Below, piece by piece: positions 1 to 33,643 of a stretch of 33,643 nt of DNA. The DNA lies in contig JACZJK010000062.1 of the NCBI GenBank assembly GCA_014860575.1, positions 1-33,643 on the forward strand, read 5' to 3'. The stretch's first letter is position 1; every line of letters starts with the position of its first letter. The notes under the pieces are model-generated. The model searched no databases. It saw nothing but the letters and a program-made list of their open reading frames with translations, and was not told the DNA's origin. The DNA is from Bacteroidales bacterium. Its GTDB lineage: Bacteria > Bacteroidota > Bacteroidia > Bacteroidales > JAAYJT01. A program made the position numbers and the translations under genes.

Positions 1-465
1 GTGATAGGGTTCGCCGCGGATGATTGTAAAAGCACGGTATAGTTGTTCCAGAAAAATAAGTCTGACAAGCTGATGCGGAAATGTAAGAAGAGAAAGTGAG
101 AGCTTTAGGTTCGCACGATGATGCATGCTTTCATGAAACCCATAAGCACCGCCGGTGATAAAGACAAGATGCCGGGTTCCCCGGATCATCTGCTCATTCA
201 TCCAAGCTGCCATTTCCTGCGATTTCATCTGTTTGCCATTCTCATCAAGCAACACAACAAAATCTTCAGGTTTGATCTTTTTCAATATTATTTCGGCTTC
301 TCTAAGCTTAAGCTGCGGTACAGGGAGTTTGCCGGCAACTGAACCGACATTCACAAATGTGTTCTCAAAACTGCAATAATGAAGCAGGCGTTTTTCGTAA
401 AGTGCGAGGCCATCCTGAATGTACTTTTCCTCAGTTTTACCAGTGTTTATAAGCGTGAACTTCAT
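1..465 (-). CDS. rlmH: RlmH, 23S rRNA pseudouridine-1915 N3-methyltransferase (3' end cut by window edge)
   Basis: SAM-dependent SPOUT-class methyltransferase that methylates pseudouridine 1915 in helix 69 of 23S rRNA on the assembled ribosome. Reading the minus strand from the ATG at 465 gives 155 residues starting MKFTLINTGKTEEKY. The family signatures are present: a central LLDENGKQ segment, the SAM-knot glycine motif ITGGAYGF, and a C-terminal LLTFPHQLVRLIFLEQLYRA helix. The frame runs off the window after IIRGEPYH. The family normally ends within two or three residues of that point, so only the last codons and the stop are missing. It is divergent from the DUF4783 gene, with 156 bases between them. 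Identification is very secure. No convincing promoter was found for it in the divergent gap. Confidence 0.95.
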   Translation of the reverse strand, partial: MKFTLINTGKTEEKYIQDGLALYEKRLLHYCSFENTFVNVGSVAGKLPVPQLKLREAEIILKKIKPEDFVVLLDENGKQMKSQEMAAWMNEQMIRGTRHLVFITGGAYGFHESMHHRANLKLSLSLLTFPHQLVRLIFLEQLYRAFTIIRGEPYH

Positions 466-537
466 GTCTTTGGGCTAATCTGAACCATAAAGTGAAATTT
501 GATAATCGGTATCCGATTAATAACGGGCTAAAAATAC

Positions 538-545
538 TATATTTG
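538..545 (+). promoter_or_regulatory. Candidate -7 element (TATATTTG) for the DUF4783-YihY genes
   Basis: TATATTTG matches the Bacteroidota -7 consensus TAnnTTTG and lies 76 bases upstream of the ATG at 622, in the gap divergent from rlmH. No good TTTG (-33) element sits 19-22 bases upstream, so the call rests on the -7 box alone. Confidence 0.45.
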
Positions 546-621
546 CAGGACTCTTTCATATTCTGATAATCTGGTGTGTTTTTTGTAAGGTTATTGAAAA
601 TTTCAAGTAAGCGCTACTACC

Positions 622-1026
622 ATGATCAATAAGTTTTTCTTCATTACCTTCTTCTCAATGCTGGTTTTTGTCATTCCCACTGCTTATTCGCAGGATGAAG
701 ATGTTGGCAATACAATTGTTAGGCATATCAGTAACGGCAATTCACAGGAACTTTCAAAATTTTTTAACGCCAGCATTCAGCTCACATTGCCCGATAATGA
801 CGGCAGATTCAGCAAACCGCAGGCTGAACTCATTATGCGGAACTTTTTTATAAAATATCCGCCAAAATCTTTTACAATCAGCCACAAGGGATCTTCTTCT
901 GATGGATCGCGTTACTTCATTGGCGTTTATAAATCAAGTAACAATACCTTCAGGTCGTATTACCTTTTGAAACTTGTTACTGATGCCGAACTCATCCATC
1001 AGTTGCGCCTCGAAAACGATGATTAA
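622..1026 (+). CDS. DUF4783 family secreted protein
   Basis: A 134-residue protein with an N-terminal signal peptide (hydrophobic FFFITFFSMLVFVIP, probable cleavage near AYSQ at about residue 24) followed by a single small domain. The mature part (repeating alpha helix then strands, with NGNSQELSKFFNASIQLTLP and later RYFIGVYKSSNNTFRSYYLL) matches my memory of DUF4783, an NTF2-like fold found almost only in Bacteroidota and of unknown function. It is probably periplasmic. Only 22 bases separate it from the YihY gene downstream, so the two are probably cotranscribed. The start is the first ATG with a proper signal sequence. Fold and family are inferred from pattern and not from a search. Confidence 0.8.
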   Translation: MINKFFFITFFSMLVFVIPTAYSQDEDVGNTIVRHISNGNSQELSKFFNASIQLTLPDNDGRFSKPQAELIMRNFFIKYPPKSFTISHKGSSSDGSRYFIGVYKSSNNTFRSYYLLKLVTDAELIHQLRLENDD

Positions 1027-1048
1027 GAACTCTTAACAGCCCCCTGGT

Positions 1049-2005
1049 ATGATGAATTATTTCAAAAGGCTGTATGATAAATTCATCCATAGTCCCCACA
1101 GGCGTTTATTGATACGTTACCTCCGTAAAATCATTCTTCCCGGATTTGATGGCATACCACTGTATGATGTCATGAAATTTTTCTTAACGGGTATTATAAA
1201 AGGGTCAGTAACAACACGCGCATCAGCAGTATCATTTAATTTTTTTATGGCGCTGTTTCCCGCAATCATTGTACTTTTCACCCTTATTCCTTATGTTCCC
1301 ATTTCCGGCTTCCAGGATTCACTGCTTGAATTAATGCAAAGCCTCATACCACAACAAATCTACGAAACTGTCGAGGATACGCTTCTGGATATCATCAACC
1401 GACCGAGAGGTGGCCTGCTTTCTATTGGGTTTTTTCTGACCCTCTATTTTGCTACCAATGGTGTCAGCAGTATCATAGAAGCGTTTAACCAAACCTATTA
1501 TACAATTGAAACCAGATCATTTCTACGTACACAACTTGTTTCAGTTGCACTTGTATTTATGCTTGCATTTTTATTGATAATTACAATCGCGCTCATTACT
1601 CTTGGACCCGCCCTTATTAACTGGCTTGATGCTACAGGGTTTTTACGCGGGCGTTATACTTACGAAATGATCATCGGGGTAAAATGGCTGATAACTGTGC
1701 TCATGTTCCTGATTTTGTATTCATCACTGTATTATTTTGCTCCTGCCAGGAAACAAGGTTTCAGATTTATTTCAGCAGGCTCAACATTGTCCACAATTCT
1801 TACAGTAGTCACCAGCATTGGGTTCAATTATTACGTGAACAATTTTAGTCAGTACAATACCTTATATGGCAGTATTGGAACCCTGCTGATTTTCCTATTG
1901 TTTATCTATTTCAACTCTATCATTTTGCTCCTCGGTTTCGAGATGAATGCCAGTATCATGCAGGTTCAGCGCGGGCGGAAAGCCAGCCTGAACCCGGATA
2001 GTTGA
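1049..2005 (+). CDS. YihY/BrkB family inner-membrane protein
   Basis: A 318-residue multi-pass membrane protein of the YihY/virulence factor BrkB family, once mislabelled ribonuclease BN. The conserved core is visible: GSVTTRASAVSFNFFMALFP followed by hydrophobic segments near residues 70-90, 130-150, 170-195, 215-235, 245-265 and 275-300, giving about six transmembrane helices. The family motif FATNGVSSIIEAFNQTY lies after the second helix. Function is unsettled across the family; transport or envelope roles are suggested. Two consecutive ATG codons (1049 and 1052) are possible starts. It follows DUF4783 closely and ends 64 bases before gpsA. Confidence 0.88.
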   Translation: MMNYFKRLYDKFIHSPHRRLLIRYLRKIILPGFDGIPLYDVMKFFLTGIIKGSVTTRASAVSFNFFMALFPAIIVLFTLIPYVPISGFQDSLLELMQSLIPQQIYETVEDTLLDIINRPRGGLLSIGFFLTLYFATNGVSSIIEAFNQTYYTIETRSFLRTQLVSVALVFMLAFLLIITIALITLGPALINWLDATGFLRGRYTYEMIIGVKWLITVLMFLILYSSLYYFAPARKQGFRFISAGSTLSTILTVVTSIGFNYYVNNFSQYNTLYGSIGTLLIFLLFIYFNSIILLLGFEMNASIMQVQRGRKASLNPDS

Positions 2006-2035
2006 GATCCAAGCTCCCTGAAGTTCGAATTCCAT

Positions 2036-2043
2036 TATCTTCG
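2036..2043 (+). promoter_or_regulatory. Weak -7-like element (TATCTTCG) before gpsA
   Basis: TATCTTCG differs from TAnnTTTG at one base and lies 26 bases upstream of the gpsA ATG at 2070. There is no clear -33 partner. gpsA may instead be read through from the YihY gene. Confidence 0.3.
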
Positions 2044-2069
2044 CAGCGTGTTTTATACAATTATTACCG

Positions 2070-3047
2070 ATGCTTGAAAATAAAATTATTATCGCCGGTG
2101 CAGGCAGCATTGGAACTGCGCTCGGAAATGTGCTTGCCGGAAGAATGAATCCGGAAGTCATTCTTTTATCCATTGAACCGGAGGTTGTTGAGTCAATTAA
2201 TGAGCAGAGTGTCAATAGCAAGTACTTCCCCGGGATTAAATTGCATCCCGATTTAAAAGCGACCATTCAAAACAAAGTTGTTAAAAATGCCGGTGTGCTA
2301 TTTTTTGCTGTTCCATCTGCTGTCGTGAAGGAAGTCGCGGATAAATTGAAACCTTATCTTGACCCAAACACCATTCTTGTGAACCTTGCCAAAGGTTATG
2401 GAAACGGATCAAAAACCGTTGCTGAGATTCTGAATGCTTCATTTTCAAACCCGGTTGTAAGTTTTAAAGGCCCTGCCTTTGCACGCGAGCTTATCAACTC
2501 AATGCCAACCGGTTTTACTGTTGGAAGCGCTGATTCTTCTTCTGATGATTTTTTTCGCGAACTGACAAGTGAAACCTGCATTCATCTCGATTTTTCAAAC
2601 GATCTGCGCGGCGTGGAATTGGTGAGCATCTTAAAAAACATTTATGCCATAGCTATGGGCATTGTTGATGCACATTTTAATTCGCCCAATCTACGCTTCC
2701 TGGTTTTTACAAAAGCATTCAATGAGATCAGGGAATTGCTTCTGCTGTTGGGTGGAAAAGAAGAAACACTTTTTAATTACTGCGGCATTGGCGATTTCGG
2801 GCTTACAGCGCTTAACGATCTGAGCCGTAACCGAACGCTGGGTTTACTCATAGGAAAAGGATTCTTTTCTGATACTATCGCTGATCATGTAGTGCTGGAA
2901 GGCAAAATGGCCATTAAGATTATCAGGGAAGAAGTTATATTAAAGCAACATGACCCTGGCAGGTTCAAAATATTCCATGAACTGTATCAGGTTTTTTCAG
3001 GACATTACAACCTTCCAAAATTTGTTACTAATATATTGGGAACCTGA
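2070..3047 (+). CDS. gpsA: NAD(P)H-dependent glycerol-3-phosphate dehydrogenase
   Basis: Reduces dihydroxyacetone phosphate to sn-glycerol 3-phosphate for phospholipid synthesis in the cytoplasm. The 325-residue length fits the family. Residues 9-19 carry the Rossmann signature GAGSIGTALGN. The central FKGPAFARE (residues 132-140) corresponds to the usual SGPxxAxE motif. ILKNIYAIAMG has the expected catalytic lysine (K189). GIGDFGLT (239-246) and SRNRTLG (252-258) match the substrate-binding C-terminal domain. Some positions are less typical, notably FKGP for SGP, so it is a somewhat divergent member. Its stop is 13 bases from the convergent flippase stop. Confidence 0.88.
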   Translation: MLENKIIIAGAGSIGTALGNVLAGRMNPEVILLSIEPEVVESINEQSVNSKYFPGIKLHPDLKATIQNKVVKNAGVLFFAVPSAVVKEVADKLKPYLDPNTILVNLAKGYGNGSKTVAEILNASFSNPVVSFKGPAFARELINSMPTGFTVGSADSSSDDFFRELTSETCIHLDFSNDLRGVELVSILKNIYAIAMGIVDAHFNSPNLRFLVFTKAFNEIRELLLLLGGKEETLFNYCGIGDFGLTALNDLSRNRTLGLLIGKGFFSDTIADHVVLEGKMAIKIIREEVILKQHDPGRFKIFHELYQVFSGHYNLPKFVTNILGT

Positions 3048-3060
3048 CAAAAACGGCCTA

Positions 3061-4560
3061 CTATTTCTTCTTCAATTTGTAGAATATTTTCATCCATCTT
3101 ACATAGCGGTCAATCATTTGGTTGGTGTCAACAGATATTTTAAGGAAATAGACCGGAATTATAAACAATAACCCGACAACAGCACTCCGGATCAGCACAT
3201 CAACATACACAATAATGATCTCACCTACCTGGGATGTAACAAGTGTAATTAAAAGGATGAGGGCTGGAACCCAGAGCTGCCTGAGTAGAAAAGGCTGAAT
3301 CTTAAAATGTATCTGTATGAAAATGATCCTCAAAAAATTGTATAGTACTAGTGTGATCATGCTTGCAAATGCGGCACCGTTCATACCGAAAACGGGGATA
3401 AAAATATAATTTGAGATCACAGCAAAAACCACCAGGCCCAGGGTGAAAAACAAATCGTAACGGTATTTTTTTGATGTGAGCATTATCACACCGTTCAGGC
3501 CTGATGTAATATCAAACAGCCTACCGATACCCAGTAGCAAAAAAACATACTTTCCGACCGCATACTCCTCTGGCATAAAAGCTAAAATCGAGTCAATATT
3601 AACCCATAACAGTAAAAATAACCCGCCACCGATGACCAGGTTGCTATCCGAAGCCCTGTGGTATAAATCTTCCATCTTATCCATCGCCCGCGCCTTCCAG
3701 TGCGAGGCAACAACCGGGGTTGATACCTTCATGATTGAACGATATGGGATAAGTAAAACGCTGGTAATAAAAATCATCGTAGTGTAAATTCCTGCTGCAC
3801 CAAGGTCAATGATCCTGGCTACCATCAATGAATCTATGCTTGATAAAAGCAGCACGCTCAAATTATTGAACAATGAGAAAGCGCCATATACCAGAATAAT
3901 CTTACCCAATCTTCTCCACAAGGGAGAAAAATATGGTTTGAAAAACAGTTGCCTGATATACCAGGTGTACAGGATCACAAGAATTGCGGGCAGGCAATTG
4001 GCAATCACGTAAATGGCTACAAACGCCGGAAAGCTTATGAAACCAAGAGCATAAGCAGAAATGGTGAGTGTTACAAAGATCCGGAGGGCTACCTCAAAAA
4101 TCAGCGATGGTACAATGTTTTGGTATAGACTTCGCAGATAAGAATCAAATAGGTGAAAATATAAAGTGGCCAATCCCAATGGGATAAGGTAATAAATATA
4201 TTCGACCAGTAGTGGGCTGCTTTCCTGGTAGTATAATTTGAAAGGTTTCTGGAAGAGTAAAAAAAGAATTGTGGTTATTAGAAAGCCTGCCATTGCCAGC
4301 ACAGTGATTCCTGGCAGGAAACCATTGTGATTATTTTTTTTATCATCAAAAAAAGGGAAAAATTTGTAAGTAATATTGTACGAACCCAAGGCAGCAAACT
4401 GAGCATAAATCAGAGCAAGGGTAATCATCAGGTTGGCCAGTCCCACCTGATCGGCTTCTAAAAAATTGGTAAAAAGGAATATCTTATTGATATACCCGAT
4501 TGCTGCTCCGATATAAGCTATGATGGTTATCCGGAAACTATCGCGCTGAACTATGCCCAT
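3061..4560 (-). CDS. Oligosaccharide flippase / polysaccharide biosynthesis membrane protein (MOP superfamily)
   Basis: A 499-residue, very hydrophobic protein with about 12-14 transmembrane segments spread along its whole length, typical of Wzx-like lipid-linked sugar flippases. The N-terminus (DSFRITIIAYIGAAIGYINK) resembles the first helix of the polysaccharide synthesis family, and MNGAAFASMITLVLYNFLRI resembles the conserved C-terminal half. It would move lipid-linked glycan units across the inner membrane. It is the last gene of a minus-strand run with a methyltransferase, a glycosyltransferase and a YfhO protein, which supports a glycan role. A promoter-like box sits just upstream, so it may also be transcribed on its own. 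Its substrate cannot be told from the sequence. Confidence 0.82.
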   Translation of the reverse strand: MGIVQRDSFRITIIAYIGAAIGYINKIFLFTNFLEADQVGLANLMITLALIYAQFAALGSYNITYKFFPFFDDKKNNHNGFLPGITVLAMAGFLITTILFLLFQKPFKLYYQESSPLLVEYIYYLIPLGLATLYFHLFDSYLRSLYQNIVPSLIFEVALRIFVTLTISAYALGFISFPAFVAIYVIANCLPAILVILYTWYIRQLFFKPYFSPLWRRLGKIILVYGAFSLFNNLSVLLLSSIDSLMVARIIDLGAAGIYTTMIFITSVLLIPYRSIMKVSTPVVASHWKARAMDKMEDLYHRASDSNLVIGGGLFLLLWVNIDSILAFMPEEYAVGKYVFLLLGIGRLFDITSGLNGVIMLTSKKYRYDLFFTLGLVVFAVISNYIFIPVFGMNGAAFASMITLVLYNFLRIIFIQIHFKIQPFLLRQLWVPALILLITLVTSQVGEIIIVYVDVLIRSAVVGLLFIIPVYFLKISVDTNQMIDRYVRWMKIFYKLKKK

Positions 4561-4579
4561 GGTTTTCTGATACGATGGG

Positions 4580-4614
4580 CAAAGATATTATATTCCGGTA
4601 TTCTGTTTTTCAAA
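4580..4614 (-). promoter_or_regulatory. Candidate promoter for the flippase gene (TTTG-N23-TATCTTTG)
   Basis: On the minus strand TATCTTTG (4587-4580) is a full match to TAnnTTTG. A TTTG (4614-4611) lies 23 bases upstream, slightly longer than the usual 19-21. It overlaps the end of the methyltransferase gene and would start transcription very close to the flippase ATG at 4560. Confidence 0.45.
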
Positions 4615-5370
4615 AAGTACAATGAGCCAGTATGGACGGGCTTTCGAAAACAGATAGGTAAGCACATCATAAACGAAAGAAACAGGATGATGCCTGAAAG
4701 GAATGATAAAGGAATGATCGCACTTTGGACAGAGTGTGTTGCGCTTTCGCTTTTTAGTCCAGTATGTTGGGATCCAGGATGAAGCTGGCGCCAATTTATG
4801 TTTCAATTTTGTGAGCCACCGGAAAGACGGTTTCACGAGAGGCCCGCCGGTTCTCTCCTGTATGAATTTATAGCCATTGAAAGCATTCATCAGCAGGTTG
4901 GTATTCATGCTGCGCTGATGGTAATTCATATTGTAAAAATAACCGCAATTTGTGCACTTGATCAAATCCCGCTGGATATGCTCGCTGTCAGGAACTGAAA
5001 TCAAAATGTATTTCCTTGCAACCCTTCTGATCTCTGCGATTGTTTCCTGATAAACGTTTTCCTCAAGATGCTCGAGCATTTCAGAGCTCAGCACCATATC
5101 GAAAGCGCCATCAGCAAACGGAAGATCGTTGCAATTGCACTGCACCTTTTTGGTTTTTACCATTTTAAGTGCAGCGACGCTGCGGTCGGCACCGGTAACA
5201 TCAAAATGCTCTGCCAGGATGTTTGTTATAATGCCATTGCCGCATCCAAGATCCAGGATGGTTTTAACATCTCTTGGGATTAAAGACAGAAACAGATTGG
5301 CTTTTTCCTGAATTTTTTCATCTTGCAATTCGGCCCAGGCGAAATCTTCATAGTACAGGGGATTATCCAT
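4588..5370 (-). CDS. Class I SAM-dependent methyltransferase with two CxxC knuckles
   Basis: A 260-residue methyltransferase. The SAM-binding motif I is ILDLGCGNGIITN (residues 38-50), the acidic loop is TGADRS (59-64), and motif IV-like DMVLSSEMLEHLEE (91-104) fits the Methyltransf_11 type. Two CxxC pairs, C139/C142 (KCTNCG) and C214/C217 (LCPKCD), sit 72 residues apart outside the core fold and could make a split zinc ribbon. The C-terminal end is rather hydrophobic (YWLIVLFEKQ). It lies between a glycosyltransferase and a flippase, so a sugar or lipid-linked intermediate is a likely substrate, but this is inference. The substrate is unknown. Confidence 0.82.
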   Translation of the reverse strand: MDNPLYYEDFAWAELQDEKIQEKANLFLSLIPRDVKTILDLGCGNGIITNILAEHFDVTGADRSVAALKMVKTKKVQCNCNDLPFADGAFDMVLSSEMLEHLEENVYQETIAEIRRVARKYILISVPDSEHIQRDLIKCTNCGYFYNMNYHQRSMNTNLLMNAFNGYKFIQERTGGPLVKPSFRWLTKLKHKLAPASSWIPTYWTKKRKRNTLCPKCDHSFIIPFRHHPVSFVYDVLTYLFSKARPYWLIVLFEKQNTGI

Positions 5371-5415
5371 ATATTGATATTCTGTTGATAATTAAAATAA
5401 TTGTGCAAAGAACAC

Positions 5416-6714
5416 CTAACGGGTGATTGTATCCAACACTTCCGAGAGTTTCATGGTCAGATATTTTCGGTTGTATGAGCCTATTTTATCTTTTAATTCT
5501 CCTGGATGACCTTCTGTGAAATTTTTATAAATTCGTACAACACCATCCTTGAGAGCCTGAATATCATTTGGTTCGCAGGTAACACCGGCATTCACGTTCC
5601 TGATAATCATTGATCCGTCTCCACTTTCCGGGCCAATACAAAGTATTGGTCTTCCCGTTGCCAAATATTCAAATATTTTGCCCGTAACAATGCTCTGTTG
5701 GTTAGGAGTTTGGTTGATGAGCAATAATAAGGCTGCTGATGAAGCCGCAATTCTAAGCGCATCCTGATGTGGCAAGTATGGGATAATTTCAGTCCTGTTC
5801 ATCAAGCCATGACTGTCCAGGCTATACTTGAGGCTAAAATCTACTTTACCCACAAAGCGAAGGCGAAGCTTCGAGTTCATTTCTTCATTTTCGGCACACA
5901 ACTCAGACATTGCCTGCCACAACATTTCAGGGTTACGATCCTTATTCACACTCCCTATATGAGTGATTGTAAACGAACGTTCAATTTCCACCGGAAGAAA
6001 TCCGAAATCGTCGGCATCAAAACCGTTTGTGATGACTTTAACATTTGATGCACCCAGCTTGGTAAGGCTTTCGGCCAGGTTATTCCCAATCGTAACAACT
6101 GCATCGGCAGCACTCAGTACTTCTTTTTCCAGTTTTTTATGTTTGCGATTGGCAGCATCAGTTAGCATGAGTTGATTGTAAAAATCTATCTCCGTCCACG
6201 GATCACGGAAATCGGCAAGCCAGGGAATGCCCAGCTTTTTCTTTATACCAAGGGCAATCATGTGCATGGAATGTGGCGGGCCACTTGAAACAATCGCGTC
6301 CACCGGATTGGATCGCAAATATTCTGTTAAAAACCGGATTGATGGTTTTATCCAAAAGCAGCGTGCATCGGGAATAAAAAAATTTCCTCGTATCCAAACC
6401 GAAACTTTTTCGAGGAAGTTTGTTTTGCCGTCTTCCTTTAAAAAACCATGTGCGACCCTTTTATCTTTCTTCTTTCCGGTCAGGCGTTTGTAGAGCGTAT
6501 ATGGTTCCCAGACAGGCTTCTTTATGACTGTGAGATTTTCCGGAATGTCTTTAAAAAGTGTTTCGTCAACATCCGGTGGTTCGGGGTTTTCGGGTGTGTA
6601 AACCACAGGTTCCCAGCCAAATTCCCTAAGATATTTTACAAACTTTAGCCAGCGCTGAACCCCTGCCCCACCGCTTGGTGGCCAATAGTAGGTTATTATC
6701 AGCACTTTTTTCAT
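5416..6714 (-). CDS. Glycosyltransferase, GT4-like (GT-B fold)
   Basis: A 432-residue glycosyltransferase from the ATG at 6714. A longer frame reaches 6774 but would overlap the YfhO gene by about 50 bases, and MKKVLIITYYWPPSGGAGVQ is the classic start of this family, so the inner start is preferred (11 bases after the YfhO stop). The N-terminal half has GGAGVQRWLKFVKYLREFGW and VDAIVSSGPPHSMHMIAL. The C-terminal half has FTITHIGSVNKDRNPEMLWQ and the donor-site GKIFEYLATGRPIL, including the usual glutamate. It would move a sugar from a nucleotide donor in the cytoplasm during surface-glycan assembly. Donor and acceptor are unknown. Confidence 0.88.
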   Translation of the reverse strand: MKKVLIITYYWPPSGGAGVQRWLKFVKYLREFGWEPVVYTPENPEPPDVDETLFKDIPENLTVIKKPVWEPYTLYKRLTGKKKDKRVAHGFLKEDGKTNFLEKVSVWIRGNFFIPDARCFWIKPSIRFLTEYLRSNPVDAIVSSGPPHSMHMIALGIKKKLGIPWLADFRDPWTEIDFYNQLMLTDAANRKHKKLEKEVLSAADAVVTIGNNLAESLTKLGASNVKVITNGFDADDFGFLPVEIERSFTITHIGSVNKDRNPEMLWQAMSELCAENEEMNSKLRLRFVGKVDFSLKYSLDSHGLMNRTEIIPYLPHQDALRIAASSAALLLLINQTPNQQSIVTGKIFEYLATGRPILCIGPESGDGSMIIRNVNAGVTCEPNDIQALKDGVVRIYKNFTEGHPGELKDKIGSYNRKYLTMKLSEVLDTITR

Positions 6715-6724
6715 GATGCCGGTA

Positions 6725-9181
6725 TTATGCCTCTTTTCTGCGGGCAGCCATGTGTTTTTTAGCTTCGAAGCCAATAAATCCCAAAATCAATAGAGCCATG
6801 AGGATTGATCCTGCGAGTGAAATATTTTCTCCAACAGTATAAGACTGTGGTTCGAACCGGAACTCTATATTGTGTGAACCGGCCGGAACAATCATCGCGC
6901 GTAAAAGATAATTGACCCTGAAATGCGGCCAGGGTTCACCATTTAGGTATGCATTCCAGCCTTTATCATAAAACACTTCTGAAAATATAGCCATCTGACT
7001 TGTGGTCGTGTTGGCTTCGTAGGTTAATTTATTTGGCGCATAAGAGGTTAGAAAAATAGCAGACAATGGATCAGCCTCTAAAGTTTGACCTGCATAATTC
7101 TCAGCAAACCGCTTATCCACAACTGCTATCAGCTCGGGATTAAAACTATTGAGCGCTTCAATTTCTTCATCTGCATTTTCAACTTCCAGGTATCGGTTCA
7201 CAAACCAGGCATTGCCCAGGGCGTTAAAATTTATCTGTGCTTCGGGCTGTTGGTTGCCTTCGGAATTTATAATATACTTTACATTAAACATATCCATAAT
7301 GGCCATATTGCCTTTAGTAATATGGTGATCAATCAAATCCTGATAGCGCTGCAGCTTGGCTCCATGATAACCACCCATTGATTTATGGAAATAGCTGGTG
7401 GATGTTTCATTGAAAGTATTGGTTGTAAGGTTTAAAACCCTGAAATGTGGATCCACATCTTTCAGTATAATCTGGTCAGCTGCAGTGGACTGGAAAGGCC
7501 TTTCAACCTGCCGGCGGTTTACAAAACTGTCATCTGAAAGATAACGGCGGTCAATTGTCCACATATCGGCAAGGACCAAAATTGCAAGCAATGAAATCAA
7601 AACTCCGCTTTTAATTTTTCTAAATTGAAAAGCCAAAATCAGGGCAGCAGCAATTAAAATGTAAAAAAAGCTGCGCAGGGCATCGGCTTTCAATATCCCA
7701 ATCCTGACATTTTCAAGCTGTCCAAAGAGCAAATCCACGGTTGCTGCCATATCGGGCTGAGTGGTTTTAAACTCCATCATACTGGCCATTTCCTGACTAG
7801 TGGTGAAACTGAAAAGCAATCGTGGGGCAACATAAAAAAGCAGCGCCAGGCCAGCTGTAAAACCTAAAGCAAGAATAAACTCATTCATTTTTGCTTTTAA
7901 AATACCCGGTCTCTCCATGATTTCCTTCAGCGCAAGCAGTGCAAGGATGGGGATGCAAATTTCGGCAATAACCAGCGTCATCGAAACTGCCCTGAACTTA
8001 TTATAGCCGGGCACATGATCAAGGAAGAATTCGGTTAACGGCATAAAATTATTGCCCCATGCCAACACAACCGATAACGCTGTAGCCGATAGCAAAGCCC
8101 ATTTAAGGCTACCTTTGACTATGAGGGCTCCGAGTATAAAAAGAAAGAAAACGATAGCGCCAACATACACCGGGCCGGAAGTGAAGGGTTGCTCACCCCA
8201 ATAATGATTTTGCTGGCCAACCCATTCATGGTATTGTCTGTCAATTTTATTCAAAGCCTCAGGGTTTGAAGCAATGGCCTGTGTGGCTCCACCTTTAATG
8301 TTTGGTACAAGCAGCGAAAATATTTCTGCAATACCATAACTCCAGCGTGTAGCATAATCCTTGTCCAAACCGGTAGCTGTTTGCACACCAATGGTATCAG
8401 TAAGTTCCGAACCGCCTCGGATCGTATATTTCGAATATTCCAAGGTGGTAAGAATATTGGTGGTATTGACAGACAACGCAAGTACTGCTGCCAGTATAAG
8501 AACCCCTGCAGGTGCAAAAATCTGCTTGAATTTCTTTTCTCGAATGGTTTCTATCAGCCAGGCAATGCCAATGGCCAGGACTATAAAAATCAAATAGTAA
8601 GTCACTTGGAAATGGTTCGCATTGATCTGAAGCCCAAGAAATATAGCGGTTAAAATGCCGCCTGCCAGCAAACGACCACGGAGTGTTAAAATAATGCCGG
8701 CAAGTACCGGCGCCATATAAGCTATGGCTACGGCTTTAGAATTATGTCCGGCATCAATAATCACAAAATGGTAAGTTGAAAAAGCAAAGGCAATAGCCCC
8801 CAGCAACGAAACCCATGGATTGATCCCCATTACCAGCATGAGTATATAAAAACCTATGAAGTAGAGGAAAATCATATCAGCCGGCCGTGGCAAGCCCAGT
8901 GTTATGATCTTATGAAAAACATTTGAGATGTTGTTATTAAACCTCACCGAAATCTGGTAAGCCGGCATGCCCCCGAACATAGAATTGGTCCAGAGTGCCT
9001 CTTCGCCCGTTTTCTCACGATGATCAACAATTTCTTTTGCCATTCCGGTATGCTTCATGATATCCGATTGAAAAATACGCTTGCCTTCAAGCACCGGTGA
9101 AACATAAGCAAGGCTCAGGGCCAGAAAAACCAGGATTGCTACCAGGTGTGGTATTGCTTTTTTCAAATTCACTTTATTCAT
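6725..9181 (-). CDS. YfhO family multi-pass membrane protein
   Basis: An 818-residue membrane protein. The start MNKVNLKKAIPHLVAILVFLALS gives the first helix, followed by DIMKHTGMAKEIVDHREKTGE and then WTNSMFGGMPAYQISV, the hallmark of the YfhO family. About 12 further hydrophobic segments follow, then a large extracytoplasmic domain (about residues 550-790), and a final helix near 790-810 ending AKKHMAARRKEA. Firmicutes YfhO relatives act in glycosylation of lipoteichoic acid with polyprenyl-phosphate sugar donors. A glycosyl-transfer role outside the inner membrane is therefore plausible here and fits the adjacent glycosyltransferase, methyltransferase and flippase. The start is 23 bases after the DUF4834 stop. 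Confidence 0.88.
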   Translation of the reverse strand: MNKVNLKKAIPHLVAILVFLALSLAYVSPVLEGKRIFQSDIMKHTGMAKEIVDHREKTGEEALWTNSMFGGMPAYQISVRFNNNISNVFHKIITLGLPRPADMIFLYFIGFYILMLVMGINPWVSLLGAIAFAFSTYHFVIIDAGHNSKAVAIAYMAPVLAGIILTLRGRLLAGGILTAIFLGLQINANHFQVTYYLIFIVLAIGIAWLIETIREKKFKQIFAPAGVLILAAVLALSVNTTNILTTLEYSKYTIRGGSELTDTIGVQTATGLDKDYATRWSYGIAEIFSLLVPNIKGGATQAIASNPEALNKIDRQYHEWVGQQNHYWGEQPFTSGPVYVGAIVFFLFILGALIVKGSLKWALLSATALSVVLAWGNNFMPLTEFFLDHVPGYNKFRAVSMTLVIAEICIPILALLALKEIMERPGILKAKMNEFILALGFTAGLALLFYVAPRLLFSFTTSQEMASMMEFKTTQPDMAATVDLLFGQLENVRIGILKADALRSFFYILIAAALILAFQFRKIKSGVLISLLAILVLADMWTIDRRYLSDDSFVNRRQVERPFQSTAADQIILKDVDPHFRVLNLTTNTFNETSTSYFHKSMGGYHGAKLQRYQDLIDHHITKGNMAIMDMFNVKYIINSEGNQQPEAQINFNALGNAWFVNRYLEVENADEEIEALNSFNPELIAVVDKRFAENYAGQTLEADPLSAIFLTSYAPNKLTYEANTTTSQMAIFSEVFYDKGWNAYLNGEPWPHFRVNYLLRAMIVPAGSHNIEFRFEPQSYTVGENISLAGSILMALLILGFIGFEAKKHMAARRKEA

Positions 9182-9204
9182 AGCATGGTTGTTAAAGTAA
9201 AAGC

Positions 9205-9450
9205 TTATTTCTCGATTTCTTCAAAATCAACTTCTTCAGCATCCGGAAAACGTGATTTTACTTTTTTTTGGCCCGGAGGCGGATATTTAACATTTACGCT
9301 TCCTTCCGGATCCGGAGGTTTCTGCTGCCACGCCTGGTTGGCTTTTTGCTGCCGTTTGACCCAAAACATCAGCAACCTGGGCAATACATAAGGCATCAGA
9401 TATCTGATGAGCAAGGAGAAGAGAATGATTATGAGAATAAATGTGAGCAT
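9205..9450 (-). CDS. DUF4834 family small membrane protein
   Basis: An 81-residue protein with one N-terminal transmembrane helix (LTFILIIILFSLLIRYLMPYVL), then a short basic stretch (KRQQKANQAWQQKPP), a proline/glycine-rich link and an acidic end (DAEEVDFEEIEK). This layout matches DUF4834, a Bacteroidota family of unknown function. It is first in the run leading into YfhO, with 23 bases between them. Small size keeps confidence moderate, but the ordered composition and the operon context argue for a real gene. Confidence 0.72.
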   Translation of the reverse strand: MLTFILIIILFSLLIRYLMPYVLPRLLMFWVKRQQKANQAWQQKPPDPEGSVNVKYPPPGQKKVKSRFPDAEEVDFEEIEK

Positions 9451-9536
9451 AAGAAAACGGTAAGAATGTAACAGGTAGCGAAATTATGGCTTTTTTGATT
9501 ATAGTATGTAATTGCTGCAACTTAGTATAAAACAAA

Positions 9537-9557
9537 AAGGCAGCGTTTTGCTGCCTT
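9537..9557 (-). terminator. Intrinsic terminator of rpmH
   Basis: An 8-bp perfect stem (AAGGCAGC / GCTGCCTT) with a 5-base loop. On the minus strand it is followed by TTTTTGTTTTA. It lies 22 bases past the rpmH stop and separates rpmH from DUF4834. Confidence 0.85.
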
Positions 9558-9579
9558 GATCAATATTCTGTTATACAAA

Positions 9580-9738
9580 TTATCGTTTGTCCATCATTTC
9601 ACAGGAAACAGTCAGCCTTTTGCGACCCTTTGCCCTGCGTGATGCAAGCACTTTCCTGCCATCAGCAGTTGACATCCTTTTCCTGAATCCATGCTTGTTC
9701 CTTCTTTTCCTGTTGGATGGTTGAAATGTACGTTTCAT
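9580..9738 (-). CDS. rpmH: 50S ribosomal protein L34
   Basis: A 52-residue, strongly basic protein read from the ATG at 9738 to TAA at 9580. It begins [20 protein letters not shown] and continues [20 protein letters not shown], the textbook L34 sequence, with a short extra tail ([12 protein letters not shown]) as in other Bacteroidota. It is a structural protein of the large ribosomal subunit. It stands as a single gene with a strong promoter upstream and a strong terminator downstream, and is not next to dnaA or rnpA as in many other phyla. Confidence 0.97.
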
Positions 9739-9761
9739 GACTGTCTTGTTTTTTGAGGGTG

Positions 9762-9792
9762 CAAAGGTAGCGGAATTTTTAACTTCTCCAAA
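9762..9792 (-). promoter_or_regulatory. rpmH promoter (TTTG-N19-TACCTTTG)
   Basis: On the minus strand TTTG (9792-9789), a spacer of exactly 19 bases and TACCTTTG (9769-9762) match the Bacteroidota consensus fully. Transcription would begin about 10 bases before the rpmH ATG at 9738 or slightly earlier. This is the best promoter in the window. Confidence 0.8.
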
Positions 9793-9820
9793 TCATGCAT
9801 CAAAAAAAATCCGGATAAAA

Positions 9821-9851
9821 ATCTTCCGGGGAGTATATCTCCCCGGAAGAT
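9821..9851 (-). terminator. Intrinsic terminator of pepD
   Basis: A 13-bp perfect inverted repeat (ATCTTCCGGGGAG / CTCCCCGGAAGAT) with loop TATAT. On the minus strand it is followed by a T run (ATTTTTATCC). It lies 11 bases after the pepD stop and just before the rpmH promoter. Confidence 0.88.
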
Positions 9852-9862
9852 CAATAGAACTA

Positions 9863-11323
9863 TTATTTTACAGGAACATTTTTTAGTGTTTCCAGCAAGA
9901 ACTCATAGAATTTCCCAACGGATGGAATATTCACTTTTTCGTCGGGTGAGTGAGGATAGCGGATGGTTGGACCAAATGAGATCATATCCCAGTTGGGGTA
10001 AGCTGCTCCGAGAATTCCGCATTCAAGGCCGGCATGTATGGCTTTGATTTCCGGTATTTTGCCGAACCTTTTGTTATATACATCCTGCATCAGTTTCAAA
10101 ACTGTGGAATCAGGATTGGGTTTCCAACCAGGATATTCACCATCAAAATTCACTTCAGCGCCAGCCAACTCAAAAATGCTGCCCATCATATTCACAAGGT
10201 CATGCTTGGCTGAGTCAACTGAGCTGCGAAGCAAACAAATCACTTTTACAGCTCCTTCAACGGAACTTACAATTGAAAGGTTGGTTGAGGTTTCCACCAA
10301 TCCTGCCATTGCATCGCTCATACGGATCACACCATTGGGGCAACCGTAAACAGCCTTGACCATACTATTCTGAGCATCGGCATCCATAACAAAGGCGGGC
10401 ATTTCATTTTCAGCAATAGTAATTGCCAGGCCTGGTTCGCTTACTGAAAGTTCGGCTTTAATTTTAGCTACAATCTTATCAAAACAGCTAATGTATTTTT
10501 CAACCTCAGCAGCAGGCATAAGCACCACTGCATTGGCTTCGCGAGGGATAGCATTGCGCATGTTGCCGGCATCAATAGATGCCAAACGCATTCCATGATC
10601 TTTAATGCCATGATGTATCAGCCTGATCGTAATTTTGCAGGAATTGCCACGACCCAGTGGAATATCAAGTCCCGAGTGACCGCCTTTCAACCCCGTAATA
10701 TTAATTTTATAAGCTTTCATCCCAGTAGGAACAGCTTCTTCTTTATAAGGAAACCTAAAATTCCCATTGATTCCGCCGGCACAGCCAATATAAAGTTCAC
10801 CTTCATCTTCGCTGTCCATGTTGATAAGAATATCGCCTTTCAGAAAATCAGGTTTGAGATTAAATGCTCCAGTCATACCGCTTTCTTCGTCAATTGTAAA
10901 GAGCGCTTCAACCGGTCCATGAACCAGGCTATTATCTTCGAGCACGGCCATGGCAGCAGCAACACCCATACCATTGTCCGAACCCAGGGTTGTTCCATTT
11001 GCCTTCACCCAATCGCCATCAATGACGGTTTCAATTGGGTCTTTTTCAAAATCGTGATCTTTATCACTGTTTTTTTGCGGAACCATATCGAGGTGGCCTT
11101 GCAGCACAACACCCATGCGGTTTTCCATTCCCGGGCTTGCAGGCTTGCGGATAATAACATTGCCAACTTCATCAACAATGGTTTCAAGACCAAGGTTTTC
11201 GCCGAATTCTTTCATGAACTGGATGATCCGCTCTTCTTTCTTTGATGGACGCGGAATTTGGGTTAAGCTATGGAAATGCTTCCACAGCAGTTTAGGTTCG
11301 AGATTAGAAATTTCACTTTTCAT
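9863..11323 (-). CDS. pepD: Aminoacyl-histidine dipeptidase (M20 peptidase family)
   Basis: Cytosolic metallo-dipeptidase (Xaa-His dipeptidase) of 486 residues, the usual length. Metal and catalytic residues are all in place: H77 and D79 in VVLQGHLDMVPQ, D116 in LGSDNGMGV, the E146-E147 pair in FTIDEESGMTG, D170 in INMDSEDEGELY, and a late histidine in KAIHAGLECGILG. The lid/dimerisation domain lies between about residues 200 and 380 (KGGHSGLDIPLGRGNS). It is the last gene of a run with an OPT peptide transporter and a PqqD protein, so it may cleave imported small peptides. It has its own strong terminator. The 80-base gap before it could hold a promoter, but no clear TAnnTTTG was seen. Confidence 0.95.
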   Translation of the reverse strand: MKSEISNLEPKLLWKHFHSLTQIPRPSKKEERIIQFMKEFGENLGLETIVDEVGNVIIRKPASPGMENRMGVVLQGHLDMVPQKNSDKDHDFEKDPIETVIDGDWVKANGTTLGSDNGMGVAAAMAVLEDNSLVHGPVEALFTIDEESGMTGAFNLKPDFLKGDILINMDSEDEGELYIGCAGGINGNFRFPYKEEAVPTGMKAYKINITGLKGGHSGLDIPLGRGNSCKITIRLIHHGIKDHGMRLASIDAGNMRNAIPREANAVVLMPAAEVEKYISCFDKIVAKIKAELSVSEPGLAITIAENEMPAFVMDADAQNSMVKAVYGCPNGVIRMSDAMAGLVETSTNLSIVSSVEGAVKVICLLRSSVDSAKHDLVNMMGSIFELAGAEVNFDGEYPGWKPNPDSTVLKLMQDVYNKRFGKIPEIKAIHAGLECGILGAAYPNWDMISFGPTIRYPHSPDEKVNIPSVGKFYEFLLETLKNVPVK

Positions 11324-11403
11324 ATTGCTATTAAATTAAATTGAATATTATGGGTTTGGGTTCAAACTAAACGGCTTAATTTTCAGCTTAGTATCAATAA
11401 TGA

Positions 11404-11799
11404 TCAAATTCGCGAGCGGTTTTCAGCATCAATCAGTTCCTGGAAAGTAATATAGCGCTGCTCATACATCAGGGTGAGGAATTTAGGCACCCTTTCCTCC
11501 GCCGGAAAAATTTTTTCACCCAATGAATCTGAAAGTTTCTGACAAAGCTGTCCAACGTTGAGCTTACCGTCAATGGCTTGCCAGGTTGCACTTCCTAATT
11601 CATCAAATTTGATCCTGAAATGATCTGATTTGGTTTTGGGAACCAGAAAATTGCTGAGTGATTTATTTGAAAATTTGGGAACCAAAAGTGTGACAAGTCC
11701 ATCTTCGCCGGTTTCGTAGGATTGTCTGCGAACAGGCACGAGATCAAGGTAATTGGCACCTTTAAGAATGCGGCGGCGTTGAAAAATATTAAGTCCCAC
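11404..11799 (-). CDS. PqqD family protein (RRE-like peptide-binding fold)
   Basis: A 131-residue protein matching the PqqD family: FDELGSATWQAIDGKLNVGQ, then LCQKLSDSLGEKIFPAEERV and PKFLTLMYEQRYI, the typical winged-helix pattern. PqqD-type domains (RRE) bind peptides and usually present them to radical SAM enzymes in RiPP pathways. Here no radical SAM gene is near; the gene sits 47 bases after an OPT oligopeptide transporter and before a dipeptidase. The start is a GTG at 11799. An in-frame stop lies seven codons upstream and no ATG gives the full domain. The N-terminal 45 residues (basic RRRILKGANYLDLVPVRRQ) are longer than in short stand-alone PqqD. Confidence 0.8.
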   Translation of the reverse strand: MGLNIFQRRRILKGANYLDLVPVRRQSYETGEDGLVTLLVPKFSNKSLSNFLVPKTKSDHFRIKFDELGSATWQAIDGKLNVGQLCQKLSDSLGEKIFPAEERVPKFLTLMYEQRYITFQELIDAENRSRI

Positions 11800-11846
11800 T
11801 GTTGGTTCCCAAAATTATGTGTGAATAGTAAATTAATTTTAAAAAA

Positions 11847-13910
11847 TTAGTGCCCTCCAATCGAAGGTGGAGCTGGTTCGTCGGGTCTTCCGGCATTGCG
11901 CAACGGAATATAAATGAGAGACAGTGCAACCAGGATAAGTACAATGGTGCTGATGCTGAATGGCGGGTTGGCGAAGAAAGCAAACAGTTCCATTTCAGCG
12001 AACGCGAAGCCTGCAAAAAGCAAACCTATCAAGGCCTCGCCGGCTATAAAGCCGGCCGCCAGCAAGACTCCGATATTCTCAATTCTTACACTTTGCGCTT
12101 CATTCATTTTGCGTGATTTTGCAAGCATGTTAAGAACACCTTTGATCATACCACCAACAAAAATGGCAAATACAGTTCCGAACGGCAAGTACATACCCAC
12201 GCTGATCAACATCGGGCTGCCGGCCTGGATAAGGATAAATCCTATTCCCATAAAAACTCCAACGATTATCAGCGGCCAGGTCATATCACCACCAACGATT
12301 CCACGTGATAACATCGCCATCAAGCTAGCTTGAGGAGCCGGAAGTTCCTTGCTGCCGAAACCGCCTTCATAGCCTTCGCGTAAACCTGTTGCCACATCAC
12401 CCTCGTGAAGGATAAACAATGGAATAAATAATACCGCTGCTGCTACAACTACGCCGATGATATCGCCAAACTGCATTTTCCAGGGCGTACCGCCAAGAAT
12501 ATGCCCGACCTTGAGGTCCTGGAGCATTTCGCCGGCAACGGCTGCCGAAACACACACAATGGCAGCAACGCCGAGAACAGCGGCAATGCCTTCTTGTCCG
12601 GAAGCTCCCAAAGCAACAAGAATAATTGCTGTAACAACCAGCGCTGTAAGTGTGAGCCCGCTGATAGGATTATTGCTCGAACCCATTATCCCAACCAGAT
12701 AACCCGAAACTGCGGCGAAGAAAAATGCAAGTATGATCATTACTGTTGCAGCCACAAAAGCAATGAGGAAGGTTGTTTCAAAAATTAAAAACGTGATGAG
12801 GAAAGTGGAAACTGCTACAAAAGCAATTCCGATCATAATCCATGTAAAGCTGATATCTTTTTCTGTACGCTCGATAAGCACGCTGCTGCCAGCTGCTGCC
12901 TTTTTAACATCTGATACCGATCGCGAAATTCCGGCAAATAAGCTTTTACGCATCCGGTACAGTGTATATGAAGCGCCGACAAGCATACCACCTATAGCGA
13001 TAGGTCGTACGATTCTTCCCCAAACATTGTTTGCCAGGTTCATCCATGCTTCATTGGTTGCTGCCTGAAGTGTTAAATCAGGTTTGTCGGCCATAATGGA
13101 TGCTATCAATCCCTGAACATCAAAGCCAGAGGACAAAAAGTAAAGAATAATTGGAGTGAGCAATCCCCATGCGAGTAGTCCACCGCCAAAAGCCAGAGAT
13201 GCAAGCTTCGGGCCGATAATATAACCCACGCCCATGTATGCAGGGCTGATCTTGGGAGAATTTACCAGTAATCCACCTTCACCAACAAATGAGCTTCCTG
13301 GTATTGTTTGTTTTACAAAAACGAAAAACTTAGACCATGCAGTGGCAAAAAACTTTAACTCGCCCAGCGCCTTGATTACTGCACCGCTGATCATTGCAAG
13401 AAATAAAAATTTGCTTCCGCCTGTGCCATGTTGTCCGGCTTTATGAATTTCAGCCGCAGCAACCGATTCGGGATAAGGAAGGTCAGCATCTTCAACCATG
13501 ACCCGGCGTAGAAGTGCCACGAACATAATTCCGAGTATCCCACCCACTGCCATTATCAAAGCAGAGATCATATAATTTCCTGGAGTGTAGAAATCGGGCC
13601 ATATGCCGGCAATAAAGAAAGCCGGCAAGGTGAAGATAGCACCGGCGGCAACTGACTCACCGATTGAGCCAACGGTACGGGCAAAATTTTCTTCAAGGAT
13701 AGTTCCTTTGAAAGCTCTGAGAATGGCCATTCCGATGACCGCTGCAGGGTAAGTGGCAGCAATGGTCATGCCCGCTTTAAGGCCCAGGTAAGCATTGGCG
13801 GCTCCAAGCACTACACACATGATCAAGCCAATGACCAGGGCGCGCAGGGTAAATTCAGCCATATTCGTTTCGGATGAAACAAATGGTACAAATTTCTTCT
13901 GTTGTGTCAT
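11847..13910 (-). CDS. OPT family oligopeptide transporter
   Basis: A 687-residue inner-membrane transporter with about 14-16 helices. The N-terminal ETNMAEFTLRALVIGLIMCV and GAANAYLGLKAGMTIAATYP are signatures of the OPT/YSL superfamily (prokaryotic oligopeptide branch), and VEDADLPYPESVAAAEIHKA is the conserved cytoplasmic loop. Late segments GMYLPFGTVFAIFVGGMIKG and AAGFIAGEALIGLL are also typical. It probably imports short peptides by proton coupling. It opens a minus-strand run OPT - PqqD - PepD. The start ATG at 13910 gives the expected soluble N-terminus. Upstream lies a 197-base gap in which I see no clear promoter. Confidence 0.92.
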   Translation of the reverse strand: MTQQKKFVPFVSSETNMAEFTLRALVIGLIMCVVLGAANAYLGLKAGMTIAATYPAAVIGMAILRAFKGTILEENFARTVGSIGESVAAGAIFTLPAFFIAGIWPDFYTPGNYMISALIMAVGGILGIMFVALLRRVMVEDADLPYPESVAAAEIHKAGQHGTGGSKFLFLAMISGAVIKALGELKFFATAWSKFFVFVKQTIPGSSFVGEGGLLVNSPKISPAYMGVGYIIGPKLASLAFGGGLLAWGLLTPIILYFLSSGFDVQGLIASIMADKPDLTLQAATNEAWMNLANNVWGRIVRPIAIGGMLVGASYTLYRMRKSLFAGISRSVSDVKKAAAGSSVLIERTEKDISFTWIMIGIAFVAVSTFLITFLIFETTFLIAFVAATVMIILAFFFAAVSGYLVGIMGSSNNPISGLTLTALVVTAIILVALGASGQEGIAAVLGVAAIVCVSAAVAGEMLQDLKVGHILGGTPWKMQFGDIIGVVVAAAVLFIPLFILHEGDVATGLREGYEGGFGSKELPAPQASLMAMLSRGIVGGDMTWPLIIVGVFMGIGFILIQAGSPMLISVGMYLPFGTVFAIFVGGMIKGVLNMLAKSRKMNEAQSVRIENIGVLLAAGFIAGEALIGLLFAGFAFAEMELFAFFANPPFSISTIVLILVALSLIYIPLRNAGRPDEPAPPSIGGH

Positions 13911-14107
13911 AATCAGCGCATTTAATGAATAATTATTGGATTAATAAACCTTGGAATCGCTAAATAATGAAAAATCCGTGAATTGGGCAAGCAAAAAGCA
14001 TTCGCGAGGCTTGATCAAACACAAACAAGCTGATAAACAGCTATCTACACATAAACAATATTTTGGCTCTCCAAAAGCAATTGGAGGAATAAAAAGGCAG
14101 ATAATTT

Positions 14108-14728
14108 TTATCGTGTAAGGTAAACGATCAACTTGGTGCTAAAAAACTCTTCTTCAAAAAACCCGCGAATGGGTATAACCCTGTAATTCCATGTAATATT
14201 TGACAATTCCTGGTGAACCTCGCCACCTTTCAGATAAATGATTCCGGGCTTCGGTACGGTAGCTTCGGCAGGAATCAACTTGCTGCCAGTCCATTGGATC
14301 ATTTCTGCCAGTGGGGCTACGGCACGGCTTACAATAAAATTAAACCTACGATCCACATTTTCTACCCGCTGGTTTAAAGCAACCAGGTTGGTCAGACCCA
14401 ATTCGCCTGAAATTGCTTCAACAGCCTTTATCTTTTTTAAAACCGAATCAACCAGGCAAAAATTGATTTCAGGGAAAAAGATCGCGAGCGGTATTCCGGG
14501 AAACCCACCACCGGTTCCGGCATCCATTATAGTGGTACCGGCTGGGAAATCAAATGCTTTTGCAATGGCAAGCGAGTGCAGCACATGGCGTTCATAAAAG
14601 AAAGCAAAATCCTTACGGGATATCAGGTTAAGCTTTTGGTTCCAACATTCGTAAACAGCGTGCAGGTGTTCAACCCGCTCAAGCTGATCCGGCTGAAGTT
14701 CGGGAAAATACTTTTTGATCAATTCCAT
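14108..14728 (-). CDS. rsmG: RsmG, 16S rRNA guanine-527 N7-methyltransferase
   Basis: SAM-dependent enzyme methylating G527 of 16S rRNA. From the ATG at 14728 it has 206 residues, the usual length for this phylum. An upstream ATG at 14866 would add 46 residues with no family similarity (and would cover the promoter box), so it is rejected. The SAM motif is IMDAGTGGGFPGIPLAI, followed by FCLVDSVLKKIKAVEAIS and the RsmG-specific FIVSRAVAPLAEMIQW. The N-terminal helix pair (ERVEHLHAVYECWNQKLNL) is typical. It stands alone, divergent from the zinc-ribbon gene. Confidence 0.95.
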   Translation of the reverse strand: MELIKKYFPELQPDQLERVEHLHAVYECWNQKLNLISRKDFAFFYERHVLHSLAIAKAFDFPAGTTIMDAGTGGGFPGIPLAIFFPEINFCLVDSVLKKIKAVEAISGELGLTNLVALNQRVENVDRRFNFIVSRAVAPLAEMIQWTGSKLIPAEATVPKPGIIYLKGGEVHQELSNITWNYRVIPIRGFFEEEFFSTKLIVYLTR

Positions 14729-14755
14729 TCTAGCTTGTGATTTAAATCGGTTCGG

Positions 14756-14763
14756 CAAAAATA
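14756..14763 (-). promoter_or_regulatory. Candidate -7 element (TATTTTTG) for rsmG
   Basis: The minus strand reads TATTTTTG, a full TAnnTTTG match, 27 bases upstream of the rsmG ATG at 14728. The -33 region at the right distance is poor. It supports the shorter rsmG start, because the longer frame would run through it. Confidence 0.45.
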
Positions 14764-14872
14764 TGGAACACGAACGAGAAAATGCTAAATGAACGATAAT
14801 TGGTTTTGTTGTACTGATAATGAGTGGTTTTAGTGCTCTCATGTAGCCGGCAAACAAATCAAACAACCTGCC

Positions 14873-14903
14873 TTGCGCCCACTCATATAATATTGTAACT
14901 TTA
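14873..14903 (+). promoter_or_regulatory. Candidate promoter (TTG-N20-TAACTTTA) for the zinc-ribbon gene
   Basis: TTG at 14873-14875, 20 bases, then TAACTTTA (14896-14903), one base off TAnnTTTG. It sits about 40 bases before the ATG at 14943, a normal distance for this phylum. Confidence 0.35.
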
Positions 14904-14942
14904 TGCCCTGATTTTTAAAACCTACCTAAATATACAAGACCA

Positions 14943-15359
14943 ATGGAAAACAATTATATGTGCCCGAAATGCAAAGGTTACCTGAAGATTGACAAGCACG
15001 TTATCTTTTCAGTAACAACAAGCAAAAACGAAAAAGGCCTTTTGCTGTTAAGCCCGACGCTAGGCGATTACACGATGCTTTGTCATTCCTCGTTAGGATT
15101 AAAGGAAGGCGAGAAACTCAATTTTTATTGTCCGATATGCCATGCAAGGCTGGCTTCAAAAACACATACAAACCTTGCAATGGTGCTAATGGTTGATCCA
15201 GAAAATAATGTTTATGAAGTGATGTTCTCCGAAATTGCAGGGGAGCGCTGTACTTTCCAGGTAATGAGTGGTAGTTTCCGTGTGTTTGGTGAACATTCTC
15301 AATTGTATCGCGAGTTTCTGGAAGTGGTTCGCAAAGGACATGCTTACAAAAACCTTTAG
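14943..15359 (+). CDS. Zinc-ribbon protein of unknown function
   Basis: A 138-residue protein with no name I can give. Two CxxC knuckles, C7/C10 (MCPKCKG) and C63/C66 (YCPICHA), should bind one zinc. They are spaced by a strand-rich insertion containing TLGDYTMLCHSSLGLKEGEK. The rest (residues 80-125) looks like a small beta domain (AMVLMVDPENNVYEVMFSEI). There is no signal peptide or membrane helix, so it is probably cytoplasmic. It is a single gene between rsmG (divergent) and a cell-wall hydrolase (146 bases on). Codon use and composition look like those of its neighbours, so I judge it a real, native gene. Confidence 0.7.
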   Translation: MENNYMCPKCKGYLKIDKHVIFSVTTSKNEKGLLLLSPTLGDYTMLCHSSLGLKEGEKLNFYCPICHARLASKTHTNLAMVLMVDPENNVYEVMFSEIAGERCTFQVMSGSFRVFGEHSQLYREFLEVVRKGHAYKNL

Positions 15360-15507
15360 ACGGGCAATTCCTGTTTTAAATCTTTCCGCTGAGCATTTAT
15401 ATCAGCAGTCATATACGAATTTTTAAAAATTGGGCGTTTCTGATGCACGGAGCCGTTTTGTGCATACTGAAACCGTTTTTTGCTTCCATCTAAAAGCTAT
15501 TTAATTG

Positions 15508-16461
15508 ATGATAAGGTATCTCTGTTCATTCTTACTCTCATCTTGTTTAATGGTTTCAATACCACTTTTTCCACAGCTGGTTCAGGAAAATATCTCCCGT
15601 GAATATTATATCCAGCTTTATAAACCTCATGCGATCCAAAAAATGCGTGATTTTGGCATACCGGCCAGCATAGCATTGGCTCAGGCCATTCTTGAATCGG
15701 GAAATGGAAACAGTGTATTGGCGCGGAATGCGAACAACCATTTCGGCATCAAATGCCATGAGTGGACCGGAGCAACTTATCGCTGGGACGATGATGAAAA
15801 GAACGAGTGCTTCAGAAAATATTTATCTGCCGAAGAATCGTTTTACGATCATTCCCTCTTTCTGACCCAAAGACCGAGGTATTCAAAATTATTCGAGCTT
15901 GAAATCACCGATTACAAGGCCTGGGCCCACGGTCTTCGCAGCGCAGGATATGCGACCAATCCGCAATACGCGCACATGCTCATTAAGGTAATTGAGGAAA
16001 ATCAATTATTTCTCCTTGATCATGAGGCGATCCATGGCCCAATACTGGTTCAGGAGCCGGAGCCTGTTTTTGATGATCATGTTTTCGCTTCGCCGGAATA
16101 TGCTGAATTTGCACCAGGACCGAACAACAGGACTATTTTTCTGAACAACCGCAGGATATTTGTTTTTGCCCGGCCTGACGATACCTATTTTAAAATCGCC
16201 AACGATTTTGATATTCACATGGCAAAGCTTTGCCGATTGAACGACCAGGATTTAGGAAGCAATTTAAAGGAAGGTACGCTGGTGTATCTCGAAATCAAAA
16301 GAACACGCTCTAACATAGACTCACATCAGGTACAAGCCAATGAAAATATGCACGATATTGCCCAACGCTATGGGATCAGGCTATCAAATTTATACCGGCA
16401 TAATAAAATGTTGGAAGGAAGTGAGCCAAGAGCAGGGCAGATGATTAAACTACGCCCTTAA
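15508..16461 (+). CDS. Secreted glucosaminidase with two LysM domains
   Basis: Peptidoglycan hydrolase of 317 residues from the ATG at 15508; the frame also allows a TTG one codon earlier, which is less likely. It has a signal peptide (residues 1-25, ending near SIPLFPQ) and then a GH73-type N-acetylglucosaminidase domain (about 35-170) with ASIALAQAILESGNGNSVLA carrying the probable catalytic glutamate, NNHFGIKCHEW and LRSAGYATNPQYAHMLIKVI. Two LysM domains follow (about 205-255 and 268-316) for glycan binding. It probably acts in the periplasm in wall turnover. Its stop abuts the convergent DUF5723 stop directly, with no bases between. Confidence 0.9.
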   Translation: MIRYLCSFLLSSCLMVSIPLFPQLVQENISREYYIQLYKPHAIQKMRDFGIPASIALAQAILESGNGNSVLARNANNHFGIKCHEWTGATYRWDDDEKNECFRKYLSAEESFYDHSLFLTQRPRYSKLFELEITDYKAWAHGLRSAGYATNPQYAHMLIKVIEENQLFLLDHEAIHGPILVQEPEPVFDDHVFASPEYAEFAPGPNNRTIFLNNRRIFVFARPDDTYFKIANDFDIHMAKLCRLNDQDLGSNLKEGTLVYLEIKRTRSNIDSHQVQANENMHDIAQRYGIRLSNLYRHNKMLEGSEPRAGQMIKLRP

Positions 16462-17832
16462 TTATTCCTCGTCCCAGAAATCTTCTTCAATGATGATGGT
16501 GAGTGGTGGCTTGTATTTGTCCAGTCTTCCGATCAGGAAGTTCAATCCAAACTGAACGCCGATATTTCTTGCACTTTCAGGAATAATAACTGAAAGAACA
16601 TTGCCACTGAGAGCGTATATCTGCAAAAACCCAAGGTTGAGTGAACATCCCAATCCAACATTGTTAAAGCTTTGATTGTGGTATGACACAGCTAGTGTAG
16701 TTGCGAACACACGCCCAAAATTATGATGGTACATCAGGCTGGCTGAAGGAATGAATTGGTTCTCAAATTGCCGCACATTGAACACGGCTCCTAATTGATC
16801 GTAATCAGTAAAGCGATAATTGGCAGCGAGATGGTAAGCAGTAGGCAAAGGCGATGTGTAATTATTGCTCAACTCCTGAATTGAAAAAATATCTTCCAGC
16901 GAATCAGCCAGGGCTTCAAAACCGGACTCAATTTCATCATCACTGTTAAAAAAATCATTGAGTTCAAGCCCGGAAAAGGTGAACACCGAGTTGTCATTTG
17001 ATTTATAATTAACAAGATTTTCCTTCCAGGTGATGCTTCCAAGATCATTTACAGCTGCAGCTACAACCAACTCCTCAACGGGCGTCCATGTAATGCCAAA
17101 GTCAATTGCATAACCACGGCTTTGCGGCATATAATAATCTGCTTCTGTTGGGTACGAAGTATTCACAAGAAAGTCGCTCTCAAAGCTGAGATCATACATA
17201 TCATCGTCAGTATAAAAGTCTAGCTGGTTTTCTGCCAGATGAACATTGGCAAGGCCTGTCAACACTTTAAACCTCAGCCCTGCATTGAATTTGCTGCTAA
17301 TCTGCCGGGTGTAACATATTGAGTTCTCTACCCAGGCGGTTCCATTAAAGTGAAGTTTATCGAAATCCATTTCCTGTCCTATAAACGGAGCGTTACCCTG
17401 ATCAAGCAGTTCAAACAATCTTTTGGGGTATTGAAAAGCCACATCGGTTCTGACATTGGATGACAAGCTGAGATAATTTTTTCCGAACTTGATCCCCAAG
17501 GAAAAGGCTTCAAGCCTGAATGTTGAGTTCAGGTAATTATTGGCTTTCATTTTTGAAATCGCTTTGCTTATATCCAGGCTCAGCGAATCATCGGCCCTGC
17601 GGGTGAAAAGATCATCCCAGGCAAATCCGCTGTGGCCAGCCGAAACTACCAGCCCTGGTATCAAAAAACTGAAATGGGCTTTACAGGGTGGAATATAAGC
17701 AGGGTTTGCCCATCCCGCCTGGGGAACTTCCCGCATGGCATGAAGCAACAAGGATTCCTGTGAAACCAGGAGCCGGGGTACAAACAGCATTGAAAAAAGC
17801 AATGCAACACAGGCTATTTTAATTGTTTTCAT
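16462..17832 (-). CDS. DUF5723 family outer-membrane protein
   Basis: A 456-residue exported protein with a signal peptide (MKTIKIACVALLFSMLFVP, cut near LVSQ). The mature part begins SLLLHAMREVPQAGWANPAY, which resembles the start of Bacteroidota outer-membrane barrel families with an N-terminal NPA motif. The rest alternates aromatic and polar residues in strand-like runs (GLRFKVLTGLANVHLAENQL, DYDQLGAVFNVRQFENQ), as expected of a beta-barrel. I place it in DUF5723 from memory. It starts 11 bases after the stop of the lipoprotein gene, so the two are surely cotranscribed and may work together at the outer membrane. Confidence 0.75.
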   Translation of the reverse strand: MKTIKIACVALLFSMLFVPRLLVSQESLLLHAMREVPQAGWANPAYIPPCKAHFSFLIPGLVVSAGHSGFAWDDLFTRRADDSLSLDISKAISKMKANNYLNSTFRLEAFSLGIKFGKNYLSLSSNVRTDVAFQYPKRLFELLDQGNAPFIGQEMDFDKLHFNGTAWVENSICYTRQISSKFNAGLRFKVLTGLANVHLAENQLDFYTDDDMYDLSFESDFLVNTSYPTEADYYMPQSRGYAIDFGITWTPVEELVVAAAVNDLGSITWKENLVNYKSNDNSVFTFSGLELNDFFNSDDEIESGFEALADSLEDIFSIQELSNNYTSPLPTAYHLAANYRFTDYDQLGAVFNVRQFENQFIPSASLMYHHNFGRVFATTLAVSYHNQSFNNVGLGCSLNLGFLQIYALSGNVLSVIIPESARNIGVQFGLNFLIGRLDKYKPPLTIIIEEDFWDEE

Positions 17833-17843
17833 GTTGGTCGGGA

Positions 17844-19463
17844 TTATGGGGCAATGTTTGTATTCAAGATCGCAGACATACGAATATCAAGTGTGTAATC
17901 GCTGTAAATCTTTACGTTATCGTTGTTTGTTGAGCTCACAACACCTTTAATGATGATGAATTCAGATGCTGCGATACTACTCATTTTTTCCTTTGGAACC
18001 GGGATAACAAATGTAGTTTCAATAGGATCAGTAACTCTATATTCGGGTTCAGGACCAACCGGCGCCGCCTTCAGCAATGGCACCTGATCGGTGATCAGGG
18101 AGTCAAGTACCTGGTAATTTGCGCTCATGAAGTAGGCCTGGAAGTCAAGTTCGAGCGGAAAGCCGTTTAATGCTTTGATCTTAAACTCAGCTGATTCAAC
18201 CTCATCGGGAATATCAACATTGAAATCAAGTGTGTCCTGCAGGATGAAATTCTCAAGCAGCCCAAACAGTTCAATTTTGGTGATCACATCAATACTGAAA
18301 CTACTCGTGTCGAGCACAAAATTGAGTTCATTGGGATCAAGCCCCGGATTCGAAATACCACTCACCCCAAAGTAGATGTACTGCGGACTCATATTTATCG
18401 CTTCACCAATGTTCGAATTCGTTTCGAGGAGTGTAGTGGCAGTTTGACCCAATTGAGCGTATGTAGGTGCGAGAATTTCAAACTCGTTGGGAATGCCTGG
18501 CCCGAAGAGATTGACATCAACATTGTATGGTGGATTTATATCAGAACTTGCTGTGAATGGAAAGAAACTCAACCAAATAGGCATTCCATACGTATTATGA
18601 ATGGCAATTTCAAGGTCAACACTTCCCTCATCAATCTGGAAATAGCCTTCCGTTAGGTTTTCGAAAACATCAAAAAACAAAGTATCGCTGAGACTGTAGT
18701 TGTACTGCCCGAAATAACCAATCATTTTCTGAAAGCGTACACCGGTTAAAAAAACGTCGGTATCAAACTGGTAGTTTGCCGGCACTGCGCCGGGGGCTCC
18801 AGATATCTGAAGCACAAAATCAAAGCTAACTGAATTTGGTTCCAACTGATCGTGCGCAAAAATCATGTAATAATCTTTTAGCTCTAACTGAATTTCATTG
18901 TTAGCTCCCTGAATGATGTCTTTTATGAGAACCAGTGGTGCATCTGTTGTCTTCTCCCTGAGTGAGGGGCTTGTGATGGTTGAAACCGCATCATAATCAA
19001 TATCGCTGGTGTATTGTAAAGTCAGTATGCCTGCTTTAAAAAACAAGGTATCAATCCGCTGACCCTCAATCTCCGTCGTATATCCGCGAATGGCATTGTA
19101 ACTATATGTGAATACTTCACCCGGCAAAGGGGGTATGTAATTGATTACCTCGGGAAAGGTATAGTGCTGATCGGGAGGTTGCATTACATCTTCAGCCACC
19201 TGTGAAAAAATCCCACGTGTTTCATATACCATTGTTATTAGTTTAGAGTCAGGATCTTCAATGATATTTAAGGAGGTTTTCTCCAGAATATCCTTCAAAG
19301 TCAAGCTGGAAGAAATCAGCGGGACCGCAATAGATGGTTTGAAAGCCGGTATAGCAATTTTTTCTACGTCGAACTGGTCTTTGATACACGCAGCCATGAA
19401 AGAAATAAGTAAGGCCAGCATGACAATCACCCTGATGTTGCTGTTCTTTTTATATTTTTTCAT
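17844..19463 (-). CDS. Large lipoprotein of unknown function
   Basis: A 539-residue protein with a lipoprotein signal: basic MKKYKKNSN, hydrophobic VIVMLALLISFM and a lipobox MAAC with the acylated cysteine at residue 26, followed by IKDQFDVEK. The mature protein is long, acidic and strand-rich, with several immunoglobulin-like stretches (FDFVLQISGAPGAVPANYQF, SVDLEIAIHNTYGMPIWLSF) and no catalytic motif I recognise. It sits directly before the DUF5723 barrel gene (11 bases). I infer an outer-membrane lipoprotein that partners the barrel. No family name is claimed. Confidence 0.75.
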   Translation of the reverse strand: MKKYKKNSNIRVIVMLALLISFMAACIKDQFDVEKIAIPAFKPSIAVPLISSSLTLKDILEKTSLNIIEDPDSKLITMVYETRGIFSQVAEDVMQPPDQHYTFPEVINYIPPLPGEVFTYSYNAIRGYTTEIEGQRIDTLFFKAGILTLQYTSDIDYDAVSTITSPSLREKTTDAPLVLIKDIIQGANNEIQLELKDYYMIFAHDQLEPNSVSFDFVLQISGAPGAVPANYQFDTDVFLTGVRFQKMIGYFGQYNYSLSDTLFFDVFENLTEGYFQIDEGSVDLEIAIHNTYGMPIWLSFFPFTASSDINPPYNVDVNLFGPGIPNEFEILAPTYAQLGQTATTLLETNSNIGEAINMSPQYIYFGVSGISNPGLDPNELNFVLDTSSFSIDVITKIELFGLLENFILQDTLDFNVDIPDEVESAEFKIKALNGFPLELDFQAYFMSANYQVLDSLITDQVPLLKAAPVGPEPEYRVTDPIETTFVIPVPKEKMSSIAASEFIIIKGVVSSTNNDNVKIYSDYTLDIRMSAILNTNIAP

Positions 19464-19559
19464 AATGATGGGAATGGGTAGTTATTTAACTTGAAGTTCA
19501 ATTATACAATTGCTGTAACTGCTTGCGAATTTAGAATAAAAACAAATGGTTCCGACGAA

Positions 19560-20171
19560 TTAAAATGTAATCCTTATCTGACGCTTAACCTGAAAAGTGA
19601 GTCTGTGCCAGGGCGATGGCCCGTAAATTTGCAGGGCTCTGATATGAGTTTCTGTAGGATAGCCTTTGTTGCGATCCCAGCCATATTGCGGAAACACCTC
19701 ATAAATCCTGGTCATGAACTCATCCCGGTGTGTTTTTGCCAGCACCGATGCAGCCGCTATTGATAAGAACCTTCCATCACCTTTCACAAAACATTCATGT
19801 GGAATACCCGGAAAGGGATTAAACCTGTTGCCATCAATCAGCAGTAACTGTGGTGTTATACTCAGGTTTCTGACAGCCTCATGCATGGCTTTGAACGACG
19901 CCTGCAGAATATTAATCCGGTCAATGGTGTTATGATCCACACTGGCTACAGACCATGCTATTGCCTTCTCTTCAATTTCTTTACGAAGCTTCTGACGTTG
20001 CGGGGCGGTGAGCAGTTTCGAATCGTTTAGATCAGGGCTGCTGAACCCTTCGGGAAGGATGACTGCCGCAGCAAAAACAGGCCCTGCAAGACAACCCCGG
20101 CCAGCTTCGTCGCAACCGGCTTCAAGCAGTGTGCCAGTAAAGGAATTTAGCAGGCAATGTTGGGTTCTCAT
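19560..20171 (-). CDS. rnhB: Ribonuclease HII
   Basis: Cuts RNA in RNA-DNA hybrids and at single ribonucleotides in DNA. From the ATG at 20171 it has 203 residues; a start at 20204 would overlap the upstream gene by 29 bases and adds nothing conserved, so the inner start (4 bases past the DUF6427 stop) is chosen. Motifs: [20 protein letters not shown] with catalytic D21-E22, LLIDGNRF with D113, and [20 protein letters not shown] with the final acidic residues. The C-terminal [15 protein letters not shown] is typical. It is the third gene of a purD - DUF6427 - rnhB operon. Confidence 0.95.
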
Positions 20172-20175
20172 GGTA

Positions 20176-21150
20176 TCAGATAAATTTCGCAACACCAATT
20201 GCAATTAGCAACAAAAGAAACAAAATCTCCGCTATAATGCGTTTTTTGGTTTCAATAAAATAATAGGCAATTATTGCGGCTGATGCAGGAAATAACAAAT
20301 AAGCATGTTGATGCGGGTCAGACCCTGAAATGAGCAATGTCAAAGCGCTTAAAACCAAAGCAGCATTTATTACTGCAAAACCTTTGCGAACACTGATAAT
20401 CTTATCGTTGCGTTCGACGCTGAACTTGTAAAAAGCCACCAGTATAAGGAGAATGTAAGCAGGCCAGAAAACATAATCATGTTGTGTTATGCTCAAATCA
20501 GCCCAGATCCACGATATGTTATCCGGATAAAAAGTTGTGAGGAAATCAATATGATCAGTAAGATAGCATCCTGTCAGCAACAATAAATACGGTGTAGTTG
20601 CACCAATTACCGAAATCACCCATTCCCTCCATGAATTAATACGAAAGATAAGGAATGCCCACCAAACCAGCAGCATCATAAAGATGGCCGGAAGATAAAA
20701 CAACGAAGCCAGGGAAACCCAGAAACTGGTGTTAAAGGCTTCCCTCAGGGCTTCTTTTTTATCATAAGTATTATAGAGGTTCTTCAGCGAAAAAATGAGG
20801 AAGAAATTGGCAATCAGGGCCGGGTGCAGGGTGAGTTGTGCAGGGTGATGGCTCATAAGAATCACATAAACAAGCGCCGGCAGGAAGACTGATTTTGAGA
20901 AGAATGGGTTATTGACTAATAATGCGTTAAAAACCATTGCCTGAATCAACAAAAGTGCAAATGCAATGAATGTGGTCAGCCTCGCCGAAAGGAAAAGCTT
21001 ACTCATGATCACATCATATCCGATCCCAAAGGTGCTTTCAGTTACAATTGGAGGCGGGTTCAGAAATGCCGGAATCCACAAAAGCAGGGAGATAATCAAA
21101 AACATGAAAATCTTGATTATATAACCCGATCTGAAAATCCTGATCAACAT
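20176..21150 (-). CDS. DUF6427 family membrane protein
   Basis: A 324-residue integral membrane protein with about 9-10 hydrophobic segments and short loops. The opening ([20 protein letters not shown], then [11 protein letters not shown]) and the middle ([20 protein letters not shown] followed by [15 protein letters not shown]) fit the Bacteroidota family DUF6427, whose function is unknown. It begins 13 bases past the purD stop and ends 4 bases before rnhB, so it is inside a tight operon. The role of a membrane protein between a purine gene and an RNase is not explained by anything visible. Confidence 0.72.
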
Positions 21151-21163
21151 TTTCCTCAGCGTT

Positions 21164-22465
21164 TTATTTACTTGGTTTATCCTGATATTCCAATAAATCT
21201 ATTCCTATATCGCGGCGATAATTCATGCCATCAAACTTAATCAGAGCCGCTGAGGCATAAGTGCGTTTCAAGGCAAGTTCCAGTGAGTCCGCCATTGCCG
21301 TGACTGCCAGTACGCGGCCACCATTGGTAATTATTTCAGCGCTATCATTGGTTTTGGTTCCGGCATGAAAAACCACGCCATCCTTCACATTGTCAATTCC
21401 TTTTACGACTTTACCCTTTTCATATTCGCCTGGATAGCCACCTGAAACAAGCATTACAGCTACCGCGTATTGGCCAGAGGTTTCAATTGTTACCTCATCC
21501 AGCCTGCCCTGTGCAGTTTTTTCAAAAACCTCAACCAGATCGTTATTGATTCTGGGAATAATGGCTTCGGATTCCGGATCACCAAGCCTGACGTTGTATT
21601 CAATCACATAAGGATCGCCAGCACAATTCATCAGCCCGAAAAATATAAAGCCGCAATAATCAATCTTTTCGTTCTGAATCCCAAGCACAGTGGGTTTGAT
21701 AATTTGCTCTTCCACTTTGAGCATAAATTCCTTGTTGGCAAACGGAACCGGTGACACCGAACCCATGCCGCCTGTGTTCGGACCAGTATCGCCTTCGCCA
21801 ATGCGCTTATAGTCCTTGGCATTGGGTAGGTTCACATAGTGTTTCCCATCAGTTAGCACAAATACTGATAACTCTATTCCCTGCAGAAATTCCTCTACAA
21901 CAACACTTTCAGAAGCTTTGCCAAATTTCCTTCCTGCCAGCATCTCATAAAGCCATTCTCTGGCTTCACTCAGATTCTGACAAATAACAACTCCTTTGCC
22001 TGCAGCCAGTCCATCGGCTTTGAGCACAAAAGGCGGCATGAGAGTTTCGAGGAAGCGATAGCCATCATCAAGCGTCTCTTTCGTAAAGGTTTGATGCCTT
22101 GCTGTTGGGATCGCATGACGGTTCATAAACTCCTTGGCAAAATCCTTGCTCGATTCAAGCCTTGCCCCATATTGCGATGGCCCGATAATTTTCACATGCC
22201 CCAGCAAGCCATCATCCCTGAAAAAATCAACAATTCCTTCGGCAAGAGGAGCTTCTGGCCCAACCACAATCATGTCAATATCGGTTTCAAGCACATGTAG
22301 CTTAATGCCGTTAAAATCAGTTTCAGCCAGTGCGAGGTTTGTTCCGTAAAGGCTGGTTCCGGCATTTCCCGGTGCGATCCATAACTTGGTAAGCTTTTTA
22401 CTTTGAGCGAGTTTCCAGGCTAGGGCGCTTTCCCTGCCGCCTGATCCGAGGAGTAAAATATTCAT
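21164..22465 (-). CDS. purD: Phosphoribosylamine-glycine ligase (GAR synthetase)
   Basis: Second step of purine synthesis: joins glycine to phosphoribosylamine using ATP. From the ATG at 22465 it has 433 residues. The frame opens earlier (22504), but MNILLLGSGGRESALAWKLA is the invariant N-terminus, and the earlier start would run over the promoter. ATP-grasp features follow: PFVLKADGLAAGKGVVICQ, VVVEEFLQGIELSVFVLTDG and the metal-binding EYNVRLGDPESEAI. The C-terminal domain (VAVMLVSGGYPGEYEKGK) is complete. First gene of the purD - DUF6427 - rnhB operon. Confidence 0.96.
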   Translation of the reverse strand: MNILLLGSGGRESALAWKLAQSKKLTKLWIAPGNAGTSLYGTNLALAETDFNGIKLHVLETDIDMIVVGPEAPLAEGIVDFFRDDGLLGHVKIIGPSQYGARLESSKDFAKEFMNRHAIPTARHQTFTKETLDDGYRFLETLMPPFVLKADGLAAGKGVVICQNLSEAREWLYEMLAGRKFGKASESVVVEEFLQGIELSVFVLTDGKHYVNLPNAKDYKRIGEGDTGPNTGGMGSVSPVPFANKEFMLKVEEQIIKPTVLGIQNEKIDYCGFIFFGLMNCAGDPYVIEYNVRLGDPESEAIIPRINNDLVEVFEKTAQGRLDEVTIETSGQYAVAVMLVSGGYPGEYEKGKVVKGIDNVKDGVVFHAGTKTNDSAEIITNGGRVLAVTAMADSLELALKRTYASAALIKFDGMNYRRDIGIDLLEYQDKPSK

Positions 22466-22491
22466 AAAACTAAGCGCAATTAAGGTGGATG

Positions 22492-22499
22492 CAAACATA
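22492..22499 (-). promoter_or_regulatory. Candidate -7 element (TATGTTTG) for the purD operon
   Basis: The minus strand reads TATGTTTG, a full TAnnTTTG match, 26 bases upstream of the purD ATG at 22465. The -33 region at N19 is CCTG, only a weak match to TTTG. Confidence 0.5.
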
Positions 22500-22538
22500 A
22501 GCAAAATAGAACTTGGTTCAGGGTTCAGGAATAAACCA

Positions 22539-22712
22539 AGTCCACTCCGAAGATTGATCTAACTCATAAATTACTCACTTCGTTCGTGAGATCGCTTCGC
22601 TAAGTTCCCTAAAGGAGACTTTCACCAACTTCTGATTTTTAGCCGTTTCCCTTTAGGGTCAGGGGCAAAAAACGGCTAAAAATCAGATTTTGGTGACTTT
22701 TCGGAGTAGACT
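22539..22712 (-). repeat. Dispersed palindromic repeat, copy A (MITE-like)
   Basis: A 174-base non-coding element in inverse orientation to copies B and C. The ends form a terminal inverted repeat (AGTCCACTCCGAA at 22539-22551 against TTCGGAGTAGACT at 22700-22712, 12 of 13 paired). Inside is a perfect 17-bp stem (22632-22648 with 22670-22686) and a second small hairpin (CTCAC / GTGAG). A 47-base stretch (22567-22613) is identical at 46 positions to the reverse complement of 24330-24376 in copy B. No ORF is present. Confidence 0.85.
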
Positions 22713-22781
22713 CAATCACTGAAACCACCGAAATAATACACTTACATTACCAGAACATTAAGGTTTTCTAAAGTGTTGCAC

Positions 22782-22815
22782 ATTGCGTCCCGTTTACTTT
22801 CAAATTGTATCTTTG
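22782..22815 (+). promoter_or_regulatory. Candidate promoter for the zinc-ribbon/LysM gene pair
   Basis: ATTG (22782-22785), 22 bases, then TATCTTTG (22808-22815), a full -7 match. It lies 71 bases before the ATG at 22887 and just beyond repeat copy A. Confidence 0.5.
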
Positions 22816-22886
22816 CTCGAATTCAAGGGATTGAATTTTAACTATTACCCAGCCTCTACATACTATAAATCTTTATCCGTTCTGCT

Positions 22887-23459
22887 ATGGAATGCCCGGT
22901 ATGTAAAACGATAACCAGCACTGCCGACAAACACAAATGCCCTGTGTGCGCCACTGACCTCGAAATTTTCATCCTTCTCGAGAGTGCAGAAAAAAAGACA
23001 GCTGATCTTAAAAGAATAAACTGGTTACTGTTCATGTTGTTGTTGCTTACATTCATTGGTTCAGCCACTTATTATTTTTTCTATGCTGACCGCAATGCCG
23101 GCGAGCAGGTACTTCTGAACCAAACCATTTTGAACCAGGAAATTGAAATCCGGCGTTTGGACAACGAAAAGCAGTTGCTGATGAGCAGCATCAACGACCT
23201 GCGAAGTCAGGTGGAAAAACTTACCACTGAGTTGGCCGAAAGAGTAGAAAAAGAGAAAGAACAAGTTGTTCCGGCACCACCAGCTTTCAAAGAAATTATT
23301 CATGTGGTAAAGCGAGGCGAATCATTAAAACGAATTGCGCTTAAATACTATGGCAACAGCGAAGAATACCGTAAGATCATGCAGGATAACAACATTAAGA
23401 ACCCAAACAATATTATTATCAACCAGCGCCTTAAAATTATAGTTCCGCAAACCAACTAA
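22887..23459 (+). CDS. Zinc ribbon - membrane helix - coiled coil - LysM protein
   Basis: A 190-residue protein of four parts. Residues 3-21 hold two CxxC knuckles (C3/C6 and C18/C21: MECPVCKTI, HKCPVCA). Residues 45-66 form one transmembrane helix (NWLLFMLLLLTFIGSATYYF). Residues 70-125 are a charged coiled coil with heptad leucines. Residues 137-187 are a LysM domain (VVKRGESLKRIALKYYGNSE, ending LKIIVP). With lysines before the helix, the zinc ribbon should be cytoplasmic and the LysM domain periplasmic, touching the wall. I know no name for this layout. A small coiled-coil gene follows after 19 bases. Confidence 0.78.
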   Translation: MECPVCKTITSTADKHKCPVCATDLEIFILLESAEKKTADLKRINWLLFMLLLLTFIGSATYYFFYADRNAGEQVLLNQTILNQEIEIRRLDNEKQLLMSSINDLRSQVEKLTTELAERVEKEKEQVVPAPPAFKEIIHVVKRGESLKRIALKYYGNSEEYRKIMQDNNIKNPNNIIINQRLKIIVPQTN

Positions 23460-23478
23460 CCTCCAAACACCTGATTGT

Positions 23479-23712
23479 ATGGAACCCGGCAAAAACATAT
23501 ATCGGACTATCTCGAGAAAGATCACTATTAACCTTGCAAAGCAGCTCGAGCTAAAACAACAATTTGAGGACCTGCAAAATCATAATTTACTGCTGGAATC
23601 GCGGATTGAACAGTTGGTGAAAGAAATAAAAATTCTTTCCGACGAAAACAGCGACCTGAAAGAAATAGTGTTTGCTTTGAATCAGGAGAATGAGCGATAC
23701 AGAAGGCCGTGA
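23479..23712 (+). CDS. Small coiled-coil protein of unknown function
   Basis: A 77-residue protein, almost wholly coiled coil from about residue 17 to 73 (LAKQLELKQQFEDLQNHNLL, RIEQLVKEIKILSDENSDLK), with no signal peptide or membrane helix. It starts 19 bases after the zinc-ribbon/LysM gene, and its coiled coil could pair with the one in that protein. Sequence this regular is unlikely by chance, and the tight spacing supports a real gene. No family is recognised. Confidence 0.6.
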   Translation: MEPGKNIYRTISRKITINLAKQLELKQQFEDLQNHNLLLESRIEQLVKEIKILSDENSDLKEIVFALNQENERYRRP

Positions 23713-23783
23713 GGTTGTTTTAGCGATACTATCGCTACTCTTGGCACTCTTTAACCCGTAAGGAAAACTTTTTTGCTTCAAAA

Positions 23784-23815
23784 TTTGCAAAACGAACCCT
23801 TATCAACTATATTTG
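23784..23815 (+). promoter_or_regulatory. Candidate promoter (TTTG-N20-TATATTTG) with no intact gene after it
   Basis: TTTG (23784-23787), 20 bases, TATATTTG (23808-23815): both boxes match the Bacteroidota consensus. The next intact start codon is at 24606, almost 800 bases on, so this promoter now seems to serve decayed sequence or an unrecognised RNA. Confidence 0.5.
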
Positions 23816-23953
23816 GGCCATATACGCCCCAAAACTATATTTACATAATTTGACTATCCTTGTTATTTCAAAGAGGCTTTAATTTCTGTTTGATTTAAGC
23901 TTATCAATAAAGCATCATAAACATGATATTATTAATCATTTAAACAGAAGCCT

Positions 23954-24079
23954 ATGGAAAAGACTACTACAGTTTAATTACTTAACCTTTAACCTCAATT
24001 GCAGAAAATTTTTCTAAAACCTAACATTGTAATCGCAGAGAAAAAATTGAAGGTTGAACTTTCGGAACTGCTGCATTGA
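23954..24079 (+). pseudogene. Possible decayed reading frame
   Basis: An ATG opens MEKTTTV and then meets TAA. Reading on in the same frame gives LLNL, another TAA, and then an open run of 28 codons to TGA at 24077-24079. It lies downstream of a good promoter. It could be the worn 5' end of a lost exported protein, but the run is short enough to arise by chance. Confidence 0.25.
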
Positions 24080-24227
24080 TAATAAACAAAACACTCAACC
24101 ATTGTATAGCTAACACGCTAATTAAAGAATTCATTTACAGCGTAAATTTACCTCTTGCTTCCGGGAATGAGAGTTCACACTTGAATTACTAGATTACCCA
24201 TGAGCTTCGTCAATCGTAGTTGAAATT

Positions 24228-24407
24228 TTGAGTACACTTCGAAAAGGCACAAACTGCTGATTTTTATCTTTTATAGCCCCTGAACCCTATTTGGGAACAG
24301 TTAAAAATCTGCAGTTTGCGGAAGTCCCCTTTAGGGAACTTTGCGAAGCGATCTCACGAACGAAGTGAGTAATTTAGGGGTAAAATGACTTTTCGGAGCA
24401 GGCTCAA
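24228..24407 (+). repeat. Dispersed palindromic repeat, copy B (MITE-like)
   Basis: A 180-base element. The left end TTGAGTACACTTCGAAAAG pairs imperfectly with the right end CTTTTCGGAGCAGGCTCAA; the pairing continues outward through GTTGAAA (24219-24225) and TTTTCAAC (24408-24415). Inside are a central hairpin region (TGATTTTTATC onwards), the AAGTCCCCTTTAGGGAAC block and the hairpin GATCTCAC..GTGAG. It shares 46 of 47 bases with copy A over 24330-24376. No ORF. Confidence 0.85.
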
Positions 24408-24436
24408 TTTTCAACTTTCACGAAACGAAACAATAA

Positions 24437-24559
24437 GGCTGTGAATACTCGGCAAACAATTTTTACAAGCTTAGCCTTGCCGGTTCTCAACCCGGCATTT
24501 ATCTGGTTCGTGTTATCAATAGTCATGAATCAGTTACGGAGAAGATTATAAAACAATAA
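24437..24559 (+). pseudogene. Orphan tail of a T9SS-secreted protein (type A sorting domain fragment)
   Basis: A 40-codon open stretch directly after an in-frame TAA (24434-24436), with no start codon, ending at TAA 24557-24559. It reads SANNFYKLSLAGSQPGIYLV and then RVINSHESVTEKIIKQ. This is the typical end of a type IX secretion C-terminal sorting domain (G-x-Y-x-V-R-V ... EKIIKQ). Only about half of the usual 70-80 residue domain remains. It must be the 3' remnant of a lost secreted-protein gene. Repeat copy B lies immediately upstream. Confidence 0.75.
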
Positions 24560-24605
24560 GTTAGGTCAAAAATATTATTGAACACACCAGCAAAAGATCA
24601 ACATC

Positions 24606-26711
24606 ATGAAAAAGTCTGTTTTATTATTAATCTATGGAATTATATTATCAGGCATTCACGCCCAGGCGCCAGAGGGCATCAGCTACCAGGCCGTTATACG
24701 TAACGCATCAAACGAACTGGTAACCAATACCACAAATGGCATACAGGTTAGCATTATTCAGGGAACACCGGAAGGTACAGTGGTGTATTCCGAAACCCAC
24801 CTTCCGGTAAGTAATCTCAATGGCCTGGTAAGCTTTGTCATCGGGCAGGGGAATATTGTTTCCGGAGTCTTTACGGAGATTGACTGGGCTATCGGGCCTT
24901 ACTTTATCAAAACCGAAGCCGATCCTGCCGGAGGGACGAATTACACTATTAGCGGTACCAGCCAGATCCTTTCTGTACCTTACGCTTTTTACTCGGCAAC
25001 CACAGGTGATACTTCCAAATGGCAGAAAAACCTCAATGGTGACCTGTTTTACAACGATGGTAATGTCGGTATTGGTATTAGTAACCCATCAGCAAAACTG
25101 CATATTGAAACCCCTGTTTTCTCTGCAAAACTTGCTACAAATAATAATGGTGTTTTCGGTGAGCATTCTATTTCCGGAAGTTATGGATACCTTGGAGCTT
25201 CCAACGAGGGCGGCTTTGGTTATAGCCTGAATGGGTGGGGATTGCGTGGAATTTCCCAAAACGGATATGCCATATATGGTCTTAATACATTCTCTGGAGA
25301 TTATGGTTGGATTGGAGCTTTATCAGAAGGAGTTTACGGATACAGTGCAAGCGGATATGGAATAAAAGGACAGACAACAAACGGTATTGCCGTTTATGGC
25401 AATCATTCCGAAAGTGATAATCTTGGCTATATCGGATCACCGTCTGAGGGAGTTTATGGCAGAAGTGTGGATGGGTATGGAGTGCGCGGTTTAACCACAT
25501 CTGGATTTGCCATCTATGGCTGGACACTCGGATCAGGTTATGCAGGATATTTTGAAGGTAAAGCATACGTCGGAGGGAATATGGGCATTGGAGAAATCTC
25601 ACCCACCCACAAATTGTATATAAGTGATTTGCAAACTGGTTTGGCTTACCCTCTGAAAATAGAAAATAAGCATACCATAGTAAATGAAGCTGCCGTTGGT
25701 ATTTTGTTTTCAACGGGCGGATCAGGTACAACCGATAGGGGCAAAGGCGGCTTGGTTTATGAATACACAAGCACATGGAACCGGGGTTCATTTCATTTCC
25801 TTCAGAACAGTGAAGCCAATGCAAACAATCCCGTTCTGGCAAATACGGTCATGACAATTACCAACGACGGAAATGTAACGATTCCAAAAGGGATACTTTC
25901 TGTTGCAGCCAATGCAGGTCCCAACCTTATTATTCACGACCCGAATGCAGGACCCGACAGACCCGGTATTCAGTTTACGAACAATAATATTCATTATATC
26001 AGTGGCGATGACGGCTCGGATGAACAGTTCGGGTTTTATTCAAACTATGGAAATAACAGGATTTATGATGCTACGGTGGCAATTTTTGGAAAAGCTACAA
26101 GTAGCTGGGGAAAGTATTTAGGATTGACCCATAATGGAACCAGCGGACGCATTTTTACCGATGTCGGCGACCTTCTGCTGCAACCTGCCGGCGGGGTGGC
26201 CATTAATACAACCTCAGCTGGCACCTACAAGTTGAATGTCAATGGGAATGCCTATGTAAGCGGAGAGATAAAAACAGAAACAAAAACCGGCTATTTATCT
26301 ATTCCCCCAGCAGCCTTTGTTGCTAGCGGCCCTTATGATTATACTAACATAGGAGATGAGCTATGGGAAAATGAACTGTTATTACCTACTGTTATGTTCT
26401 TTGCTCCTGTTAATTTACCAGACAATGTTATAGTTGTTGAAGTAATTACCTATTGGCAGGATAACTCAACAGATGCAGGGGTTTTGCGTCTTGATAGGAC
26501 AAAACTTACAGATGGCAACTGGAATACACTGTCATTTCATGTTACGAATTGGCAAAGCTCTGTAAGAACCTCTATTACAGACACAACAATAGATACTCCA
26601 ATCATTGATAATGCAAATTATATATATCTATTGTTTGCATTTCTTACTGATGGCCCAAACATAAAATTTTACGGTGCCAGAATCAAATATACTTATGATA
26701 CAATAAACTAA
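24606..26711 (+). CDS. Secreted tail-fibre-like repeat protein
   Basis: A 701-residue exported protein: signal peptide (residues 1-20, LLLIYGIILSGIHAQ), then an N-terminal module (about 21-132: GISYQAVIRNASNELVTNTT ... ISGTSQILSVPYAFYSA) found on many Bacteroidota surface proteins. Tail-fibre motifs follow: VGIGISNPSAKLHIE (154-168) and MGIGEISPTHKLYIS (326-340). Between them lie three 40-residue repeats at 194-233, 234-273 and 274-313 (GYIGSPSEGVYGRSVDGYGV type), after a partial unit at 182-193. The last 140 residues look like a separate beta-sandwich. It does not end in a recognisable T9SS sorting domain. It probably lies at the cell surface; its partner is unknown. Confidence 0.78.
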   Translation: MKKSVLLLIYGIILSGIHAQAPEGISYQAVIRNASNELVTNTTNGIQVSIIQGTPEGTVVYSETHLPVSNLNGLVSFVIGQGNIVSGVFTEIDWAIGPYFIKTEADPAGGTNYTISGTSQILSVPYAFYSATTGDTSKWQKNLNGDLFYNDGNVGIGISNPSAKLHIETPVFSAKLATNNNGVFGEHSISGSYGYLGASNEGGFGYSLNGWGLRGISQNGYAIYGLNTFSGDYGWIGALSEGVYGYSASGYGIKGQTTNGIAVYGNHSESDNLGYIGSPSEGVYGRSVDGYGVRGLTTSGFAIYGWTLGSGYAGYFEGKAYVGGNMGIGEISPTHKLYISDLQTGLAYPLKIENKHTIVNEAAVGILFSTGGSGTTDRGKGGLVYEYTSTWNRGSFHFLQNSEANANNPVLANTVMTITNDGNVTIPKGILSVAANAGPNLIIHDPNAGPDRPGIQFTNNNIHYISGDDGSDEQFGFYSNYGNNRIYDATVAIFGKATSSWGKYLGLTHNGTSGRIFTDVGDLLLQPAGGVAINTTSAGTYKLNVNGNAYVSGEIKTETKTGYLSIPPAAFVASGPYDYTNIGDELWENELLLPTVMFFAPVNLPDNVIVVEVITYWQDNSTDAGVLRLDRTKLTDGNWNTLSFHVTNWQSSVRTSITDTTIDTPIIDNANYIYLLFAFLTDGPNIKFYGARIKYTYDTIN
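25185..25544 (+). repeat. Three in-frame 120-base repeats in the tail-fibre-like gene
   Basis: Units 25185-25304, 25305-25424 and 25425-25544 each encode exactly 40 residues with the pattern GY-I-G-x-x-SEGV-YG-x-S-x-x-GYG-x-x-G-x-T-x-x-G-x-AIYG. The DNA has diverged much more than the protein, so the repeats are old and kept by selection. Confidence 0.85.
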
Positions 26712-26743
26712 AGACACTTAAAAGTTCGAATCTTTGAGCTTTG

Positions 26744-27658
26744 TTAAACTACCCTTAACCCTCCAATCAAATCTTTAACAGCGCTTATCCGGTGGCGGAC
26801 AAGATATTCTTCAATGCCATCCACAATTTTCATTGTAACTGAAGGATCAATAAAATTGGCGGTACCGACCTGAATGGCTGAAGCACCGGCCAGCATAAAC
26901 TCAATGGCATCGGTAGCAGAAGAGATCCCTCCAATTCCGATCAATGGAATTGTTACAGCCCGATGGACTTGCCAAACCATTCGCAACGCAATGGGTTTCA
27001 CAGCCGGGCCTGATAAGCCGCCCGTAACTGTACTGAGTATGGGAGTTCGTTTTTCGGCATCAATGGCCATGCCCAGTAAGGTGTTGATCAACGAAAGGCA
27101 ATCTGCGCCCTCGTCTTCCACCGCCTTTGCGATCTCAGCAATGTTAGTCACATTGGGCGATAATTTCACAATCAGCGTTTTCTTATAAAGTCTGCGAACC
27201 GCTTTGGTTACAGACTGTGCCGATGCACAACTGGTTCCAAAAGCCATTCCGCCTTCCTTTACATTTGGGCATGAAATATTCAGTTCAATGGCAGGAATAT
27301 TTTCCAACTCATTAATTTTTTCTGCAACGGCTTCATATTCCTCGATGGTTGAACCCGAAACATTCACGATCATGTTGGTGGGATAGTCCTTTATTCTGGG
27401 ATAAATCTCGTTCACAAAATAATCAACGCCCTTGTTTTGAAGACCAATAGCATTGAGCATGCCTTTGTGCGTTTCAGCGAGACGTGGATAGCGGTTACCT
27501 TCGCGGTTCGAACCCGTGGTGGCTTTCACAATAATGCCGCCCATGCGATTAAAATCAACAAAATCTTCATACTCCCAGCCATAACCGAAGGTTCCGGAAG
27601 CCGTCATCACCGGGTTGCGAAGTTCGAGGTTGTGTATTTTGATGCTGAGGTCTGTCAT
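26744..27658 (-). CDS. pyrD: Dihydroorotate dehydrogenase B, catalytic subunit
   Basis: Oxidises dihydroorotate to orotate in pyrimidine synthesis. It is a 304-residue class 1B enzyme with FMN bound in a TIM barrel. Residues visible: [13 protein letters not shown] at 15-27, [16 protein letters not shown] at 45-60, and [19 protein letters not shown] with the class 1 catalytic cysteine at C130. [20 protein letters not shown] is the FMN phosphate site. Class 1B enzymes pair with the iron-sulfur flavoprotein PyrK, encoded just upstream on the same strand, but here 176 bases of low-complexity DNA separate the two genes. The stop lies 32 bases from the convergent tail-fibre-like gene. Confidence 0.95.
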
Positions 27659-27834
27659 TGGTTCAAGGTTCGTGGTTCAAAGTTCGAGGGGTAGTGTTTG
27701 GCGTTAGGCGTTTCAGGGTTCAAGATTCAAAATTCAAGATTCGGGGATCGGGGTTCATAATTCAAATATTCTGTTGTTCTATTGTTCTATTGTTGGTTCG
27801 AGGTTCAATCGTCAATCCAACATCGCAAATAGTT
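27659..27834. repeat. Low-complexity TTCAA/TTCGA-rich spacer between pyrK and pyrD
   Basis: 176 bases made largely of short, imperfect repeats: variants of GGTTCAAGGTTCG, TTCAAGATTCAAAATTC and TTCTATTGTTC (27767-27792). There is no coding signal. Such text-like repeats are common between genes in Bacteroidota genomes. Here it separates two genes that are usually nearly adjacent. Confidence 0.8.
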
Positions 27835-28608
27835 TTACCATCCCGCTAGTTCTTTTGTATTAAATACCGGTCCGTCAGTACAAACACAGCGATGGCCGGC
27901 AGTTGTTTGAACCACACAGCACAGGCAAGCACCTATTCCACATGCCATAGTGTTCTCAAGTGAAACAAAAACTTCGGTATCGCGATCCTTTAAAATATTG
28001 TTCACAGCTTTGAGCATACCTTCCGGACCGCAAGCAAAAACAGTTTTATATGGCAATTCCTTTTTAAAAATGCTATGATGCGTCACCAATCCCTTTTCTC
28101 CTGTTGATCCATCTTCGGTGATCAGGTGCAAATTGCCATACTGCTCATATTTTTCTGTTTCATGAACTTCATCAGCGGTGCGGGTTCCAATGATAATATC
28201 CGCATGGTATCCGCTATCAAACAAGCGATGGGCAAGGAAAAGCAAGGGGGCAACACCGCAGCCACCACCAACCAGCAGTACTTTTTCGTGTTCAGGAAAA
28301 TGGAAACCCTGACCAAGCGGATAAACGAGGTTAAGTTTTTCGCCTTCTCTCAGGGTTGTTAACGCTTTTGTGCCCGTACCTACGATCTTAATAAAAAGAC
28401 TGATGCTGTTGCTATGCACATCCACATCATGGATTGAAAATGGTCTACGCAAATAAACATCGCTTGTGTTTGGAACCAGCACTTCGGCGAATTGTCCAGG
28501 TTCAATAACCGGAAGCGGCTCAGGGCAGAGCAAATCAAAGATCATATGATTACCGCTAAGCTGCTGGTTTCGGATGACCGTAAAATCGTGAATGAATTTT
28601 TTCATCAT
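27835..28608 (-). CDS. pyrK: Dihydroorotate dehydrogenase B, electron-transfer subunit
   Basis: FAD and [2Fe-2S] subunit that passes electrons from dihydroorotate dehydrogenase to NAD+. From the ATG at 28608 it has 257 residues; a second ATG follows at 28605, and a GTG two codons upstream (28614) is less likely. The FAD-binding signature VYLRRPFSIHDVD, the NAD-binding VLLVGGGCGVAPLLFLAHRL and the late TVFACGPEGMLKAV are present. The iron-sulfur site is ACGIGACLCCVVQ plus HRCVCTDGPVF, supplying the expected four cysteines. It stands before pyrD but is separated from it by 176 bases of low-complexity DNA. An intrinsic terminator sits just upstream of its start. Confidence 0.95.
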   Translation of the reverse strand: MMKKFIHDFTVIRNQQLSGNHMIFDLLCPEPLPVIEPGQFAEVLVPNTSDVYLRRPFSIHDVDVHSNSISLFIKIVGTGTKALTTLREGEKLNLVYPLGQGFHFPEHEKVLLVGGGCGVAPLLFLAHRLFDSGYHADIIIGTRTADEVHETEKYEQYGNLHLITEDGSTGEKGLVTHHSIFKKELPYKTVFACGPEGMLKAVNNILKDRDTEVFVSLENTMACGIGACLCCVVQTTAGHRCVCTDGPVFNTKELAGW

Positions 28609-28618
28609 ATGCACCCAT

Positions 28619-28645
28619 AAAAAAAAGCCCGCCGTTTGACGGACT
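28619..28645 (-). terminator. Intrinsic terminator between DUF5606 and pyrK
   Basis: On the minus strand AGTCCGTC pairs with GGCGGGCT (8 bp, two G-U pairs) around loop AAAC, followed by eight T. It begins 8 bases after the DUF5606 stop, and its T run ends 11 bases before the pyrK ATG. That leaves no room for a normal promoter between the terminator and pyrK. Confidence 0.75.
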
Positions 28646-28652
28646 CTATGCT

Positions 28653-29144
28653 TTATTCACTATCCGGATCTTTTTCAGGTACGGTGCTGCTTTCATCAGC
28701 TTTTACTTCTTCTTCAGTGCTTTCTATCGGCTCTTCAGGCTTTTCTGTGAAATCGAGCATTTCTTTTTCATGCAAAAGATTATACCATGCATAAATTTTC
28801 TTCATGTGCGAAACATACACCTTATCGCGGTCGTAATTGGGCATAATAGTTTCGAAAAACTCTTTCAGTTTCTGATTGTCGGCTTTTGCATCGGGCGCTT
28901 TGCCACCTTCGGTTTTTTCTCTGATGGTTGTAAGGATTTCCCTTAAAGGTTTGTCGTCAGTATCAGTAAACACGCTGATTTCTTCAAGTGAGCTTACCTT
29001 GTCGTGCGTGAAAGCCTGGAAACGCTTTCCATCAATCAACGATTCAACGATCACACCTGTTTTGGCTTGTGCTACCAATCTGTACAATCCCGGTTTTCCT
29101 GAAATTGACATGATTTTGCTCAAATCTGTGGTTTCTTTTTCCAT
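28653..29144 (-). CDS. DUF5606 family protein
   Basis: A 163-residue cytoplasmic protein. The N-terminal part (LSKIMSISGKPGLYRLVAQA, VESLIDGKRFQAFTHDKVSS) and ETIMPNYDRDKVYVSHMKKI with YAWYNLLHEKEMLDF match the Bacteroidota family DUF5606, of unknown function. The last 30 residues are strongly acidic and of low complexity (EEPIESTEEEVKADESSTVP), probably disordered. It is followed by an intrinsic terminator and has its own -7 box upstream, so it is likely a single-gene unit. Confidence 0.85.
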   Translation of the reverse strand: MEKETTDLSKIMSISGKPGLYRLVAQAKTGVIVESLIDGKRFQAFTHDKVSSLEEISVFTDTDDKPLREILTTIREKTEGGKAPDAKADNQKLKEFFETIMPNYDRDKVYVSHMKKIYAWYNLLHEKEMLDFTEKPEEPIESTEEEVKADESSTVPEKDPDSE

Positions 29145-29166
29145 TGTTATAAGTGGTTAAACGTTG

Positions 29167-29174
29167 CAAAAATA
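29167..29174 (-). promoter_or_regulatory. Candidate -7 element (TATTTTTG) for DUF5606
   Basis: The minus strand reads TATTTTTG, a full TAnnTTTG match, 22 bases upstream of the ATG at 29144. The -33 position has only a TTTC. Confidence 0.45.
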
Positions 29175-29343
29175 CAAGAAATGTTCCGATAGCTGAAATG
29201 TGCGTTAATCTATTCGGGAAATGAGGGCGCGGGGCATGGGGCAAAGTATGCAAACCCTGACCAACGGGAAGGGATGGCAGCCTTTGTGACTGAACAGTTG
29301 AACAATAGAACAATTGAATAGCGAAGTAAAAGTGCCAGCCTTC

Positions 29344-29392
29344 CTTGTCAAGGATTCACCGTCCGACCGCTTCGGACGGTATGACGGACAAG
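29344..29392. repeat. Nested hairpin in the gap downstream of the ATP-grasp gene
   Basis: Inner stem CCGTCCGA (29359-29366) with TCGGACGG (29372-29379), loop CCGCT; outer stem CTTGTC (29344-29349) with GACAAG (29387-29392). It has no T run on either side, so it is not a standard terminator. The rest of the gap 29145-29408 holds a TTGAACAATAGAACAATTGA run (29294-29313) and nothing coding. Confidence 0.6.
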
Positions 29393-29408
29393 AGCAAGTT
29401 TTTGAATG

Positions 29409-30305
29409 CTAATAGGCAGGTCTTAAAATTTCGTCCTGCAACAAGCTTAGCGCTTTTCTTTTGTCGCGCAAAGAAAAACCGGTTGGCCCATGTGGTGTAT
29501 TGTTGGCATCAATAATATAGATTTCGCCGCTTTTTCGATCCCTTAACACATCCAGCTCACCATAATCAATATTGAGCAACCCGCAAAACTCCAGTATCTT
29601 ATTTAGTTCATCCTGGCTCAACACTTCCAAAGGGTTTTCAATTACCTTGTGCTGTTTAATACGCGCTAAAGACTGCTTAAAAGTTCCAAAACGCTTTTCA
29701 AGGTGTTTGTACTTAAGATAGACCAATGGGATTTTATTCTTCACAACCGGAATCCTGATATCCTCAACAAAATCGGTATCCACCACATTATCAATCAGGA
29801 TCTGATATACCGAGCCAGGTTCAACTTTTTGTATCGGGCAATTAATTATAGTGCCATCATGTGCAGCATTTATATCACTTTTTTTTACGCCAATTCCCTG
29901 GTGATTCAAAGGATCAATAAAAGTTGAACGCTTGAAAACGGCGCTGAAGGCTTTATCAACTGCAATCTTTGAGGAATCAGTGAAATTTAAATTAATGAGG
30001 TGTTGATTTTCATTCAGTTGCTGAGAAAGTGCATCATTCGTCCTTGTAGTATGTTCGGTCCAGAAAATACCCATCTCGTGCCTGAAACGTGGATTGTTGG
30101 TAATATTAAAGTGTGCATTCCGGAAGACTTTGTACAATACCGCACGCTTGCTGGGGTAATCAGGATAAAACAGAACTGTCCTCACCTTTCCCCTGTTCAC
30201 AATGTATGAATAGACAAAATACAAAACAAAGTATATATCCTTGAAAATCCATTTCAGGATGCTTACCCGCTTTCTATCATATTTATTGATGAATATCATG
30301 GCCAA
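29409..30305 (-). CDS. ATP-grasp-like protein of unknown substrate
   Basis: A 298-residue protein. Its C-terminal third looks like an ATP-grasp active-site end: VEPGSVYQILIDNVVDTDFV, then the RIPVVKNKIPLVYLKYK strands, and finally LLNIDYGELDVLRD with IYIIDANNTPHGPTG. E250, D266 and N268/N269 are in the usual metal-binding places. The N-terminal part (VRTVLFYPDYPSKRAVLYKV) is less clear and has one hydrophobic stretch near residues 20-36. ATP-grasp enzymes join an acid to an amine or thiol. It follows a glycosyltransferase and an ABC exporter, suggesting glycan modification, but that is inference. The start at 30305 or the ATG two codons later are both possible. Confidence 0.62.
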   Translation of the reverse strand: MAMIFINKYDRKRVSILKWIFKDIYFVLYFVYSYIVNRGKVRTVLFYPDYPSKRAVLYKVFRNAHFNITNNPRFRHEMGIFWTEHTTRTNDALSQQLNENQHLINLNFTDSSKIAVDKAFSAVFKRSTFIDPLNHQGIGVKKSDINAAHDGTIINCPIQKVEPGSVYQILIDNVVDTDFVEDIRIPVVKNKIPLVYLKYKHLEKRFGTFKQSLARIKQHKVIENPLEVLSQDELNKILEFCGLLNIDYGELDVLRDRKSGEIYIIDANNTPHGPTGFSLRDKRKALSLLQDEILRPAY

Positions 30306-30344
30306 TGGTTCTTATTTGTTGAAGATGAGTGCGAAGTTATAAAG

Positions 30345-30489
30345 CTAAGACTGCTCTGAAAGTAACAAATTGCTGATTTTTATCGTTTTAGCCCCTGACC
30401 CCTAAAGGGGAAACACTAAAAATCTGTAATTTGTGGAAGTCCCCTTTAGGGGATTTAGGGGCGTATTAACTTTTCTGAGTGCATTCAAT
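30345..30489 (+). repeat. Dispersed palindromic repeat, copy C (MITE-like, shorter)
   Basis: About 145 bases in the same orientation as copy B. Shared blocks: CTCTGAAAG near the left end, TTGCTGATTTTTATCGTTTT, GCCCCTGACCCCTAAAGGGG, CTAAAAATCTG, GGAAGTCCCCTTTAGGGGA and TTAACTTTTCTGAG near the right end. It lacks the roughly 30-base hairpin block (GATCTCACGAACGAAGTGAG) present in A and B. No ORF. Confidence 0.8.
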
Positions 30490-30504
30490 GTTTATTCTTT
30501 TGTT

Positions 30505-31455
30505 CTACCTTTTTAGCCGGATAAAATTATTGAAATTACCAAGCCCTGGCATGTGAAGTATGTTGTATTTGAAGAAGCTGAAAAACCGGTTCTTCAGCGT
30601 TTCGTGCTTATTCGGTTTACGATTGGTATTGGGCTTGCCTGAGTATTGCAATTCGTTTTTCCAGTCAAATTTTTCGATCCATTCGCGCATTACCTCAGGG
30701 TGTGTTCCCTTGAATTGTTGCAAGAGGTTCAGCGGCCCGTAGTCAAACTCGAAATAGCGTTGCTTTTCCATTTCATCCACCCTCGACTTGCCTTTGTGTA
30801 TAGTCTGAAATGCCTTGTTCTTTTTTCGCATCAGTTCCGGCGGGCGAACCCAGCCGTAATGATATATCCATGCATCGAGTTCAACAACCTTCAGCTTGAA
30901 GGTATTTTCCTGCCTCCGGTAATTTACACCATCAAAATCAGGAATATGCCGGAAAGATTGCGCGGATTCCCATGAATGAATTACAGGGAGATTTCGTACA
31001 ATCCTGATTTCATAAGGATACCAGCCATGCGCACGATGGTAGTGATCGTAATCGCCCCAGAAATGACGGTACTTAAAGAGGAAACCTTCCACTTCTTTAT
31101 CGTCCAGAAATTTCTCGCAGGCTGCTTTTATTTTAAGTAAGTCGTTTTCATGGATCACTTCATCGGCCTGGAGGTAGAAAAGCCAGTCGCCGCTGCAATG
31201 TTCTTTGGCGATATCGGTTTGGTGGGCATGTTCCATGCCGCGGGGATATTTCTCGAGGTTCCAAATTGTGTCAATGATCTTTACTTTTGGATCGCCAATA
31301 CTTTCAACCAGCTCACGGGTTTTGTCGCCGTCGCTGCAATCGCCGATGGCAATCACAAACTCATCAACGATTGGTAAAATAGATTGCACAGCCTCCTTCA
31401 CCGGGTAATACAGTGAATCAGCATTTTTGGCCATACTAAAACCGCTGATCTTCAT
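30505..31455 (-). CDS. Family 2 glycosyltransferase
   Basis: A 316-residue GT-A fold enzyme. The N-terminus KISGFSMAKNADSLYYPVKE and VDEFVIAIGDCSDGDKTREL are the nucleotide-binding part of GT2, and LFYLQADEVIHENDL carries the DxD-like QADE motif. The middle (YDHYHRAHGWYPYEIRIVRN) is typical of Bacteroidota GT2 enzymes that act on surface glycans. There is no membrane helix, so it should work on the cytoplasmic side. It sits between an MsbA-like exporter and an ATP-grasp gene. Sugar and acceptor are not predictable. Confidence 0.85.
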   Translation of the reverse strand: MKISGFSMAKNADSLYYPVKEAVQSILPIVDEFVIAIGDCSDGDKTRELVESIGDPKVKIIDTIWNLEKYPRGMEHAHQTDIAKEHCSGDWLFYLQADEVIHENDLLKIKAACEKFLDDKEVEGFLFKYRHFWGDYDHYHRAHGWYPYEIRIVRNLPVIHSWESAQSFRHIPDFDGVNYRRQENTFKLKVVELDAWIYHYGWVRPPELMRKKNKAFQTIHKGKSRVDEMEKQRYFEFDYGPLNLLQQFKGTHPEVMREWIEKFDWKNELQYSGKPNTNRKPNKHETLKNRFFSFFKYNILHMPGLGNFNNFIRLKR

Positions 31456-31463
31456 TTCTTTTT

Positions 31464-31564
31464 AATTCAAAATTTCATATTCAAGATTCAAGATTAATGA
31501 GTTACGAAATATTCTGCATAGTATGTGGTGTTGAATTTTGAATCTTGAATTTTGAATCTGGAAT
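31464..31564. repeat. AT-rich palindrome of TTCAA units between the exporter and GT2 genes
   Basis: Two arms, 31464-31495 and 31531-31564, are made of TTCAAAATTTC / ATTCAAGATTC type words in opposite orientation, with about 35 bases between. It fills nearly all of the gap between the exporter stop and the GT2 start and could fold into a long, imperfect hairpin. Confidence 0.7.
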
Positions 31565-31565
31565 C

Positions 31566-33413
31566 TCATGAGAACATCTGCATGCTATGCAAACGCGTAT
31601 AAATTCCATTTTGGTTCATTAAATCTTTGTGCGTTCCTTTTTCCACAATCTTCCCTTCATGCATCACACAGATCAGGTCGGCATTTACAACTGTTGATAA
31701 GCGGTGTGCGATCACAATAGAAGTACGGTTTTTCATCAGATTGGTAATGGCATCCTGAACCAGGCGTTCTGATTCAGTATCAAGTGCAGAAGTAGCCTCG
31801 TCAAGGATCAGAATCGGTGGATTTTTTAACACTGCCCTTGCAATGCTGATTCTTTGCCGCTGCCCTCCTGAAAGTTTACCGCCACGGTCTCCGATATTCG
31901 TGAAATACCCGTTTTTTGTATTGATAATAAAATCGTGGGCGTTGGCAACTTTTGCCGCCTGTATGATTTCATCTTCGCTCACGCCATCCGAACCAAAGGC
32001 AATGTTGTTGGAAAAGGTGTCGTTGAAAAGTATAGCTTCCTGGTTTACAATCCCCATCAAATTCCTGAGGTCTTTGATTTTACAATCCTTTATGGGAACG
32101 CCATCAAGCAGGATTTCGCCTTCAACAGCATCGTAGAAACGGGGAAGCAGATCAACGAGGGTGGACTTACCGGCGCCTGATTGTCCTACCAGGGCCACCA
32201 TCTGACCCTTTTTAATTTGCAGATCAATATCTTTTAAAACCCAGTCATTCTCATATTTGAACCCAACTTTCCGGTATTCGATACCATCCTTGAAATCCTC
32301 AACTGTGCTCGCATCCTGCTTTTCAACAATTGGATTTTCAGCTTTCAGTACTTCTTCGATCCTTTCTGCTGATGCAAGGCCCTTTTGCACATTGTACCAG
32401 GCAGTTGAAAAGGATTTAGCCGGGTTGATGATTTGCGAAAAAATAGCGAGGTAGCCAATAAAATTAGCCGGAGACAGCGAGGAGTCTGAGCCAAGAACCA
32501 GCGAACCCCCGTACCACATGATAAATACCACAACAACAGTTCCCAGAAATTCACTCAGCGGCGTTCCCATGTACTGTCTCCGGTACATTTTTATCATGAT
32601 CCGCGTATAAAAATTATTCACGCTGAAAAACCGCTTCTTCACCCTGTCTTCACTGTTGAACGCCTTAATAACCCTCAAGCCGCCAAGCGTTTCATCCATA
32701 ATGGAAAGTATGATACCCATTTTTTTCTGACCCTTAAGTGCAGTGGTTTTGAGTGTTCTACCCAGACCGCCAATAATCAGCGCGCTGATCGGAAGAAGGA
32801 TCAGAACGAAAAGTGTAAGATGCGGACTGATCACAAGCAATCCGATGAGGTAAACAATGATCATAATCGGGTCGCTGAAAAGCATTTCCAATGAACTAAT
32901 GATGCTCCACTCAACAATATGCACATCGTTGGTCATGCGGCTGATGATATCTCCTTTACGTTCGTTTGAATAGTATGAAAGCGGCAGATCAACCGATTTG
33001 TTATAAAGCGCATTACGCATATCTTTTACGACTCCATTGCGGATGGTAGCCAGGTTGTACATGGCCAGGTATTTGAAACCGGTCTTAAGCAACGACATGA
33101 TGATCACCAGTCCGCTGACAAAAACCAGTGCATAAATTTCACCCTGGTTGTCAATAAGCTGACTGATATAAAAGTAAAAGTTGTTTTTAAGAATTTCGAA
33201 AACCCCGATGCCTTCGCTACGAATGTACTCCAGGCTAAATGGCAGCATCTCATCAACCCTGGGCTGAGTTCCAAAAAGTATCCCGAGGAAAGGGATGACC
33301 ATCGCAAGGCTGAACAGAGAGAATAGTACCGATATAAAATTGAATAAAATATTACGAGCCACACTTGCCCAATACGGAACGAGGTAGCGTAATATTTTGT
33401 GAAATCGTTTCAT
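31566..33413 (-). CDS. MsbA-like ABC exporter (fused permease and ATPase)
   Basis: A 615-residue half-transporter. Six transmembrane helices lie in residues 1-345 (for example LFSLFSLAMVIPFLGILFG and DPIMIIVYLIGLLVISP), with the intracellular loop DLPLSYYSNERKGDIISRMT typical of lipid exporters. The nucleotide-binding domain has Walker A GQSGAGKST (410-418), Q-loop NQEA near 457, signature LSGGQ (514-518), Walker B ILILDEA (534-540) and the switch histidine H570 in IAHRLSTV. It works as a homodimer, probably flipping lipid A precursors or lipid-linked glycans outward. It is first in a minus-strand run with GT2 and ATP-grasp genes. Confidence 0.92.
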   Translation of the reverse strand: MKRFHKILRYLVPYWASVARNILFNFISVLFSLFSLAMVIPFLGILFGTQPRVDEMLPFSLEYIRSEGIGVFEILKNNFYFYISQLIDNQGEIYALVFVSGLVIIMSLLKTGFKYLAMYNLATIRNGVVKDMRNALYNKSVDLPLSYYSNERKGDIISRMTNDVHIVEWSIISSLEMLFSDPIMIIVYLIGLLVISPHLTLFVLILLPISALIIGGLGRTLKTTALKGQKKMGIILSIMDETLGGLRVIKAFNSEDRVKKRFFSVNNFYTRIMIKMYRRQYMGTPLSEFLGTVVVVFIMWYGGSLVLGSDSSLSPANFIGYLAIFSQIINPAKSFSTAWYNVQKGLASAERIEEVLKAENPIVEKQDASTVEDFKDGIEYRKVGFKYENDWVLKDIDLQIKKGQMVALVGQSGAGKSTLVDLLPRFYDAVEGEILLDGVPIKDCKIKDLRNLMGIVNQEAILFNDTFSNNIAFGSDGVSEDEIIQAAKVANAHDFIINTKNGYFTNIGDRGGKLSGGQRQRISIARAVLKNPPILILDEATSALDTESERLVQDAITNLMKNRTSIVIAHRLSTVVNADLICVMHEGKIVEKGTHKDLMNQNGIYTRLHSMQMFS

Positions 33414-33449
33414 TGAGCCGTCAAGTTGAACCTATCTACAAATTCGCCG

Positions 33450-33457
33450 CAAAAGTA
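33450..33457 (-). promoter_or_regulatory. Candidate -7 element (TACTTTTG) for the ABC exporter
   Basis: The minus strand reads TACTTTTG, a full TAnnTTTG match, 36 bases upstream of the ATG at 33413. The nearest upstream TTTG is 25 bases away, longer than usual. Confidence 0.5.
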
Positions 33458-33540
33458 AGGCAATTTAAATAACGCCCGGATTCAAATATATTTCATCCGC
33501 CACTTTTTCATTTCTCATTAGTGATCCTGATCCATTACAA

Positions 33541-33580
33541 CATCACTCCATCACTCCATTACTCCATTAATCCATCACCT
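33541..33580. repeat. Short tandem repeat, five 8-base units
   Basis: Units CATCACTC, CATCACTC, CATTACTC, CATTAATC and CATCACCT run without a break; a weaker sixth unit (CATTACAA) precedes them. They lie in the non-coding end of the window, upstream of the exporter promoter box. No coding sequence is seen from 33414 to 33643. Confidence 0.8.
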
Positions 33581-33643
33581 GCCACTTAAGTTAAAAAAAA
33601 CTGGCGCAACTACATTGGAACTTCCTGCCCCTCGCCCTAGCTC

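Follow-up and report, generated by a model that had tools for sequence, protein, structure and literature searches.

A MITE in the sorting domain of a probable type IX secretion cargo pseudogene, next to a fibre-like gene of a Bacteroidales bacterium

How does the last part of a secretion signal come to stand in a bacterial genome with no gene in front of it? The question is raised by a locus in a 33,643-nucleotide stretch of DNA from a Bacteroidales bacterium (hereafter the window, which is one contig, C62, of a draft genome of 4.4 Mb in 66 contigs), where forty codons at 24437–24559 of the plus strand resemble the end of a sorting domain of the type IX secretion system (T9SS). A first-pass annotation had taken this tail for the remnant of a cargo gene whose body was lost here, perhaps by a deletion linked to a repeat lying just upstream. 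We examined the tail, the DNA ahead of it, the repeat and the gene that follows, and compared them with related loci in this genome and in its relatives.

Results

A sorting-domain tail without a start

Translated, 24437–24559 reads GCEYSANNFYKLSLAGSQPGIYLVRVINSHESVTEKIIKQ and then a stop: 40 residues that close on GIYLVRV...EKIIKQ, directly preceded by an in-frame TAA at 24434–24436, with no ATG, GTG or TTG visible by eye ahead of the motif in the frame of the tail. The first-pass annotation had described just such start-less codons behind an in-frame stop, and its coordinates and translation agree with ours. Its assignment of the tail to the type A sorting domains is likewise borne out: TIGR04183 matches the 40 residues with 25.8 bits (E 7.7e-6), above the curated cut-off of 23, while PF18962 (Por_Secre_tail) reaches 18.5 bits, under its cut-off of 27. 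The match takes in the last 31 positions of TIGR04183 (42–72 of 72), with GIYLVRV and the KIIKQ end. The tail is not a complete TIGR04183 domain at the C terminus of an exported protein: one frame holds only profile positions 42–72, and because this frame has neither a start codon nor a signal peptide, the tail cannot enter the T9SS pathway; most likely, it now does nothing. Judged by titles and abstract openings, the papers listed on orphan sorting domains offered nothing relevant.

The pathway itself is present in the host. Scoring 150 of 211 candidates in its genome gave at least 150 matches to Por_Secre_tail, and there are profile matches to PorU (1380 bits) and SprA (2634 bits) as well; we therefore conclude that the host has a T9SS. 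The first-pass annotation had supposed that it has or had one, and had named PorU and SprA among the components to look for. Of PorU (the T9SS sortase) this genome holds three matches that exceed the cut-off, a tandem pair at C1:29053-36262 and a single one at C20:93518-96121. On contig C46, at 183-53473, ORFs with T9SS tails follow one another; most are very long (1362–3302 aa), and one has 308 aa.

The earlier half of the domain lies upstream

The tail stands directly before an open gene on the same strand, which we call B (701 aa; 24606–26711), with 46 bp between the stop of the tail and the start of B. Elsewhere in the host genome, paralogues of B on contigs C43, C61 and C16, as well as a B gene in a congener (G001, on the contig numbered C62 in that assembly), have directly upstream a T9SS cargo gene encoding 252–341 aa, which we call A; B paralogues on C15 and C44 have no A upstream, and in relatives from other families the position before B is taken by a shorter A of 160–169 aa. 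The broken gene resembles these A genes in its place before B and in its similar tail.

With six A proteins, four of them from this genus, as tblastn queries against 23713–24605, the tail and the A protein of the congener G001 proved 53% identical across 38 residues, and a second piece was found at 24171–24227 on the plus strand: 19 codons that correspond to the sorting-domain stretch lying just ahead of the tail in the four A proteins of the genus. This upstream piece was matched by P0004 (locus L068; E 0.001), P0003 (L067; 0.009), P0006 (L072; 0.026) and P0005 (L069; 0.18), values that alone prove little, because a minus-strand match of P0003 to 24321-24184 in the same table, which has gaps and stops and which we take as chance, reaches E 0.005. 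Scored on the plus strand against a profile built without gaps from these four A proteins, the piece attains a value reached by none of 1000 dinucleotide shuffles, and the flank that holds the tail, scored against a profile of the four A paralogues, likewise exceeds all of 1000 shuffles.

The two flanks were also aligned separately in a frameshift-aware run, which set the upstream piece against residues 222–240 of P0003, 274–292 of P0004 and 185–203 of P0006, with no match to P0005; the upstream flank was cut at 24227 in this run, so that the alignments end there by construction. The tblastn matches end at 24227 for P0006 and at 24233, two codons inside the intervening element, for P0003, P0004 and P0005. 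On the downstream flank, the frameshift-aware alignments of P0004 and P0006 extend further upstream with frame shifts.

One in-frame TGA interrupts the upstream piece at 24201–24203, and another stands just before it at 24168–24170. Beyond, in 23713–24168, neither tblastn nor the frameshift-aware and profile alignments found further A sequence (421 of 1000 shuffles score as well), and the N-terminal signature of the A proteins, GG.ASG.GGS.SYS.GQ, was not found in the same interval. The first-pass statement that nothing else of the gene remains is thus true of the 5′ part, of which nothing recognisable is left in 23713–24168, and untrue of the 19 codons of the same domain that survive at 24171–24227. 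The 5′ part of the gene is lost or unrecognisable, which is an event separate from the insertion described below.

Two candidates in this region were rejected. A long alignment of P0005 to 23773–24049 (score 40), with many stops and frame shifts, is noise. A promoter-like TTTG-N-TAnnTTTG at 23784–23815, upstream of the pseudogene, has the pattern that we take to be that of Bacteroidota promoters; the pattern occurs 3 times in the window, a number within chance (2.17 expected from shuffles).

A MITE parts the two halves

Between the halves lies a 180-bp element (24228–24407) with imperfect terminal inverted repeats of ~20 bp, recognised by its dispersed copies, their alignment, its end pattern and its folding. 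It is the repeat copy that the first-pass annotation had placed 29 bases upstream of the tail, its last base being 24407. The window holds two more copies: one on the minus strand at 22545–22715, in the interval that separates purD from the LysM gene (80% over 172 bp in blastn, and alignment; one end at 22697–22715), and one on the plus strand at 30359–30488, internally deleted and intergenic (blastn, 83% over 94 bp, and alignment; right end at 30470–30488). At least six other sites in the host genome match the element at 82–87% identity (7 of 92 candidates scored), and aligned copies elsewhere have the common ends TTGAGTCCACTCCGAAAAG...CTTTTCGGAGTGGACTCAA.

A search for the right end on both strands of the host genome, allowing at most three mismatches, gave 77 sites, against 1 for the reversed control. 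Fifty-two of these sites form 26 inverted pairs of 49–183 bp, and 25 are unpaired. The pairs, taken as all minus/plus end pairs less than 200 bp apart and including the copy that parts the two halves, measure 146 bp in 16 cases and 180 or 183 bp in six; the others are of 143, 136, 149 and 49 bp. Matching 2-bp flanks occur in 21 of the 26, the copy between the halves among them (binomial p 4e-17, with chance assumed to be 0.1), while of the remaining five, two agree at 3 bases, one at a single base and two at none. Folded as single-stranded DNA, the element does better than 200 of 200 shuffles (z -4.68); no Rfam family was found in 23600–24700 at E up to 1. With inverted ends, many copies, a length too short for a transposase gene and a 2-bp target duplication, the repeat is a MITE.

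Several features of the wider set of copies were observed along the way. The host copies L096–L115 fall into two main size classes, of 146 and 180–183 bp. By eye, many are flanked by A/T-rich sequence (caaaattcaa, for example), and the target in the pseudogene resembles a short palindrome around the duplicated TT. Two elements in other families of the order, L010 and L011 (genomes G042 and G015), have by eye a similar interior, CCCCTAAAGGGG and CAAACTGCTGATTTTTA, with different inverted ends; to the eye such elements look like MITEs with a common core and differing ends.

Comparable elements are known from Porphyromonas gingivalis, where MITE239, MITE464 and BrickBuilt, as described in PMC4596501, are likewise short, present in many copies, bounded by terminal inverted repeats, accompanied by target duplications and devoid of a transposase gene. 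Their ends, in the part of the table compared, are unlike those of the present MITE. BrickBuilt duplications, on the account given there, vary in length and sequence, whereas the present ones are mostly of 2 bp (21 of 26), and the BrickBuilt elements are stated in the same account to be all intergenic, whereas the copy between the halves lies inside a former gene.

Insertion into the sorting-domain codons

The MITE is bordered by TT on the left (24226–24227) and TT on the right (24408–24409), the two copies of its target duplication. Once the second TT is set aside, 27 bases remain between element and tail (24410–24436, plus strand), that is, nine codons of which the last is the TAA. In the alignment to P0003, residue 240 falls on the codon at 24225–24227 and residue 250 on that at 24437, with the same gap of nine residues between them, and in a plain protein alignment the two pieces are nine residues apart in all four A proteins. 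Because the two halves stand in order, at the nine-residue spacing and with matching TT flanks, we conclude that the MITE entered the codons of the sorting domain and did not remove the gene by a deletion. The locus thus departs from an ordinary TIGR04183 or PF18962 domain in that the earlier domain codons lie across an inserted element and that cargo body, signal peptide and start are all absent.

The first-pass proposal, a deletion between repeat copies after which the tail alone stayed behind at one of them, draws on two facts: upstream of 24171 the body of the gene is largely missing, and there are repeat copies on both sides within the window. A recombinant of this kind, however, should join the left flank of one site to the right flank of another, whereas both flanks here come from one sorting domain, in order, correctly spaced and with the matching TT. 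With half of the domain still present on the far side, and the MITE inserted with a 2-bp duplication, we regard the deletion as very improbable.

Repeats invite misjoins, and the window is one contig of a draft of 66, so that a chimaeric join at the repeat deserves consideration. Yet a misjoin through the repeat would not set two domain halves at the exact spacing on either side of it, and the flanks of the element match by 2 bp just as they do in 20 other copies; an assembly error is accordingly extremely unlikely. We see hardly any chance, finally, that the tail is still in use, whether by frameshifting that joins the small frame to another protein or by an internal start. Its frame is open for 40 codons and has kept the conserved motif, but stops stand in frame at 24434–24436 and in the other half, there is no ATG, a 180-bp hairpin-forming element parts the halves, and no ORF of at least 80 aa joins the tail.

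Identity of the broken gene

We scored 56 tails against both pieces: those of the four A proteins and 52 others from the host genome (about one third of its tails, partly picked as the best matches to the orphan). The A proteins rank 1, 3, 4 (tied) and 12. The best, with a score of 138, is an A from the same genus, and second is a non-A cargo, L023, with 130. The nine-residue spacing is common among the tails of this genome. A search of the genome with the 40 residues, which the first-pass annotation had advised as a way to a full-length paralogue, did bring up A paralogues, as the 9th, 11th and 12th matches (the tail itself excluded). The sorting domain by itself thus fails to distinguish A from other cargo, and the identification relies chiefly on the place before B, to which the sequence adds support short of proof.

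To gauge how regular that place is, we searched 60 genomes, the host and 59 relatives, with a model made from an alignment of 15 A proteins, scoring at most 45 candidates per genome. Among the matches listed, 49 were full-length (model start at or before 14, end at or after 150), and 38 of these, spread over 24 of the 60 genomes, are followed on the same strand by a B match no more than 600 bp away, with 8–334 bp between the ends of the two matches; the other 11 have no adjacent B match. Of the full-length matches outside the model alignment, 23 of 34 precede B. Counted by genome, B occurs in 28 of 29 genomes with a full-length A versus 12 of 31 without (Fisher p 1e-6, uncorrected for kinship).

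The remnant might instead come from some other T9SS cargo and stand before B by accident. Tails of non-A cargo in the host score nearly as high as the best A, as L023 illustrates, and B without an upstream A is common: an A lies upstream of 38 of the 142 B rows listed and is lacking for 104, some rows being stretches of one protein. Against this stand the A-like genes directly before B in 38 of 49 cases, the same arrangement on C43, C61 and C16 of this very genome, and the best combined score, which belongs to an A of the same genus. We therefore hold an unrelated cargo to be unlikely; judged from its position before B and its best overall score, the broken gene is most likely an A.

The first-pass annotation had suggested that relatives without a cargo gene at this locus would speak against its loss here. 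Such relatives exist. In G001 the same left neighbours (a LysM protein and a coiled-coil protein) and pyrD are found with ~0.1 kb between them, and in G002 other sequence lies beside pyrD within the 1.1 kb present on its contig, so that neither congener has A or B at this locus. Since the neighbouring B is missing too, the whole A–B unit either arrived in this lineage or disappeared from theirs, and the locus of the relatives can neither decide about A alone nor speak against a former cargo gene. That a cargo gene was lost here, as first proposed, is upheld.

The A and B proteins

The A proteins have a common N-terminal signature, GG.ASG.GGS.SYS.GQ...G....G.Q, and end in a T9SS tail. Compared with NCBIfam and Pfam, five of them match no model above cut-off except the T9SS tail models; a 3-coathanger stack model comes near threshold in the four A proteins of the genus, with 12.8–23 bits against the required 26. 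In the A protein on C61 (L068:1491-2516, 341 aa), the central 3-coathanger-like segment is present twice.

The B protein of the window has a signal peptide by eye, no T9SS tail that we could find, and an EGISYQAVIRN domain resembling Bdello_MAT_N. Against NF053851, the model of the MAT (mosaic adhesive trimer) N-terminal domain, it scores 31.9 bits with E 1e-7, whereas the curated cut-off lies at 60. The same model is matched by all 13 B proteins tested (that of the window, those at L072 and L067, and ten more) with 23.7–43.7 bits, in every case below 60. Behind this N-terminal domain, eight of the 13 have a named domain above cut-off (FISUMP in four, an Lcl-type domain, Lcl_C, in two, Laminin_G_3 in one and Peptidase_S74 in one), and five have none there, the window B included and one with a sub-threshold collagen match.

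No Pfam family matches the window B above cut-off, comparison by sequence with solved structures gave nothing at E up to 0.1, and PHROG gave nothing at E up to 0.01. Its middle region would appear to be fibre-like. Searched with B, the contigs of the host genome show seven loci, none of which covers most of B in one segment. Residues 440–555 are 59% identical to part of a protein from a Phycisphaerae MAG (L087:1459-4260), which by eye likewise begins with an F.YQG-type domain; the fibre segment is thus common to two phyla.

The B proteins resemble the MAT fibres of Bdellovibrio, as presented in PMC10769870, in matching the MAT N-terminal model weakly and in the varied domains that follow in eight of 13. 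They differ in that all scores lie under 60 bits and in that, in Bacteroidota, a T9SS cargo gene often precedes B. The main text of PMC10769870 contains no word that begins with Bacteroid. We accordingly liken B to a MAT fibre in its working and do not call it one.

Discussion

Two halves of one sorting domain, in register across a MITE with its ends and its duplicated target, and an open B gene beyond them: this much the locus displays outright. The tail is very probably the 3′ end of a pseudogene of A, a T9SS cargo gene before B, split by insertion of the MITE into its sorting domain. On this account, A would have been a small protein, once expressed and exported to the cell surface through the T9SS, whose gene lay directly upstream of B. 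A non-autonomous MITE of 180 bp would have jumped into the codons of the sorting domain, duplicated two bases and parted the halves of the secretion signal. Whether by this insertion, by earlier decay or by both, A would have fallen out of use; its stop codons and the disappearance of its 5′ part may predate or follow the insertion. B can still be made, and it may use A proteins from the stop-free A genes on C43, C61 and C16.

As a pseudogene remnant, the tail is ordinary; the interesting by-product is the A–B pair. Adjacency and co-occurrence suggest that A is a surface partner of B. The frequent occurrence of B without a neighbouring A means that, at some B loci, A would have to act in trans or be unneeded. 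Titles and abstract openings, which make a weak test, turned up no published account of the A–B pair, of FISUMP together with type IX secretion, or of MAT in Bacteroidota. More tentatively, and with a good deal of doubt, A and B might be the parts of a two-part surface device of Bacteroidota, in which A, exported by the T9SS, is fixed on the surface and by its conserved N-terminal domain holds the base of B, a trimeric fibre of MAT-like kind with variable tips; in the window, it is conceivable, with the same reserve, that the A partner of such a device was broken by the MITE while the fibre gene was kept.

What produced the tail, a MITE in a sorting domain, can be located to the exact base. 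The tail matters mainly as a lead to the A–B pair, in which the gene of a small T9SS cargo precedes that of a fibre-like protein whose base resembles that of MAT. If the two-part device is real, it would answer, in another phylum, the question of which surface element MAT fibres bind; and if A anchors B, this would explain how such fibres reach the surfaces of Bacteroidota and stay there.
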